The notes under the pieces were generated by a model, which worked only from the letters and a program-made list of their open reading frames with translations, was not told the origin of the DNA and did not search any database. Shown piece by piece: positions 1-64,000 of a stretch of 64,000 nt of DNA. Source of the stretch: Desulfosediminicola ganghwensis (GTDB lineage Bacteria > Desulfobacterota > Desulfobulbia > Desulfobulbales > Desulfocapsaceae); NCBI RefSeq assembly GCF_005116675.2, contig NZ_CP050699.1:1077001-1141000 (forward strand), in the 5' to 3' direction. A program made the translations under genes and the position numbers. Each line of letters opens with the position of its first letter. Within the stretch, counting starts at the first letter, position 1.

Positions 1-673
1 GATTGTCCGGCTGGCTTTGCAGGAAGGCGATATAGCTTTTCTCGGCAAGTCGCATATTGCCTGACTCTTCAGCTTGAGATACCGCACTCATATACTTCTC
101 CACATTGCCGTCAGCCGGCATCTCCCCAGGCTTGAGCGCTACAATGCCCCAGCTTTCAGCCCTCTGCCAGCTCCTCCAGAATTTCTTTTTGCTGATCATG
201 AGTCTTTCAGTGGTACCGGATCGGAGTATGAATTCATCCTGGTCGGAAATGCCTATTACTACAGCGTAGTGATAGGCAGGAAGCGTTTTCAAACCGAGGT
301 TTTGCAGCACCAAAACGGTACGGCCCGTAGCTATTTCGTCGGCGATTGCCTCAAGCGTCGGTTCGATGACATAGGGAATGCGGCCATGTCGGCGCGTGGT
401 GGCAATTATTTCCAGCTGCAGGGAGCCCTGGCGGCCGGGAATATACACTTCATCGACAAGAAGGTCAGGTAGGGTGATAACATCAGAACTGACCAGCAAC
501 GTTGCCAGGGCGGCTGGACCGCACTGATATTCTTCCTGGGGAAAGAACGGGGTGGTCGTAAGTTCTATTGTTTGGGGCTGGTTGAAGTCGGTGACCAGTT
601 TGGGGTGATGGCTGCAGCCGGCCAGAAACACGATCAGGCCGGCTATACCCATCAGGCATAAGTGTCTGAGCAT
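1..673 (-). CDS. PA2778-family cysteine peptidase-like lipoprotein (partial)
   Basis: The reading frame starts with ATG at 673 and runs off the left window edge, so the C-terminus is missing. The N-terminus is a lipoprotein signal with lipobox LAGC (Cys20), so the protein should be exported and lipid-anchored. A C39-like (papain-fold) domain follows: the nucleophile is in the motif QCGPAAL and the His in YHYAVVIG, with the family motifs PGRQGSLQLE and VLQNLGL between them. This matches PA2778-type proteins, which are known as neighbours of PA2779-type proteins; here the PA2779-like gene lies directly upstream with no gap. The substrate is unknown. The call rests on motif recognition and gene pairing. 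Confidence 0.8.
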   Translation of the reverse strand, partial: MLRHLCLMGIAGLIVFLAGCSHHPKLVTDFNQPQTIELTTTPFFPQEEYQCGPAALATLLVSSDVITLPDLLVDEVYIPGRQGSLQLEIIATTRRHGRIPYVIEPTLEAIADEIATGRTVLVLQNLGLKTLPAYHYAVVIGISDQDEFILRSGTTERLMISKKKFWRSWQRAESWGIVALKPGEMPADGNVEKYMSAVSQAEESGNMRLAEKSYIAFLQSQPDN

Positions 674-1066
674 TTAAATTTTACTAAACACATTCGTTAC
701 GCCGAGTAGATCGAGAACAAGGAGTACCAGGAAGGTGATGCCGAGAACCTCAATTACACCGGCACCTGCTGGCAGCTCTCCGATTCTTGATTGCAATTGT
801 TCCAGCTCGGCTGGAGAAAGCGCAGCAATACGCTCTTCTGCCTTGGCCGGATCAACGCCAAGGCGAACCAGTTCTTGTGTTACATCGTCGTGGGTCAAAA
901 TCTCGCGAATCTGTTCCCTGGTGGCTTCTGTACTCTGTGCTTTCTCGGACTCGATCATAGTGTGAGTGGAGATAAGTGCAGCCTTGGCGCCGGGAAGGGA
1001 ACCTGATACCAGGAAAAACTGTAATAGTGTGAAAAATATGATAGATTTTTTACAACGTGAATTCAT
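674..1066 (-). CDS. PA2779-family small exported membrane protein
   Basis: A 130-residue protein with an N-terminal hydrophobic segment (about residues 9-30), a charged middle part with the motif RLGVDPAKAEERIAAL, and a C-terminal transmembrane helix (about residues 102-125, GVIEVLGITFLVLLVLDLLG). This layout is typical of the PA2779 family. It ends one base before the start of the PA2778-like lipoprotein gene, so the two are surely co-transcribed. The function is unknown; the fixed pairing with a cysteine-peptidase-like lipoprotein suggests a small envelope module. Confidence 0.8.
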   Translation of the reverse strand: MNSRCKKSIIFFTLLQFFLVSGSLPGAKAALISTHTMIESEKAQSTEATREQIREILTHDDVTQELVRLGVDPAKAEERIAALSPAELEQLQSRIGELPAGAGVIEVLGITFLVLLVLDLLGVTNVFSKI

Positions 1067-1555
1067 TTAAAACCTCAGGAATAAATTGGACGCGGGGTGA
1101 AAAAACAGGGCTGAACAGAATCTACATGCGTCCGATGGAGTGTCGATGACCTGGGGGGCTGCATCGAGAGTCCTGCAGTCTGTGCGGTCTTTCATTACAA
1201 CCCATGAACTTACACTTGTACACTTTCATAGGCAATTGTTTTTGACAATAAAGGATCAATGATATACCTGCGTATCAGGCCATCACGAATATTTTATAAT
1301 AACTTTCAGCTCTTTCCGGGTATATCATATATCAGCACTGTATGTACCCCTGTGGTCATTCTTTTCAGGATGATAGGTTGCCCCCGTTGCTTGCAGCCCG
1401 GGTACGCCTGTTGATCTCATATTTCTGGTTATAAATGCTTGCGACTGTTTGGTTGCTGTCCTGATTGCCGAAATCAGCAAACAGCTGAATGCCTGGCTCG
1501 CAAGTGAAGAAGTTATAAAACCGGTGGCAAAATATAATCTGGAGAGTAGCAAAAA
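1067..1555. other. Intergenic region, divergent promoters expected
   Basis: This 489-base stretch separates the minus-strand PA2779-like gene from the plus-strand transporter gene. It must hold the promoters of both units. I see a ribosome-binding site (GGAGAG) just before 1556, but no convincing gene, operator palindrome or RNA structure. Confidence 0.5.
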
Positions 1556-3934
1556 ATGTCAGCTGAAATTCTATTAGTTTTTGGAATCCTGATAGTTGTA
1601 ATAGGGGTGCTGGTAACAGAGGTGATGCCGCTTGAAGTGCTGGCTATGCTGGTGCTTGGTGTACTGGCGGTGACGGGTTTGGTGAGCCCCACCGAAGCCC
1701 TTGCCGGTTTCAGCAATCCGGCAGTGGTGACTATCTGGGCAGTGTTTATCCTGAGTGGCGGGCTTACTCGCACCGGAATCGCTAATATTCTCGGCAGGAA
1801 TTTGTTAAAGGTTGCCGGCGAGGGTGAAAGTCGCCTGATTCTGCTCGTTATGTTTGTGGCTGGTGGGCTTTCAGCCTTTATGAATAATGTGGCAGTTGCG
1901 GCCCTGATGCTGCCGGTGGTGATGGATATCTGTAGAAAGACCGGTCATCCGCCTTCAAGGATGCTCATGCCTCTGGCCTACGGATCACTGTTGGGCGGGT
2001 TGACAACCATGATCGGTACCCCGCCTAATATATTGGTATCCGAAGCGCTTCGGGCCAACGATCTCACGCCTTTTGGTCTCTTTGATTTTACTCCGGTGGG
2101 TATCATCGTGATGGTGAGCGGTATGCTCTTCATCACCTTTGTCGGTATTCGATTGTTGCCAGAGAAATCGGCCATGGCAGATGGTGAGGCAGCTGGTACT
2201 GGAGACGTGAATCTGATGCTCGAGCAGTACCATCTGGAAGAACGTCTGTTCCGCATTCATATTCCTAAAGACTCTCCACTGGTGGGACATACCCTTGCTT
2301 CAAGTCATCTTGGTTCCAGACTTGGTCTGAACGTGGTCGGTATCAATCGGGGCAGACGCAGTTTTTTAGCCCCTGCAGCGAGCGATGAGATCATGGGGGA
2401 TGATGAACTGATCGTAGAGGGGAGGCTGGATCGTATCCAGGAGATGAATAACTGGGGACAACTGCTCACCCTCAGCGATCTGAGCAGGGAAAACATTCTG
2501 ATAGAACATGGCATGAAGGTCGCAGAAATTCAGTTGGCGGCAGGTAGCCCGTGGATAGGCAAGACCCTGTCCGGGCTCAACTTTAGAAACATGTTCGGTC
2601 TCAATGTTCTCGAGTTGAGAAGGTTTGAACGGAGGATAGAATACAATGTAAAATCCCAGCAACTCAGGGCGGGTGATGTGATAGTTGTCCATGGCCCGGC
2701 AGATAAAATCAGCGAACTGGTGCAAGTCGAAGGTATCATGGCGCCAGTAGTGCTGGGATTGTCGGATATTCATGAGGATTATGCGCTGGGCAGGAAGGTG
2801 CGAATCCTCCGTGTTCCCAATCGCTCCCGGCTGCTCGGCATGTCTGTTTCTGAGAGCAGGCTGGGTGATGCCCTGGATGTCCAGGTCCTCTCAATCATCA
2901 GGGAGAGTGGTGAAGCCATCATTCCCGCTTCGGACACTATTTTCGAAGCAGGCGATATGCTTGTTGTTTCGGGCATGTCAGACCTGATTGCAGTGCTGTT
3001 GATGCAGGGTCTGGAAGCGGTGTTTGAGAAGGGGACGGACGGAGTAAACGATATTTCCCTGCTCGAAGATGATAAGGTCGGTGTGCTCGAGGTGATTGTT
3101 TCGCCCCACTCCAACCTCAACGACCAGACTCTGGATGAGATAAACTTTCGTGAAAAGTTCGGCCTCAATGTGCTGGCAGTGTGGCGAAAGGGCAGAGTTA
3201 TTCGAACGGGTCTCCGTGATCTGCAACTGCAGTTTGGTGACGCCCTCCTGCTCTTTGGTTCCTGGAAAAAACTGGCAGTCCTGGGACGTGAACCGGACTT
3301 TGTGGTGCTGACAGAGACAATGCAGGAGCCGGCCCGTGAGGAAAAAGCCAAAACAGCTTTGGCTATTATGGCTGCCGTGCTGTTGCCGGTGATTTTTGGC
3401 TGGGTGCCGATATATATCGCAGTGGTGATCGGTGCGGCGTGTATGGTACTCACGAAATGCCTGACCATGGATGAGGCGTATCGTTATATTGAATGGAAGG
3501 CTGTCTTTCTTATTGCCGGGATGTTGCCTCTGGGGGTGGCTCTGGATAAAACCGGAGCAGCGGCCATGGTCGCAGAGAATGTGATCACAATTATGGGTCC
3601 CTTCGGCCCTTATGGCGTACTCTTCGGGCTCCTGTCGATCACTTTTGCGGCAACCAGCATTATTCCCACTGCTGCGCTTGTGGTGCTTATGGTGCCCATA
3701 GCCCTCCAGACCTCGGCGGGGCTTGGCATCTCACCATACCCGCTGATGATGGGTATCGCCATGGCGGCATCCTCGAGCTTCACCTCACCGATTTCACATC
3801 CGGCAAATGTGCTGGTGATGGGACCGGGCGGCTATTCATTTATGGATTATGTCAAATTGGGTTTGCCGTTGACCGTATTGATATTGGCGCTGTTGATGAT
3901 TGTTATTCCAGTATTCTGGCCCATGACTGTTTGA
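1556..3934 (+). CDS. SLC13/DASS-type anion permease with four RCK_C domains
   Basis: A 792-residue inner-membrane transporter of the SLC13 (ArsB/NhaD-like) superfamily. The N-terminal membrane half (residues 1-210) has the family motifs AFMNNVAVAALMLPV and TTMIGTPPNILV. The C-terminal half (about residues 595-790) contains the second pseudo-repeat with ATSIIPTAALVVLMVPIAL and SFTSPISHPANVLVMG. The long cytoplasmic loop (about residues 225-580) has four consecutive TrkA-C/RCK_C-like modules, each ending in a beta hairpin such as AGDVIVVHG, AGDMLVVSG or FGDALLLFG. Two modules are usual in this family. Sulfate, sulfite or a dicarboxylate are possible substrates; sequence alone does not decide. 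Preceded by an RBS (GGAGAG). Confidence 0.85.
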   Translation: MSAEILLVFGILIVVIGVLVTEVMPLEVLAMLVLGVLAVTGLVSPTEALAGFSNPAVVTIWAVFILSGGLTRTGIANILGRNLLKVAGEGESRLILLVMFVAGGLSAFMNNVAVAALMLPVVMDICRKTGHPPSRMLMPLAYGSLLGGLTTMIGTPPNILVSEALRANDLTPFGLFDFTPVGIIVMVSGMLFITFVGIRLLPEKSAMADGEAAGTGDVNLMLEQYHLEERLFRIHIPKDSPLVGHTLASSHLGSRLGLNVVGINRGRRSFLAPAASDEIMGDDELIVEGRLDRIQEMNNWGQLLTLSDLSRENILIEHGMKVAEIQLAAGSPWIGKTLSGLNFRNMFGLNVLELRRFERRIEYNVKSQQLRAGDVIVVHGPADKISELVQVEGIMAPVVLGLSDIHEDYALGRKVRILRVPNRSRLLGMSVSESRLGDALDVQVLSIIRESGEAIIPASDTIFEAGDMLVVSGMSDLIAVLLMQGLEAVFEKGTDGVNDISLLEDDKVGVLEVIVSPHSNLNDQTLDEINFREKFGLNVLAVWRKGRVIRTGLRDLQLQFGDALLLFGSWKKLAVLGREPDFVVLTETMQEPAREEKAKTALAIMAAVLLPVIFGWVPIYIAVVIGAACMVLTKCLTMDEAYRYIEWKAVFLIAGMLPLGVALDKTGAAAMVAENVITIMGPFGPYGVLFGLLSITFAATSIIPTAALVVLMVPIALQTSAGLGISPYPLMMGIAMAASSSFTSPISHPANVLVMGPGGYSFMDYVKLGLPLTVLILALLMIVIPVFWPMTV

Positions 3935-3978
3935 AGGGGGGGTGAGAGCAACTGTGTTCAAAGTCAAACCTAATCGTA

Positions 3979-3991
3979 CAGATGAAATCTG
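3979..3991. repeat. Small inverted repeat near the IS110 right side
   Basis: CAGAT-GAA-ATCTG is a perfect 5-base inverted repeat located 34 bases beyond the transposase stop codon. It lies either in the short non-coding right end of the IS110 element or in the adjacent flank; the element boundary cannot be set from one copy. Confidence 0.35.
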
Positions 3992-4024
3992 CAACTGACT
4001 CAGAGGTAAGGGTTTTAAATTTCA

Positions 4025-4972
4025 TCATCTTTGTTCAGCATAAGTAGGCGACCAAGTGGTTTGATTTCTCACCATGACATTTAGGATGGTTAAGAGTTTC
4101 CGCATGCATGCCGTCAGAGCAACCTTAGGCTTTTTTCCACGAGCAATTAATTGCTCGTGGAAAGTCCTGATGACAGGGTTGCAGCGTGCGGCTGTCAAAG
4201 CCCCCATGTACAAGACAGATCTTATCTGGGCTCTCCCTCCCCATATTCTTCGGGAACCGCGAAAAAAGCCGCTATCTCGATTGAGTGGAGCTACTCCGGC
4301 CAGTGCTGCCACCTCTTTTCTGTTGAGTTGGCCCAACTCAGGCAAGCCTGCTAGGAGTGCAAGCGACAATACTGGTCCTACACCTGGCACGCTTTGTAAT
4401 ATTTTATCGTTTACTCGCCAGACATCTGATTGCTGGATGAGCTTTTGGAGATCCCCATCAACGTTTTGCAAACGTTTTTCCAGCCATTTGATATGTGCTT
4501 CAAGATCTTTGCGAACATGTTTTGTAGAGCATCTAAGGCGATTTTTTTCCATAGTTAACATGTCCACAATTTGCCTGCGGCGCACTAGAACAGCATCCAA
4601 TTCTCGAGCTTGCTCGTCTTTGATCGGTCGAGGTTCTGGTCGAATAGCTTCACCAAATCGAGCGATTATTTCAGAATCGATAGAATCTGTTTTTGCCAAC
4701 TTGCCAGTAGCTTTAGCAAAGTCCCTCACCTGTCTGGGGTTTACTACGACAATGGGTAGGAATTTCTTGGCAAGTTCACTTACGAGGGGAATCTCAAGGC
4801 CGCCCGTTGATTCAAGAACAATCAATGTAGGCTGTAATTCCTCAAAGCGTTTTACCAGAGCGGAAATTTCCGTTGGAGCATTGGCTGTACTCCATTTTTC
4901 CTTGGTTGGCCGAACGGCGATGTCCAGCTTAGTTTTTGATACATCAATTCCAATAAATATCTGTTGATCCAT
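4025..4972 (-). CDS. IS110-family DEDD transposase (recombinase)
   Basis: 315 residues, full length for the family. The N-terminal RuvC-like domain shows the DEDD residues in GIDVSKTKLDIAV, LESTGG and KTDSIDSEIIARFG. A coiled linker follows (about residues 130-190). The C-terminal Transposase_20 domain has the helix-hairpin-helix-like motif SVPGVGPVLS and the motif APLNRDSGFFRG, whose Ser is the expected nucleophile of this family. No frameshift is seen, so the element may be active. IS110 recombinases are guided by a bridge RNA from the element's own non-coding end (established for IS621 and relatives). Confidence 0.95.
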   Translation of the reverse strand: MDQQIFIGIDVSKTKLDIAVRPTKEKWSTANAPTEISALVKRFEELQPTLIVLESTGGLEIPLVSELAKKFLPIVVVNPRQVRDFAKATGKLAKTDSIDSEIIARFGEAIRPEPRPIKDEQARELDAVLVRRRQIVDMLTMEKNRLRCSTKHVRKDLEAHIKWLEKRLQNVDGDLQKLIQQSDVWRVNDKILQSVPGVGPVLSLALLAGLPELGQLNRKEVAALAGVAPLNRDSGFFRGSRRIWGGRAQIRSVLYMGALTAARCNPVIRTFHEQLIARGKKPKVALTACMRKLLTILNVMVRNQTTWSPTYAEQR

Positions 4973-5100
4973 GTTAGATTTCCGTTTCCCAGCCTTGTGA
5001 AATGCGGGCTCTTAGTAAGGCCCCGGCAACTGTTCGGGTTAAGCAGAAAGGACCATAACGACCAGCGCTCACACACGGGCTCGTAGTTTAATTGTCCCAA
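4973..5100 (-). ncRNA. Candidate IS110 bridge RNA region
   Basis: The non-coding bases upstream of the transposase start are where IS110-group elements encode the bridge RNA that pairs with target and donor DNA. Read on the minus strand, the region contains a short hairpin (CCCG-N9-CGGG at about 5020-5038) and other GC-rich self-complementary segments. No ORF with a good RBS occupies it. The RNA limits, the two recognition loops and the core dinucleotide cannot be fixed without a covariance model or empty-site comparison. Confidence 0.5.
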
Positions 5101-5193
5101 GGAGTGGTCGATCTGTTACGGTCATGTAGCGAAATATGTTACTTAGTAAACTATGTAGGAGTATGGGCGCAACATACAAGGAGTTAGGAGTGG

Positions 5194-6438
5194 TTAATAT
5201 GGTGGGAGAATTGTCCCCCGAACTTCGCCAAACCCGACGCGATACCCGTCACCCTGGCACCAGCCGGTCATGGTGACAGTGTCGCCATCCTGTAAAAAAG
5301 TGCGTGTTTTTCCCTGGCCTATGGCAACTGGTTGAGTCCCCTTCCAGGAGAGTTCAAGCATACTGCCGAAGCTTCCCGGTTCGGGGCCACTGATTGTACC
5401 GGATGCCATCAGGTCTCCCGGCAGGATATTGCAGCCGGTGGCGGTATGGTGGGCAAGCTGCTGACTCATGGTCCAGTACAAATTCCTGAAGTTACTTCGG
5501 CAGACACGATTATTGCCAATATACACTTCAAGGTTGATATCGTAGGTGCAGCGTTCCCGGCTTTGCAGATACGGGAGAACCTCGGGAGATTGTACCGGGG
5601 CGTCCCTTCTGAATGGGGAAAGAGCTTCTATGGGAACCACCCATGGCGAGATGGATGTGGCGAAGTTCTTCGCCGTGAACGGGCCGAGTGGCTGGTATTC
5701 CCATTTCTGGATATCCCGTGCCGACCAGTCATTTACCAGCACCATGCCAAATACATGATCCATTGCCTGCTGCATGGTGACCGGCCTGCCAAGCGCGGAA
5801 CCAGGGCCGATAAAGAAACCCATCTCAAGCTCAAAATCCAGTGATCGGGTGGCGGCAAATTCAGGTATCGGGCTGTCATCCGCCTTGACCTGGCCCACCG
5901 GCCGATGAATCGGGGTGTCACTGACCACCACAGAACTTGAACGGCCATGGTAGGCTACAGGCAGGTGCAGCCAGTTGGGCATGAGGGCGTTCTCCGGTCC
6001 CCTGAACATGGTGCCGACGTTGGTGGCATGCTCCCTGGATGAATAGAAGTCGGTGTAGTCGCCGATAATTGCCGGGAGGTGCATTGTCACATCCTTTACA
6101 GGCAGCAACGCGCTTGAACGGAGTTGATGATTATCGCGCAGCGTTGGTTCCTGCTCATTCAATAACCGTGAAATAATTGTGCGAACCTGGCTCCAGGCAG
6201 AGGGGCCTGCAGCGAAAAAGAGGTTGAGCGAGTTCCTGTTGAACAGTCTTGGCAGAGGTACGAAGAAACCCTCGGTTTCAAGCAGGGCCAGATCCAATAC
6301 CAACTCCCCGATGCGGGCTCCAATACGTGCCGTGCCATCGTGGGAAAACACCCCGTACGGCAAGTTCTGGATTGGGAAATGACTGTGCTGGTCATAATCA
6401 ACGAAGGAACGCAATGTCGGGTCGGTGGATGCTGTCAT
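5194..6438 (-). CDS. fahA: Fumarylacetoacetase
   Basis: 414 residues, the usual length. Hydrolyses fumarylacetoacetate to fumarate and acetoacetate, the last step of tyrosine/homogentisate degradation, in the cytoplasm. The N-terminal SH3-like domain (about residues 15-120) is followed by the FAH fold with the metal and substrate motifs DYTDFYSSREHATNVG, ELEMGFFIGPGSALG and VNDWSARDIQKWEYQPLGPF. It is the last gene of the minus-strand cluster hppD-hmgA-unknown-fah. The IS110 element lies just past its stop codon, so any original downstream gene or terminator may have been displaced. Confidence 0.95.
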   Translation of the reverse strand: MTASTDPTLRSFVDYDQHSHFPIQNLPYGVFSHDGTARIGARIGELVLDLALLETEGFFVPLPRLFNRNSLNLFFAAGPSAWSQVRTIISRLLNEQEPTLRDNHQLRSSALLPVKDVTMHLPAIIGDYTDFYSSREHATNVGTMFRGPENALMPNWLHLPVAYHGRSSSVVVSDTPIHRPVGQVKADDSPIPEFAATRSLDFELEMGFFIGPGSALGRPVTMQQAMDHVFGMVLVNDWSARDIQKWEYQPLGPFTAKNFATSISPWVVPIEALSPFRRDAPVQSPEVLPYLQSRERCTYDINLEVYIGNNRVCRSNFRNLYWTMSQQLAHHTATGCNILPGDLMASGTISGPEPGSFGSMLELSWKGTQPVAIGQGKTRTFLQDGDTVTMTGWCQGDGYRVGFGEVRGTILPPY

Positions 6439-6508
6439 TTGATCACAACTACCTCGTATATGATGACGTAATGAGAAAATCTATCTGGTTCAATTCGAAA
6501 TATTCGGG

Positions 6509-7414
6509 TTACGCCTTCACGTTATCAGTAAGCAGACCGAGATTTTTGAGCCCCTCAAGGGGCTCAGCAAAAGAACAACTGCCAAAGCTTATTACTCTGG
6601 TTGTGCGGAATCTTTTCAGTTCCGCCAGCGGCAGAAAGTGGTTACGCCAATGAATGCCATCGGGGGCGAAAGTGAAATTCCCGTCGTTTTCATCGGTCAG
6701 ACAGGCGGAGATATCATGCTGTTCAATGGCCTCTCCCTGGTAAAGCAGAGTGGCGAAAAAGATGTTGAGAAAACCGTGCTGCATTATATCAAAAGTTGAG
6801 GATACATTGCGTAAGGGATGGTGCAGTCCGGCAGTAAACTTGATGGGAACATCCTTTTTCTTACAAAGGGTGATTGCGGTGGCAACTTTTTTCACAGACG
6901 GGAATGCGCTCGCCATAACCCCACCGCATCTCAGTTTGAAACCGGCCTGGGCGGAAGAGGATGTCGCTCGGTTACTGCCGTTAAAGATCGCCAACGCATC
7001 TGTTGCTGTCTCGAGGTCAGAACTCTCAAAGAATAATTTCACATCACCTATCCCGGCTAACTTCAGGAAGTTGTGCAGCCGTACAATACGTTCCAGGCAA
7101 CGATCCCGGGAGAGGCAATTGCCGGGGATGGTGGTCTCGACTGCGTTGATGACCTCGCCAAAACGTTTTAAGAAGGCATAGTCGGCGGAATCACCGTCCG
7201 GAGGGATCAGAACACTTAAGGGAAACGAGTTGTCGATTCCTGATTCCTGGAGCCGGGCGGCAGAGATGATAAATCTGCCGAGCATCCATCCGTGGGGGCT
7301 TTGCCGGGCGCTTCTGTACTCTTTTTCGGCATGGCTGATATCGAGTGCGGCAGGCGGGAAAAGACCTGCATAGTCGATAAGCGAAGTCATGAATGATCGA
7401 AATGTTGGGTTCAT
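6509..7414 (-). CDS. Conserved unknown protein of the homogentisate cluster
   Basis: 301 residues. I do not recognise a named family. Visible features are an N-terminal motif LIDYAGLFPPAALD, alternating hydrophobic and polar segments that could form an alpha/beta barrel-like fold, the segment KFTAGLHHPLRN with a His pair, and no signal peptide or membrane helix, so it is probably cytoplasmic. Its ATG overlaps the hmgA stop codon by 4 bases, which indicates translational coupling. It sits exactly between homogentisate dioxygenase and fumarylacetoacetase, where a maleylacetoacetate isomerase is expected, and no glutathione-S-transferase-like isomerase gene is in the window. A role as a non-homologous isomerase is therefore a hypothesis only. 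Confidence 0.85.
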   Translation of the reverse strand: MNPTFRSFMTSLIDYAGLFPPAALDISHAEKEYRSARQSPHGWMLGRFIISAARLQESGIDNSFPLSVLIPPDGDSADYAFLKRFGEVINAVETTIPGNCLSRDRCLERIVRLHNFLKLAGIGDVKLFFESSDLETATDALAIFNGSNRATSSSAQAGFKLRCGGVMASAFPSVKKVATAITLCKKKDVPIKFTAGLHHPLRNVSSTFDIMQHGFLNIFFATLLYQGEAIEQHDISACLTDENDGNFTFAPDGIHWRNHFLPLAELKRFRTTRVISFGSCSFAEPLEGLKNLGLLTDNVKA

Positions 7415-8577
7415 AGTTCTTCTTCAACCCAGGAAAGGTGGTAATCGCTCTCCTCGCAGGGGAGTAGCCCTTTGGCAACGTGCAGGGGCTCGAACGTATC
7501 TATCATTACTGCCTCCTCTTTAGTCGCTTTTTTGCCGATAGAATCTTCAACTTTTCCCGGATGCGGGCCATGGGGGAAACCGTCGGGATGAAGGGTGATA
7601 GAGCCGAATTCTATACCTTTTCTGCTCATGAATGTGTCACTGCAGTAGTAGAGCATTTCGTCAGAGCCGATGTTGGAATGATTGTAGGGCGCGGGGATGG
7701 CCTCGGGGTGATAGTCGAACAATCTCGGTACAAAGGAAAAAACTACAAAACCATCGCTCTCAAAGGTTTGGTGTACCGGCGGGGGCTGGTGGATACTGCC
7801 GGTAATCGGCTCGAAATCGGAGATGTTGAAGGCCCAGGGGTAGTAATAGCCGTCCCAGCCCACAGTATCTATCGGGTGATGGTCGAGCACGGTCCGGTGT
7901 AATGCGTTTTGCGCTTTGACGATTATCGGGAACTCCCCACGTTCATCATGGGTATAGAGCAGGGTGGGGGGACGAATATCGCGTTCGCAGAAAGGGGCAT
8001 GCTCGTGGAGTTGTCCATGGGAATTTCGGTATCGTTCAGGTGTCCGGATATAACCGCGGCTTTCGATAATGAGAAAAATGTTCTTGGTATTGGTGAACCG
8101 GTATCTGTGGGTGATACCTTTAGGCACCACCAGAAAATCACCTCGCCGGAAATCCAGCTCACCCATTTGCGACTCGAGAACCCCTTCTCCCTGGGTGACA
8201 AAGACTATTTCGTCTCCCTCACCGTTACGGTAGAAGAAGGGATCGTCCATGGCAGGCCGGGCAAACGAAATCGCCACATCATCATTAAAGAGCAGGGGGA
8301 TGCGGTCGAGAGTAGGGCTTGGGCCGGCGGTGGGGAGCCGGTGGGTATGAAAGAGACGCAATTTCAGCATCAGGTTTGGGTCAACTTCCCATTTCAGTTC
8401 TTTTACAAATTCAACCCGCTTGACGGGGGTGGGCGGACGCAGGGTATAGAGCAACGACTTGATGCCTGCAAAACCGAGTGTGCCCATAAGGTGTTCGTGG
8501 TGGAGCGAACCGTCCGGTTTGCGAAAAACGGTATGTCGCTTATGTGGAATCTTGCCAAGCTTGTGATAAAAAACCAT
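7411..8577 (-). CDS. hmgA: Homogentisate 1,2-dioxygenase
   Basis: 388 residues from the ATG at 8577, which has a strong RBS (GGGGGA) four bases upstream; a longer GTG start at 8598 is less likely. The non-heme iron enzyme opens the ring of homogentisate with O2 to give maleylacetoacetate. It shows the double-cupin layout, with iron-ligand candidates in NHSNIGSDEML (His and Glu) and HPDGFPHGPHPG (His). It lies 56 bases downstream of hppD and overlaps the next gene by 4 bases. The requirement for O2 is notable in a suspected anaerobe. Confidence 0.95.
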   Translation of the reverse strand: MVFYHKLGKIPHKRHTVFRKPDGSLHHEHLMGTLGFAGIKSLLYTLRPPTPVKRVEFVKELKWEVDPNLMLKLRLFHTHRLPTAGPSPTLDRIPLLFNDDVAISFARPAMDDPFFYRNGEGDEIVFVTQGEGVLESQMGELDFRRGDFLVVPKGITHRYRFTNTKNIFLIIESRGYIRTPERYRNSHGQLHEHAPFCERDIRPPTLLYTHDERGEFPIIVKAQNALHRTVLDHHPIDTVGWDGYYYPWAFNISDFEPITGSIHQPPPVHQTFESDGFVVFSFVPRLFDYHPEAIPAPYNHSNIGSDEMLYYCSDTFMSRKGIEFGSITLHPDGFPHGPHPGKVEDSIGKKATKEEAVMIDTFEPLHVAKGLLPCEESDYHLSWVEEEL

Positions 8578-8633
8578 GAGTCCCCCAAGAAAAATCACCC
8601 TGGCTCGTGGGCCAGAAAATTATTACCAGGTAC

Positions 8634-9716
8634 TTACAGGTTACCCCGCCTCCTCTGTTCCATTTCCATGGATTCGAACAATGCCTTGAAGTTACCTTTA
8701 CCAAAACTCTCACAACCCGCCCGTTGGATAACCTCGAAAAAAAGTGTAGGGCGGTCCTGCAGGGGTTTGGTGAATATCTGCAGCAGATAGCCGTTTTTGT
8801 CGCGATCGATAAGGATGTTGTTTTCCCTGATTTCCTTTCTGTCTTCCTTAATAGTCCCTACCCGGTCCCAGACAGTGTCATAGTACGTATCTGGTATCGA
8901 GAGGAAATGCAGGCCATTTCCCCTGAGTTTTCTGACAGTTGTTACAATGTCGGCGGAGTAGAGAGCGATATGCTGAACACCTGCCGAATAGTGAAAATCT
9001 ATATACTCCTGGATCTGACTTTTCCGCTTAGCCCTGGCAGGTTCATTGATCGGCAGTTTGATATTGCGCGAATCGTTGGCCATGACCTTGGAACGCAGGG
9101 CAGAGAATTCTGTTGAGATGTCTTTGTCGTCATAAGAGACAAACTGATGGAAGCCGAACACCTCTTTATAAAAGTCACACCACCTGTCCATCTGGCGCTG
9201 TTCGGTATTGGCGACGACATGGTCGATCCGGCTGATCCCGACAGATTCCCCGGCAAGCTCCGCCGCCTGATAGCCGGGCAGAAAAGGCCCGTTGTAATTA
9301 TTCACAGAGACAAAGCTGTGCACCACGTCACCATAGGTGTGAATAGCGGCTCTGCGGATACGGCCGTTACCATCTTCAACGTCATGGGGAAAGGTGGACG
9401 GTTCGGCACCGCGTGCCACTGTCTCATGGAAAACACCATCTACAGAGTCCACCTCAAAACAAATGTCTGCGACACTGTCTCCGTGCAGGGTGAGGAAGAT
9501 ATTGCGGGAATCGGCATAGTTCAAAGGGGTGGTGAGTACGAAAGTCACCCTGCCCTGTTGCAGAACATACGATGCTCTATCTGGAAAGCCGGTCTCCGGT
9601 CCGAGGTAGGCAACCTGGTTGAACCCTAACGCTTTCCGGTAGAAAAAGGCGGACTGGAGGCTGTTTCCCACGAGCAATTCAATGTGATGTATGCGTTTGA
9701 CAGGCAATGATCCCAT
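8634..9716 (-). CDS. hpd: 4-hydroxyphenylpyruvate dioxygenase
   Basis: 360 residues starting at ATG 9716, chosen because GGAG lies six bases upstream; an upstream GTG at 9734 would add six residues. Converts 4-hydroxyphenylpyruvate plus O2 to homogentisate. Two glyoxalase/vicinal-oxygen-chelate repeats are visible. Iron ligands are expected in RIDHVVAN (His), GVQHIALYS (His) and FFEVIQR (Glu), followed by the C-terminal signature GNFKALFESME. First gene of the tyrosine catabolic unit; a terminator lies between it and the upstream TSUP gene, so it should have its own promoter in 9717-9908. Confidence 0.95.
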   Translation of the reverse strand: MGSLPVKRIHHIELLVGNSLQSAFFYRKALGFNQVAYLGPETGFPDRASYVLQQGRVTFVLTTPLNYADSRNIFLTLHGDSVADICFEVDSVDGVFHETVARGAEPSTFPHDVEDGNGRIRRAAIHTYGDVVHSFVSVNNYNGPFLPGYQAAELAGESVGISRIDHVVANTEQRQMDRWCDFYKEVFGFHQFVSYDDKDISTEFSALRSKVMANDSRNIKLPINEPARAKRKSQIQEYIDFHYSAGVQHIALYSADIVTTVRKLRGNGLHFLSIPDTYYDTVWDRVGTIKEDRKEIRENNILIDRDKNGYLLQIFTKPLQDRPTLFFEVIQRAGCESFGKGNFKALFESMEMEQRRRGNL

Positions 9717-9908
9717 TACTTTCTCCAATATCACCGAGGTTATGGCGTGATATCTGATTCAGTCCACATCAAGAGCGTTGCAAAATTGCATAGAGAGGGC
9801 AAAAATACAGGTGCCTCTCATGCTCCTAAAGGATAGCGCAAAAAAAGAGGGCAAGGCAAGGTAAATGGGCTGGAGAGTGCGAAATTGCTAGATTTGCACA
9901 AATGAAAA

Positions 9909-9951
9909 GCCTGACAAAACTGATCCGGCAGAGCAGGTCGTTTTGTCAGGC
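9909..9951 (-). terminator. Rho-independent terminator after the TSUP gene
   Basis: A perfect 12-base inverted repeat, GCCTGACAAAAC and GTTTTGTCAGGC, with a 19-base loop. On the minus strand it starts 25 bases after the TSUP stop codon and is followed by TTTTC. It should end the regulator-oxidase-TSUP transcription unit before hpd. Confidence 0.8.
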
Positions 9952-9975
9952 GAGGAAAGGGGGGCGGCTCAAGCT

Positions 9976-10767
9976 CTACAGGCCACCGATCAGCATCTTG
10001 GTGCCTACCACGTAAAGCAGAATAGAGAAAATCTTCTTCAATCTGTCCACCGGGAGGGTATGGGTCAGCCTGGCGCCGATTGGGGCGGTGCAGACACTGG
10101 CTAGGACGATACCGAACAGACCCGTCAGGTGGATATACCCAAGGTGGGGAGCTGCGATGTCGATCCCCATACCGTTAACGACATAGCCAGCTGTTCCGGC
10201 GATGGCGATGGGGAAGCCGATTGCGGATGAAGTGGCAATAGCCTTGCGTATCTCGGTATTGCACCAACTTAAAAAAGGTACCGAGAGGGTGCCGCCGCCA
10301 ATACCCACCAGGCTGGAGAAGATGCCGATGGTACCTCCAGCGCCAAACATACCGACGCTGCCGGGCAAGGTCCTGTTGGGTTTGGGCTTGAAACCAATGA
10401 GCATCTGGGTTGCAACGAATATGAGAAAGAGCGCAAAAAAGATCTTCAGGAAATTGGTAGAGAGCTGAGCTGCGATCCAGGCACCGAAAAAGGTTCCGGC
10501 GAGAATGCCCGGGGTGATCCGGGTTACAGCCTGCCAGTTCACTGCCCCTCTCTTATGGTGAGCCCGCACACTGGAAAGTGAGGTGAAGACAATACTGGCC
10601 AGCGAGGTACCAAGCGCCATATGCAGTACATACTCATGGGGCACGCCGTGGGCAATAAAGGTGTATGTAAGCATGGGTACTATGACCATGCCTCCACCGA
10701 TACCGAGAAGCCCGGCCATGAGCCCGGCAATTGCACCGGCACCGAGATACATTGCAAAAAACATCAT
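9976..10767 (-). CDS. TSUP (TauE/SafE) family anion exporter
   Basis: 263 residues with about eight predicted transmembrane helices in two repeats, each starting with the family glycine-rich motif (GLLGIGGGMVIVPML near residue 20 and SLVGIGGGTLSVPFLSW near residue 160). TSUP proteins move sulfite, sulfonates, 2-hydroxyacids or related organic anions across the inner membrane. It follows the 2-hydroxyacid oxidase homologue by 30 bases with an RBS (AGGAG), so import or export of that enzyme's substrate is a reasonable inference. Confidence 0.85.
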   Translation of the reverse strand: MMFFAMYLGAGAIAGLMAGLLGIGGGMVIVPMLTYTFIAHGVPHEYVLHMALGTSLASIVFTSLSSVRAHHKRGAVNWQAVTRITPGILAGTFFGAWIAAQLSTNFLKIFFALFLIFVATQMLIGFKPKPNRTLPGSVGMFGAGGTIGIFSSLVGIGGGTLSVPFLSWCNTEIRKAIATSSAIGFPIAIAGTAGYVVNGMGIDIAAPHLGYIHLTGLFGIVLASVCTAPIGARLTHTLPVDRLKKIFSILLYVVGTKMLIGGL

Positions 10768-10797
10768 ACTTACATACTCCTGTAAAAAAAATACTGG

Positions 10798-11805
10798 CTA
10801 AGCCAGGATTTCGCGGCTCACGTTGCCGGCGCTGGCTGTGCCGGTAAGAACCATGGTCTGGATCAACTCACCGCGAATCTTTTCAAGATATGCCTGAACT
10901 CCATCCTGCAGTCCGCCTACTGCGGCAACAGAGACCGGGCGCCCTATCATGACAGCGTCTGCGCCGAGGGCCAGAAGCTTGAGCACATCTCCACCGCTTC
11001 TCACACCGCCATCGGCTATGATGGTGACCTTGCCTTTCACGGCATCGGCGATAGATGCAAGTACATCTGCGGCGCCTGGGGCAAAGTCGAGCACGCGGCC
11101 ACCATGGTTGGAGACAACGATTGCATCCACACCAATCTCGGCTGCCATCTTCGCTTCATCCACGGTCATTACACCTTTCAGGATGAACTTCATGGAGGTG
11201 GAGTCGATGATCTTTTTGAGAGCCTCGGGGGTTTTCGGGGAAACAGGACGGCCCATCTGGCGCAGGGTAACGAGACCGGCTGCGTCTATGTCCATGCCAA
11301 AGATTTTGGTGCCGGATTTGACAGCCTTTTCAATTTTCTGGTCGAGCTCTTCATTTTCCCAGGGCTTGATAAAAGGAATACCCTTACCATCGTTTTTCTC
11401 GATGGCGGAAAATCCGGCGCTGTGCAGCCATTCAGGTACACCGTCACCGGTACAGCCGAGAGTGCCGGCGGCGAGACAACCACCGATTACTGAATCTATA
11501 TATTCTTCCTCGCTGATACCTCCGCCCATGTTGAAGCTCACGCCACCGATCGGTGCAGCAAGTACAGGCATAGAGAGTTTCTGGCCAAGAAAATCGATGC
11601 TGGTATCCGGTGCGGTGACATCATGAATCAGCCGCATGTTGAATTTGTAACGCGCGAGCGCCTCAACATTTGCGGCGAAGGAGGAACCGGTGCCAAGCCC
11701 CCCCATGCCTGGAACCTGGCCTACACAGGCCTTGCCGTTGCACTGCGGACAAACACGGCAAAAGCCTTTCATTTTCTCTCTGGCGACATCGTAATACTCT
11801 TTCAC
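10798..11805 (-). CDS. FMN-dependent alpha-hydroxyacid oxidase/dehydrogenase homologue with N-terminal Cys cluster
   Basis: 335 residues, GTG start with a strong RBS (GGAG). The FMN-binding TIM barrel of the lactate/glycolate oxidase family is clear: catalytic Lys in FILKGVMTV, catalytic His in SNHGGRVLD and the phosphate site in DGGVRSGGDVLKLLALGADAVMIGRP-like residues. Unlike lactate oxidases, the first 30 residues carry Cys16, Cys19, Cys22 and Cys27 (CxxCxxCxxxxC), a possible Fe-S or zinc site. The substrate-binding Tyr and Arg of lactate oxidase are not obvious. It lies between a FadR-type regulator and a TSUP transporter, so a 2-hydroxyacid catabolic role is likely; lactate is one candidate. 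Confidence 0.8.
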   Translation of the reverse strand: MKEYYDVAREKMKGFCRVCPQCNGKACVGQVPGMGGLGTGSSFAANVEALARYKFNMRLIHDVTAPDTSIDFLGQKLSMPVLAAPIGGVSFNMGGGISEEEYIDSVIGGCLAAGTLGCTGDGVPEWLHSAGFSAIEKNDGKGIPFIKPWENEELDQKIEKAVKSGTKIFGMDIDAAGLVTLRQMGRPVSPKTPEALKKIIDSTSMKFILKGVMTVDEAKMAAEIGVDAIVVSNHGGRVLDFAPGAADVLASIADAVKGKVTIIADGGVRSGGDVLKLLALGADAVMIGRPVSVAAVGGLQDGVQAYLEKIRGELIQTMVLTGTASAGNVSREILA

Positions 11806-11900
11806 GTTGATTCTCCTTTATCAATTTAACGGGTTTTCCTGCGAAGGTGGTGGGGTGCAGTAAAAACGTCTAAATTCTATGTGTAAGGTGCGTTGAAGTG

Positions 11901-12608
11901 TTATCGGGTTTTCTTGATAGCTGTGAACTTATCCTGCGGCCGCTCTTCTGTCAGATGGGCGAGGTTCTGTTCGACCTGTACCATATGCTCCTGCATGTGG
12001 CGGGCTGCATCGGCGGAAGATTTTCGTTGCAGGGCATCGAATATCTGTTGGTGATAGCCCAGAGACATCACGCTTCTTTCCTGGCTCTGAAGCTCATTGA
12101 CGCGACTCTCAGCCAACACGTCATGAACGGTGTCATAAATATCAAGCAGTACCCCATTGCCTGTGGCGCGAACAAGAAGCCTGTGAAACTGTTCGTCGTA
12201 CGAAGCCCTGTCCCGGCCGCTGGCCACGGCCTCAGCCTGCACGTTTAAAATTTCTTCCAGCTCTTTCAGGGTCTGGTCGTCTATGCGGTTGGCGGCGAGC
12301 GCGGCTATCTGCGGTTCGAGCATGGAACGCAATTCGATAATCTCGTTGATGCGACGTTTTTTTCTGGTAACACCGTCTATCATGCAGCTCAGGGCGCCTT
12401 CGGCAACAAAGGTACCGGCACCGCGTCTGCTGACAACCACAGCTTTTTCCGCCAGTGCCTTTATCGCTTCGCGCACCGTATTGCGGGATACCTGATATTT
12501 TTCAGCCAAGTATCTCTCGGAGGGAATCCGGTCACCTGCGGCCAGTTCTCCGGTCCTGATGAGATCTTCGATCAGGCTGACAATTTCGTCGTGTCTTTTC
12601 TGGGTCAT
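11901..12608 (-). CDS. FadR-subfamily GntR transcriptional regulator
   Basis: 235 residues. The N-terminal winged helix has the GntR signature GDRIPSERYLAEKYQVSRNTVREAI (shown here by its key residues S27-E28 and R36-T38). The C-terminal helical FCD domain, about residues 90-225, has the Asp/His metal-site pattern in EQFHRLLVRATGN. Regulators of this type sense organic acids such as lactate, pyruvate or glycolate. It precedes the hydroxyacid oxidase and TSUP genes on the same strand and has AGGAGG before its ATG. Autoregulation through the palindrome at 12630-12644 is likely. Confidence 0.9.
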   Translation of the reverse strand: MTQKRHDEIVSLIEDLIRTGELAAGDRIPSERYLAEKYQVSRNTVREAIKALAEKAVVVSRRGAGTFVAEGALSCMIDGVTRKKRRINEIIELRSMLEPQIAALAANRIDDQTLKELEEILNVQAEAVASGRDRASYDEQFHRLLVRATGNGVLLDIYDTVHDVLAESRVNELQSQERSVMSLGYHQQIFDALQRKSSADAARHMQEHMVQVEQNLAHLTEERPQDKFTAIKKTR

Positions 12609-12629
12609 GGAGCCTCCTCAAGGGGTCAT

Positions 12630-12644
12630 ATTGGCCCAACCAAT
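12630..12644. promoter_or_regulatory. Candidate GntR operator
   Basis: ATTGG-CCCAA-CCAAT, a perfect 5-base inverted repeat with a 5-base spacer, 21 bases upstream of the regulator start. FadR-type regulators bind short palindromes of this size near their own promoters. Only one copy was found here. Confidence 0.45.
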
Positions 12645-12836
12645 AGCAATAATTGCCGGGGATGTCAAGATTAATAACAGTAGAAGAAGCGGGCAAGACC
12701 AGCCAATCCTGGTAGGATAGACAGAAAAGGGTGGGGAAGCTTCTGGAAAAAGAGCTATTCTGAAACTACGATGGAATAAGAAACTAATACAGAGAACAAA
12801 ATACAAGGCCGGTATAAATAATACAAGGGGTGGAAG

Positions 12837-13934
12837 ATGAATCCTGGTGGGAGAAGAGCAAGCAGGGGAGTTACATTATGGGTGTCAATATTCCTGATGA
12901 TGCTCTGGGGGTGTTCTCCGGTTGCTGACGAGGTAGCAGAGGGGCAGTTACAGGAGCCATCTTCGCAGTATGTGCAATACACCAGGCTGAGTCTGCCGGC
13001 CACTTTTGTCGGCTCTATTCCCTGCGAGGATTGCGTTCGAGTTGATATCGTACTGAATTTGCGCCCGGATCAGCTCTATCAGCTTCGTAAAACCTACATT
13101 TCCAGTGGTCAGCGAGTGAAGAAGGTGGAATCGCAGATGCGTAACTGGCGATATTCCAGCGACGGCAGAATGATAATTCTCGGCAAGCAGAAAGGCATGC
13201 TCAAAACCTATGTGGTTGCTGATGATAATACCCTGGTTTTTCTGGAACTGGAAAGCGAGCGGGGTAAAGATCCTATCACCTATACGCTTACCCGGTCACC
13301 TGGATACGATCCCTTCAGCGACAGTGTGAAGATGCTGGGAATGTTCAGTTTAAGCGAAAGCGGCGGGACAATTATTGAGTGTTCCAGCGGTGAAGTGTTC
13401 AGTGTTTCAAGATCTGGTGATTTTGAAAGGATGGCAAAAGAGTATCTGCGAATGCCGCATAACCAGAGCGAACCTTTACTGCTATCATTTACGGGGACAA
13501 TCCATGGTACAGGCGAAAGTTTTGGTGACAGCATCACGATAAATGATTTTAACCGTCTGTATCTTAATGGAAATTGCCTGGGAGAGCAGCAAAGTAAAAG
13601 TCTTACCGACTCAGTCTGGACGTTGGAGACAATCGGAAACAGGGATATGGCCGGTTATGAATACAGGTCTGCTCCCTACCTGATCTTGCGCAGGGACAAC
13701 ACTCTTCAGGGGTTTGCCGGTTGTAATGATATCTCCGGCACATATCTGGTGCGTGGTGATGTATTGCTCTTTAAAAGGATGATTCAGACCAGATTGGCCT
13801 GCTTTGAGGGGAATGAGCTGGAGAGCCTTTTTCTGGAGACTCTCGATAATGCCGAGCTTTTTACGATTGAGGAAGAAACGATGACAATTCTTGACCAGAA
13901 TGGGGAGGTTCTGGCCACATTCACCGGCACATAA
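12837..13934 (+). CDS. NlpE-like and META-domain lipoprotein
   Basis: 365 residues. A signal peptide with a lipobox-like end (MLWGC, Cys26) predicts a lipid-anchored envelope protein. The N-terminal part (about residues 55-150) resembles the NlpE N-terminal domain: it starts with LPATFVGSIPCEDC, the CxxC signature, and continues with a lipocalin-like barrel (QLYQLRKTYI). The C-terminal 110 residues match the META/HslJ domain (WTLETIG, LQGFAGCNDISGTY, TRLACFEGNELESLFLETL). NlpE is linked to copper resistance and to Cpx surface sensing in enterobacteria; here the role is inferred only. Single-gene unit. Confidence 0.85.
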   Translation: MNPGGRRASRGVTLWVSIFLMMLWGCSPVADEVAEGQLQEPSSQYVQYTRLSLPATFVGSIPCEDCVRVDIVLNLRPDQLYQLRKTYISSGQRVKKVESQMRNWRYSSDGRMIILGKQKGMLKTYVVADDNTLVFLELESERGKDPITYTLTRSPGYDPFSDSVKMLGMFSLSESGGTIIECSSGEVFSVSRSGDFERMAKEYLRMPHNQSEPLLLSFTGTIHGTGESFGDSITINDFNRLYLNGNCLGEQQSKSLTDSVWTLETIGNRDMAGYEYRSAPYLILRRDNTLQGFAGCNDISGTYLVRGDVLLFKRMIQTRLACFEGNELESLFLETLDNAELFTIEEETMTILDQNGEVLATFTGT

Positions 13935-14241
13935 TGTAGTCTGAGCAGATACGACCCGCTATTTATTGCCGCGTTTTGATTCACATACTGAAAAAAGAGT
14001 GAATCCCAAATGTCCCCGGTTAGCAGGTCGTTTCAACTCCTGAATGGGTAATGCTTTATTCCGGCCACGAGAAAATTAAAAGTCTGTTCTGATCTTCAAT
14101 AGAGCTTTTACTCTGAATAAGCAAAATAGCCAGAATTATTAAAACACACCCCACTCCTGTCTCTTCACCCGTGACTTCCCGTTTACAGAAAATGATAGTG
14201 AAATAGATTGAGGTAACATGTTTCTCAGCGTAGCAGGACTG
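13935..14241. other. Intergenic region with one inverted repeat
   Basis: The stretch lies between two convergent genes. It contains GATTCAC and GTGAATC (13978-14005), a perfect 7-base inverted repeat with a 14-base loop rich in A, which could act as a weak terminator for the lipoprotein gene. No gene is supported. Confidence 0.5.
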
Positions 14242-14796
14242 TTAAACCTCAACCACCATTCCCGCGGCTACCTCCTGCTTCTTCTCATCACCCATTAGAA
14301 TACCCAGCAGCTCAAGGGAAAACTCCACAGCTGTACCAGCACCGCGACTGGTTACGCAGTTTTGGTCCATTACTACGTTTTTCTCAGATGTTTTGCCACT
14401 TTTCAGGCCACCGATAAAGCCGGGATGGCAGGTGGCGGATTTACCTTCGAGAAGACCATTCTCACCAAGAACCAGCGCGGGTGATGCGCAAATAGCGCCG
14501 TAGAGCTTGTTGGCCTTGTTCTGTTTTTTAAGGATATCGATAAGTGGTTTGGAGTCTCTTAGATGTTCAGCACCGGGAATACCACCAGGAACCACTACCA
14601 GATCATATTCTTCATCCATGCAGTCACTGATACGTTTATCTGCATGAATCTTCACACCATGAGAAGAGGTTATAACCAGGTCATGGACTGAAGCGATATC
14701 GACATCTGCACCTGCTCTTCTGAAAACATCCACGATGGCAAGGGCCTCGACCATTTCAATTCCGTCCGCTACAGGGACTAGTATTCTCTTTGTCAT
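14242..14796 (-). CDS. DJ-1/PfpI family protein (YajL/ThiJ type)
   Basis: 184 residues, typical length. The nucleophile elbow is GAICASPALVLG with the reactive Cys in the middle, preceded by VVPGGIPGAEHLRD, the family oxyanion motif. Members are linked to deglycation, chaperone or oxidative-stress functions; the biochemical role is debated. RBS AAGGA before the ATG. It is a lone gene in this window, next to stress and envelope genes. Confidence 0.9.
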   Translation of the reverse strand: MTKRILVPVADGIEMVEALAIVDVFRRAGADVDIASVHDLVITSSHGVKIHADKRISDCMDEEYDLVVVPGGIPGAEHLRDSKPLIDILKKQNKANKLYGAICASPALVLGENGLLEGKSATCHPGFIGGLKSGKTSEKNVVMDQNCVTSRGAGTAVEFSLELLGILMGDEKKQEVAAGMVVEV

Positions 14797-15157
14797 TTTT
14801 ATGTCCTTTTAGGTAGAGGTTATGAATTCGGAGCCTGACCACGAGGATGATTGTAATCGGAGGTGTGAAGTGCGGCAAGGAGGAAGTTTGTTGAGTAGAG
14901 TAGATGGATTAGTAGAATAGCTGTAACGTTTCAGTAAGTTTTACAGATATAGTCGGTTTTTTGGGGTTGGAGTGTTTAGGGTGGTCGCCTCATAGTCGCT
15001 ATTTAGAGAGTGAAGATAAACAATCAATGAGCACGTTTATTCTGGTATCGTAAATGATCACTTCGGCAGGTTTAATTAAGATCTTTTATCATCGTAATCC
15101 AAAGGTGAATATAACTCATTCATAACAAACCCTTTGCGCGGAATCGTTGGCTCTACT
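14797..15157. other. Intergenic region, divergent promoters expected
   Basis: About 360 bases, AT-rich, between the divergent DJ-1 and SUMF1-like genes. I see no palindromic operator, RNA structure or small gene that I can support. Confidence 0.4.
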
Positions 15158-15892
15158 ATGAAAAAATTAACAGGAATGCTTTCAACAGCATTGATCTTAC
15201 TGATATCAGCATGTGTAACCAGGCAACATGGCTATTTCACCGGCATCAACGTACCGCCGATGGCTGAAGTACAGGCAGGGAGTTTTAATATTGGCGAGGG
15301 TGGGAATTGGCCTTGGGCGAATGGGCCAAGACCAATACAGAAAATCACAATCGGCTATGACTACTTTATAAGCAAAGAGCCTATAACGGTAACTGATTGG
15401 GATGAATGTGTAAAAAATAAGATTTGCGAACCATTGGATGGGCAAAATCGGGGTCATGGTGCGGCACTGGTGAGTTGGGATGGAACTCAAACCTATATAT
15501 CCTGGTTAAACAGCAGTACCGGGAAAAATTTTCGCCTTCCCTCTGAATCAGAGTGGGAGTATGCCATTAAGGGACCAGAGCCTCTGCCTGACTCATGGTT
15601 TGTCATCAATAGTGGCAAGGGAATGCAAATGACCAGAAAGTCCTATGTCAATAATTTTGGTCTATACCCAAGGTTGGGGATGCATGGTGAATGGGTAGAG
15701 GATTGCTGGAATAACTCCTATAGCGGGATTCCATTGGATGGCGCCCCCCGTGCTGTTGGAGATTGTCAAAAACGAACGTTCAGGAACCGAACGGGAAAAG
15801 ATGATTTTATCTATATGGTAAATGGCCGGGACTCTTTCTATAAGGATATCAGAGGATCCAATATTACATTCAGGATAGTCCATCTAAAATGA
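15158..15892 (+). CDS. SUMF1/formylglycine-generating-enzyme-like lipoprotein
   Basis: 244 residues from ATG 15158; an upstream ATG at 15134 would add eight residues but delays the signal peptide. The lipobox ISAC predicts a lipoprotein. The rest resembles the FGE-sulfatase/SUMF1 fold: AEVQAGSFNIGE at the start, an ISKEPITVTDWDECV segment, LPSESEWEYA and HGEWVEDCWNN. The C-terminal catalytic Cys pair and the usual RVLRGGSW motif of true FGE enzymes are not recognisable, so a non-catalytic, ligand-binding or structural role is more likely. The RBS is weak. Confidence 0.75.
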   Translation: MKKLTGMLSTALILLISACVTRQHGYFTGINVPPMAEVQAGSFNIGEGGNWPWANGPRPIQKITIGYDYFISKEPITVTDWDECVKNKICEPLDGQNRGHGAALVSWDGTQTYISWLNSSTGKNFRLPSESEWEYAIKGPEPLPDSWFVINSGKGMQMTRKSYVNNFGLYPRLGMHGEWVEDCWNNSYSGIPLDGAPRAVGDCQKRTFRNRTGKDDFIYMVNGRDSFYKDIRGSNITFRIVHLK

Positions 15893-16117
15893 ACTCTATC
15901 TTTAAAGCTAACCGGTGTGGATTTTCTGAACCAACTCTATGAGCCTTTACGATCTGGAGACTCATTATCTATAATCTCCAATTTTGTCATGACTAAAATA
16001 CCTCACTTTGTGATTGTAGCGCTTTGAGTAGGTATCTCCCTTACCGGGTGAAAGAAAACTGAAATGACCGGTAATCAGTACTTTACGGTTTCGGATAATC
16101 TGGTATGATACTTTAAA

Positions 16118-16132
16118 TAGTAATGATTATTA
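16118..16132. promoter_or_regulatory. Fur/PerR-type box upstream of flavodoxin
   Basis: TAGTAAT-G-ATTATTA, a 7-1-7 inverted repeat with one mismatch. It is nearly identical to the perfect box at 24905-24919 in front of perR-katG. It lies 61 bases upstream of the flavodoxin ATG. Iron- or peroxide-controlled flavodoxin expression is common in bacteria. Confidence 0.6.
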
Positions 16133-16193
16133 TTGCTGAATCGATGTGACTTGGAATTTGCATCATCAAACCAGATACCAGGGAGAATTCGTA

Positions 16194-16628
16194 ATGTCTA
16201 AAGCACTCATCGTTTACTCAAGTCGTACAGGTCAGACCAAAAATATTGCCGAACTCATAGCGGAAGGATTACGACTTTCAGCCATTGATGTTGCCATAAA
16301 GGATGTAACCGAGATTAAGCGGGAGGATGAACTTGCAGATTATGACCTCTATGTCTTCGGTTCCTCGACCTACCATGGCGCGATGATGGATAGGATGAAG
16401 TCCTTTCTTTTTCTTGCTGAAAGAGCAGAGTTACATGGCAAGCCTGGTGGTTCATTCGGTTCGTTTGGCTGGAGTGGTGAAGCTGCAGAGCGTATTTACG
16501 ATACCATGAAAAACATCTACGGTATGGACATGGTGAGTACTCCGCTGATGTTGAAGACCGGCGCGGTTGGAGGTGGGATTAAAGTTGCCCACGATTATGG
16601 CAGGGAGCTAGCTGCGAAGATCGCATAG
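16194..16628 (+). CDS. Flavodoxin
   Basis: 144 residues from ATG 16194, chosen because GGGAGA lies just upstream. Short-chain flavodoxin: the FMN phosphate loop is SSRTGQTKN at residues 8-16, with the flanking loops FGSSTYHGAMMD and GSFGWSGEAAERI. It is an FMN-containing, low-potential electron carrier that can replace ferredoxin when iron is short. The 7-1-7 box 60 bases upstream supports control by a Fur/PerR regulator. Confidence 0.92.
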   Translation: MSKALIVYSSRTGQTKNIAELIAEGLRLSAIDVAIKDVTEIKREDELADYDLYVFGSSTYHGAMMDRMKSFLFLAERAELHGKPGGSFGSFGWSGEAAERIYDTMKNIYGMDMVSTPLMLKTGAVGGGIKVAHDYGRELAAKIA

Positions 16629-16956
16629 CAGGAAAGAGGGTGGCGTTTCGAGAGCTGAGACTCCCCTCTGCCCGCAATTTCACCTTGTCACCGGTCGAAG
16701 ACCTGGCAACCACCCGAGCAGGGTTGCGCGTCAATCGGGGAGATCCCACGATTGATTATTCGTCATGCCTGATCGATCCTAGGCTGCCCCCGATAACGTG
16801 CATTGAACGTTGACTTGTATCTTAATTTAATTTAATACTAAAACAATCTATTTTACCTATCATCAAGCTTCTCATTATACCTCTGGCATGCACTGCACTG
16901 AAAGAACTTGGCTGCAGTCTGCCTGTTAATCTATTTCATGCGGAAGGTGATGCAGA
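16629..16956 (+). other. Intergenic region with three stacked hairpins
   Basis: Between flavodoxin and the SulP gene. Three inverted repeats follow each other: GGTC-GAA-GACC (16693-16703), GCAACC-N10-GGTTGC (16706-16727) and TCAATCG-N11-CGATTGA with an inner GGG/CCC (16731-16755). This may be a terminator region of flavodoxin or a structured 5' leader of the SulP transcript. It matches no riboswitch class that I recognise. Confidence 0.45.
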
Positions 16957-18567
16957 ATGAAATCGGGATACAATCTTTCGGTGCTGAAAGGTGACTTTTT
17001 TGGAGGGTTGACGGCCGGTATAGTTGCCCTTCCCCTCGCTCTTGCCTTTGGCGTTTCCAGCGGGTTCGGCGCAGCTGCCGGCCTTTACGGAGCTATTGCC
17101 GTGGGTTTTTTTGCAGCTCTCCTGGGAGGCACATCCACCCAGGTTTCAGGGCCCACAGGGCCAATGACTGTTATTTTCGCAGCTACGATAGTTGCCTTCC
17201 CCGATAATATTCCGGCAATCACAGCAGTCGTCTTTCTGGCAGGCATATTTCAAATTCTGCTGGGGTATATGAAAGTAGGCGGATTTGTCAGATATATCCC
17301 CTATCCGGTCATTTCAGGCTTCATGAGCGGCATAGGCGTTATCATTATCCTCATTCAACTTCATCCGATGCTCGGTGCGCCCGGAGTAAAATCACCTCTC
17401 GAAGCTGTGATAGAACTCCCGGCTGCAATGGGGAATATTAATATTTACAGTCTGCTCATTGCACTTTTTACCATGGCTGTGGTCTTTCTTACCCCGGCAA
17501 AAATAAGCAGCAGATTTCCATCACCATTGCTGGCTCTTGTCAGTGGCACCTTGCTGGCTGTAATTTTTGATCTGCCGGTCGAGATTATCGGAGAGATCCC
17601 ATCGGGTATCCCCGAATTCAGGCTGTCTTTATTCCCTCTCGATCTCTTGCCGAAGATCGTCCCAATGGCTCTTGCTCTCGCCGCATTGGGGACAATCGAC
17701 TCTCTTCTCACATCGGTGGTCGCAGATTCCATGACCAAGACCAGGCACAACTCAAACAGGGAACTGGTGGGTCAGGGTATTGGCAACATTGCCGCCTCGT
17801 TCATTGGTGGTTTGCCCGGAGCCGGTGCGACGATGCGTACCGTCGTCAATATTAAAGCGGGAGGTACAACAAAGGTTTCGGGTATAACGCACTCCTTGTT
17901 CCTGTTGGCAATTTTACTGGGAGCCGGACCATATGCATCAGTCATTCCATTGCCTGTGTTGGCAGGTATCCTGATGAAGGTGGGGATAGACATTCTTGAT
18001 TACCGGCTGTTACGCATGATTAACCGTATCCCCAAACCAGATCTGGTTGTTATGCTCAGTGTTTTTGTAATCACGGTTTTCGTCGATCTTATCATGGCCG
18101 TTGGAATAGGTATTACCCTGGCGTCCCTGTTGATTACATATCGAATAGCCTCACAATCAAAAATTGATGTGAGGGGGGTGCAGCATCAGGAATGGCACAG
18201 GGATCTCGAAAAGAGTCTGGAAGAGGAGACAGGGTACCGCATCCGAACCATATCCGTCATGGGGGCATTCTTTTTCGGGACAACATCGAAAATGCAGGAA
18301 CATGTCAGTAAATTGATCGGCACCAAGGTCGTCATTATCAACCTCCTTGACGTGCCGTTCATGGATTTGTCCGGATATTTCGCTTTAAGTGAGATGATTG
18401 ACAGGTTGAAAAGAGAAAATATCAAACCGATCGTCGTGGTCAATGAGGGGGAAGGTATCCGGCGGCAGATGTTTGATATGGGCTATGGTGATCTATTGGG
18501 AGTTGATGGTATTCACACCGACTATAACGATGCTCTCCATCTGGCCTGGGAATACATAGAAGATTGA
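16957..18567 (+). CDS. SulP-family anion transporter with STAS domain
   Basis: 536 residues. The membrane domain (about residues 1-400) has the SulP signatures GLYGAIAVGFFAALLGG and QVSGPTGPMTV, and later GLPGAGATMRTVVNIKAGG. A cytoplasmic STAS domain follows (about residues 425-530, with VVIINLLDVPFMDLSGYFAL). Possible substrates are bicarbonate, sulfate or dicarboxylates. The GPTGPMTV motif resembles BicA-type bicarbonate transporters, but this does not prove the substrate. The CBS-domain and beta-helix genes downstream on the same strand form a putative locus with it. Confidence 0.9.
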   Translation: MKSGYNLSVLKGDFFGGLTAGIVALPLALAFGVSSGFGAAAGLYGAIAVGFFAALLGGTSTQVSGPTGPMTVIFAATIVAFPDNIPAITAVVFLAGIFQILLGYMKVGGFVRYIPYPVISGFMSGIGVIIILIQLHPMLGAPGVKSPLEAVIELPAAMGNINIYSLLIALFTMAVVFLTPAKISSRFPSPLLALVSGTLLAVIFDLPVEIIGEIPSGIPEFRLSLFPLDLLPKIVPMALALAALGTIDSLLTSVVADSMTKTRHNSNRELVGQGIGNIAASFIGGLPGAGATMRTVVNIKAGGTTKVSGITHSLFLLAILLGAGPYASVIPLPVLAGILMKVGIDILDYRLLRMINRIPKPDLVVMLSVFVITVFVDLIMAVGIGITLASLLITYRIASQSKIDVRGVQHQEWHRDLEKSLEEETGYRIRTISVMGAFFFGTTSKMQEHVSKLIGTKVVIINLLDVPFMDLSGYFALSEMIDRLKRENIKPIVVVNEGEGIRRQMFDMGYGDLLGVDGIHTDYNDALHLAWEYIED

Positions 18568-18672
18568 GTAGAAGGCTCGGATTCTGGTACCTCGGTTATC
18601 GAAGGACAACATTTTAAGCCGAAGCGATGAGATTGGGCAGAAGCTTTGCTTCAGGACGGAAAATAACCGGGA

Positions 18673-18927
18673 TTAGTGGACTATACCCTGGTGCTCCAAT
18701 GAAAAAACAAACCACTTGTGTGAGTCCTCCTGCCTGACAGGGAAAAGCGGCAGCTGTATTTCGATAGCGTTGGGAAATCTATTTTTCATGAAGTGTATAT
18801 AACCGATGGCCTCCTCCTTCTTCTTAAACGGACCCATTTCAATATCAGGAGCCATCCCTGCATGTATTGTCAGTAAATACTCTCTTGCGCAGACCAGGTC
18901 CTGAGTCATACCAATATAGATAGCCAT
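18673..18927 (-). CDS. Small hypothetical protein
   Basis: 84 residues, cytoplasmic, no known motif. It starts MAIYIGMTQDLVCAREYL and contains a basic-amphipathic segment, KKKEEAIGYIHFMKNRFP, typical of small DUF-like domains. AAGGG lies about ten bases upstream of its ATG. It is opposite in direction to the SulP and CBS genes around it. It is reported because base usage and the RBS look acceptable, not because a family was recognised. Confidence 0.5.
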   Translation of the reverse strand: MAIYIGMTQDLVCAREYLLTIHAGMAPDIEMGPFKKKEEAIGYIHFMKNRFPNAIEIQLPLFPVRQEDSHKWFVFSLEHQGIVH

Positions 18928-19223
18928 TGTTAAGTACCCTTTGCTAAGTCATATTTCAGGAAAAACCAAGAAAAAAGTCAGTGTTTGTAAAGCATTGAGG
19001 AGCATTGGTGCGGAAACCATACCACGCTGAGTAGATTGCCGCCATGAGATATTTTCCCTAGCCCATAGAGGGTGTTTAAATCACATTGGTTGCCTAATGG
19101 GATGGTGTTATGTATAACACTGCAATAACATAATTTATTCAGATCTCTGATTTCGTAGATATATCGAGGCGGTTGACTTTGCTGAAATCGATTCAACAGA
19201 AAAATTCTACTCAGGAATTGTTT

Positions 19224-19784
19224 ATGGAAAAGAAGACAGTGAAGGATTTGATGGTACCCATTGAAGAGTATGCGACTGTTAAGATCGGTACATCTTTGCT
19301 GGGGGCCATCCTGGCTTTGGAAAAGGCGCAAGAAGCATATACCGACAGCAAGTATCAGCACCGTGCAATTCTTGTCATGGATGAGAAAAATAAAGTCGTC
19401 GGTAAAATCGGACAGTTGAGGGTGCTCAAGGCAGTCGAAACACGATACGACCTGAATGAGGAACTTGATGATTTGGGGAAATTCGGTTTCAGTGAAAAAT
19501 ACCTCAACAGAAGCAGGGAGATCTACCGGCTTAAAGGGCCAATCTTGAATAAAGAATCTCTAAAATCGGCGGCAGAAAGGCCTGTAGAGGAGTTTATGCA
19601 GCAACCAACTCCCGGAGAGTTCGTCTCTGAAGATTGCTCACTGGACATTGCCATTCACAGACTTGTCGCCGGTACGCACCTCTCACTTCTGGTCACAAGG
19701 GAGGAGGAGATCGTCGGAGTACTCAAAATGGCCGATGTCTTTGCAGCAGTATCCCATGAAATGAGAGAGGCGGCCATGGAGTAG
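19224..19784 (+). CDS. CBS-domain protein
   Basis: 186 residues from ATG 19224 (AGGA seven bases upstream). Two CBS motifs are visible: the first with VKDLMVPIEEYATVKIGTSL and HRAILVMDEKNKVVGKIGQL, the second with VEEFMQQPTPGEFVSEDCSL and LSLLVTREEEIVGVLKMADVF. CBS pairs bind adenine nucleotides and regulate transporters or enzymes. A sensor role for the SulP transporter 650 bases upstream is an inference from position. Confidence 0.85.
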   Translation: MEKKTVKDLMVPIEEYATVKIGTSLLGAILALEKAQEAYTDSKYQHRAILVMDEKNKVVGKIGQLRVLKAVETRYDLNEELDDLGKFGFSEKYLNRSREIYRLKGPILNKESLKSAAERPVEEFMQQPTPGEFVSEDCSLDIAIHRLVAGTHLSLLVTREEEIVGVLKMADVFAAVSHEMREAAME

Positions 19785-19877
19785 ATCCGAATGGCTCTAC
19801 CTCTATTCCTGCCCAAAAATAATATGGATAACTTGGAACAATCTATCTTGACCAAACATAAATAGTGAAGAGGGAAG

Positions 19878-21299
19878 ATGAACGAGTTAGAGAAGCTCTA
19901 CGACAGAATCATTCAGAGGCTGAACATAAATCTGCGGGAATTGAATTTTGATGCTGAACCATACTCCTCAGGTCTCATTGTTCCGGAACAGATGAACAAA
20001 TTCTATGCTTTCTACGGGATCTCGACTGACCACCCGTTGAGCCTGGAAATCAGGCACTCGGGTCTTGCCGGCAGTTATTTCTTGGGGAAGTGCCGTGTCT
20101 CGAACTCCCTGCTGTATAAAACCGACATCCGTGGTGATGAACTGAAGCGAAAGGGGAGTATGTTTGCTTGTCAGGGATTTGACATAACCATCACGCAAGA
20201 CGAATGTGTAAATATCGCTCACAGTGCCCTTGTGAAGACACTTGTTCATAACTTTTCGCATGACCCCGAGACTCCCGAGGAATTCTTTATCAGGGATACG
20301 CTGGCTATGGATTATGCGAACATCCACGGCGCTCCCACTGAGGGAGCATTCCTTGGGCCGTTTGCAACCGTTGACCTCACGACCGTCAGGGACTGCGTGA
20401 TCGGAACATACTCATATATACAGGCTGGTGAGATCAGTCATATGACTATCCCGCCTGGTACCGTCTGGGTTAACAGCCCAGGCAACTTCAACTTTTATTA
20501 CAGCTATGACCAGGCCTTACTCAGCAGCTATGCAAGTGTGATCCCCGGAGATCTTCCACATGGCTATATCATCGATTTTATAGGCAAGCACGAAGCAGCT
20601 TTTCAACGGGTTTTTGATACGGTAAACCTTGAGGCGATAGAGTCGATACCCAAAACAGCATCACTTGATCGCTACGCTGTTGTCCTCCCCAAAACAAAGA
20701 TAGCTGACAACGTTCTTGTGTCGCAGAGGGCATATCTCAGCAACTCCTCACTGGGAAAAGGCTCTAACGCACAGGAAAACTGTTATATAATTAATTCAAA
20801 TCTCGCAGGGTTCAATGTAACGGCCCATGGGGCAAAGATTATCGAGTCGGAGCTTGAACGAGACATATTCGTCGGGTTCAACAGCTTTCTATTCGGCAAG
20901 CCCGAGAGCCGCATCAAGATCGGAAAGGGTTGCATCGTTATGCCCCACACAATTATCGATATTAATTCACCATTGCAGATCCCTGAGGAACACCTTGTCT
21001 GGGGGCTTATCCGCAATGAGCAGGATTTAAAGGAGAACAGTATTTCAATAGCTGAACTTCAGGAAAGGAAGTCTGGATTCAGCAAAGGGCGACTCAACTT
21101 TGAAGGTGATGGTGGACTTTTTGTAAAAGCCTTCAAAGATCGTATACACCACATCCTTGATGTGAATGGGGCGTTTTTCGATGGTGAAAAAAATATGGGT
21201 CATGCCCAAAGAAATCAGAATCTCTCACTGAACACGATTCAACCCTTTCAATTCGGGGAAATGGAGGGATTGTATCCAAACATAACCATAGGATTGTAG
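19878..21299 (+). CDS. Left-handed beta-helix (hexapeptide-repeat) protein, function unknown
   Basis: 473 residues. The centre and C-terminal part (about residues 145-400) shows short hydrophobic repeats such as GAFLGPFATVDLTTVRDCVIG, VLVSQRAYLSNSSLG and IKIGKGCIVMPHTIID, a left-handed beta-helix pattern of acyltransferase or gamma-carbonic-anhydrase-like folds. The last part, IPEEHLVWGLI, resembles loops of such transferases. The three zinc His of gamma carbonic anhydrase cannot be assigned. It sits 93 bases after the CBS gene with RBS GAGGG, probably in one transcript. No reaction can be named. Confidence 0.75.
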   Translation: MNELEKLYDRIIQRLNINLRELNFDAEPYSSGLIVPEQMNKFYAFYGISTDHPLSLEIRHSGLAGSYFLGKCRVSNSLLYKTDIRGDELKRKGSMFACQGFDITITQDECVNIAHSALVKTLVHNFSHDPETPEEFFIRDTLAMDYANIHGAPTEGAFLGPFATVDLTTVRDCVIGTYSYIQAGEISHMTIPPGTVWVNSPGNFNFYYSYDQALLSSYASVIPGDLPHGYIIDFIGKHEAAFQRVFDTVNLEAIESIPKTASLDRYAVVLPKTKIADNVLVSQRAYLSNSSLGKGSNAQENCYIINSNLAGFNVTAHGAKIIESELERDIFVGFNSFLFGKPESRIKIGKGCIVMPHTIIDINSPLQIPEEHLVWGLIRNEQDLKENSISIAELQERKSGFSKGRLNFEGDGGLFVKAFKDRIHHILDVNGAFFDGEKNMGHAQRNQNLSLNTIQPFQFGEMEGLYPNITIGL

Positions 21300-21329
21300 T
21301 GATCTGCAGTTATTGTCCTAAAACTGTTG

Positions 21330-21377
21330 CACCCGGCCCTGACAGCATGAGGATGTCATGCGTGGAAGGGTCGGGTG
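21330..21377. terminator. Convergent hairpin, possible terminator
   Basis: CACCCGGCCCT pairs with AGGGTCGGGTG (11 pairs, one G-U) around an inner GCATGA/TCATGC stem. It lies between the beta-helix gene and the end of the PEP-CTERM remnant on the other strand. There is no clear T run, so it may need Rho or only stabilise the transcripts. Confidence 0.5.
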
Positions 21378-21380
21378 ATG

Positions 21381-21785
21381 TTATCTGTGCACGATCTTGT
21401 TTCGCCTGCGTGTCTGGCGTAATTGAACTCCGATGAACCCGGCCAGGCCAGAGCCGAACAGCACCATGGGAGCAGGCTCTGGAACCGGTTCCGTTGCAAA
21501 AGTAAACTTCCCTTCGATGTTGTCAAACAGTTTGTTTTCCCAGTCGAAAACACTGTAATAATAAACGGAGCCCGTCCAGGCCCCGCCCAGTTTTCCCTCC
21601 ACCGTGAAGATTTCCTGCCACCATTCATACTCCACACCCTCTCTGAACCTGAACCAGTCATCTGGTATCACGTTGTCAAAAGGATGGGTATAAGCGACCT
21701 CCATTGTTTCAGGGTTGTAAAAAAAACTCAGGATTGGAGGTGGTGCTTGTCGTCTGGTGAGGTTCGGCGCTGAATGATGGGACAA
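21381..21785 (-). pseudogene. Truncated PEP-CTERM sorting-signal protein
   Basis: The C-terminus is a classic PEP-CTERM tail: VPEPAPMVLFGSGLAGF, a hydrophobic stretch, then the basic end RQTRRRNK. Before it is a beta-rich segment (EYEWWQEIFTVEGKLGG) like the secreted domains of such proteins. The open frame can only start with TTG at 21785 or ATG at 21704, it has no signal peptide, and the upstream bases (to 21960) give no continuation. The protein cannot reach an exosortase as it stands, so I call it a 5'-truncated remnant. No exosortase gene is in the window. Confidence 0.6.
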
Positions 21786-22146
21786 TTTTCATGGGGAAAG
21801 TAAGTGATACTCTTCAGGCTTGGCCTGACCCTGAACACGTACAAAGACATGATTCTTAACTACTTGAACATCCGATAACAAACGCAGTGGTGGAGGACAC
21901 AAATAACAAGACCAAACGCTGAAACGACAGGCATACGGTTTGCGGGATATGGAGTATTTCAAATTACGATTATACCACCTTCACAGGTCAAGGTACTCGT
22001 TTGCCGGATGAACCTTTTAATAAAAATACTCAACAGGGCTTCTGATTGCCCCTGCCCCCTGTTTGCCACACCTCACTGCGTGAGTTTTGTTCTTTGAAAA
22101 GGAAGAGAGTGAGACGGACTATTTTCATGAAATTGACAAGTTAGTA
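21786..22146. other. Intergenic region, no gene supported
   Basis: About 360 bases between the PEP-CTERM remnant and the katG terminator. It may contain the lost 5' part of the PEP-CTERM gene in degraded form, since short minus-strand segments are open but broken by stops (for example a 27-codon frame from the ATG at about 21792). Nothing else is seen. Confidence 0.4.
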
Positions 22147-22184
22147 CACCACAGCCTTTCAAGGGTTGCTGAAAGGCTGTGGTG
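22147..22184 (-). terminator. Hairpin after katG
   Basis: CACCACAGCCTTTCA and TGAAAGGCTGTGGTG form a perfect 15-base stem with an 8-base loop, 41 bases after the katG stop codon. The T tract on the minus strand is poor, but the stem is very strong, so transcription termination or 3' end protection is likely. Confidence 0.7.
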
Positions 22185-22224
22185 GAGGAATAGTAACCGG
22201 TGAAATCTTCGGGTTTCGTATCAC

Positions 22225-24895
<2,671 letters not shown>

Positions 24896-24904
24896 AATAA
24901 TCCA

Positions 24905-24919
24905 GTAGTAATGATTACT
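24905..24919. promoter_or_regulatory. Fur/PerR box of perR-katG
   Basis: TAGTAAT-G-ATTACTA is a perfect 7-1-7 palindrome, the architecture of Fur and PerR boxes, nine bases before the perR start codon. A second, near-identical copy precedes the flavodoxin gene at 16118-16132. Confidence 0.75.
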
Positions 24920-25230
24920 ATTTAATAGTCAACGTTAAATAGCCCGCTTTGTCAAATAGGGCATGAATAATTCACCACCAGGAGAGGGTCGGTTAAGTAT
25001 TTGTTTTTGCGTCATCAATTAAGTGCATCGGGGCGAGGGGGAGGGGTCGGTGCTTAAGCCGATGCCCGTAAGCGAAGGACATTAAGGGGAATTTAGTAGA
25101 GAGAAATTGTTAAAAAAGAATCCTGAAGACGACCAAACAGCATATCTCACGAGTTCAGGAATACAGCCTGGAGCCTCTTGCACCAGTGAGCAAGGAGGCC
25201 CAGGCTATCATGGTATGAAATTGGGAAGTT
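24920..25230. other. Intergenic region with a hairpin after kefC
   Basis: Upstream part of the perR promoter region, then the 3' end of the kef unit. AGCCTGG-GCCTC-TTGC at 25165-25181 pairs with GCAAGGAGGCCCAGGCT at 25190-25206, a strong imperfect stem 25 bases after the kefC stop on the minus strand, probably its terminator although no T tract follows. No gene is supported. Confidence 0.5.
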
Positions 25231-27084
25231 CTATTCTTCAGGGCTGATGCTGAGCCAGGCCTTGTTCAGTTCTTCCATATCGGCTTGCATGTCCAGAGCC
25301 ATTAATTTTTCCAGGTCGGCGTTGTGCTTCTGGTACATGCTGATGTACTGCTCTTCGTCCTTACGGTGAATCTTGTACAGCTCGGGCATGGTCTCTTCAT
25401 CTTTCTTTCTGAAAAGTCGTTTTAGTTTATATGCCTCGTAGGGGTGCACACCGAGTAGCCTGAGCGTGTCCTCGCCAAGTGAGAGTGCACTGCCGAAGGT
25501 TTCACGCCGTATGGTGGTAATCCCGAGATCCATCAATTCATAAACCGAACCGCGGTCCAGGGCATTGGCAGCAATCTTCAGGTGGGGGTAATGTTTTCGA
25601 ACCAGTTCTATCAGCTCCCGGGTCTTTTCAATATCACCGATGGTGATGACCAGAACCTCTGCTTCGGCTGCACCGGCAGACTCCAGCAGATCGAGTCGGG
25701 TGATATCGCCGTAGTAGACTTCGAACCCGAATTTTCTCAGCACTTCAACATTTGCCGCGTCATGGTCGAGGATAACCGGCCGGATACCTGCCGAGATAAG
25801 CAGACGTCCAAGATCTGTCCCCATTCGGCCGAAGCCGGCCATGATAACCTTTTGTCCACCTCGTTCTATATGATCGGCTTCTGCCGTTTCGGGAGCTGGT
25901 GTCGATTTTTCGGAGATCTTTTCATAGGCGATAAAGAGCAGTGGTGCCAGAAACATGGAGATGGCAACTGCGGAAATCAGCGGATCGATAGTTTCAGCGG
26001 TGAGTACTCCGTTGGCCTTGGAAAACTGAAAAAGCACAAAGGCAAATTCACCTCCCTGGGCTAAAGCTACAGCAAAGAGTGAGCGTTGTTTGCCACCTAT
26101 TTTGAAGATCAACCCTGTGGCTATCAGTATAAGCCATTTAATCGCGATCAGACCCACCACCAGGGCGGCGATCAAAGTTATTTTTTCCAGGATCATGGTG
26201 AAGTTCAGGCTGGCACCGATCGAGATAAAGAAGATACCGAGTAGCAGCCCCTTAAATGGCTCGATGTCGCTTTCAAGCTCGTGGCGGTATTCGCTGTCGG
26301 CCAGCACCACACCGGCCAGAAAAGCACCAAGTGCGGGAGACAGACCAACTGCGATCATCAGTAGCGAAATGCCCACCACGATGGCAAGGGCCGCAGCAAC
26401 GAAAATTTCGCGTACCCTGGTGGCGGCGATGGTGCGGAAAATTGGGCGGGCGGCGAACTTACCGAGAAAGAAGATAGAAAAAATAGCTCCAAGCGTAACC
26501 AGTATGCGAAGGTAGCCGGGTAGGGCGGCAATATCAAAGAGCGCAGGGCCATGGTGGTCTGCTCCATGGGCAACGACGGTCGCCAGCAGTGGGAAAGCTG
26601 CCAGCATCGGGATGACCGCCAGATCCTGAAAGAGCAGCACGGAAAAAACCGAACGCCCGGCGGAGGTGTTCATCAGCCCTTTCTCCCTGAGGGTTTGCAG
26701 AACAATGGCGGTGGAGGAAAGGGAAAGGGTCATGCCGATGGCCAGTGCCTGTTGCCAGGGCAGGAAAAAGGCGGCGATTCCGGCAATGGCCATGCTGGTG
26801 GCTATAACCTGAAATCCTCCCATACCAAGGATGGGCGTGCGCATTTGCCAGAGCAGGGAGGGCTTGAGTTCCAGGCCGACCAGAAAGAGCATCATGACCA
26901 CGCCGAATTCGGTGAAATGCATGACCTGCTCAATATCAGCGATCAGCGATAATCCGAAGGGGCCGATCAAAATGCCGGCTATCAGGTAACCCAGTACGGA
27001 GCCCAGCCCGAATTTCTTGGCAATCGGCACGGCGACGGCTGCAGCAGCCAGAAAGATAAAGAGTTGTAGCAGAAACAATTCCAT
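25231..27084 (-). CDS. kefC: KefB/KefC-type potassium:proton antiporter
   Basis: 617 residues. CPA2 antiporter domain of about 12 helices (residues 1-385; [46 protein letters not shown]) followed by a TrkA-N/RCK domain with the Rossmann motif [17 protein letters not shown] (near residue 410). The C-terminal helical tail is charged. Kef systems release K+ and acidify the cytoplasm during electrophile stress, gated by glutathione adducts in enterobacteria. The ancillary oxidoreductase gene lies 2 bases upstream, which supports the Kef call. Confidence 0.9.
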
Positions 27085-27086
27085 GG

Positions 27087-27689
27087 CTATCCCTTGAGTA
27101 CCCCTTTGAGGTCGCTGTTGATGTGTGAAGATTTAACCGCTTTGCCAAGATTGATGCGATTATCACGTAGGGCAATGATGAAACGCCTGTAATCCTCGGC
27201 ATGACTGTTGATTTCCTGCTGCGGCATGCCACTGTGGGCGGCAAGCACGGCAAATGGTGGCAGCCAGGTCATCTTGCAGAGTTTGGCAGTGGCACAGAAA
27301 GGGGAGAGCAGATGTTTAAGGGAGAATGGATTGTCTCCTTTCTTCAGGTAGGTTGCCTGATCTCCGGCGCTGAGTACATTCAAAAATAGTTTGCCGCTTA
27401 AGGCGTTGCCCTTGGAACCATAGGCCCAGCCGTGCTGTAGTACCAGATCGAGCCATTCCTTCATGATGGCCGGCGTTGAATACCAGTAGAACGGGTGCTG
27501 GAAGATAATCACATCATGAGCTTCACAGAGTCTCTGCTCATGATCCACATCGATTAGAAAGTTGGGGTAACTGGAGTAGAGATCGTGGAAGGTGATATTC
27601 TCAAGATTCTCGACGGCCTTACGCAAAGCGGAGTTGATACAGGAGCGATTAAAAGCCGGGTGTGCAAATACTATGAGTATTTTTTTCAT
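27087..27689 (-). CDS. KefF/KefG-like NAD(P)H quinone oxidoreductase
   Basis: 200 residues, flavodoxin-like fold of the NQO family: [17 protein letters not shown] binds the FMN phosphate and [19 protein letters not shown] is the second loop. This is the family of the ancillary subunits that activate KefB/KefC and also reduce quinones and electrophiles. It is the first gene of the pair with kefC (gap 2 bases), so it is very likely the activator. Confidence 0.88.
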
Positions 27690-27826
27690 GGTGATTGAGT
27701 AGTGTTTAACGCCGATTTCTCATGACAGCCTGTAAGTTTTGCTGATTGTATCAGAGTATATCATGAGCTTGAATATAGGTTTTATTCGTTTTCGGATAAC
27801 GGGTTGCAGCTGTCGGTAGGGAGCAT

Positions 27827-27861
27827 ATCCGCCCTTCAGCACTGTCTGCTGAAGGGTGGAT
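27827..27861 (-). terminator. Hairpin after the selenoprotein gene
   Basis: ATCCGCCCTTCAGCA pairs with TGCTGAAGGGTGGAT (15 pairs, one G-U) around a 5-base loop, 71 bases past the stop codon at 27933. There is no T tract on the minus strand. Probably the end of the ALDH-peroxiredoxin transcript. Confidence 0.55.
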
Positions 27862-27932
27862 ACGGTATCCGGCTGGTAAGGGGTAGTGGTTTTCGAGCCG
27901 GTAATCCTTTTGAATGTTTAGATACTCTATTT

Positions 27933-28577
27933 TCAGATGGTTTTCAGTAGTTCGACTATCCTGGTCGGGTCTGGGCGCCATGTGTAATCCGGGTGGACTT
28001 CCACGTTTTGTATAACCCCATCTGTGCCGATAATGAAACGACCCGGCAGCGGCAGTCGCCAGAGATCATCACCGTTAAACCGGTCCAGTTCGATGCCGAA
28101 ACTGGTGTAGATGGTTCTCAGATCTTCGGGCAGGCTGAAGACCAGACCATAGAGACTGGCCACATTGTTGCCGGGATCTGCCAGGACAGGGTAATCGAGC
28201 CCATGCTTTTTGATTACCTGCTTGGAGTATTTCGGCAGTTGCGGCGAGATGGCAACGAGGCTCGCGCCAGCAGCACGGATATCGTGAGCGACTTCCTGCA
28301 AAGCTTCCAGCTCTGCATTGCAGTACGGTCACCAGACTCCTCGATAGAAGGTAAGCACCAGCGGCCCCTGGGAGAGCAAATCTGCTGAGCTGATATCATT
28401 GCCATTCTGGTCACAGAGGGTAAAGGCCGGGGCTGACGCTCCAACGTTCAATACGTCATCCATGATACCTGAGCTCACCAGCTCCGCCGTTGAGTTGTGC
28501 ATGATTGCAAGGGTGTCCGCTGGGATACCGGCTTCTAGTTGTTCGCGCAGATTATCGAGTTTATCCTGTAGATTCAT
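27933..28577 (-). CDS. Peroxiredoxin-like selenoprotein (in-frame TGA read as Sec83)
   Basis: Read through one in-frame TGA (28331-28329) the gene codes for 214 residues from ATG 28577, which has AGGAGG upstream. The TGA falls exactly at the peroxidatic position: FYRGVW-U-PYC, where relatives have GVWCPYC. The frame stays open on both sides, with AhpC/TSA-type sequence before it (APAFTLCDQNG) and after it (EVAHDIRAAGASLVAISPQ, LPLPGRFIIGTDG). A SECIS-like hairpin directly follows the TGA. The product should reduce peroxides with Sec83 and Cys86 as the active pair. A nonsense mutation or sequencing error is the alternative. It lies 59 bases after the ALDH gene, likely one transcript. Confidence 0.82.
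28296..28323 (-). promoter_or_regulatory. Bacterial SECIS-like hairpin
   Basis: Starting five bases after the TGA, CTGCAA pairs with TTGCAG (6 pairs); an inner stem AGCT/AGCT (4 pairs) closes a GGA apical loop, with a small 5' bulge between them. Two G residues sit in the apical loop 21-22 bases after the TGA, the place where bacterial SECIS elements carry the SelB-contacting G. Shape and spacing are as expected for selenocysteine insertion. Confidence 0.65.
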
Positions 28578-28636
28578 TGTGACCTCCTTGGTCATTGACT
28601 GACTGATCAGATCAAACTGAACTCAGCTGAAGAGAA

Positions 28637-29974
28637 TTAACGATTTACAACCCTCACCTGTGCAAACTGTCTATGGCCTTCGGTTGAACCGTGAAAACCA
28701 AGCCCGCTCTGTTTTGCTCCAACCCAGGGGGAGTCTCCTTCGCCCCCCACACCCTGGTTGATACCGATCATTCCAGCTTCGAGCCGACCGGCAATTGTGT
28801 TTGCGCCGGAACCGCCAAAGACCACAGCTCCCAGGCCATAGTCACTGTGATTGGCTCGTGTTATGGCATTTTCAATATCGCTATAGGTGCTGATGCAGAT
28901 CAGTGGCCCAAAGGTCTCTTCCTGCTCGACCCGCATGTCTGGTGTCATGCCTGCTATTACGGTGGGCTGGATATAGGGTGGTTGCTGGTCGTCAGAGCCC
29001 AACAGCAGCTTTGCGCCCTTTTCAACAGCATCCTTTATGTGGGCCAGAACTGTGCGATGCTGGCGGTGATTGACAATGGGGCCGATGTTGACGTTGTCCA
29101 TGTTCCATGGGCCAACCCTGTACTGACGGGCGTAACCTACCACCAACTCATTGAATTCGGCGGCCACAGTTTCATCCACGTAGATTCGCTCGGTGGAGGT
29201 ACACATCTGGCCAGCGTTCTCGAAACTGCTGGCAACGGCAAAACGAGCGGCGGCGGCGAGGTCGGCATCGGCCATGACGAGCATCGGGTCATTGCCGCCC
29301 AACTCCATTACCAGGCGTTTAAGACTTGTGGCGGCTCTTTGCATGATATCTTTACCTGCGGCACGGGAGCCGGTAAACGCGATCATGTTCACATCGCTCT
29401 CTACCAGCATTTTGCCCTGTTCTCCGTCGCCGTGGACGATCTGCAGCACATGTTCAGGTAGTTTTCCTGCCACCAGGTCGAAGAATGCCTGGGCGATGAG
29501 CGGCGTTTCTTCCGATGGTTTCCAGATGACAGTGTTGCCTGCAACCAGGGCAGGAATCAGCAGGTTGTTAGCCATTGCCAGTGGATAATTCCAGGGGGAG
29601 ATCACTGCCACGATCCCGAAGGGTTTGTATTCAATTGTTGTTCGCCCAATAGAGGAAGGCTGCAGGGCGTTCGCTACCGCCTGAGCAATGTAGGGGCCGC
29701 CGTAGATGGTGCCGCTTACTTCACCGGTGGCGCGACGGATATCCTTCCCCATCTCCCGGCCGAGAAGCTCCGCCAGCCGGTGAAGTTCCGGCTCGGCGGC
29801 GGCCCATGCCTTCTCAACCAGGCCGGTGCGTTGTGCTGTGCCGAGATCACTCCACTGGGCGGAGGCTGTTCTGGCCTGGATAACCACTTGCTCTATCTGG
29901 TTCTCCGTTGCCACCTCAACCGCCCCGAGCAATTCACCATTGCCGGGATCAAATGATTGCAGTTGTTGACTCAT
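28637..29974 (-). CDS. NAD(P)+-dependent aldehyde dehydrogenase (succinate-semialdehyde type)
   Basis: 445 residues, slightly short for ALDH. The NAD site shows SPWNYPLAMANNLLIPAL and FTGSRAAGKDI; the general base Glu is in MELGGNDP and the nucleophile Cys in NAGQMCTSTERIYV, followed by EETFGPL. Closest in motif content to succinate-semialdehyde or similar dehydrogenases; the true aldehyde is not known. It precedes the peroxiredoxin gene on the same strand, which suggests detoxification of aldehydes and peroxides together. Confidence 0.9.
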   Translation of the reverse strand: MSQQLQSFDPGNGELLGAVEVATENQIEQVVIQARTASAQWSDLGTAQRTGLVEKAWAAAEPELHRLAELLGREMGKDIRRATGEVSGTIYGGPYIAQAVANALQPSSIGRTTIEYKPFGIVAVISPWNYPLAMANNLLIPALVAGNTVIWKPSEETPLIAQAFFDLVAGKLPEHVLQIVHGDGEQGKMLVESDVNMIAFTGSRAAGKDIMQRAATSLKRLVMELGGNDPMLVMADADLAAAARFAVASSFENAGQMCTSTERIYVDETVAAEFNELVVGYARQYRVGPWNMDNVNIGPIVNHRQHRTVLAHIKDAVEKGAKLLLGSDDQQPPYIQPTVIAGMTPDMRVEQEETFGPLICISTYSDIENAITRANHSDYGLGAVVFGGSGANTIAGRLEAGMIGINQGVGGEGDSPWVGAKQSGLGFHGSTEGHRQFAQVRVVNR

Positions 29975-30030
29975 AATCTATTCCAATCGCTGACTGTAAT
30001 TTCATAAAGGTAAGGTGTCCTGCTCGTTTG

Positions 30031-30624
30031 TTAACCGACGGGTGGAAACTGATCGTTCATGTGGTCGGTAAATCGTTTGAAATCATTCTCAACATCCGGG
30101 TTCTTGAGGACATCGTAGCAGGCGAAGGTTTTCAGTGGTTCCATGCCGAAAAACCTGAAGTTCAGGTGGGTCGGCCAGAACAGCTCATCATGCCCTTTGC
30201 CTTCAAAAAAGGTCTGTTCAGAGTTGTCAAAAGCAATGGCCGGAGCGTTGTAGGTAAGAGAGATCATATACTTCTTTCCCGCCAGCGTGCCGCCGCTGCC
30301 ATACTGCTTTGCCGGGTCTTTTCTGGTACGGCCGTCGCCATCGCAGAGTCTGCCATCCATGCCGGCAGTGTACACTTCATCCATATATTTTTTAAAAGTC
30401 CAGGGCACACCCATCCAGTTTGCCGGAGTCTGCAGGATGATGACATCGGCCCATTGATGTTTTTCGATCTCCTGTTCAACCTCATATTGGCTCATGGAAC
30501 TGTGTTGAATAGTATATCCCCTTGTCTGCAGGTTCTCTGCTGCCATTTCAACCAGGGTTCGGTTGAGTTTTCCTTCTGAGAAAGGATATGGTTCGTGGGT
30601 GTTGATAATCAGTACGTTTTTCAT
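30031..30624 (-). CDS. MdaB-type NADPH:quinone oxidoreductase
   Basis: 197 residues, FAD-dependent flavodoxin-like fold. Motifs are [18 protein letters not shown] at the N-terminus, [21 protein letters not shown] in the middle and [11 protein letters not shown] later, as in E. coli MdaB. It performs two-electron quinone reduction and so avoids semiquinone radicals. RBS AGGAG. Two TetR-type operator copies at 30706-30721 and 30799-30814 lie upstream, which ties it to the regulator at 40212-40775. Confidence 0.88.
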
Positions 30625-30705
30625 AGAATTTCTCCTGTGTGTTGTATCGTTGACCGGTAGCGGGTTGTCTCAACAATACCTTTCAGCATTTTCACAACCT
30701 GTCAA

Positions 30706-30721
30706 CCTACTGAAAGGTAGG
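30706..30721. promoter_or_regulatory. TetR-type operator, mdaB proximal
   Basis: CCTACT-GAAA-GGTAGG: a 16-base site with five paired bases on each side. It shares the invariant GGTAGG half with four other sites in this window and lies 82 bases upstream of the MdaB-type gene. Confidence 0.65.
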
Positions 30722-30798
30722 CTGCCTTGGTAAGTGTATTAACCACTGAAAATCAGTTCAGCGACGCTAAGGGTAGCTAACTTGAGACAGCCTGTCAA

Positions 30799-30814
30799 CC
30801 AATCAGTAGGTAGG
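30799..30814. promoter_or_regulatory. TetR-type operator, mdaB distal
   Basis: CCAATC-AGTA-GGTAGG: the right half-site is intact, the left half is degenerate. It lies 93 bases from the proximal copy. The weakest of the five sites. Confidence 0.4.
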
Positions 30815-30945
30815 CAGTGTGTTTTTATTTTTCTATCTTTAACGTTACTTCTGATATCTTGAGGGATATTGGGCAACTGGCAACTTCAATTTTTAGAAAG
30901 GGTAAAGTTGCCCAATGTGCGGCTTTGTTTTTCAGCAGGAGCTTA

Positions 30946-31725
30946 TCAGCGTCCCTGCCATTCGGGCTTTCTTTTTTCCAGAAAAGCGCTCACCCCTTCA
31001 TGGGCGTCGTGGGTGGTGCACAGCCGGGCAAAAGCGTCATTCATATAGTCGAACTGGTTGAGGTAGCCCAGGTCTTCGGAGCCGTAGAAGCCTTTTTTGG
31101 CAATCTGTACCGCTACCGGGCTTTTCCTGGCCAGCTCCACAGCCCATTTGTATGCCGCATCATCCAGTTCTTCTTTGGGGACCATACGGTTGATAAGGCC
31201 AAACTTAAGGAGCTCGGGTGCCTTGATGAGGTCGCCGTAGAGCAGCAGTTCCAATGCCTTTTTCCTGCCGACAACCCGGGCCACGGGAATAACCGGGCCA
31301 ACACAGTTCAGGCCGACATTGATGGCGGTCAGCCCCATCTTGGCATTCTCTGCAGCAATAGTCAGGTCGGCCGAGACGGCCAGCCCCATACCGTTGGCGG
31401 CAGCCACGCCCTGCACCTTGGCTATAACCGGTTTGGCAATTTGAGCAATAGCGACCAGGGGCCGTTCCATATGCTCTATCCAGGCCTTGTATTCCAGCGC
31501 TGTTTTGCCCTTGAGTTCGTTGATATCGATGCCTGCGCAGAACGCCTTGCCTGCACCCTGGATCATAATGACCCGAACATCATTATTCCGGTCGAGGTCA
31601 GTGAGGGCCCTGTAGAGTTCATCCGCCATGTTGCTGGTGAATGTATTCAGTGCATCAGGTCGATTGAGTGAGATGATAGCAACATGGTGTGTGTCAACTT
31701 CAACAACAAGATTTTCGTAGCTCAT
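30946..31725 (-). CDS. Enoyl-CoA hydratase/isomerase family protein
   Basis: 259 residues, crotonase fold. The oxyanion-hole segments AFCAGIDINELKG and GVAAANGMGLAVSADL are conserved. The two catalytic Glu of true enoyl-CoA hydratase (in the usual GGGCELA and GxPPGxGGTQ motifs) are not present at their places, so it may be an isomerase, hydrolase or another crotonase reaction. RBS GGAG. A single gene on the minus strand between the N-ATPase operon and mdaB; no other fatty-acid degradation genes are nearby. Confidence 0.85.
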   Translation of the reverse strand: MSYENLVVEVDTHHVAIISLNRPDALNTFTSNMADELYRALTDLDRNNDVRVIMIQGAGKAFCAGIDINELKGKTALEYKAWIEHMERPLVAIAQIAKPVIAKVQGVAAANGMGLAVSADLTIAAENAKMGLTAINVGLNCVGPVIPVARVVGRKKALELLLYGDLIKAPELLKFGLINRMVPKEELDDAAYKWAVELARKSPVAVQIAKKGFYGSEDLGYLNQFDYMNDAFARLCTTHDAHEGVSAFLEKRKPEWQGR

Positions 31726-34179
<2,454 letters not shown>

Positions 34180-34183
<4 letters not shown>

Positions 34184-34452
34184 AAGAGAGAAAACAGCTG
34201 AGCAGGGATGTGGATCGTAAGGTTGAACGGATGAAAAAAGCCGAAAAAGAGCACCACACCATTCTCGGCCAGACCATTTACCTCACCACGCTGGGGCTGG
34301 TGCTTGTACTGCCGCTCATTGCAGGAGCATACCTTGGCCGTTGGCTCGACAGTATGCTGGAAGGATATTCGATTCGCTGGACTCTCAGTCTTCTGATTAT
34401 CGGGCTGGTTGTAGGTGCAGTCAATGTCTACTTGTTGATTCGGGGGCGTTGA
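34180..34452 (+). CDS. atpQ: AtpQ/AtpI-like membrane protein of the N-ATPase
   Basis: 90 residues from ATG 34180, overlapping the atpC stop by four bases. A charged N-terminus is followed by two transmembrane helices (about residues 30-50 and 63-85), the second with GLVVGAVNVYLLIRG. This is the AtpI/AtpZ-like subunit that N-type operons call AtpQ; it may help assembly of the c ring or Mg2+ supply. The next gene in most N-type operons, atpR, is not here: the stop codon abuts the atpB start. Confidence 0.82.
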
Positions 34453-35139
34453 ATGGGTGATGTTACAATAGGGGTGGATACTCTCTTTTTTGTAGGACCA
34501 TTTGCCATCAGCACCAGTCTGGGAACAAGTCTGCTACTGACGGCCGTGGTGAGTTTGGCGGCCTGGTTGATGGTCCGCCGTATGGGGGGAAAGCCGACTC
34601 GGCGGCAGGCGGTTACAGAGGCGATTGTGTCCGGTTTGGAAGACGCGGTAAGGCAGGTCGCAGGTGTGCATGCAGAGCGCATTATGCCCTTTATTTCGAC
34701 CCTGTGGGTATTTCTGATCTGCGGGAATCTGTTGGGACTCGTACCGGGAATGGACTCTCCAACGCGCGATCTGTCGGTGACAGCTGCTTTGGCGGTTACT
34801 GTTTTCCTTTCAGTTCATTGGTTTGGTATCACGACGCAGGGATGGGGCAACTATTTCAGGCATTACCTCAGTCCGAATCCCATTATGCTGCCATTTCATA
34901 TCATCAGTGAAATTACTCGCACGGTGGCACTTGCGGTACGGCTGTTCGGGAACATGATGAGCCTGGAGTTGGCGGCCTTTCTTGTGCTGATGGTCGCCGG
35001 CTTCCTGGTGCCAATCCCGATCCTGATGCTCCATATCGTGGAGGCGTTGGTTCAGGCGTATATATTCGGGATGTTGGCTCTTATCTATGTTGTCGGAGGC
35101 ATCCAATCCCATGAAGAACGTTCGAATTCCTCCAGGTAG
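34453..35139 (+). CDS. atpB: N-type ATP synthase a subunit
   Basis: 228 residues with five or six transmembrane helices. The essential Arg is in the motif TVALAVRLFGNMMSLELAA, and the last helix contains EALVQAYIFGMLALIYV, the usual ion-channel signature. It forms the stator half-channels next to the c ring. It starts on the base after the atpQ stop, with no room for atpR. Confidence 0.93.
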   Translation: MGDVTIGVDTLFFVGPFAISTSLGTSLLLTAVVSLAAWLMVRRMGGKPTRRQAVTEAIVSGLEDAVRQVAGVHAERIMPFISTLWVFLICGNLLGLVPGMDSPTRDLSVTAALAVTVFLSVHWFGITTQGWGNYFRHYLSPNPIMLPFHIISEITRTVALAVRLFGNMMSLELAAFLVLMVAGFLVPIPILMLHIVEALVQAYIFGMLALIYVVGGIQSHEERSNSSR

Positions 35140-35169
35140 TGTGAATGCCTGGCAGAAGAGGAGGAAGAT

Positions 35170-35439
35170 ATGGCAGAAATGAATATGATTGTACAGATTT
35201 CAACTCTCGCGGCTGTTATAGGGCTTGCCATTGGGGTACAACTGCCGGCGCTTGCCATGGGGAAGGCAATAACCAGTGCTCTGGAAGCACTGGCCCGACA
35301 ACCTGAAGCTGAAAAAGCCATTATGCGGACCCTGTTCATCGGCTTGGCAATGATTGAATCTCTCGCCATATACGTGTTGGTTATCGTCCTGATCATCCTA
35401 TTTCGTAATCCATTGCTGGAATATCTGCTTCATCCTTAA
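35170..35439 (+). CDS. atpE: N-type ATP synthase c subunit
   Basis: 89 residues, two-helix hairpin with the polar loop ARQPEA (Arg43). The ion-binding Glu is Glu63 in MIESLAIY, with Ser64 and Tyr68 spaced as in Na+-binding c subunits. Aligned on the loop, the position of Na+ ligand Gln32 of Ilyobacter tartaricus c is Met30 here, which speaks against simple Na+ binding; the Gln at 24 is out of register. Known N-type rings include proton-binding ones, so H+ coupling is possible. RBS GAGGAGG. Confidence 0.93.
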   Translation: MAEMNMIVQISTLAAVIGLAIGVQLPALAMGKAITSALEALARQPEAEKAIMRTLFIGLAMIESLAIYVLVIVLIILFRNPLLEYLLHP

Positions 35440-35450
35440 TGAGGAGTACC

Positions 35451-36215
35451 GTGGAACTGAACTGGACGACTTTTATTCTTGAAATACTGAATTTTCTGGT
35501 TCTTGTCTGGCTATTAAAGCGTCTTTTTTATAGGCCGGTGCAGGAGATGATTGAAAAGCGCCGTAAGGGCATTGAACAACAGTTTGAAAATTCCCGAAAG
35601 ATCCAGGAAAGGGCGGAAAATCTCCAAAACCAATATGAATACCGCCTGGAGGAGTGGGAAAGTGAGCGGCAGGCGGCACGTTCCAACCTGGAAAACGAAC
35701 TGGCTAAAGAGAGTCGGAGACTGTTCGACAAGCTGCAGGATGAACTGGAGGCTGAACGAAAAAAGCAAGAGGTTCTCACTGAGCGTCAGGTAAAGGAGCA
35801 GCTGGAAAAGGCTGAAATCCGTGCGTTGGAGCTAGGGGCCCGTTTTGCAGCGTCTGTTTTGAAAGAACTAAGGGCGGAACAGTTGGAGGCACGAATTATT
35901 GACCTGTTGCTGCGGCAACTAGGGGAGATTTCAGGGGAGAAACTGAACGGTCTGGCCACCGTGAGTGAGCAGGGGCGTCAGCAGGAAGTCTATATTGTCA
36001 GTGCATATCCTCTGAACCGTATTCAGCAACAGAAACTTGAAGAGTGCCTGCAAAAATTGCTGTCTGCCCCGTTGGCACTAAGCTTTTCAGAAGATGATGA
36101 GCTGATTGCCGGGTTGCGTATGACTATCGGGCCGTGGGTGATCCGTGCCAATCTTAAAGATGAGTTGAAGACCTTTGCTGACATGGCCCGAATCTCGGGT
36201 AAACATTTTGTCTAA
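35451..36215 (+). CDS. atpF: N-type ATP synthase b subunit with delta-like C-terminus
   Basis: 254 residues from GTG 35451 (GGAG upstream); an ATG at 35439 that overlaps the atpE stop is a weaker alternative. One N-terminal membrane helix, then a long coiled coil rich in Glu, Arg and Gln (about residues 30-150). From about residue 165 the sequence changes: [21 protein letters not shown] resembles the C-terminal domain of the delta/OSCP subunit. No separate delta gene is in the operon, so this is a b-delta fusion that forms the whole peripheral stalk contact. Confidence 0.88.
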
Positions 36216-36361
36216 AAACAGGAAAAATATTTTTACTTGCAACCATTGCAATGACCACAAGCAAAGGTGCAATTCGACAAGATGTTCAGGGGAAATGCGG
36301 GATGGCCCACAGGCTCCTAATCCCGATATTTCATAACTACTTTTCAGATGAAGAGGGCATT

Positions 36362-37867
36362 ATGCCAGACAACATGCCTGTTTCCGGAACCGGCGCCAGC
36401 CTTCTGCAGCGCCTCGAGTCCTGGGTTGCCGATTATCGCTTTCGGCCAAGGTTCACCGAGCAGGGGCAGCTGGTTTCAGTTGGTGACGGTATTGCCTGGA
36501 TCAGCGGGCTGCCATCCGCAAGAATGAACGGACTTGTCATGTTTGCCGATGAAAGCCGGGCTATGGTCTTTGACCTTTCCGTTGACCGTGTGGGGGTGGT
36601 GCTGCTTGATGACAGCCAGGAGCTCACCTCGGGCATGCCGGTTTATCTCACCAATGAGCGGCTCAGTGTACCGACCGGAAACGGGCTGATCGGAAGGGTT
36701 GTGGACCCATTGGGGCGGCCGCTCGACGACGAGGGTGAGCTTGGTGATTGGGTTCTGCGTCCAATTGAGCAGAAATCACCACCGATAATTCACAGGGATT
36801 TCGTAAATAACCCGCTCTATACAGGTATTAAGGTGATTGACACCCTCATCCCGATCGGCAAGGGGCAGCGTCAGTTGATCATCGGCGATGAGGGGCTGGG
36901 GCGCAGCTCTCTCGCCATTGATGCCGTTATCAATCAGCGCGGTCTCAAGGTGTTATGCGTCTATGTGCTGGTGGGGCAGAAACGCTCTTCGGTAATCAGC
37001 ACCATTAATACTCTGCGTAAATTTGAGGCGATGGAGTATACGACAATTGTTGTAGCCGAGGCCAGCACCTTGCCCGGGATGCAATTTCTTGCTCCATTTT
37101 CAGGCTGCACCATGGCGGAATCATGGATGCATACAGGGCATGACACTCTCATAATCTACGATGACCTCAGCACGCATGCGAAGATTTACCGGGAACTGTC
37201 GCTTCTTTTGCGTCGACATCCCGGCCGGGAAGCATATCCGGGTGACATCTTTTCAATACATGCCGGTCTGCTTGAACGCAGCACCACCCTTTCTGCAGAG
37301 ACCGGTAGCGGTTCAATGACTGCCCTGCCGATTGTTGAGACAGAGCAGGGGGATATTGCCGGTTATATCCCTACCAACCTTATTTCCATTACCGACGGCC
37401 AGATTTATCTCGATCTGAATCTGTTTTCTGCAGGCTATCGTCCGGCTATTGATGTGACCAGATCGGTTTCGAGAATTGGCGGTCAGGCACAGCATTCGAA
37501 GATCAAGAAAGAAGCGGGAAGAATGAAGCTCGACTATCTGCAGTTTCTGGAACTTGAAATGTTTACACGGTTTGGTGCCAAGCTGGAAGCCTCGATGGAA
37601 CATGCCATTCGCCGGGGGCGAATTTTGCGGGAAATACTTAAGCAGGAGCAGCGCAACCCTCTTTCGGCTGAGTTTCAGCTGGCCTGGCTCATTGCTTATA
37701 ACACCGGTCTATTCGATAAGCTTGAACACTCTGAGGTGCCGAATGTACTGGAATACCTTGCAGGAAAACTCAATGATGAGCCGCTTAGTCTTGAGGCGAG
37801 CAGGGAAAGCTGGCTGGAGAAAGTGAATTTCTGGCTCAAGAACTTTCCACGACAGAATATGATATGA
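36362..37867 (+). CDS. atpA: N-type ATP synthase alpha subunit
   Basis: 501 residues from ATG 36362 (AGAGG six bases upstream); the frame is open upstream but has no better start. Non-catalytic F1 subunit with the arginine finger in [13 protein letters not shown]. The P-loop is unusual: residues 175-183 read GDEGLGRSS where alpha subunits have GDRQTGKTA, so the Walker Lys is Arg181. This may weaken nucleotide binding at the regulatory site. The rest of the fold ([27 protein letters not shown]) is normal. Confidence 0.95.
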
Positions 37868-38709
37868 GCAAGTTCAGAAAGGTCGAATACCACATTCAAC
37901 AGCTGCGGGAGTTGCAATCGATCATTACCTCAATGAAAACGCTCTCCCAGCTGGAATTGCGGAAACTGACCGGCCGGGCAGAGCATTATCGGGAGATCGC
38001 ACGGGTCCTGCAGGAAATGGTTGACGATTATATGGTGAATTTCCCCCAGCCGCACCCGATTGCAGGTGATGATTTGGTTATGGTTATTGGTTCTGAGCGG
38101 GGATTTTGCGGCCCCTTCAATGAACTGCTTGGGGAAGCGCTCCTGACAGGTCAGGCGAGTGTGAAGGAAAAACCGTGGCGGGTGCTGGCAATAGGCAGAA
38201 AACTCTGTAGCCATCTTGATGACCGGCTACCGGGATACATACCATTGGCAGGGGCCGGAACCAGTGAAGAGCTAGCTACTGTATTGCCTCGGATAGTCAC
38301 AACTGTGCAGCGTCAGATGGGTGAACAAAAATGCACTAAGCTTCTGGTTCTCAGTCATGGTGATGATGAAGGGGTGGTGGCAGTCAGTCACCTGCTGCCT
38401 CCCAAGCCGGTTCAAAAGGAGAGGGAGAAGCTGATTCCGCCACATCTCTACCTGGAACAGGCTGTTTTTTTTCGTGAGTTCCTCTCACATTACCTGTACC
38501 TCAGCGTTATCCGGCTATTCACCGTCTCACTAATGATTGAAAACCGTTATCGGGTCGAACACTTGGGGGGAGCAGTGCACAGGCTCGACGAGCGGCTGCA
38601 GACACTGTGCACCAAGGCAAGATCGTTGCGTCAGGAGGAGATCACAGAGGAGATTGAGATGATACTCTTAGGTAGCGGCACCTTTGATGCTGGATTGTCT
38701 GGGTTCTGA
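37864..38709 (+). CDS. atpG: N-type ATP synthase gamma subunit
   Basis: 281 residues, overlapping the atpA stop by four bases (ATGA). N- and C-terminal helices form the rotor coiled coil, with the typical middle segment [11 protein letters not shown] near residue 75. The C-terminal helix is [20 protein letters not shown]. Last gene of the atpDCQBEFAG operon. A short repeat (TGCGG-N4-CCGCA at 38922-38936) follows at a distance; no strong terminator was found. Confidence 0.93.
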
Positions 38710-38990
38710 AAGTGCATTGAGCAGATCCACAGCTTATGAGTTTTGAGGAACGAATTGGCAGGGGGAAGAGGATGGACGTATTACAGAATGTCACTTTGAA
38801 ATGTTCAGGAGAACTTTTGTCTGAAGAGATTTCCTCTATTTTTGTGACACAAACAAGAAAATGTTGTTGGCAGGACTTTTGCCTTCATTACTTGCAGCCA
38901 GCTGTCGCACTAAGCCTTTTCTGCGGAGTCCCGCAAAGCTCGTTTACCTGATTTGGCGAAAAATTGTAATAGCCCGACAGGCTCCTGACG

Positions 38991-40130
38991 TTATATATAT
39001 CGCTGCATGATCCTGTCGATCACCTGGTCCATATTATCGACCCGGACCCCGAACTGGTCGCACATCTGCTGGGCATAGCCGCGGGTAACAGGGCTTTTCA
39101 AATCTCCTATGCTGGAGATGCGGTGGGTACGGCGTCCTATGCAGAACAGGAGCTGTTCTTCAGGTTCCAGTTCAAGGAATTCCCGGACAGGCCTCATCAT
39201 CTGTTCTTTATCACCGGGCAATACTCCATCAACTTCCGGGAAAAGGTTGAGCACATGGTCGCTCCTGACCGTACTGGTGATGCCATCAAGCGACTCAAGG
39301 AAGAGCAGCAGCTCGCGGGAGGTGTCTACCTCACCCATTTTGTCGAACTCGTTATTCCTGAACTGTTGGGTCAGCGGCGCGGCGGTCGGCATGGCAAGGG
39401 TTCTCAGCCTGATAAAGTCCGGATTGATCTGATTCAGGGCGTCTGCAGTCTCTTCGGCATTTTCCTGCCAGAGACTCTTGCCGCCCAGGCCAGGCATGTA
39501 GTACTCAGAAAGTTGCATGCCGGCTCTTTTAATCTTTTTTCCGGCGTGTATCTGGGTGGCTTTGTCGGTACCCTTTTTCACCATTTTAAGGACTTCATCG
39601 GATCCTGATTCCATGCCGATATGAATCCGGTTGAGGCCGGCTTCTGCCATTTGAGCCAGATGATCGTCACTGATTCTGGCAATGGTATGGCTGCGGGCAT
39701 AGGAGGTAACTCGCTCTACATTGGGAAACGCCTGACGGAGGTGGCGCAGGATACGGATAAGATCATCCGGCTTTATGATGAGACTGTTCCCATCCTGCAG
39801 AAAGATCGATTTCATGCCACCGGAGATGAAGTTGTATGCTCCGTTTATGGCATAGTTGTCCTGTTGCTGGCCTGGAGGGGCAATGTTTTCCAATGAACTG
39901 CCAGTTCGCCGAGCCTCAAGAATGGCGTCTACATACCACTTCACTGTATCTATGTCCCGAAGCACATGTTCAACAGGACGCAAGCTGAATGTCGTGCCTT
40001 TATAGACTGGGCAGAAGGTGCATCGGTTCCACGGACAGTTACGGCTAATGCGGATAAGTAAGCTCTCCGCTTCACTGGGGGGGCGAATTGGCCCCTGTTC
40101 GAAACCTTTATATTCTTCTACTTTTTTCAT
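38991..40130 (-). CDS. Radical SAM protein with CPWNRCTFC motif
   Basis: 379 residues from ATG 40130; a longer frame exists upstream but it covers the operator. The [4Fe-4S] motif is NCPWNRCTFC near residue 30. The SAM-binding GIGMESGSD-like segment and VTSYARSHTI follow in the TIM barrel. This is the B12-independent radical SAM group whose members have that CPWN start; the reaction is unknown. The gene is directly downstream of a TetR-type operator palindrome and near a MoaD-like gene, so the pair may act on a small molecule or a cofactor. Confidence 0.88.
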   Translation of the reverse strand: MKKVEEYKGFEQGPIRPPSEAESLLIRISRNCPWNRCTFCPVYKGTTFSLRPVEHVLRDIDTVKWYVDAILEARRTGSSLENIAPPGQQQDNYAINGAYNFISGGMKSIFLQDGNSLIIKPDDLIRILRHLRQAFPNVERVTSYARSHTIARISDDHLAQMAEAGLNRIHIGMESGSDEVLKMVKKGTDKATQIHAGKKIKRAGMQLSEYYMPGLGGKSLWQENAEETADALNQINPDFIRLRTLAMPTAAPLTQQFRNNEFDKMGEVDTSRELLLFLESLDGITSTVRSDHVLNLFPEVDGVLPGDKEQMMRPVREFLELEPEEQLLFCIGRRTHRISSIGDLKSPVTRGYAQQMCDQFGVRVDNMDQVIDRIMQRYI

Positions 40131-40162
40131 TGTATTTCGAAACCTCAATACAGATTCACGGA

Positions 40163-40192
40163 CATTGCACCTATCGGTAGGTAGGTGCAATG
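40163..40192. promoter_or_regulatory. TetR-type operator of the radical SAM gene
   Basis: CATTGCACCTA and TAGGTGCAATG form a perfect 11-base inverted repeat with an 8-base spacer. Inside it is the shared site CCTATC-GGTA-GGTAGG (40170-40185). It ends 33 bases upstream of the radical SAM start codon, a typical repressor position. Confidence 0.75.
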
Positions 40193-40211
40193 TTCGCAAA
40201 AAAAATCCCTG

Positions 40212-40775
40212 TCAACACTCAAGGGCCTTGATCATTATTTCCGCAGCTTTGTTAAACATGTCATCTCCGCCGTGAGATCGTGCAACGATCTGGGTTCCAA
40301 CCAGAAAAGAGAGAAAGGTGTAGGCGACCTCTTCATCTGTTCCGCTAATACGTAATGAATTATCCTCTCTTCCCTGGGCAAAAACGGTGGCGAAAATCGA
40401 AACAGTCATTTTTATGGAATCCTTCAGGATGTCGCAGGAATGTGCTGGCAGGGTGTTTTTATCGGTGCTTATCGATCCCACCAGACAAAGTTTGTTCTGC
40501 AACAAGCCCTGTTCAAAGACTCCGGCGAGCTTTCTGAGCTTTTCCGGAGCGGTCCCGTCTTCGTCCACTATTGCGCGATAGTTTTCACCGTATGTTGTTT
40601 GGCAACGCTTAAGCAATTCATCCACCAGGTCTTCCTTCTTGGGAAAATGATGGTGAATGCTGGCTTTTCTAATGCCGACGGCTTCGCTTATATGCTTGTA
40701 GCTCATCGCGTTGACACCAACGGTCTGAACAAGATCCTCGGCCACATCTAATATTTTGGTTCGTGTATCACTCAT
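40212..40775 (-). CDS. TetR/AcrR-family repressor
   Basis: 187 residues from ATG 40775, since the longer frame lacks a good start. The N-terminal HTH has MSYKHISEAVGIRKASIHHHFPKKEDLV (recognition helix around residues 34-43). The C-terminal ligand-binding domain begins with a Cys-rich helix (NKLCLVGSI, PAHSCDILK). The operator at 40785-40800 lies 10 bases before its start codon, so it should repress itself, the radical SAM gene, the MoaD-like gene and the distant mdaB gene. Confidence 0.9.
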   Translation of the reverse strand: MSDTRTKILDVAEDLVQTVGVNAMSYKHISEAVGIRKASIHHHFPKKEDLVDELLKRCQTTYGENYRAIVDEDGTAPEKLRKLAGVFEQGLLQNKLCLVGSISTDKNTLPAHSCDILKDSIKMTVSIFATVFAQGREDNSLRISGTDEEVAYTFLSFLVGTQIVARSHGGDDMFNKAAEIMIKALEC

Positions 40776-40784
40776 AGCTGACAA

Positions 40785-40800
40785 CCTGCCAGAAGGTAGG
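40785..40800. promoter_or_regulatory. TetR-type operator, autoregulatory
   Basis: CCTGCC-AGAA-GGTAGG: five of six bases pair in each half. It lies 10 bases upstream of the repressor ATG and shares the spacer AGAA with the perfect site at 41144-41159. Confidence 0.7.
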
Positions 40801-40863
40801 TCGCTTGTCAAGCGTAGATCGAAATGGTGCAGGTTGCGCCAATATTCGTCGGAGAGTTTGGGA

Positions 40864-41091
40864 TCATCCTCCAACTATGTCTGACATCAAGGTTACCCTG
40901 TCACCGTCATCAAGAGGATGTTCGAAGTTGGAAGCTTTGCTGTTAACGGAGACTGCTCCGATATGCCATGGTGTTAGCTCGATTGTATCTAAAAGCGAAT
41001 GAATTGTTGCTGGCTCCTCAAGCTGGATGAGGCGATTATTGAAGCGGCCAATTTCTAAACTCGCAAGAAGGCGGACATCTACTTTGATCAC
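40864..41091 (-). CDS. MoaD/ThiS-like sulfur-carrier or ubiquitin-like protein
   Basis: 75 residues, GTG start with AGGAG eight bases upstream. Beta-grasp fold of about 75 residues with the C-terminal diglycine (DIVGG) that is activated by an E1-like enzyme in MoaD, ThiS and related carriers. The usual molybdopterin-synthase neighbours are absent. It sits between the TetR gene and the operator at 41144, so it is probably repressor controlled and part of the same pathway as the radical SAM protein, for example tungsten or molybdenum cofactor or sulfur chemistry. Confidence 0.82.
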   Translation of the reverse strand: MIKVDVRLLASLEIGRFNNRLIQLEEPATIHSLLDTIELTPWHIGAVSVNSKASNFEHPLDDGDRVTLMSDIVGG

Positions 41092-41143
41092 AACGGTACT
41101 CCTAAAAATTTAAGACGAGAACTGATAGGCGTTCACCAGGCAT

Positions 41144-41159
41144 CCTACCAGAAGGTAGG
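41144..41159. promoter_or_regulatory. TetR-type operator, perfect 6-4-6 palindrome
   Basis: CCTACC-AGAA-GGTAGG is a perfect palindrome with a 4-base spacer and defines the consensus for the five sites in this window. It lies 53 bases upstream of the MoaD-like gene. Confidence 0.75.
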
Positions 41160-41212
41160 CAGGGTGTCAATGATCATTGATCAGGGTAAGATTGTAGGGC
41201 CTGTATTGATAA

Positions 41213-42124
41213 TTACCGCAAATTTGCAGAGCCCTGAAAGAGGCCGTTATGCTGCAATTTTTTTTGCAATTTTTGACTCAAATGGGTGGCGAGTATATCC
41301 CATCTGGGAGCAACGAGCAGTTCAGGGTGAGAAGTAGCCCACAGGCGGTGAATTGTGATATCGGAAGGGATGCGGACCAGTGCTTTCTGAAGGAATTCAA
41401 GATAGCCGTCTAAGGTGAAAGGGGAGAATTGGTTGTGCTGATACATCTTCTCTAGTTCAGTACCCCGGATAACCTGGAGATGATGCAGTTTCAAAGCATT
41501 TATGCCGAGTTTGCAGACCTTATCCACCGATACGAGCATTTCTTCTTCATTCTCTTTTGGGATACCGAAAATGAGGTGTACGCCGATCTCAAATTTTCCG
41601 TAACCTTTTATGCGGTGAACACAGTTGGTAAAGTCATGATAGCTGTGATTTCGGTTAAGAAGTTGAAGACTTTTGTCATGAACAGTTTGTAACCCCAGTT
41701 CAAACAGACATTCTTTCTTCTTTTCAAAAATCAGTGAAGCCAGGGGCTCCAGCAAATCATCGTTTACGTAATCAGGCCTGGTGGAGAGGATGAGCCCTAT
41801 ACAGTCTGGATCTTCCAGGATCACAGAAAGTGCCGGCAGGAAGGAGTCGACGGGTACGGCCGTGCAGGTTTCCTGCTGGAAATAAGCGAAGTATTTACTG
41901 AATCGGCCTTTCAGTATAGTGTTTTTGCCACGCTCAATCTGTGTCAGGTAGTCATCGGTGCCGTCGAGATACCCCGGAGTAAAGCTTGCCGGTCTGCAGA
42001 AGATACAGCCACCTTTTTCCCTGTTGGGGCAGATCATACCGGTGTCTATGGGGATTTTCCCTACTGGCACCCCATACTTTTGCCGATAGTGGTGGCTGAA
42101 GGTTCGTATGATTGGCTGGTTCAT
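41213..42124 (-). CDS. TIGR01212-family radical SAM protein (YhcC-like)
   Basis: 303 residues, full length. The cluster motif is CPNREKGGCIFC near residue 32, a spacing typical of the YhcC/TIGR01212 group. Other motifs are LILSTRPDYV, LFELGLQTVHDKSLQLLNR and HLIFGIPKENEEEM. Its reaction is not established; relatives are widespread. No RBS is seen. It is upstream of the MoaD operator and is not obviously under that repressor. Confidence 0.9.
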   Translation of the reverse strand: MNQPIIRTFSHHYRQKYGVPVGKIPIDTGMICPNREKGGCIFCRPASFTPGYLDGTDDYLTQIERGKNTILKGRFSKYFAYFQQETCTAVPVDSFLPALSVILEDPDCIGLILSTRPDYVNDDLLEPLASLIFEKKKECLFELGLQTVHDKSLQLLNRNHSYHDFTNCVHRIKGYGKFEIGVHLIFGIPKENEEEMLVSVDKVCKLGINALKLHHLQVIRGTELEKMYQHNQFSPFTLDGYLEFLQKALVRIPSDITIHRLWATSHPELLVAPRWDILATHLSQKLQKKLQHNGLFQGSANLR

Positions 42125-42606
42125 TGCTGGCTGGTGACGGTTTATCGATTTTTCTCAATATTAGTAAATAAAATAATTACAAAAGGCCTGACAGGATATA
42201 CTAGTATTATCAATCTCTGTCGATTTTTGTTTTTACTTTACCTTCCCTGCCGTGAGATGTGGTGCATGCAGGTGGTTGCAATAGATCAGTTTGTATGAGT
42301 TTTTTGTGTTTTCTACCTGTCTTCTGTGCCTTGGCGGTTATTTGACAGTGTACAACAATATCCGATAAGCTTTTGTTAGAATACTCTTCTGTTAAATCGT
42401 TTAACCCTCATTTTTTCATGAACATTGTGTCAGTTACAGCTGTGCGCGTGTCGTAGCGTTTATGAGCCGGTCGGTAATGGTTGGCAAATCACGACAATGT
42501 TAATGAAAAATATTTCTAATAATCATCAGTTGGGACCGGGCATGAATGTCAGTTGCAAAGCTCCATGGCCCCGATAGTCCGGTAACTCATTGGTGCAGGA
42601 GACTTT
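42125..42606. other. Intergenic region, no gene supported
   Basis: About 480 AT-rich bases between the TIGR01212 gene and the SPFH gene, probably carrying both promoters. No palindrome or RNA structure stands out. Confidence 0.4.
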
Positions 42607-43620
42607 ATGTCGAAAAAGCCGGTGTGGAATATCTTTCAGCGTGGGTTTGCATTACGGATTGGGCGACTGGTGGTTTTGTCAACGCTTCTTGTGGTGCTGG
42701 TGTACGGCTGTATCGCTACAGTATATGCCAGTAAAACCATCTTCAAAGTAAAGAAGAATTATGCGGTGGTTCTCGAAAAGCTGGGGGGAGCAAGGGAGGC
42801 GGTAACTGACGTCGGCTGGCATGTCCGCCTGCCATTATTCACCAGGATTGAGCAGGAAGTGACATTGATGAACCAGACACTTTTTCTGGGTGGCTCCAAT
42901 GATCCCATGCGGATTATTACCAGGGATAATGTCGCGCTCTGGACTTCTGCACTACTCACCTACCGGATTCGGGATTTAAAGATATGGGCCATTGAGAACC
43001 TGCAGCCAATGACGCTCTTGCAGGGAGATTATGATGGCATAGTGAAAGACCTGATGCAGGCAGAGACCGTGGTCCATCTCATCAGCGAACGGCATCAGGT
43101 CAAAGAGGATATCTTCAAGGCTTTGAAGTCCAGGCCGATAAATGAAGGCGGCCCGACCCTTGAGGAGAAGTACGGCATAGAGGTTATCAGTTTTGTGTTG
43201 AAGGAGACACGATTTGGCGACCAGCTGGTGGCGGCATCGGAAGAGAAGAAACGAAGGGAGCTGATCGCTGAGGCGGAGAACTACGCAGCGGATCAGGAGG
43301 CGAGCAGGATACGAAAACTCTATGCTGCCTACCTGGATGGTATCTCGACTCTGCAGGAGGCTGTGGGACGACCGGATGGCTCAACCGATATGGCGCTATT
43401 GAGATTCCTGGTGCAGCAGAAATGGGCCTCTGCCTATGAGAAGAATCAGACCGGTCAGAATACGGTGGTTATTCAGAATACCAGCAGCGATGGCCCGTCA
43501 ATTACCCTGCCGCTTTTGGGTGAACACCCAGGAGAGAAGGATGGTGGTGGGAAAAATCAGCAGCTGAACGCCGTGAGTTCAACGCCATCAACCATTCTTG
43601 CGCCGACTGTCCCAAAGTAG
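42607..43620 (+). CDS. SPFH/band-7 (HflC-like) membrane protein
   Basis: 337 residues with AGGAG before the ATG. One N-terminal transmembrane helix (about residues 20-45), then the SPFH core (KNYAVVLEKLGGAREAVTDVGWHVRLP and ITRDNVALWTSALLTYRI, about residues 55-230) and a charged coiled coil with AASEEKKRRELIAEAEN. The C-terminus is Gly/Pro-rich and probably flexible. SPFH proteins such as HflKC encircle membrane proteases. Here the next gene, 37 bases later, encodes an AAA-Lon protease, so the two likely form an anchored protease complex. Confidence 0.85.
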   Translation: MSKKPVWNIFQRGFALRIGRLVVLSTLLVVLVYGCIATVYASKTIFKVKKNYAVVLEKLGGAREAVTDVGWHVRLPLFTRIEQEVTLMNQTLFLGGSNDPMRIITRDNVALWTSALLTYRIRDLKIWAIENLQPMTLLQGDYDGIVKDLMQAETVVHLISERHQVKEDIFKALKSRPINEGGPTLEEKYGIEVISFVLKETRFGDQLVAASEEKKRRELIAEAENYAADQEASRIRKLYAAYLDGISTLQEAVGRPDGSTDMALLRFLVQQKWASAYEKNQTGQNTVVIQNTSSDGPSITLPLLGEHPGEKDGGGKNQQLNAVSSTPSTILAPTVPK

Positions 43621-43657
43621 TAATGCACTCGCGTAAGGAGCAACCTGGCTGGTAATT

Positions 43658-46600
43658 ATGCCCCGCAGACTGACCAAAAAAATAGAGTACATCCGGCTAC
43701 CGGAAAAGCGCATTCGTGAGATGGAGGAGATCGTCGCGGCCTGGCCTTTTGAAACCAAGGAGTTCATGCGGGCGCGGCTCAACCAGTATCGACCACCATC
43801 TGGTGTGTTGTGGCGTCTGAAGTTGATTGGTAAGTGGGTGGTGCCGTTTTCCGGTGGTGAAGAAAACGAACGGAGAAAAGACAATTTTACCATTCTCCGT
43901 GATCCGGAAATTATCACAGATTGGCAAAAGCGGTTTGAAATGTCGGGCCAGGCTTCTCCGCGAAAGGCATGGAACGCCTTACTGGAGCGTGAAGTGAGCA
44001 GCAAGGATCGCGCATTTCTGCTCTCGCTGCTTGACCAGGAGCTTGCCGATGTTCACCTGCCGGAAGAGTTGGCCCGGCTTTTTGAAAAAGTTTACCGGGC
44101 TCATATCCTGAAAGAATATGTGACAGATCCTGAAACACCGCAATCTCCGCTTATACTGCTGATCGGCGGTAGTGGCAGTGGCAAATCGGCTACTGCGGTC
44201 AAGGCGATTGAGCAGGTGTTTTTTGTCAATCAGGTGCGTCCGGAAGTCGATCTGGAGCGCAAGAAGGCCAGAATTCTTGCCAAGGTGCCGTTCTGGAAAA
44301 CTCTCGATGATGTAGAGCCGGAGTTGGCTGACGAGATTCGCCGCAGACAGCGGTTGCGACGCTATCAGCGCTACTCCCGCATGCCAATAGTGCGTTTCCT
44401 GTTCAAGAGACAGATTGGCAGAAACCTCAGTGATCTCGAAGAACAAAGTCTGGTCGTCGATTATGCGAAAATAACCCCCAATGATTTTCAGACTTCGCTT
44501 GCCGGTGAGCCTGGCAACTATCTGAAGAAAGCTTTTGGCAATCCTCTCCGGACATCTGTTCGCCACCTCGAAGAGGCGCACAGCGCTTTTGCCCGAAAAG
44601 AAAGCACCGGTGCCGGTGGAGGCGGGGTGGAACGACAGCAGGGCACGCTGGTCGATACCTCGAATATCATAATCGATGAGATTATCAGCGGTAGCCGCGA
44701 CTGTGTGCTGGTTGCCACGTCGGATCAGCCGGAAGTATTCGATTCAGCGATCTACCGGCGTTTTGCCGAAAAAGGGATAGTGAAAGATGTTTCCGAATAC
44801 TGGCAGAATAAACGCAATCTCAAGGAAATAATCCGCATTGAGCTTATGCGGCACAATATCCGGGTGGCGCATAAGCTGGAGCAGTTTGAGCACGATACCA
44901 TTAAATGGATTTCGCCGGACAGCCTGATGGTTGCGGTGGGCAAGGTGTATCGCGTCTTTGCCGAAAGATCGCTGCAGGTGACGCCGGCCTATGTGCGGAA
45001 ACTGGTCGGGTTTATGGTTAATCTCAAGGGTGATTTTCGCGCAGAGTATATGGATGACGGGTTGTTGGTGCGGAACGCGTTCGAGATGGTGGCGCGTAAT
45101 GCCTTCGGTGACCTGTTCAAGAAGGTGGTCAACCGGATCGACCGGACGGCAATCTGGGATGACTATGTCGGAGACATCAAAAATACCTTCTCCGAGATGG
45201 CCAACAATTGCCTGCTCTACAATGTAAATGAAGAAAAGGGCGTGGTATTAAACGGTCCTCCCGGCAGTGGTAAAACCTTTCTGGTGCGTAGCTGGCTCAG
45301 CGAAAATGAGTCTATTCATGATATCAGTGCCAGCCCTTCAACCCTGCACAACCCGGCAAACCCCATAGACGGTACGGTGACTAATCTGACCAAGGTCTAT
45401 GACATTGCCAAGATGATCGCCCCTGCGGTGGTCTTCTTTGATGAGGGGGATGCCCTGGCACCTCGGCGCTCGGCAACAGGCGGCAGCCCTTCGGATCGTT
45501 TGACCAACAAATTCCTGTCAATCATCGATGGGGAGACGCCACTTTCCAAAGTGCTGACCGTGCTCACCACGAACCGCCTCGATCTGCTGGACCCTGCATT
45601 GATTCGTTCCAAGAGGTTGAAAGTGATGGAGGTCTCCGGGCAACTCGGCATGCGCGATATCAGCGGCATAATTGAGGCAGCACTGCATGAGATTCCTGTG
45701 GCGCAGGGTTTTTCTGCTGAGAACGTGATAGAGGCCGCTAAAGGCATTTGCCATACTCCTGCGGATTATTCCGCATTTGTGGAGAAATCACTGGCCCTTC
45801 GCTCAACGGAATTGACAGTGTTGAAGAAGTTCAGAATGCTGCCTTCTCTGCCTGAGGACCAGCAGCAGAATTTTTTAAAATTCAACATCAAGACCTTGAG
45901 CGGAATTCTGCAGGCAATAGGCGAAGATACAGGTCTTCAGCAGGCTTTGAAGGATTCGCCGACAAGTTTTTTAGAAAGATATGATGAGGTAATGAAAAAG
46001 TTTGAGACCATCGGTGCAGACGCGGATTATCCGCTCTGTGAGTCCCATTTGAAGAACGCCCGATTCGAACTTTCTCAAAGCCCTACCAGAAAGGGCAAGT
46101 TAGAACTGGATGATTATCTGGAGACCGAACTGAGCAAGGAACCACAGAAGGGTTTTATTGTGGGAGTTGGCGCAAACGATACGGAAGGCGTGTTGTTGCC
46201 CATCGCCACCAGCCTCACCTATAGCCTCTCGCCGGAAAAAGTGCTGGTGACAGGAGCAGTCTCGTCCTCAGGGGGCGAGGCCGCGCAGATGGAGATGGCG
46301 GTGCAGATGACCCAGCAGTCGGCCCAGGAGGCGCTGACCCTGGTGAAGAACTACTTCCAGGCTCTTCATCCTGATATAAGCATGGTGAAACTCCTTGGTG
46401 AATTTCTGGTTAAGTATACCATCCATCACCAGTTGCTCTCTGCTTCCTATAATGTCGGTGGCCCGTCGGCCGGTTATGCCCTTGCGCTGAATACCTTATC
46501 GGCGATTTTGCATATCCCGATCTATCCCGATTTCGGTATCACCGGCGCGCCCTGGACCAAGGGTGTGACCAAGGATACAGTTGGTGGCTCGGTGATCATA

Positions 46601-47116
46601 GGTGGCCAGAAGAAAAAGGCTGAGAAGGTTCTGCAATATCTTCGCAGGATGTATATGCCTCGTCAGAATTACAAAAGTCTTGAGCTTGATTTCCTGATTG
46701 GCTACTGGAGCCAGAACAAGGATATCCTGGCAGTCAGTTACTTTGGCGAACTGGTGCCGGAGACAATCTGGCTTGGAGACGAGTATGAAAAGATGCTGCT
46801 CGAGTTGATTGAACTGCGGATACAGTACAAGCTCAAAAAATACCAGAAGAATGAGCGTGATGATGCTGCAAAGGAAAAGATCATCCGCTATCGGGCAACT
46901 CTCAGGCAGCAGGCAGAGGCAGAGATTATTCGCAAGCTGGAAGCGATTCGTTACTATATCAGCAACCCGGACAACGACCCCTTCACCTCCATCGATGTGA
47001 TTTTTGCCAAGCAGGGGCGAAGCCCTATTGCACCGGTCAAAAAAGCGCTCAGCACCTTCGAGAGCCTCGCAGGTTTTTTTAAGAAAGAGAAGCTAGAGAA
47101 TGTGATTCAGAAATAA
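43658..47116 (+). CDS. Dual-AAA+ Lon-like ATP-dependent protease
   Basis: 1152 residues. N-terminal domain of unknown type (1-150); first AAA+ module with Walker A GGSGSGKS (about residues 169-176) and a sensor segment VATSDQPEVFDS; second AAA+ module of the classical FtsH/Vps4 type with NGPPGSGKT (about 531-539), Walker B VVFFDEGDAL (about 591) and TNRLDLLDPALIRSKR; C-terminal Lon (S16) protease domain with the catalytic Ser in GGPSAG (about residue 938) and Lys in GGQKKKAEKV (about 985). The use of a classical AAA next to an S16 domain, and two AAA modules in one chain, is unusual. No membrane helix, so it should be tethered by the SPFH protein. Confidence 0.88.
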   Translation: MPRRLTKKIEYIRLPEKRIREMEEIVAAWPFETKEFMRARLNQYRPPSGVLWRLKLIGKWVVPFSGGEENERRKDNFTILRDPEIITDWQKRFEMSGQASPRKAWNALLEREVSSKDRAFLLSLLDQELADVHLPEELARLFEKVYRAHILKEYVTDPETPQSPLILLIGGSGSGKSATAVKAIEQVFFVNQVRPEVDLERKKARILAKVPFWKTLDDVEPELADEIRRRQRLRRYQRYSRMPIVRFLFKRQIGRNLSDLEEQSLVVDYAKITPNDFQTSLAGEPGNYLKKAFGNPLRTSVRHLEEAHSAFARKESTGAGGGGVERQQGTLVDTSNIIIDEIISGSRDCVLVATSDQPEVFDSAIYRRFAEKGIVKDVSEYWQNKRNLKEIIRIELMRHNIRVAHKLEQFEHDTIKWISPDSLMVAVGKVYRVFAERSLQVTPAYVRKLVGFMVNLKGDFRAEYMDDGLLVRNAFEMVARNAFGDLFKKVVNRIDRTAIWDDYVGDIKNTFSEMANNCLLYNVNEEKGVVLNGPPGSGKTFLVRSWLSENESIHDISASPSTLHNPANPIDGTVTNLTKVYDIAKMIAPAVVFFDEGDALAPRRSATGGSPSDRLTNKFLSIIDGETPLSKVLTVLTTNRLDLLDPALIRSKRLKVMEVSGQLGMRDISGIIEAALHEIPVAQGFSAENVIEAAKGICHTPADYSAFVEKSLALRSTELTVLKKFRMLPSLPEDQQQNFLKFNIKTLSGILQAIGEDTGLQQALKDSPTSFLERYDEVMKKFETIGADADYPLCESHLKNARFELSQSPTRKGKLELDDYLETELSKEPQKGFIVGVGANDTEGVLLPIATSLTYSLSPEKVLVTGAVSSSGGEAAQMEMAVQMTQQSAQEALTLVKNYFQALHPDISMVKLLGEFLVKYTIHHQLLSASYNVGGPSAGYALALNTLSAILHIPIYPDFGITGAPWTKGVTKDTVGGSVIIGGQKKKAEKVLQYLRRMYMPRQNYKSLELDFLIGYWSQNKDILAVSYFGELVPETIWLGDEYEKMLLELIELRIQYKLKKYQKNERDDAAKEKIIRYRATLRQQAEAEIIRKLEAIRYYISNPDNDPFTSIDVIFAKQGRSPIAPVKKALSTFESLAGFFKKEKLENVIQK

Positions 47117-47324
47117 GTATGAAGGCAGGAGCCGAATAGCTCGAGTTGATTGGCAAGCATGCCCGGGATGTCGCTGAAGATAAAATTGTAAGAAGCAAAG
47201 CATACAACTTAACAACAGGATTCGTCTCGGAAGTGCGGTGAGGGTAGCTTACTTGGCGGCACGACGTTGTCATGATCTGTGCCGATGGTGCAGCGAAGCA
47301 CATGACATGGAGGGATTGATCATC

Positions 47325-47555
47325 ATGGCCAGAAAAAAGGGGCTGGGGAAGCAGGGGGTGCTGAAAGAAGCACAACAGACCGTTGAAGAGATTGCGGATA
47401 TGGTCCTGAAGCAAAAGGCACCGCCAGGTACGCCGGGTGCGAAAGAGTTAAAAGACAAAGAGTCAGCTCAAGACAATGACTACGCTGAGGATAAGCCGGA
47501 TACGGAAAGCCAGGAGCGCACGCCATATACCGGGGGGACTGCAGACGGTGAGTAG
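47325..47555 (+). CDS. Small charged protein after the AAA-Lon gene
   Basis: 76 residues from ATG 47325 (GGAGG ten bases upstream; ATG 47307 is an alternative). A basic N-terminus (MARKKGLGKQGVLKEAQQ) followed by a helical stretch and a long acidic, disordered tail (DKESAQDNDYAEDKPDTE). No homologue recognised. It lies 209 bases downstream of the protease gene on the same strand. A role as adaptor or substrate is a guess from position only. Confidence 0.45.
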   Translation: MARKKGLGKQGVLKEAQQTVEEIADMVLKQKAPPGTPGAKELKDKESAQDNDYAEDKPDTESQERTPYTGGTADGE

Positions 47556-47766
47556 ATTCTGGAATTCTTTCATATACAACAGATTTGAAGCTGGTATGAG
47601 GGTGCTCTGTCGTTACATTAATCCAAGCCAGATAGGTGATGATGGCCCTTGGGAGAACCCCACGCCTTTTCTGATGTACGCCTACAATACTTTCCAGACC
47701 CAGCAGAAATTTGGTGTTCGCCTGAGCAGTTCTATGCGTGATTATTGCAGCATAGAGATCATGTAA
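47548..47766 (+). CDS. Possible small protein, GTG start
   Basis: 72 codons starting at a GTG that overlaps the previous stop codon (GTGAGTAG) with GGGGG ten bases upstream. It ends 34 bases before the strong terminator at 47800-47861. The sequence has aromatic and hydrophobic residues (SRFWNSFIYNRFEAGMRVLC) but no known motif. The overlap and terminator favour a real gene; the absence of homology argues against it. Confidence 0.35.
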   Translation: MSRFWNSFIYNRFEAGMRVLCRYINPSQIGDDGPWENPTPFLMYAYNTFQTQQKFGVRLSSSMRDYCSIEIM

Positions 47767-47799
47767 CCATTCGAGGTATCAAATTGGGCAGGTGAGACA

Positions 47800-47861
47800 G
47801 CCCGCTTCCAGCCATCCCCTTATTCATATGGTCATGGGGATGGATGAAAGCGGGCATTTTT
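47800..47861 (+). terminator. Rho-independent terminator of the SPFH/AAA-Lon unit
   Basis: GCCCGCTT and AAGCGGGC form the outer stem and CCATCCCC/GGGGATGG the inner stem, followed by ATTTTT. It is the strongest terminator in the window and closes the 42607-47766 unit. Confidence 0.85.
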
Positions 47862-48027
47862 AGGCCGAACCAAATTGATGTTGTGGTAAACCCGCTTTAA
47901 AGCGAGTGGCCTGCTGTGCTTGAAGGGAAGGGGCGAATGCTACGTCCGGGCGATGAGCTGGTTATCCTCTCTAACTCCTAAGGATAATGAGGTTATTACC
48001 CCACATGCGCAGTCTGAGAGGTGAGAG

Positions 48028-48714
48028 TTATTTTGCAAGAAATTCTTTTGCGAGCTTTGGCAGCAGAATATCCACAGACCCGCACAGGTGCTGAAAATCC
48101 TCGGGAGCATTTGGGCTGCCGGGATCAACAAGATATCGTCTGGCTGCGGGTGGCGCATGGAGGATCATGGCTGCCGCTGGATAGACCTGCAGAGAGGTGC
48201 CGGCAACAATTACGATATCACAGTCGGCAATTGCTGCACATGCCTGTTCTGTATGAAAAATCTCTTCGCCGAACCAGACCACATGGGGGCGGAGCTGGCT
48301 GCCTTTCTCACAGAGATCGCCCGGGTTCAGGAGACCTGGGCCAATATCGTAGACCAGATCCGGATCAATGGTGGAGCTGGCTTTGGTCAATTCACCATGG
48401 ATGTGCAGCACGGAAGTTGAGCCGCCACGTTCGTGGAGGTTGTCCACATTCTGGGTGACGACGGTTACTTTGTATTGCTGTTCGAGTTCGGCGATGGCCC
48501 GGTGTCCTTCATTGGGTTCGACCTTGGCCAGCTGTGTACGGCGAACGTTATAAAACTCCAACACCTTTTCCTGGTTGGTGGCCCAGGCTTCAGGCGTAGC
48601 AACTTCTTCGACCCGGTATCTGCTCCAGATGCCATCAGGGTCCCGAAAAGTGGCAAGACCACTGGGGGCGCTCATCCCTGCTCCGGTAAAAACGACGATA
48701 TGCTCTTTCTTCAT
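48028..48714 (-). CDS. cobB: NAD-dependent protein deacylase (sirtuin, SIRT5-like)
   Basis: 228 residues. NAD site FTGAGMSAPSGLATFRDPDG, catalytic His in LHIHGELTKA and TQNVDN before it. The Tyr-x-x-Arg pair of desuccinylases is in EFYNVRR. Of the four zinc Cys only one (DLCEKG) is left, so the zinc site is missing, as in some bacterial sirtuins. It removes acyl groups, probably succinyl or acetyl, from Lys. RBS AAAGGA. It lies 6 bases downstream of the DUF3786 gene, so one operon is likely. Confidence 0.92.
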   Translation of the reverse strand: MKKEHIVVFTGAGMSAPSGLATFRDPDGIWSRYRVEEVATPEAWATNQEKVLEFYNVRRTQLAKVEPNEGHRAIAELEQQYKVTVVTQNVDNLHERGGSTSVLHIHGELTKASSTIDPDLVYDIGPGLLNPGDLCEKGSQLRPHVVWFGEEIFHTEQACAAIADCDIVIVAGTSLQVYPAAAMILHAPPAARRYLVDPGSPNAPEDFQHLCGSVDILLPKLAKEFLAK

Positions 48715-48720
48715 GGTCCT

Positions 48721-49323
48721 TTACTCTATCCGGGTATTTCCCAGTTCCATGCACATGCCAACCGCCAGGGCATAAATAATATCCAGGGCAAAATGGCTGT
48801 TGATCGAACGGTCAAAGAGCAGCTTTGCCTCAGAAGGGAAGTCCTCGTCGCCAAGCCAGTAGAGTATCGCCACAGGTATTTTCTCGGTTACCTGAAATGA
48901 ATAGGCAGCATCTGCCATGTCGAGGGAGGAACCTCCCCGTTTCCGGCAGAGTTTACGAAACGTTTCAAGGGAATCGGCAACATTGTCGGTAATCAGCCGG
49001 GTGGGAATTTCATGGGGACCACGGAAGAAGGTCGCACCGCCAGGCAGATCCTTTTCGGAAATCCATTCCTTTTTCGGCTCAACATTCTGGCCGGTCAGCA
49101 GATAATGAACGGCGAACAGGTTGAAGTATTCGTGGAGCGGCGGGAAACCATCCTGGGGTCTGACGTTGCATTCCTTCGGCGAGATCAGGCACCGGCTGTC
49201 GAGAATATCAAGCGCGTAGTTCTGTTCCTGGTCAACAGAGACAGCCGGTACTCTGGCGCTGACTTCGCCGGCATCCAACCCGGCCAGATTCTGATAATGC
49301 CCCCTGTCAATAAGCTCAGACAT
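48721..49323 (-). CDS. DUF3786 domain protein
   Basis: 200 residues, cytoplasmic. The family pattern LPGGATFFRGPHEIPT and the acidic N-terminus are clear, with Cys residues at CLISPKECNV. DUF3786 proteins are common in Desulfobacterota and some carry Fe-S or corrinoid partners, but their role is unknown. RBS AGGGATAGGGA. First gene of the pair with the sirtuin. Confidence 0.88.
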   Translation of the reverse strand: MSELIDRGHYQNLAGLDAGEVSARVPAVSVDQEQNYALDILDSRCLISPKECNVRPQDGFPPLHEYFNLFAVHYLLTGQNVEPKKEWISEKDLPGGATFFRGPHEIPTRLITDNVADSLETFRKLCRKRGGSSLDMADAAYSFQVTEKIPVAILYWLGDEDFPSEAKLLFDRSINSHFALDIIYALAVGMCMELGNTRIE

Positions 49324-49357
49324 AATTCCCTATCCCTGAATGAAGTTTGTTCAGTCA

Positions 49358-49777
49358 TTAACGATCGTTGATCAGCCTCTTTCCCATCACCGTTACAGCT
49401 TCTGCAGCATATCCGAGAGACTGGTAAAAACCGATAACTTTATAATTGGTACTTCGTACCATCAGATCGATCTTCGGCGCACCTTTGGCAAGCAGCAGTT
49501 TCTCAGCCTCAAGTACTATCACTTTGCCTATCCCCTGGCCTTGATGCTGCGGGCTGACAGCCAGATAATAAATCCAACCCCGATGACCTTCATAGCCTGC
49601 CATCACTGTGGCGACCACCTGTCCATCCTTATCACCGACCAGAAACAGATCCGGGTCCACCTTCATCTTTCGTTCGATATCTTTTAACGGATCGTTGTGG
49701 CTGGCAATGAGTTCACACGCTCGCCAGAGTGCTATGGTCTGTTCTGTGTCTGCTAAGGTGAAGGGCCGGATAATCAT
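49358..49777 (-). CDS. GNAT-family N-acetyltransferase
   Basis: 139 residues. The acetyl-CoA-binding loop is SPQHQGQGIGKVIV, the typical Q-x-x-G-x-G/A motif, after the beta strand RGWIYYLAV. Resembles YpeA-type acetyltransferases; substrate unknown. It starts with ATG 49777 but has no clear RBS. Confidence 0.85.
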   Translation of the reverse strand: MIIRPFTLADTEQTIALWRACELIASHNDPLKDIERKMKVDPDLFLVGDKDGQVVATVMAGYEGHRGWIYYLAVSPQHQGQGIGKVIVLEAEKLLLAKGAPKIDLMVRSTNYKVIGFYQSLGYAAEAVTVMGKRLINDR

Positions 49778-49953
49778 TATTGAATGTGGGAAGAATCTTT
49801 AAAATAAGTGTTGGTTGGGGCTACTTTGGGCCAGGATGATTTCATGGGTCTTGAGCATTGCGAGAGTCAAATTTCATGTAAGTCAATCAAGGGATTTCGA
49901 GGCTGTCAGTGATTCATACTTTTGCATCATAGAATGCTCACGAGACATTCGGG

Positions 49954-50820
49954 CTAGGGGACTCGGGCATGGGCTATGGCAAGTATCGGCGTTGCCTGCC
50001 GCTCTTCATCATCCTGGTAATAGGTTTTATTAAAAAAGTCACTGCTAACCGTGGTGATGTCGGTGAAGCCCCTGCGGCTCAGAAAATCGTCGACTGCGTC
50101 GTCTTCGATACCAAACAGGAGTGGTTCATCTGATTTTTTGGTTATCTCAAGCCACGCTTTGGCTTCTTTTCTATCTATCGTGTTTTCCAGAACACCGGGA
50201 TAGGTATAGTCAAAAATGAGGCGACTACCTTCTGCGCTGTTTCTGGAGATGAACAGTAACGTTTCGTCAATGGCCTCAAGGTCGAGGTACATGATGACGC
50301 CTTCCATGATAAAGAGACTTTTTTTGCTGCGGTCGTACCCGTAGTCAGACAATAGCTCCAGGTTTTCACGGTGAAAATCGATCGGGACGTAGCTGACATG
50401 ATCGGGCAAAGTGGAAAACAACTCCTCAACTTTGGCTTTTTTGATTGCCTGGGTTGCAGGGTGATCCACTTCAAAAACCCGAATCGCGCCTAACTCCTCG
50501 AAGCGGTGGGCGCGAGTGTCGAAGCCCGCCCCGAGGATGACCAGCTGTTCCAGGCCGACAGTGAGTTGCCCCGCGAGATAATCGTCGATATATCTGGTGC
50601 GGGCCAGAAAAAATTCGTGAAAACCGGGAACGAGATCCCTGAAGATGGCAATTGTCTCCTCGCCAGGGAGCTCTGATTCCCCGATAACGGAGAAATTGTC
50701 CGGCAGAAATGATTTGGCATATTGGTCGCTACAGATCCGATTGGAGTCCGTTCGAGAATATTCATAGGCCCTGTGCGCTGCTATTATCGCTGCTGAACGA
50801 CTCGCTTTGTCACTGTCCAT
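49954..50820 (-). CDS. LCMT-family SAM-dependent methyltransferase
   Basis: 288 residues. The SAM motif is LVILGAGFDTRAHRFE near residue 90, as in the leucine carboxyl methyltransferase/TIGR00027 family, with YVPIDFHRENL and the segment MEGVIMYLD further on. It methylates a small molecule or a polyketide-type substrate in relatives; the substrate here is unknown. RBS GGGAGG. Confidence 0.88.
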   Translation of the reverse strand: MDSDKASRSAAIIAAHRAYEYSRTDSNRICSDQYAKSFLPDNFSVIGESELPGEETIAIFRDLVPGFHEFFLARTRYIDDYLAGQLTVGLEQLVILGAGFDTRAHRFEELGAIRVFEVDHPATQAIKKAKVEELFSTLPDHVSYVPIDFHRENLELLSDYGYDRSKKSLFIMEGVIMYLDLEAIDETLLFISRNSAEGSRLIFDYTYPGVLENTIDRKEAKAWLEITKKSDEPLLFGIEDDAVDDFLSRRGFTDITTVSSDFFNKTYYQDDEERQATPILAIAHARVP

Positions 50821-50900
50821 GCTCTCCCTCCCTGGGCCTGCAATGATCTGGTATAATTAGTCACTTGGCAACCGGGCATACTCTACCTGGTCTATGATGA

Positions 50901-51428
50901 CTATCCTATCAACTCCCCACTCGATTTTTTCATCAGCCAGCTTTTACTTTTTTCTATGTAATGATCCAGTTCGTTATACTGGTGGTCGTTTCCGGGAATG
51001 GTGAGCAGGTTTGCCGGTTGCAATTCTAACAAGAGTTTTGCGTGACCGAGTTTATCCTCCTGCTGCTGGATGAGTAAAAACGAAGAATCGGCGAGCTGCT
51101 TGAAGGCTTCTTCTGCCTGAAACCCTTTTACATCGGTGGCGATCTTGATAGGGATGCCGAACAGGATGGCGCTGTCACAGCTTAAACGGCCCTCGAGCAG
51201 TGCCTGGAGCAGGACGAGGGTGCCGAATGACTTGGCAATAATAAGATCAAACTTTTGAGCCGGGAGTCTGCCGATTTCTTTCTTAAGGCTCGGCTTGTCG
51301 TCCTTGTCGGACCAGAAGGAATATTCAAAAGGAAAAGGTTGCTTGGAACTCAGCTCAAGCTTGTGGAAAACAAGATCGAGCCATTCTATAGTTGCGGGAT
51401 TCACCCCGGGGAGTAACAAAGTTTTCAT
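50901..51428 (-). CDS. Alpha/beta-hydrolase-like protein
   Basis: 175 residues. The nucleophile elbow is LIIAKSFGTLVLL (AKSFGT) and the His is in GNDHQYNELDHYI, as in small alpha/beta hydrolases of the YdeN/RBBP9-like type. No signal peptide. The substrate is unknown. It is 66 bases downstream of the quinone reductase gene on the same strand. Confidence 0.75.
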   Translation of the reverse strand: MKTLLLPGVNPATIEWLDLVFHKLELSSKQPFPFEYSFWSDKDDKPSLKKEIGRLPAQKFDLIIAKSFGTLVLLQALLEGRLSCDSAILFGIPIKIATDVKGFQAEEAFKQLADSSFLLIQQQEDKLGHAKLLLELQPANLLTIPGNDHQYNELDHYIEKSKSWLMKKSSGELIG

Positions 51429-51494
51429 GGCGTATATACCTGTGATAATTGATACGATGAGTCAGGGTCCTGTTTTTGACCTGATGTTATCGGT

Positions 51495-52097
51495 TCATGT
51501 CACGTTACGTGGGAACTTCTCTGTTACCAGTGTTTGTACTTCCTCAAGCCACTGCCGGCGCTGGTCCTCACTGCTGGTCACCACTATGTTAAACATGCGC
51601 CGGTGAAAGTCACGGCAGCCGCAAAGGTCGAAGATACAATTTCTCCAGATGGTCTCAAGAGGGTCGCCGAAGACCTGCTGCTCCCGTTCACTTTCGGTGT
51701 TGGAGGTGTTGAAGACCAGAGCGGTATCGGCCTTGAGCAGACCAAGCGGAACTCCTTCCCCCTGATCCTGTTCGATGAATTCATAGGCGACACCGGGGCG
51801 GATGACTCTGTCAACCCAGCCTTTTAATATCGCCGGCGGCATTCCCCACCAGTTGGGGTGAATAATGATAACTCCATCAGCCTCGCCTATTTCACGGCAG
51901 TGGTTCGCGATGATTTCCGGCAGATCAGCGGTTCTTGCGATTTCCGCGGACGGCAGGTTCGGAGGGAAATCCTCGGCGTAGAGGTCGTGAAAGTGGACCT
52001 GATGGCCACTGTGTTCCAGCGCGGTCACAACCCGTGTTGCGATAGCATGGTTGAAGCTGTTTGAATCGGGATGGGCGAGGATGACAGAGATATTCAT
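51495..52097 (-). CDS. NAD(P)H:quinone oxidoreductase, flavodoxin-2 family
   Basis: 200 residues. FMN phosphate loop AHPDSNSFNHAIATRV at the start and HPNWWGMPPAILKGWVDRV in the middle, typical for the NQO1/KefF group. It should carry out two-electron reduction of quinones. It is 18 bases downstream of the PhnA gene. The third enzyme of this kind in the window. Confidence 0.9.
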   Translation of the reverse strand: MNISVILAHPDSNSFNHAIATRVVTALEHSGHQVHFHDLYAEDFPPNLPSAEIARTADLPEIIANHCREIGEADGVIIIHPNWWGMPPAILKGWVDRVIRPGVAYEFIEQDQGEGVPLGLLKADTALVFNTSNTESEREQQVFGDPLETIWRNCIFDLCGCRDFHRRMFNIVVTSSEDQRRQWLEEVQTLVTEKFPRNVT

Positions 52098-52115
52098 TGG
52101 TCAGAATTTCGGTAA

Positions 52116-52691
52116 TTACGCTTTTTTCACAAATTGGGTGAGGATAACGATCTGCTGTCCACTGACCCGGCCCTCGATCTGTTCGGGGTTGTCGGCAACA
52201 AGGCTGATGTTGCGGACGGTGGTGCCGCGTTTTGCAGTGAAACCGCCACCCTTGACGTTGAGGTCCTTGATAAGGGTTACACTATCTCCGGCCGCAAGCA
52301 GGGCGCCGTTGCTGTCTCTATGTTCAACCCCACTCTCTTCTCCTTCGTGCTGGCCTTCTTTCGCCCAGGCAAGGGTCTCTTCTTCGAGGTACAGCATGTC
52401 GAGCAAATCCTGTGGCCAGCCCTCGGCCCGGAGGTTTTGCAGTATGCGCCAGACCATCACCTGTACTGCCGGTACCTGGCTCCACATGGTGTCGTTGAGG
52501 CAGCGCCAGTGGTTGGCGTCCATTGATTCCGGTGTTTCTATCTGGTCAAGGCAGACTTTGCAGATCATGACGCTCTGATCTGCGCTGCCGTCTGAACTTG
52601 GTGGTACTTCGTAAGCAGAAAGGTTTTTGTCAGATCTGCATAATTCGCATTGTGCCTCGCAACGGGCGAGCAATTCATCGTGTACACTCAT
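52116..52691 (-). CDS. PhnA-domain protein (zinc ribbon)
   Basis: 191 residues from ATG 52691 (AGGA upstream). N-terminal zinc ribbon with CEAQCELC and CKVCLDQI, then a helical part, then the C-terminal PhnA domain with SNGALLAAGDSVTLIKDLNVKG. PhnA (YjdM) homologues are named for alkylphosphonate use, but that link is historical; the function is not clear. First gene of the PhnA-NQO-hydrolase group. Confidence 0.9.
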   Translation of the reverse strand: MSVHDELLARCEAQCELCRSDKNLSAYEVPPSSDGSADQSVMICKVCLDQIETPESMDANHWRCLNDTMWSQVPAVQVMVWRILQNLRAEGWPQDLLDMLYLEEETLAWAKEGQHEGEESGVEHRDSNGALLAAGDSVTLIKDLNVKGGGFTAKRGTTVRNISLVADNPEQIEGRVSGQQIVILTQFVKKA

Positions 52692-52949
52692 TTTGGATAA
52701 TCCTGGGTTCAGCTTTGAAAAAGGGAAAAGAAAGGAGCCTCCTTTTCTTTCCGGGTAAATCAATGGCATCGAGCATGCTCTTTGCCGGATGGGCAATACA
52801 ATATTGGATTAGAAGTTATCTGTCCACTTTTCCACTAAATTTTTTAAAAATACAATCAGGAAGAGTAGAAGGGATAACCGCGCGCGGAAAAAACGGCGAT
52901 TTGGGGAATTATATTGACAGGAATCAGAGACCTGGGGTAGAGTTTCGAA
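52692..52949. other. Intergenic region before the riboswitch
   Basis: Holds the divergent promoters of the PhnA gene (minus) and of the cobalamin riboswitch RNA (plus). TTGACA-like sequence (at 52914, ttgaca) and, 17 bases further on, GGGTAGAGT form a plausible promoter for the riboswitch transcript. Confidence 0.4.
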
Positions 52950-53150
52950 TACATATCAGGCTCCACTTCGGTGGATGAAAAGGGAATCCGGTGAAAATCC
53001 GGAACGGGCCCGCCGCTGTAATCCTGCCCCGGCATTTGTACTATGCGCCGGGGAACGTTTCTGGCTGGAAGAGTCACTGCTCAGACCATATTCAATCGAG
53101 TGGGAAGGCTGTTGGAAACGGGGGAAAGTCAGAAGACCTACCTGAAGACA
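52950..53150 (+). ncRNA. Cobalamin riboswitch
   Basis: Contains the class core GGGAATCCGGTG-AAAATCCGGAAC-GGGCCCGCCGCTGTAA at 52982-53021 and the B12 box AGTCAGAAGACCTACC at 53127-53142, with intervening stems and a GAGTCACTGCTCAGA loop. In other bacteria such elements switch off B12 transport or synthesis genes. Here the downstream DNA has no gene on this strand. Confidence 0.93.
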
Positions 53151-53207
53151 TAATTAGGAATCTCGTGGACCAGCTATTCCTGAACCTATCCGAGTGGACA
53201 ACAGGGC

Positions 53208-53256
53208 ATCCCCGGCGCACCATGCAGAACACATTGCATGATGGTCCGGGTTTTTT
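53208..53256 (+). terminator. Riboswitch-linked terminator
   Basis: CCCGG-ACCATGCA and TGCATGATGGT-CCGGG form the stem, followed by TTTTTTT. It lies about 60 bases after the B12 box, the usual place for an expression-platform terminator. Confidence 0.82.
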
Positions 53257-53296
53257 TATGCCCGGGCAAGTGAGAACGTAATTGCGTTGCGCCTCC

Positions 53297-53357
53297 CCGC
53301 GACCTTGCTCCTACGCCACCCAACCCATACCTGGGGAGCAGGGTCGTGGTTTTTTTT
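53297..53357 (+). terminator. Second terminator, probably bidirectional
   Basis: GCGACCTTGCTCC pairs with GGAGCAGGGTCGTG, followed by eight T. It lies between the riboswitch terminator and the convergent gene at 53426. It may also end that gene's transcript on the minus strand. Confidence 0.75.
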
Positions 53358-53425
53358 ACAGACTCTCTATTCTTATCCGGAAGTCCGAATCTGAGGTAAC
53401 CGGAACTGGTCAGATGAATTGCAAC

Positions 53426-53803
53426 CTATCCGGCATTCCTGAAAAATATTAACAAAACCCTCACTGAAGTGATGAGCGCAGCGATTGAGGTCGCAACGAA
53501 TAGAATACAGACCAGCCAGTACCAGGACCTGTTTAATTTGTAGCGGATTCCGGCGAAGAAACCTGGCTTGGTGATAAGCGGCCCCGGCACGTTTTTGAAG
53601 GTGGCGATGAAGAAGTAGCCGCAAAAACCCCACAGGGCGCAGACAATCGATGGAATTATCAGGTTCTCACCTGAGATGAGTCCCTCGAAAACTATAATGA
53701 TGCAGAGCAGCAGTATGCCGCCGATACCCAGCAACAGGGCAGGGTATTGCAGTAAACGTATGGTTCGTGCTATTTTTCTGAATGTGTCGAGCATGTTGGT
53801 CAT
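53426..53803 (-). CDS. Small integral membrane protein
   Basis: 125 residues with about three transmembrane helices (residues 17-40, 47-69 and 93-120) and a short basic N-terminus (RKIARTIRLL). No family recognised. It is 15 bases downstream of the EamA transporter gene on the same strand, so co-transcription is likely. No clear RBS is seen. Confidence 0.65.
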   Translation of the reverse strand: MTNMLDTFRKIARTIRLLQYPALLLGIGGILLLCIIIVFEGLISGENLIIPSIVCALWGFCGYFFIATFKNVPGPLITKPGFFAGIRYKLNRSWYWLVCILFVATSIAALITSVRVLLIFFRNAG

Positions 53804-53818
53804 ATGATTTTGGAGTTT

Positions 53819-54760
53819 TTAACTTTCCTGCAGGACATCCTGCAAAGCTTCTGGTTCGTGGTCCTGGCTGGAATAGTTTGCCAGATATACGGCGGCCAGT
53901 ACTATCCCGCCACCTGCCAGTTGCAGCGGTGCCAGTGATTCACCAAGCAGGATCCAGGCACCGAAGGCCGTGACCACCGGTATACTGTTTATGCAGACCG
54001 CTGCCCGGGCAGCAGGTATCCTGCTCAACGCATAATTATAGCAGAGAAATGCGCCAATGGTGGCAAATATAGTGAGTGCCGCCAGGGCGATTATGCCTTC
54101 ATAACGAATTTCCCCCCAGCTCACCTTTGGCAGATCGTAGAGAAAGGCAGGGAAAAAGATGATAGCTCCGAAGATAATCTGCATACCGGTTATCTGAACC
54201 GGAGTGACAGACTGGCCGAGATGGCGGGTGATGATCATATATACTGCGGCGGAAAGTACTGCACCGCAAATCATAAGGTCACCGATCAGCGCACCGCCTG
54301 TTGTGCCGCCAGTTGTCTCACCGAAAACCAGCAGGCAGACTCCAATCATGGAGATGCAGATGCCTATGGTGTTTACCCGTCGCAATCGCTCTTTGAGGAA
54401 AAGAACAGACAGCAGCAGCACCACGATAGGAATGGTGGCGATGATCAGTGAGGTTTTGGTTGCTGTGGTGTACTGCAGGCCAATGGTTTCGAAGGTGAAA
54501 TAGAGACCGGGTTGAAAAATGGCTAGCAGCGCCAACATCTTCAGGTTTGGCCGGTTCAGTTCAGGGAAGCCTGTACGGTTGAGCAGCCAGACAAAGAAGA
54601 TGGCGGCCACGGCAAAACGGAAAAAGATAAGGCAGAACGGAGTGAAGCTGGCGAGTGCGACCTTGGTGGCAATAAAGGAAAAACCCCAGAAGATCATGGC
54701 GAGAGCAAGGGCCAGATATGTGAAAAGGGCCGGACAGGACTGGTGGGGAATACGTTTCAT
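53819..54760 (-). CDS. EamA/DMT-family transporter
   Basis: 313 residues from ATG 54760 (a TTG two codons upstream is less likely). Ten transmembrane helices in two EamA repeats; FWGFSFIATKVALASFTP and ALIGDLMICGAVLSAAVYM are typical. Exports or imports small metabolites or amino acids in relatives; the substrate here is unknown. Confidence 0.88.
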   Translation of the reverse strand: MKRIPHQSCPALFTYLALALAMIFWGFSFIATKVALASFTPFCLIFFRFAVAAIFFVWLLNRTGFPELNRPNLKMLALLAIFQPGLYFTFETIGLQYTTATKTSLIIATIPIVVLLLSVLFLKERLRRVNTIGICISMIGVCLLVFGETTGGTTGGALIGDLMICGAVLSAAVYMIITRHLGQSVTPVQITGMQIIFGAIIFFPAFLYDLPKVSWGEIRYEGIIALAALTIFATIGAFLCYNYALSRIPAARAAVCINSIPVVTAFGAWILLGESLAPLQLAGGGIVLAAVYLANYSSQDHEPEALQDVLQES

Positions 54761-54766
54761 ATTCAA

Positions 54767-55268
54767 TCTATTGGCATTTGGGGTAGTGTTTTATCATTCG
54801 CAGCACGAGTTCAGGGTGCAACAGCGAAAGTGGCCTGAGGATACAGCGAACTCCGGGCGTCGGGCGAAGGGCGGGCGGGCTGCAGCAGGTGCCCGAACAG
54901 GTTGAATCGTCAACGGTCGAAATTACGCCGATTTGTTGATTTTGTCCAGTAATCATCTTGGCATGATTATAAGCGGCTGAAGGGAAGAGTTTTTTCGGCG
55001 GTTTTTTAAAAAATCGGATCGTTTTGTGACAATCTGGTTTTTAAGCAATCGAGATTAAATAAATTGTTGTAATGTCATGAGAATGGTGCGGGAACTGAGC
55101 GGAACCAAAGGATCTTACACCCACAAGCCTTTTAACAGTCGTATTTCCGGTATGGTTTGTGTTTCGCCCAGCCAAAACAAAGTTGTCCTGCGTGCCTGTC
55201 TGTGTTAATAAGACCATTTGGGAAACTGGCATTTTACGGTAGCGAAAAACCTGTATGAGGTGAGAATC
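54767..55268. other. Intergenic region, no gene supported
   Basis: About 500 bases. A 62-codon Cys-rich open frame on the minus strand (54768-54956) has no RBS and unusual composition, so it is not called. The promoter of the zinc-ribbon and amino-acid transporter genes should lie near 55200. Confidence 0.35.
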
Positions 55269-55430
55269 ATGCGTGGTGAGAACGAACCTGTTTTGCTTGT
55301 GTGTCCAAAGTGCAGGGAAACAAAGATAGTTTACCTGCCCATCGAAGATTTGCCTCCCTGTTCCAACCCTGAGTGCGAGGGCACAAAAATGGTGATTGAG
55401 GAACTGCTGGATGAAGGCAAGTCCTATTGA
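55269..55430 (+). CDS. Small zinc-ribbon protein
   Basis: 53 residues from ATG 55269 with GAGGTGA just upstream. The zinc site is built by CPKC and C-N-P-E-C (LVCPKCRETK and PPCSNPECEG). Such one-domain ribbons are common small proteins of unknown role. It lies 76 bases before the amino-acid transporter operon, separated from it by a terminator. Confidence 0.7.
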   Translation: MRGENEPVLLVCPKCRETKIVYLPIEDLPPCSNPECEGTKMVIEELLDEGKSY

Positions 55431-55450
55431 TGGTTTCGTCAGTTGGTGTG

Positions 55451-55476
55451 AAGGGTCGTGGTGGACCCTTTTTTTA
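55451..55476 (+). terminator. Rho-independent terminator
   Basis: AAGGGTC-GTGGTG-GACCCTT followed by TTTTTA. It separates the zinc-ribbon gene from the substrate-binding-protein gene and may act as an attenuator if transcription starts upstream. Confidence 0.8.
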
Positions 55477-55506
55477 TTCGTAAATGACGCAACAAGAGGA
55501 GATGAA

Positions 55507-56304
55507 ATGAGAAAATTATCTGTATTGTGTGCCCTGTTGGTGGCAATGGTGCTTACCGCTGGTGTTGCAATGGCCGGAACTCTGGAGGATATCCAGAAGC
55601 GCGGTAAACTTCGTGTTGGTATGGAGCCAGGCTACATGCCTTTTGAGCTGACCAACCAGAAAGGTGAGATCATCGGTTTTGACGTTGATATGGCGAAGCG
55701 TATGGCTAAAGCCATGGGCGTTGAGCTGGAAATCGTTTCCACCGCCTGGGATGGAATTATCCCTGCCCTTTTGACCGACAAGTTCGATATCATTATGTCA
55801 GGTATGACCCTGACCCAGGCTCGTAACATGAGCATCAACTTCGCTTCTCCATACATCGAGATCGGTCAGTCCATCATCGTGTCTAACAAAATTGCCGGTG
55901 AGATCAAATCTTACAAAGATCTCAATGATCCAAAGTACACTGTTGCTTCCAAGCTTGGCACCACCGGTGAGCAGGCTACCAAGCGTATGATCGGTAAAGC
56001 CAAATACGTAAGCTTTGAGACCGAGCAGGAAGGTGTACTCGATGTTGTAAACGGTAAGATCGATGCGTTTATCTATGACATGCCATACAACGCCGTTGCA
56101 GTGAGCCAGCGTGGCCAGGGTAAAGTCACCCATCTTGATAAAGCCTTCACCTTCGAGCCGCTTGCATGGGGTATCCGTAAAGGTGATCCTGATTTCCTGA
56201 ACTGGCTGAACAACTTCATGTACCAGATCAAGAATGACGGCGTATATGACAAGATTTATGGCAAGTGGTTCCAGAGTGATGCCTGGCTGAAAGAAATTCA
56301 GTAA
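55507..56304 (+). CDS. Polar amino-acid ABC transporter, substrate-binding protein
   Basis: 265 residues. Signal peptide cleaved after AMA (LTAGVAMAG), then a type II binding protein fold: KLRVGMEPGYMPFEL, GFDVDMAKRMAK and KIDAFIYDMPYN near the C-terminus. Similar to GlnH/ArtJ-type proteins that bind glutamine, arginine or related amino acids in the periplasm. Strong RBS (GAGGAG). Confidence 0.9.
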   Translation: MRKLSVLCALLVAMVLTAGVAMAGTLEDIQKRGKLRVGMEPGYMPFELTNQKGEIIGFDVDMAKRMAKAMGVELEIVSTAWDGIIPALLTDKFDIIMSGMTLTQARNMSINFASPYIEIGQSIIVSNKIAGEIKSYKDLNDPKYTVASKLGTTGEQATKRMIGKAKYVSFETEQEGVLDVVNGKIDAFIYDMPYNAVAVSQRGQGKVTHLDKAFTFEPLAWGIRKGDPDFLNWLNNFMYQIKNDGVYDKIYGKWFQSDAWLKEIQ

Positions 56305-56322
56305 AAGAGGATATCCAGACTA

Positions 56323-57282
56323 GTGAATGCCACAGATAAAACGTGGCCCTGGAAAATCTTGCTTGCGGTCATCCTGATTGGGATGGCCGCATCAATTTAT
56401 GGGTCCGTAAAAAAGATTGATTACGAATGGCGGTGGAACCGGATCCCCCAGTATTTTGTCTATCAGGGAACTGACGCTCACAAAATACCCTTTGACGGTG
56501 TTATCACAGAGATTACCCAACAGAAAAAAAGCTCAACGATTGTTATGACCTCCGAGTCCGGGGATGTTGAGACTGTTGTGGTCGACAGTGATAGTATCCG
56601 GGTTTCTGCAGGGGAGGATCTCTTTGAAGGAGATACAGTAGGCTATACTTCAGACTGGTATCTCGGCCCGTTGATGAAAGGACTGTGGACCACCATCTGG
56701 CTGTCGGCGGTTTCAAGTGTCATTGCGCTTTTTATCGGGTTGTTTACCGGGCTTGCCAGGGTAGCGAAAAATTATGTTGTTAGCATGCTGGCGGCCATCT
56801 ATGTCGAAATCATTCGTGGCACTCCACTACTGGTTCAGATATTTATTGCCTATTTTTTCATAGCCACTGTCTTTGACTTGAGCAGAAACGTCGCCGGTAT
56901 CGGAGCATTGTCCCTGTTTGCCGGAGCCTATGTGGCCGAAATTGTCCGTGCGGGAATTCAATCTATTCCCAAAGGCCAGATGGAGGCTGCCAGATCGCTG
57001 GGTATGACCACTCCACAGGCCATGAAGGACATTATTCTGCCGCAGGCGTTCAAGCGAATTTTGCCGCCGTTGTCCGGCCAGTTCATCAGCCTGATCAAGG
57101 ATTCGTCTCTGGTCTCCGTCATTGCCATTACCGATCTGACCAAATCAGGTCGGGAAATCATTACCAGTACGTTTGCGCCCTTTGAGGTCTGGCTGGTTGT
57201 TGCGGCCATGTACCTGATTATCACTTCGGTGCTGTCGCAGCTGGTCTTCTATATGGAACGGAGGCTCGCAGTCAGTGATTAA
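56323..57282 (+). CDS. Amino-acid ABC transporter permease with periplasmic insert
   Basis: 319 residues, GTG start. The permease core (about residues 115-310) has the EAA motif [17 protein letters not shown] and [17 protein letters not shown] typical of GlnP/HisM-type proteins. Between the first helix (residues 12-30) and the second lies a beta-rich extracytoplasmic segment of about 75 residues ([28 protein letters not shown]) that ordinary permeases lack. It may contact the binding protein. Confidence 0.9.
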
Positions 57283-58009
57283 AGCTCAGAACGTTTTGAA
57301 AGTATTTACCGGCCGCGGTGTAGAAGTCCGGGCGGTGGATGATGTCACGGCCGATGTGGGCTCTGGCGAGGTGGTTGTCGTCATCGGGCCGTCCGGGTCT
57401 GGTAAGTCCACCTTTCTGCGCTGTATAAACGGGCTGGAAAAGTTTGATAGCGGTCATATCATCATTGACGGGGTTGACCTTGCCGACAAAAAGACCAACA
57501 TCAACCACATCAGAGCTGAAGTTGGTATGGTGTTCCAGCAATTCAACCTCTTTCCCCACAAGAGCGTGTTGGAAAATGTAACACTCGCTCAGATGCGGGT
57601 GCGAAAACGCTCCAGAGCCGAGGCTGAGGAAAAGGCGAGAAGCCTGCTTAAAAAGGTGGGTATCGCTGAAAAAGCTTCGGAGTATCCATCACGTCTCTCC
57701 GGTGGTCAGCAGCAGCGTGTTGCCATCGCTCGCGCCCTGGCCATGGACCCGAAGATTATGCTCTTCGATGAGCCTACTTCGGCGCTTGATCCTGAAATGG
57801 TCGGTGAGGTGCTCGATGTCATGAAACAGCTTGCCCGTGAAGGTATGACCATGGTTGTGGTAACCCATGAGATGGGTTTTGCCCGTGAGGTTGCCGATCG
57901 TGTCATCTTTATGGATGAAGGCAAGGTGGTAGAAGTCGGAACTCCTGAGCATTTCTTTACCGACCCGCGTGAGGAGAGAGCAAAACTCTTTTTGAAGCAG
58001 GTACTGTAG
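57275..58009 (+). CDS. Amino-acid ABC transporter ATP-binding protein
   Basis: 244 residues, GTG start overlapping the permease by eight bases. Walker [10 protein letters not shown], signature [15 protein letters not shown], Walker [12 protein letters not shown]-like [13 protein letters not shown] and H-loop [15 protein letters not shown], as in the GlnQ/HisP group. Completes a one-permease amino-acid importer with the two preceding genes. Confidence 0.95.
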
Positions 58010-58017
58010 CAACGCAT

Positions 58018-58088
58018 TGAGGGGTGAGAAGTGGAGAGTGGGGAGAGAGGTTTCTCCATACTCTATACTTTTCACCCCTCACCTTTTT
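58018..58088 (+). terminator. Rho-independent terminator of the amino-acid transporter
   Basis: GAGGGGTGA and TTCACCCCTC form the outer stem of a long imperfect hairpin (58019-58082), followed by CACCTTTTT. It separates the amino-acid transporter from the BMP transporter. Confidence 0.75.
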
Positions 58089-58252
58089 AAATGTCTTACC
58101 ATGTAATATCATATCCTGTAGTTTCCGATGAAGTGTCTGGAGTGTGGATTCTGGCTCCGCTGCGGAGTCGTTGATTCCCCATTTCTGACCCTTTACATGA
58201 TGTGCGGGTTATCGCTAAAATAATTTATCCCTACAACATACTGGAGTTACAA

Positions 58253-59314
58253 ATGGATCTGGTGAAATCTCTTTTCGCCCTTGCTGCAGGTATCGGCATG
58301 TTTGCTGCTACTGCTTCAGCCAAGGATTTGCAGGTTGGTTTTGTATATGTTTCCCCCATTGGTGATGCGGGCTGGTCGTACGCCCATGATGTCGGCCGCC
58401 AGGAAATCGACAAGATGGATGGCGTGAAGACCTCGTATGTCGAGTCTGTTGCCGAGGGACCAGATTCAGAACGTGTTATCCTGAATATGGCCCGCAGAGG
58501 GTATGACCTGATTTTTGCCACCTCTTTCGGCTATATGGACCCGATGCTGAAAGTTGCCCAGCAGTTTCCTGACACCACCTTTATGCACTGTTCCGGTTTT
58601 AAATCCGCTGATAACATGGGCAACTATTTCGGTCGCATGTACCAGGCCCGTTATCTCTCCGGCATCGTTGCCGGCAGTATGACCAAATCCAACACTATCG
58701 GCTATGTTGCCGCCTTCCCGATCCCGGAGGTTATCCGTGGTATCAACGCCTTCGCCCTCGGTGTGCAGTCAGTGAATCCCGATGCCACCGTACGCGTGGT
58801 GTGGTCCAAAACCTGGTATGATCCCGCCACTGAGAAAGAGGCTGCCAAGTCCCTCCTCGATGTTGGTGCAGATGTGATTGCCCAGCATCAGGACTCCCCC
58901 GGTCCGCAGGAAGCGGCTCAGGAAAGTGGTGCGTATTCAATCGGCTACAATACCGATATGTCCACATTTGCTCCCAAGGCGCATCTGACCGCACCAGTGT
59001 GGAACTGGGGACCGTACTACAAAGGAGTTGTCAAGGCTGTGCAGGACGGTACCTGGAAATCAGAGTCTGTCTGGCCCGGCATGGAAGAGGGGCTGGTAGA
59101 TCTCGCACCTTTCGGCCCGATGGTGCCACAGGATCTGCAGGACAAGGTTAACGTTGTCAAAGATGAAATCGTTGCCGGCAGCAATACCATCTTTACCGGC
59201 CCCATCAAAGACCAGCAGGGTAATGTCAAGATTGCTGAAGGTGTTACTGCCACAGACGAAGAACTGCTTGGCATGACCTGGTTCGTTGAAGGCGTAATCG
59301 GTACAACCAAGTAA
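58253..59314 (+). CDS. BMP-family (PnrA-type) nucleoside/purine-binding protein
   Basis: 353 residues from ATG 58253 with GGAG upstream. Signal peptide ending in ASA, then the BMP fold: VGFVYVSPIGDAGWSYAHD, GYDLIFATSFGYMDPMLKVA, GADVIAQHQDSPG and GYNTDMSTFAPKAHL. BMP proteins bind purine nucleosides or related ligands and feed sugar-type ABC importers. The following permeases and ATPase are such a system. Confidence 0.9.
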   Translation: MDLVKSLFALAAGIGMFAATASAKDLQVGFVYVSPIGDAGWSYAHDVGRQEIDKMDGVKTSYVESVAEGPDSERVILNMARRGYDLIFATSFGYMDPMLKVAQQFPDTTFMHCSGFKSADNMGNYFGRMYQARYLSGIVAGSMTKSNTIGYVAAFPIPEVIRGINAFALGVQSVNPDATVRVVWSKTWYDPATEKEAAKSLLDVGADVIAQHQDSPGPQEAAQESGAYSIGYNTDMSTFAPKAHLTAPVWNWGPYYKGVVKAVQDGTWKSESVWPGMEEGLVDLAPFGPMVPQDLQDKVNVVKDEIVAGSNTIFTGPIKDQQGNVKIAEGVTATDEELLGMTWFVEGVIGTTK

Positions 59315-59353
59315 ACGGAGCATCCGGTGTAATGCCGGATAGCATAGAACCAT

Positions 59354-60424
59354 ATGATCCGTCTGCGGATAATTAAAAGACAGGAGCCTCTCGGCTGGCG
59401 CTCCTGTCTTGTTTTATTTTCAGCCATTGCCTTATCGCTTTTTTTGAGTGGTATTCTGCTCTGGCTCAGGGGGACACCACCCATTGAGGGCATTGTCTCC
59501 CTTTTCAGTGGTGGTTTTGGCTCCCGTTGGGCCATTGAGGACAGTCTGCTCAAAGCGATACCGATCTTTTTATGTTCTCTGGGGGTTGCGATTGCCTTCA
59601 GATTGCAGATCTGGAATATCGGTGCTGAAGGTCAGTTTGCCCTGGGCGCGATTGGTGCGACCTGGATGGCACTCAGTTTTCCAGAGCAACCGGCCTGGGT
59701 GATATTGCCGCTCATGATCATAATGGCGATGATTTTCGGCGGCATGTGGGGCGTGGTGCCGGCGGTGCTACGGCAAAAGCTGCAAACCAACGAGATCATC
59801 GTCACCCTGATGATGAATTACATAGCCATACTGCTGCTCGATTATCTGGTTTTTGGTGTCTGGAAAGATCCAACCTCTTTTGGCTTTCCCATGACACCGA
59901 CATTTTCTGACGCTGCCATTGTAGGCAAAATCGCTTCTACAAGTATTCACTGGGGCTTGGTGCATTGTGTGATCCTTGGCGTGCTGGTTTGGGCTTTTTT
60001 CAGATTCACCAAAACCGGTTTTGAACTCAAAGCGAGTGGTGATTCTGTGCGGGCCGCACGTTATGCAGGTTTACCCTACAACTGGCTGGTCGTGCTGGTG
60101 ATGGCCATGAGCGGTGCGCTGGCAGGTTGGGCCGGTTTTCTCGAGTCTTCAGCCACCATCCATCGCCTGCAGCCAAGCATTATGGTCGGCTATGGCTATA
60201 CTGCCATTGTCGTCGCCTGGCTGGCGCGGCTGAATCCGCTTTCCATCGGCATTGCCGCTTTCCTTCTGGCAGGCCTGAGGGTAGGAGTTGAAAGCATGCA
60301 GCTCGACCTGCAGGTCCCTGCCGATTTTGGTGGGATCATGGAAGGCCTGATTCTCTTGAGCGTGCTCGCCGGCGGGCTGTTTACCAACTATCGTTTGAAA
60401 TGGGAGAAGAAACATGACAGTTGA
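59354..60424 (+). CDS. ABC transporter permease (BMP/nucleoside type) 1
   Basis: 356 residues, about ten helices. The family motif NIGAEGQFALGAIGATW and GFELKASGDSVRAARYAG (the EAA-like cytoplasmic loop) are clear. It belongs to the branched-chain/BMP permease family and pairs with the next permease. Confidence 0.93.
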   Translation: MIRLRIIKRQEPLGWRSCLVLFSAIALSLFLSGILLWLRGTPPIEGIVSLFSGGFGSRWAIEDSLLKAIPIFLCSLGVAIAFRLQIWNIGAEGQFALGAIGATWMALSFPEQPAWVILPLMIIMAMIFGGMWGVVPAVLRQKLQTNEIIVTLMMNYIAILLLDYLVFGVWKDPTSFGFPMTPTFSDAAIVGKIASTSIHWGLVHCVILGVLVWAFFRFTKTGFELKASGDSVRAARYAGLPYNWLVVLVMAMSGALAGWAGFLESSATIHRLQPSIMVGYGYTAIVVAWLARLNPLSIGIAAFLLAGLRVGVESMQLDLQVPADFGGIMEGLILLSVLAGGLFTNYRLKWEKKHDS

Positions 60425-61334
60425 AATGCTCATCCCACTTCTGGCGGCTACGGTGCAGTCGGGTACCCCCATTCTTTATGCCACTCTCGGCGCGATTTTT
60501 AACGAGAAGTCTGGTGTGTTGAACCTGGGGGTCGAAGGCGTGATGATAATTGGAGCGCTTGCAGGTTTTGTTGCGGCCCAGGCCACCGGCAACCCTGCTC
60601 TGGCATTTCTGCTGGCCGGCCTTGCCGGGACTGCTGCTGTGGCCATTCACGGTATTGTCTGTCTCTGGTTTCGTGGTAATCAGGTCGTCTCCGGGCTGGC
60701 GTTGACTATTCTTGGTGTGGGCTTTGCCAATTATCTTGGAACTTCGCTCGTCGGTCAGTCGGCGCCGGGTTTTTCGAAGATGCCCATTCCACTGCTTTCA
60801 GATATTCCGGCTATCGGCCCCATCTTTTTCAACCATGACCCGCTAGTGTATCTCACCTATCTGATACCCCCCTGTATGTGGCTGTTTCTCAACTTTACCC
60901 GGTTTGGTCTCGGTCTCCGTGCTGCTGGAGAATATCCGGCGGCGGCCACTGCAGCGGGTCTTAATGTCCAAGGGTACCGCTGGGTTGGTATCCTGGTGGG
61001 CGGCTTTTTCATGGGACTTGGCGGTGCCTATCTCTCTCTGGCCTATACGCATCTTTGGACCAACAATCTTACGGGAGGGCGGGGCTGGATTGCCGTGGCG
61101 CTGGTGATTTTTGCATTCTGGCGACCGGGAAGAGCAGTATTTGGTGCGTATCTGTTTGGTGGTATTATGGCTCTGCAATTGCGTATGCAGGCACAGGGAA
61201 CGGCGGTACCATCATCGCTGCTGCTTATGTTGCCATATGCGTTGACAATTCTGGTGCTGGTTTTTTCCTCCTGGCGGCGCGGGGTATCTGATGCACCTGC
61301 CGCACTGGGAACCAATGTGGAACCTGCGGATTGA
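60414..61334 (+). CDS. ABC transporter permease (BMP/nucleoside type) 2
   Basis: 306 residues, overlapping the first permease by 11 bases. VLNLGVEGVMIIGALAGFV and GLGLRAAGEYPAAATAAGLNV are typical of the second permease of NupP/NupQ-like systems. Forms the channel with the preceding gene product. Confidence 0.93.
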   Translation: MTVEMLIPLLAATVQSGTPILYATLGAIFNEKSGVLNLGVEGVMIIGALAGFVAAQATGNPALAFLLAGLAGTAAVAIHGIVCLWFRGNQVVSGLALTILGVGFANYLGTSLVGQSAPGFSKMPIPLLSDIPAIGPIFFNHDPLVYLTYLIPPCMWLFLNFTRFGLGLRAAGEYPAAATAAGLNVQGYRWVGILVGGFFMGLGGAYLSLAYTHLWTNNLTGGRGWIAVALVIFAFWRPGRAVFGAYLFGGIMALQLRMQAQGTAVPSSLLLMLPYALTILVLVFSSWRRGVSDAPAALGTNVEPAD

Positions 61335-61486
61335 TGTAAATTGCACATGGAGCTGTTTTAGTAACAGATATTGACAAGAAAAAGGTTGATCAACGGACGC
61401 CTGATATTTATCAATTATCTGCGATACATGCTCAATTGTATTTGTGTTGTCTAATAAAGGACAAAGGAATAACCAATAAGCTGTCT

Positions 61487-61512
61487 GCCGGGGTTCTGGC
61501 GGAACCCGGCGG
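61487..61512 (+). other. Hairpin upstream of gpt
   Basis: GCCGGGGTTC and GGAACCCGGC pair with one bulged base and a short loop. It ends before the gpt RBS and could modulate translation or mark an RNA processing site in the transporter transcript. Confidence 0.45.
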
Positions 61513-61532
61513 CAATGAACAACGAGGGAAAA

Positions 61533-62021
61533 ATGGCATCGAATGATCAGTATAAGAAAACATATCCGATTAGTTGGGAGCAATTGCATCGTGATTCCAA
61601 GGCATTGGCCTGGCGGCTTCTCGATCGTGATTATTTCAAGGGCATCATAGCAATTACCCGTGGCGGTATGGTTCCTGCGGCGATTATTGCCCGTGAACTT
61701 GACATTCATCTGGTGGATACCATTTGCATCTCAAGCTATGACTGGAAAGACAAAAAGGGTGATGCAGAGATGCTCAAGCGTTTTGAAGGAGATGGTGAGG
61801 GCTGGCTGCTGGTGGATGACCTCGTCGATACCGGACGTACCGCCAAGGTTGTAAGGGAAATGGTACCCAAGGCTCATTTTGCCACGATCTACGCCAAGCC
61901 TGCCGGTCGCCCGCTGGTGGACACCTATGTTACCGAAGTGAGCCAGGATACCTGGATTCTCTTTCCCTGGGATACCGAATCTCAATTTTCAACACCCCTC
62001 GTTGGCAGGGAGCGAGAGTAA
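61533..62021 (+). CDS. gpt: Xanthine-guanine phosphoribosyltransferase
   Basis: 162 residues from ATG 61533 (an ATG at 61515 adds six residues). Very close to E. coli Gpt in layout: GIIAITRGGMVPAAIIAREL, CISSYDW, the PRPP loop WLLVDDLVDTGRTAKV and KAHFATIYAKPAGRPLVD. Converts xanthine, guanine or hypoxanthine to the nucleotide. Its place inside the BMP transporter operon shows that the transporter most likely brings in purines. Confidence 0.95.
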   Translation: MASNDQYKKTYPISWEQLHRDSKALAWRLLDRDYFKGIIAITRGGMVPAAIIARELDIHLVDTICISSYDWKDKKGDAEMLKRFEGDGEGWLLVDDLVDTGRTAKVVREMVPKAHFATIYAKPAGRPLVDTYVTEVSQDTWILFPWDTESQFSTPLVGRERE

Positions 62022-62023
62022 TA

Positions 62024-63517
62024 ATGGCGCAGTCAGCTTTGCCGCATATACGCCTTGAGAACATCTCCAAATCTTTCGGAGATGTCCAGGCAAACAAAGA
62101 TGTGAATCTTGAGATCGTTCCGGGCAAAGTATTGGCCCTGCTCGGTGAGAACGGGGCAGGCAAATCTACCCTGATGTCCATTCTGGCCGGTCAGCTGCAA
62201 CCCACCTCAGGTACCATTTATCTGGACGATGAAGCAGTGGCTTTTTCCTCGACAGAAAAGGCCATTGAGGCGGGCATCGGTATGGTCTATCAGCACTTTA
62301 AGCTGGTGGAGGCCATGACGGTTGCGGAAAATATTTTCCTGGGACAGCGTTCAGGGTTCTGGATGCGCTCCCGCACCATGCGTAAGGAAGTGCAGAAGCT
62401 GGCTGATCTGTACGGCATGAAGATTGACCCTGCGGCTCTGGTATGTGATCTCTCAATGGGGGAAAAGCAGCAGGTGGAGATATTGAAACTGCTGCACAGG
62501 AAATCGAATATCCTCATCTTTGACGAGCCCACTGCGGTGCTTACACCTTCGGAAGCTGAGACTCTTTTTACAACCATGCGGGTTATGGTGCAGGAGGGCA
62601 AAGCCATTGTCTTTATCAGCCATAAGTTGGAAGAGGTTATGGCTGTTGCCGATTATATCGCCATATTGCGGAGGGGAGAAATAGTCGACCGTGTAGCGAC
62701 CCTGGATGTCTCTTCGACTGTGGAACTGGCCGAGAGAATGGTTGGTCGTGAGGTTCTGCTTGAGGTGAATCGTGAGCCAATGGCACCCCGGCAGATCGTA
62801 CTCAAGGTTGAAAACCTTGCAGAGGACCGCCTGAAGTCGGTGAGTCTCGAGCTTCGTAAGGGCGAAATTCTCGGTATCGTGGGCGTCGCCGGGAACGGTC
62901 AGAAACCGCTGGTTGAGGCAATCTGTGGTCTGCGCAGGCCGAAACAGGGCTCTGTGCGGATTCTTGGTAAAGATTGGGCTGAATTTTTCAGCTCAAGAAG
63001 CTGGGATCATGCGCTCAGCTATATTCCTGAAGATCGTCAGGGGTTGGCGACCTGCCAGGGGCTTGATCTGCTCGACAATTTTTTGCTCACCACACGTGGC
63101 GGCTTTGTAAAAGGTCCATGGCTGCAAAAGGAGAAAGCGCGAGAGAAGGCTGAGCACCTGATGAAGGAATTTGATATTCGCCCTCCGAATCTGGAATCTC
63201 TTGCCTGGCAGCTTTCCGGTGGCAATCTGCAGAAGATGGTTCTGGCCCGTGAATTTTACCGCAAACCGCGACTGATTGTTGCCGAACAACCGACCCAGGG
63301 GCTAGATATTGCTGCCGCAGAAGATGTCTGGAATCTCCTGCTGAAGGCCCGTGAACAGGCAGGTATTATGCTGGTGACGGGAGATCTGCCCGAGGCCCTG
63401 GCCCTTTCGGATCGTATTGCCGTGATGTACAACGGCGCAATTGTTGACTGCTTTTCTCGTGAAGATGAAGAGAAGGTAGCAGTAATTCCTCAAATGATGG
63501 CTGGCCTGAGTATATGA
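62024..63517 (+). CDS. ABC transporter ATP-binding protein (BMP/sugar type, two domains)
   Basis: 497 residues with two nucleotide-binding domains. Walker A of the first is GENGAGKST and its signature is LSMGEKQQVEILK; the second domain has GVAGNGQKPLVEA (degenerate Walker A) and LSGGNLQKMVLARE. The layout is that of RbsA/NupO proteins. The last gene of the unit, separated from gpt by two bases. Confidence 0.93.
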   Translation: MAQSALPHIRLENISKSFGDVQANKDVNLEIVPGKVLALLGENGAGKSTLMSILAGQLQPTSGTIYLDDEAVAFSSTEKAIEAGIGMVYQHFKLVEAMTVAENIFLGQRSGFWMRSRTMRKEVQKLADLYGMKIDPAALVCDLSMGEKQQVEILKLLHRKSNILIFDEPTAVLTPSEAETLFTTMRVMVQEGKAIVFISHKLEEVMAVADYIAILRRGEIVDRVATLDVSSTVELAERMVGREVLLEVNREPMAPRQIVLKVENLAEDRLKSVSLELRKGEILGIVGVAGNGQKPLVEAICGLRRPKQGSVRILGKDWAEFFSSRSWDHALSYIPEDRQGLATCQGLDLLDNFLLTTRGGFVKGPWLQKEKAREKAEHLMKEFDIRPPNLESLAWQLSGGNLQKMVLAREFYRKPRLIVAEQPTQGLDIAAAEDVWNLLLKAREQAGIMLVTGDLPEALALSDRIAVMYNGAIVDCFSREDEEKVAVIPQMMAGLSI

Positions 63518-64000
63518 AAGTATAGCCCGGATTTCTTATGGACACTGTGGCAATGGATTTCGATTTTACCATTCCGCCATGTTCATAAGAAAGAAGAGCC
63601 CGCTCATTTATTTCCAACCGCCTGCCCCAGGCTTGTTAACTAGATCATTCCCTGACAAGATTAAAGAATCGAGACTATATCCCGGCTTGATCTAAGAGAT
63701 ACGGGCTAGCCACAGTTTGGCTGAAAATCTGGTTTTAATCATATGTCACCATCAGATTGTGCTGCCGGGGGAGCATATGTTTTACGTCTATGATGTTGAT
63801 GGGTTGCGTAATGAGGGGTCAACGGAGTCCCTGATGAGGAAGAAAAAATTCAGGGCCAGGGTAAGCCTCGTCAGGCTCAGCATGTCCGGTCTGAAAAGTA
63901 CGGAGACTCTTTGCCAAACGAAATCCCTGGGGTCAGCCATGAGGTTGCCAGTTACCAGAAACTTGCTCAACCCGAAAATGTGTTGGAACCGGTTCTCCGC
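63518..64000. other. 3' end of the transporter unit and right window edge
   Basis: Contains a long imperfect hairpin at 63532-63592: TTTCTTATGGACA pairs with TGTTCATAAGAAA and inner TGGC-ATGG with CCAT-GCCA. It lacks a T run and may be a terminator variant or a small mobile repeat. From 63778 an ATG frame runs open to the edge, but its composition is unlike a coding frame; a second frame from about 63815 looks more protein-like (for example SYQKLAQPENVLEPVLR) yet has no start. A broken or edge-cut gene is possible; I cannot call it. Confidence 0.4.

What the first reader, a model, noticed from the sequence alone, without database searches (positions are those of the whole stretch)
28296..28331. 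Peroxiredoxin-like gene with TGA at the catalytic cysteine and a SECIS-like hairpin
The TGA replaces exactly the peroxidatic Cys of GVWCPYC, the frame continues for 131 codons with clear family sequence, and a two-part stem with a GGA loop sits right after it, as in bacterial SECIS elements. This makes selenocysteine far more likely than a random stop. Standard annotation would split the gene in two.
Basis: partly seen in the sequence, partly recalled or inferred. Interest (0 to 1): 0.82.

Follow-up and report, generated by a model that had tools for sequence, protein, structure and literature searches.

The report
Bacterial selenium-containing redox enzyme gene
A gene that looks cut in two by a stop codon is really one gene for a selenium-containing redox protein: the stop codon is read as selenocysteine with the help of an RNA hairpin just behind it, which is a known kind of bacterial gene in a bacterium already known to be rich in such genes.

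Summary
On the minus strand, 28577-27933 is one 214-codon gene of the AhpC/TSA (Prx-like) family with TGA at codon 83 (28331-28329), in GVWUPYC. In the class, 42 matches in 38 of 257 genomes: 40 hold an in-frame TGA; all 34 of these that I read, plus one from a Nitrospirae MAG, have it at this codon; more distant relatives have Cys. A 9-bp hairpin with a GGA loop follows, 20 nt from TGA to loop, as in the published bacterial SECIS model. The best new evidence: synonymous codons are frozen exactly there; of 212 codon columns the two with the largest excess are U+7 and U+6. The genome has selC, selB and two selD genes that carry TGA themselves; selA was untestable, because the place where two congeners carry it reads N. 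"Peroxidatic" is too strong: the TxxU/C motif of true peroxiredoxins is missing in 42 of 42 read, UxxC/CxxC is invariant, so a thiol-disulfide-type oxidoreductase fits better. Genome length equals that of Desulfosediminicola ganghwensis IMCC35004, in print with 40 known-family and 5 new selenoprotein genes. A sound member of a known kind, probably counted already.

The parts
27933..28577 (-). Prx-like (AhpC/TSA, PF00578) selenoprotein gene, 214 codons and stop TGA (27935-27933)
   Evidence: read-through frame; PF00578 102.3 bits against cut-off 26, PF08534 76.4 against 26.6; relatives
28582..28589 (-). ribosome-binding site AAGGAGGT, 4 nt before ATG 28577
   Evidence: sequence, read by eye
28329..28331 (-). 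TGA read as selenocysteine (codon 83)
   Evidence: TGA at the same codon in 35 of 35 Sec relatives read
28320..28322 (-). TGC, Cys 86, second half of the UxxC motif
   Evidence: Cys at U+3 in 42 of 42 sequences read
28297..28317 (-). bacterial SECIS hairpin: 9 bp, GGA loop 28308-28306, loop 20 nt after the TGA
   Evidence: -11.5 kcal/mol, p 0.023 against synonymous shuffles; synonymous constraint at U+6 to U+8; model R1, built without this gene, 57.8 bits here and 9.2 at the next place in the window
28637..29974 (-). aldehyde dehydrogenase gene upstream on the same strand, 59 nt away; perhaps one transcript
   Evidence: PF00171 415.6 bits; a similar ORF lies upstream in L063 (by eye)

Best explanation
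A selenoprotein gene. SelB carrying Sec-tRNA binds the hairpin at 28317-28297 of the mRNA while the ribosome stands on the UGA at 28331-28329 and puts in selenocysteine, so that a 214-residue Prx-like protein with an active-site U-P-Y-C motif is made (recoding inferred from sequence; mechanism from established knowledge of bacterial Sec insertion). The selenol most likely attacks a disulfide or peroxide bond, and Cys 86 resolves the selenenylsulfide, which thioredoxin or the like reduces (inferred; no substrate is shown).
For: TGA in frame in 40 of 42 matches in 257 class genomes; at the Sec codon in all 35 read, 34 of these from the class and one from a MAG of another phylum, L038. Cys at that codon in 7 relatives used as controls. 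Protein similarity goes on behind the TGA, 57-65% identity to six relatives, dN/dS 0.10-0.16 in the 3 of 6 where dS was measurable. SECIS-model hairpin: 35 Sec genes mean z -2.21 against synonymous shuffles, 23 of 35 with p < 0.05; 7 Cys genes mean z 0.14, 0 of 7. Synonymous identity at U+6 and U+7 is 1.00 against 0.51 and 0.23 expected. tRNA-Sec 75.4 bits, anticodon tca; SelB 384.7 bits against cut-off 242.25; two SelD over cut-off, each with one TGA at the Sec site; four formate-dehydrogenase-like genes with in-frame TGA before His.
Against: SelA was not found, though its syntenic place is unreadable. No compensatory base-pair changes support the hairpin: 0 of 9 pairs in A1 and 0 of 6 in A2 change on both sides, and column shuffles are not exceeded. 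13 of 35 Sec genes do not reach -7.5 kcal/mol in my hairpin search. The plain folding-energy test is weaker (own z -2.44; 21 Sec mean z -1.32, 7 Cys 0.00). The third highest synonymous excess lies at U-7, outside the hairpin. Relatedness of the rows is not corrected for. No protein was seen.
Confidence: 0.96

Rival explanations
1. A pseudogene or a sequencing error: the TGA is a chance nonsense codon in a Cys gene.
For: Distant relatives have TGC or TGT there; one relative of 42 matches also has a TAG and one has three TGA, so some copies may be decaying.
Against: The same TGA in 35 relatives read, in different families of the class; constraint behind it; the frozen synonymous codons.
Confidence: 0.01
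2. The UGA is read through, but as cysteine or another residue, for lack of SelA or under low selenium.
For: SelA not found in the copy searched; no mass spectrum.
Against: SelA is present in 51 of 58 relatives searched, two of them in the same genus and directly upstream of a gene that in this genome borders the unreadable stretch; two selD genes are kept and need Sec themselves by sequence.
Confidence: 0.02
3. Functionally a true peroxiredoxin whose peroxidatic residue is the Sec, rather than a thiol-disulfide-type oxidoreductase.
For: PF00578 and PF08534 match; the U is followed by Pro as the peroxidatic Cys of peroxiredoxins is (recalled).
Against: Gly, not Thr/Ser, three residues before U/C in 42 of 42, whereas the catalogue gives TxxU for Prx (PMC13188914, passages); Cys three residues after it in 42 of 42. 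The genome has a separate gene with TPVU, L107. The best PDB match by sequence is ResA, a thiol-disulfide oxidoreductase, but a peroxiredoxin (5epf) is close behind.
Confidence: 0.3

Closest known systems
Prx-like thiol:disulfide oxidoreductase selenoprotein (PF00578, UxxC/UxxU; PMC13188914 and PMC9312934, passages; listed for Desulfotalea psychrophila and Geobacter in PMC1794560, passages)
   Same: PF00578 domain, UxxC motif, bacterial SECIS behind the UGA, sulfate reducers of the same class among the holders
   Different: I could not compare sequences with the named representative (WP_010940744.1), so whether it is the same subfamily is open
Peroxiredoxin-like family protein cd02970, UxxS (PMC13188914, passages)
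   Same: a Prx-like selenoprotein reported from a deltaproteobacterial symbiont
   Different: UxxS there, UxxC here in all Sec genes read; cd02970 could not be tested
Selenocysteine peroxiredoxin (TxxU)
   Same: PF00578 domain, Sec in the active site
   Different: no Thr at U-3, an extra Cys at U+3
Selenoproteome of Desulfosediminicola ganghwensis IMCC35004 (deep-Sep, PMC12013277, passages)
   Different: the list of sequences is in a supplement that I could not read; the passages I saw name no Prx-like gene

Membership tests
bacterial selenoprotein gene | in-frame TGA conserved in relatives, Cys in others at the same site | tested here: met
   35 Sec and 7 Cys relatives read; 40 of 42 class matches with in-frame TGA
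bacterial selenoprotein gene | SECIS hairpin: loop 3-9 nt, stem 4-16 bp, G in the first two loop positions, 16-37 nt from the UGA, at most -7.5 kcal/mol (PMC13188914, passages) | tested here: met
   own gene: loop 3 nt, 9 bp, GGA, 20 nt, -11.5 kcal/mol; no Rfam family matched
bacterial selenoprotein gene | selB, selC, selD in the genome | tested here: met
bacterial selenoprotein gene | selA in the genome | tested here: inconclusive
   no match over cut-off; the syntenic place reads N; SepSecS not found either
bacterial selenoprotein gene | selenium in the full-length protein | not testable with these tools
   needs labelling or mass spectrometry
Prx-like thiol:disulfide oxidoreductase selenoprotein | PF00578 domain with UxxC | tested here: met
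Prx-like thiol:disulfide oxidoreductase selenoprotein | groups with the named representative | not testable with these tools
   no access to WP_010940744.1; no NCBIfam model reached its cut-off, 0 of 17 listed
peroxiredoxin (TxxU/C) | Thr or Ser three residues before U/C | tested here: not met
   Gly in 42 of 42
cd02970 peroxiredoxin-like, UxxS | Ser at U+3 | tested here: not met
   Cys in 42 of 42

The most novel reading that the evidence does not exclude
Within this one protein family the SECIS has been rebuilt at least four times in different hairpin registers (loop starting 16, 19, 20 or 23 nt after the UGA in my best-hairpin search), while the UGA, the protein and one short stretch (GAG CTG in 31 of 35, G at both third positions in 35 of 35) stayed. 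If so, that stretch, not one fixed fold, is what SelB needs here, and the family is a natural series to map SelB recognition.
Probability: 0.4. Interest if true: 0.4.

Novelty: new member of a known kind. Interest (0 to 1): 0.22.

Why it matters
It corrects an annotation: the gene is one selenoprotein, not two fragments, and the same holds for its relatives in the class. As a family it gives a series of SECIS elements in one fixed protein context, with Cys relatives as natural controls, which could help to learn what bacterial SelB recognises. The kind of gene and the selenium-rich genome are both known.

Tried and rejected
SelA loss: searches found no selA in a one-contig genome that has selB, selC and selD, which looked like a Sec system without its synthase. 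Synteny with two congeners showed that the selA place reads N in this copy, so the idea was dropped and nothing more was asked about that stretch. An archaeal-type route was looked for and not found (SepSecS).

Covariation: no both-sided changes, so the structure argument rests on synonymous constraint and on the Sec/Cys contrast. Covariance model R1 finds the site in the window, but it also scores Cys relatives (33.6 bits in L039, down to 11.4 in L042) because it partly models the coding sequence, and Sec genes with other registers score 15.5 to 49.1; it is no test of Sec by itself.

Gene neighbourhood: read by eye, no conserved neighbour; an aldehyde-dehydrogenase-like ORF lies upstream in L062 (own) and L063, perhaps a different one in L082; TetR-like ORFs lie beside L074, L075, L091, L095 and L101.

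Other selenoprotein genes in the window: 194 TGA-interrupted frames; those left after an overlap filter (which drops this gene too) show no hairpin at or under -7.5. Of 10 read-through frames given to Pfam, 7 had matches and in none does the best-scoring stretch cross a TGA. This is not a full search.

The relatives were found with patterns that hold Cys at the Sec site, so that scan favours Cys relatives; its proportion of Sec to Cys was not used. The fold was not predicted.

Full report
What is there. The gene lies on the minus strand. Its likely start is ATG 28577, with AAGGAGGT 4 nt upstream, and it ends at TGA 27935-27933: 214 codons, with an in-frame TGA as codon 83 at 28331-28329. Standard ORF calling gives two pieces. 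The protein matches PF00578 (102.3 bits, cut-off 26) and PF08534 (76.4, cut-off 26.6) across the TGA. No NCBIfam model reaches its cut-off, 0 of 17 listed.

Relatives. In the bacterium's family, 21 of 93 genomes have a match at E 1e-20 or better, 22 matches, 20 of them with an in-frame TGA. In the class it is 38 of 257 genomes, 42 matches, 40 with in-frame TGA (one also with TAG, one with three TGA, some of them fragments) and 2 without. I read 34 of those 40; all 34 have TGA at the same codon, and so has L038 on a short contig of a Nitrospirae MAG, 60% identical. The next relatives in other phyla have Cys. Identity to six relatives behind the TGA is 57-65%, and dN/dS there is 0.10, 0.10 and 0.16 in the three comparisons with measurable dS; the other three were saturated. 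In a tree of 42 rows Sec and Cys are not two clades; the least number of changes is 6, of which well-supported branches force 3, and the clustering is no stronger than in shuffles (148 of 500 as low). Members of different families of the order are mixed, which suggests transfer or old paralogues.

The hairpin. Own gene: 9 bp, GGA loop, 20 nt from UGA to loop, -11.5 kcal/mol, which meets the published bacterial SECIS constraints (PMC13188914, passages). By chance about 5% of TGA triplets in the window do so too (136 of 2532; this one ranks 29th), so I tested it against the code. With codons redrawn synonymously, 35 Sec genes have mean z -2.21 and 23 of 35 have p < 0.05; 22 of 35 reach -7.5 kcal/mol. 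The 7 Cys genes have mean z 0.14 and none reaches either mark; rank test p 3.5e-6, not corrected for relatedness. Plain folding energy shows the same more weakly (21 Sec mean z -1.32, 7 Cys 0.00, p 0.007). Codon by codon over 212 columns, the largest excess of synonymous identity lies at U+7 (z 17.4) and U+6 (14.8); U-7 is third (12.9, unexplained) and U+8 fourth (10.2); the mean over all columns is 1.1 and the s.d. 2.4. Codons U+6 and U+7 both end in G in 35 of 35 Sec genes (GAG CTG in 31); of the 7 Cys genes only L041 and L075 have G at both, L041 with ATG. There is no compensatory change.

Registers. The best hairpin starts its loop at different places in different branches: 20 nt after the UGA in the window's group, 19, 23 or 16 nt in others (21 index positions aside, L080 gave a weak fold of its own). 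The alignments of two of these groups pair in 85.9% and 100% of cells in their own register and in at most 51.1% and 61.5% when slid. This suggests that the SECIS was remodelled while the UGA stayed. It is my most novel reading, and it rests on predicted folds only.

The Sec machinery. tRNA-Sec: 75.4 bits against a gathering score of 47, anticodon tca. SelB: 384.7 bits against 242.25. SelD: two genes, 373.5 and 355.9 bits against 125, each with one TGA, in GGGU and CGU before the conserved stretch. SelA: no match over cut-off. In 58 relatives searched, this genome included, 51 have a SelA match (49 over cut-off), among them 2 of the 4 of the genus. In those two selA sits directly upstream of a TPR-LOG-PilT gene row; in this genome the row is present, but the place of selA reads N. 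So selA is untested, not absent. Further TGA genes in the genome: a classical Prx with TPVU (L107), a Prx-like gene with GUVFC (L111), and four formate-dehydrogenase-like genes with U before His (L113, L114, L115, L117).

Function. U83 or its Cys and C86 are invariant, as are R79, G80, W82 and P84, in a 30-row alignment. The Thr of the TxxU motif is replaced by Gly in 42 of 42. That, and the CxxC pair, make a thiol-disulfide-type oxidoreductase more likely than a typical peroxiredoxin; the PDB sequence matches are mixed, ResA first (E 4.3e-10) and a peroxiredoxin close behind (7.3e-10). Substrate and partner are unknown. The neighbours (aldehyde dehydrogenase, two flavodoxin-fold reductases, a cation/proton exchanger with TrkA-N, enoyl-CoA hydratase) would suit a redox or electrophile stress setting, but the order is not conserved in the loci read.

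Identity and novelty. G000 has 5,653,142 bases in one contig, the very size that the deep-Sep paper gives for Desulfosediminicola ganghwensis IMCC35004 (PMC12013277, passages; Desulfobulbales). That paper counts 40 known-family and 5 new selenoprotein genes in it. Its sequence list is a supplement that I could not read, and the passages I saw name no Prx-like gene. Prx-like UxxC selenoproteins are long known (PMC1088965, PMC2398784, PMC1794560, PMC9312934, PMC13188914, all passages only), also in Desulfotalea of the same order (the order is recalled). In E. coli only 30-40% of ribosomes recode such a UGA (PMC4513850, abstract), so an 82-residue fragment is expected as well.

Noticed in passing
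L021 and L022 (own genome): Two selD genes, both with a TGA at the Sec site: the maker of the selenium donor itself needs selenium, twice over.
   Followed up: partly
L111, L107 (own genome): Two more AhpC/TSA-type genes with in-frame TGA: one with GUVFC (UxxC), one with TPVU (classical TxxU peroxiredoxin).
   Followed up: partly
L113, L114, L115, L117 (own genome): Four formate-dehydrogenase-like genes with in-frame TGA directly before His.
   Followed up: partly
L038: A 3.1-kb contig in a Nitrospirae MAG carries a gene 60% identical to this one with the TGA; transfer or a misbinned contig.
   Followed up: no
window 28331-28329 minus 21 nt upstream (codon U-7): Synonymous identity at U-7 is the third highest of 212 columns (z 12.9), upstream of the UGA and outside the hairpin; no explanation.
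   Followed up: no
window 25231-27689, minus strand: A flavodoxin-fold reductase gene directly before a cation/proton exchanger with a TrkA-N domain, like the KefF-KefC pair (names recalled).
   Followed up: partly
L073: One relative (G078) has a TAG besides the TGA in the matched stretch yet a full-length frame was read; not resolved.
   Followed up: no
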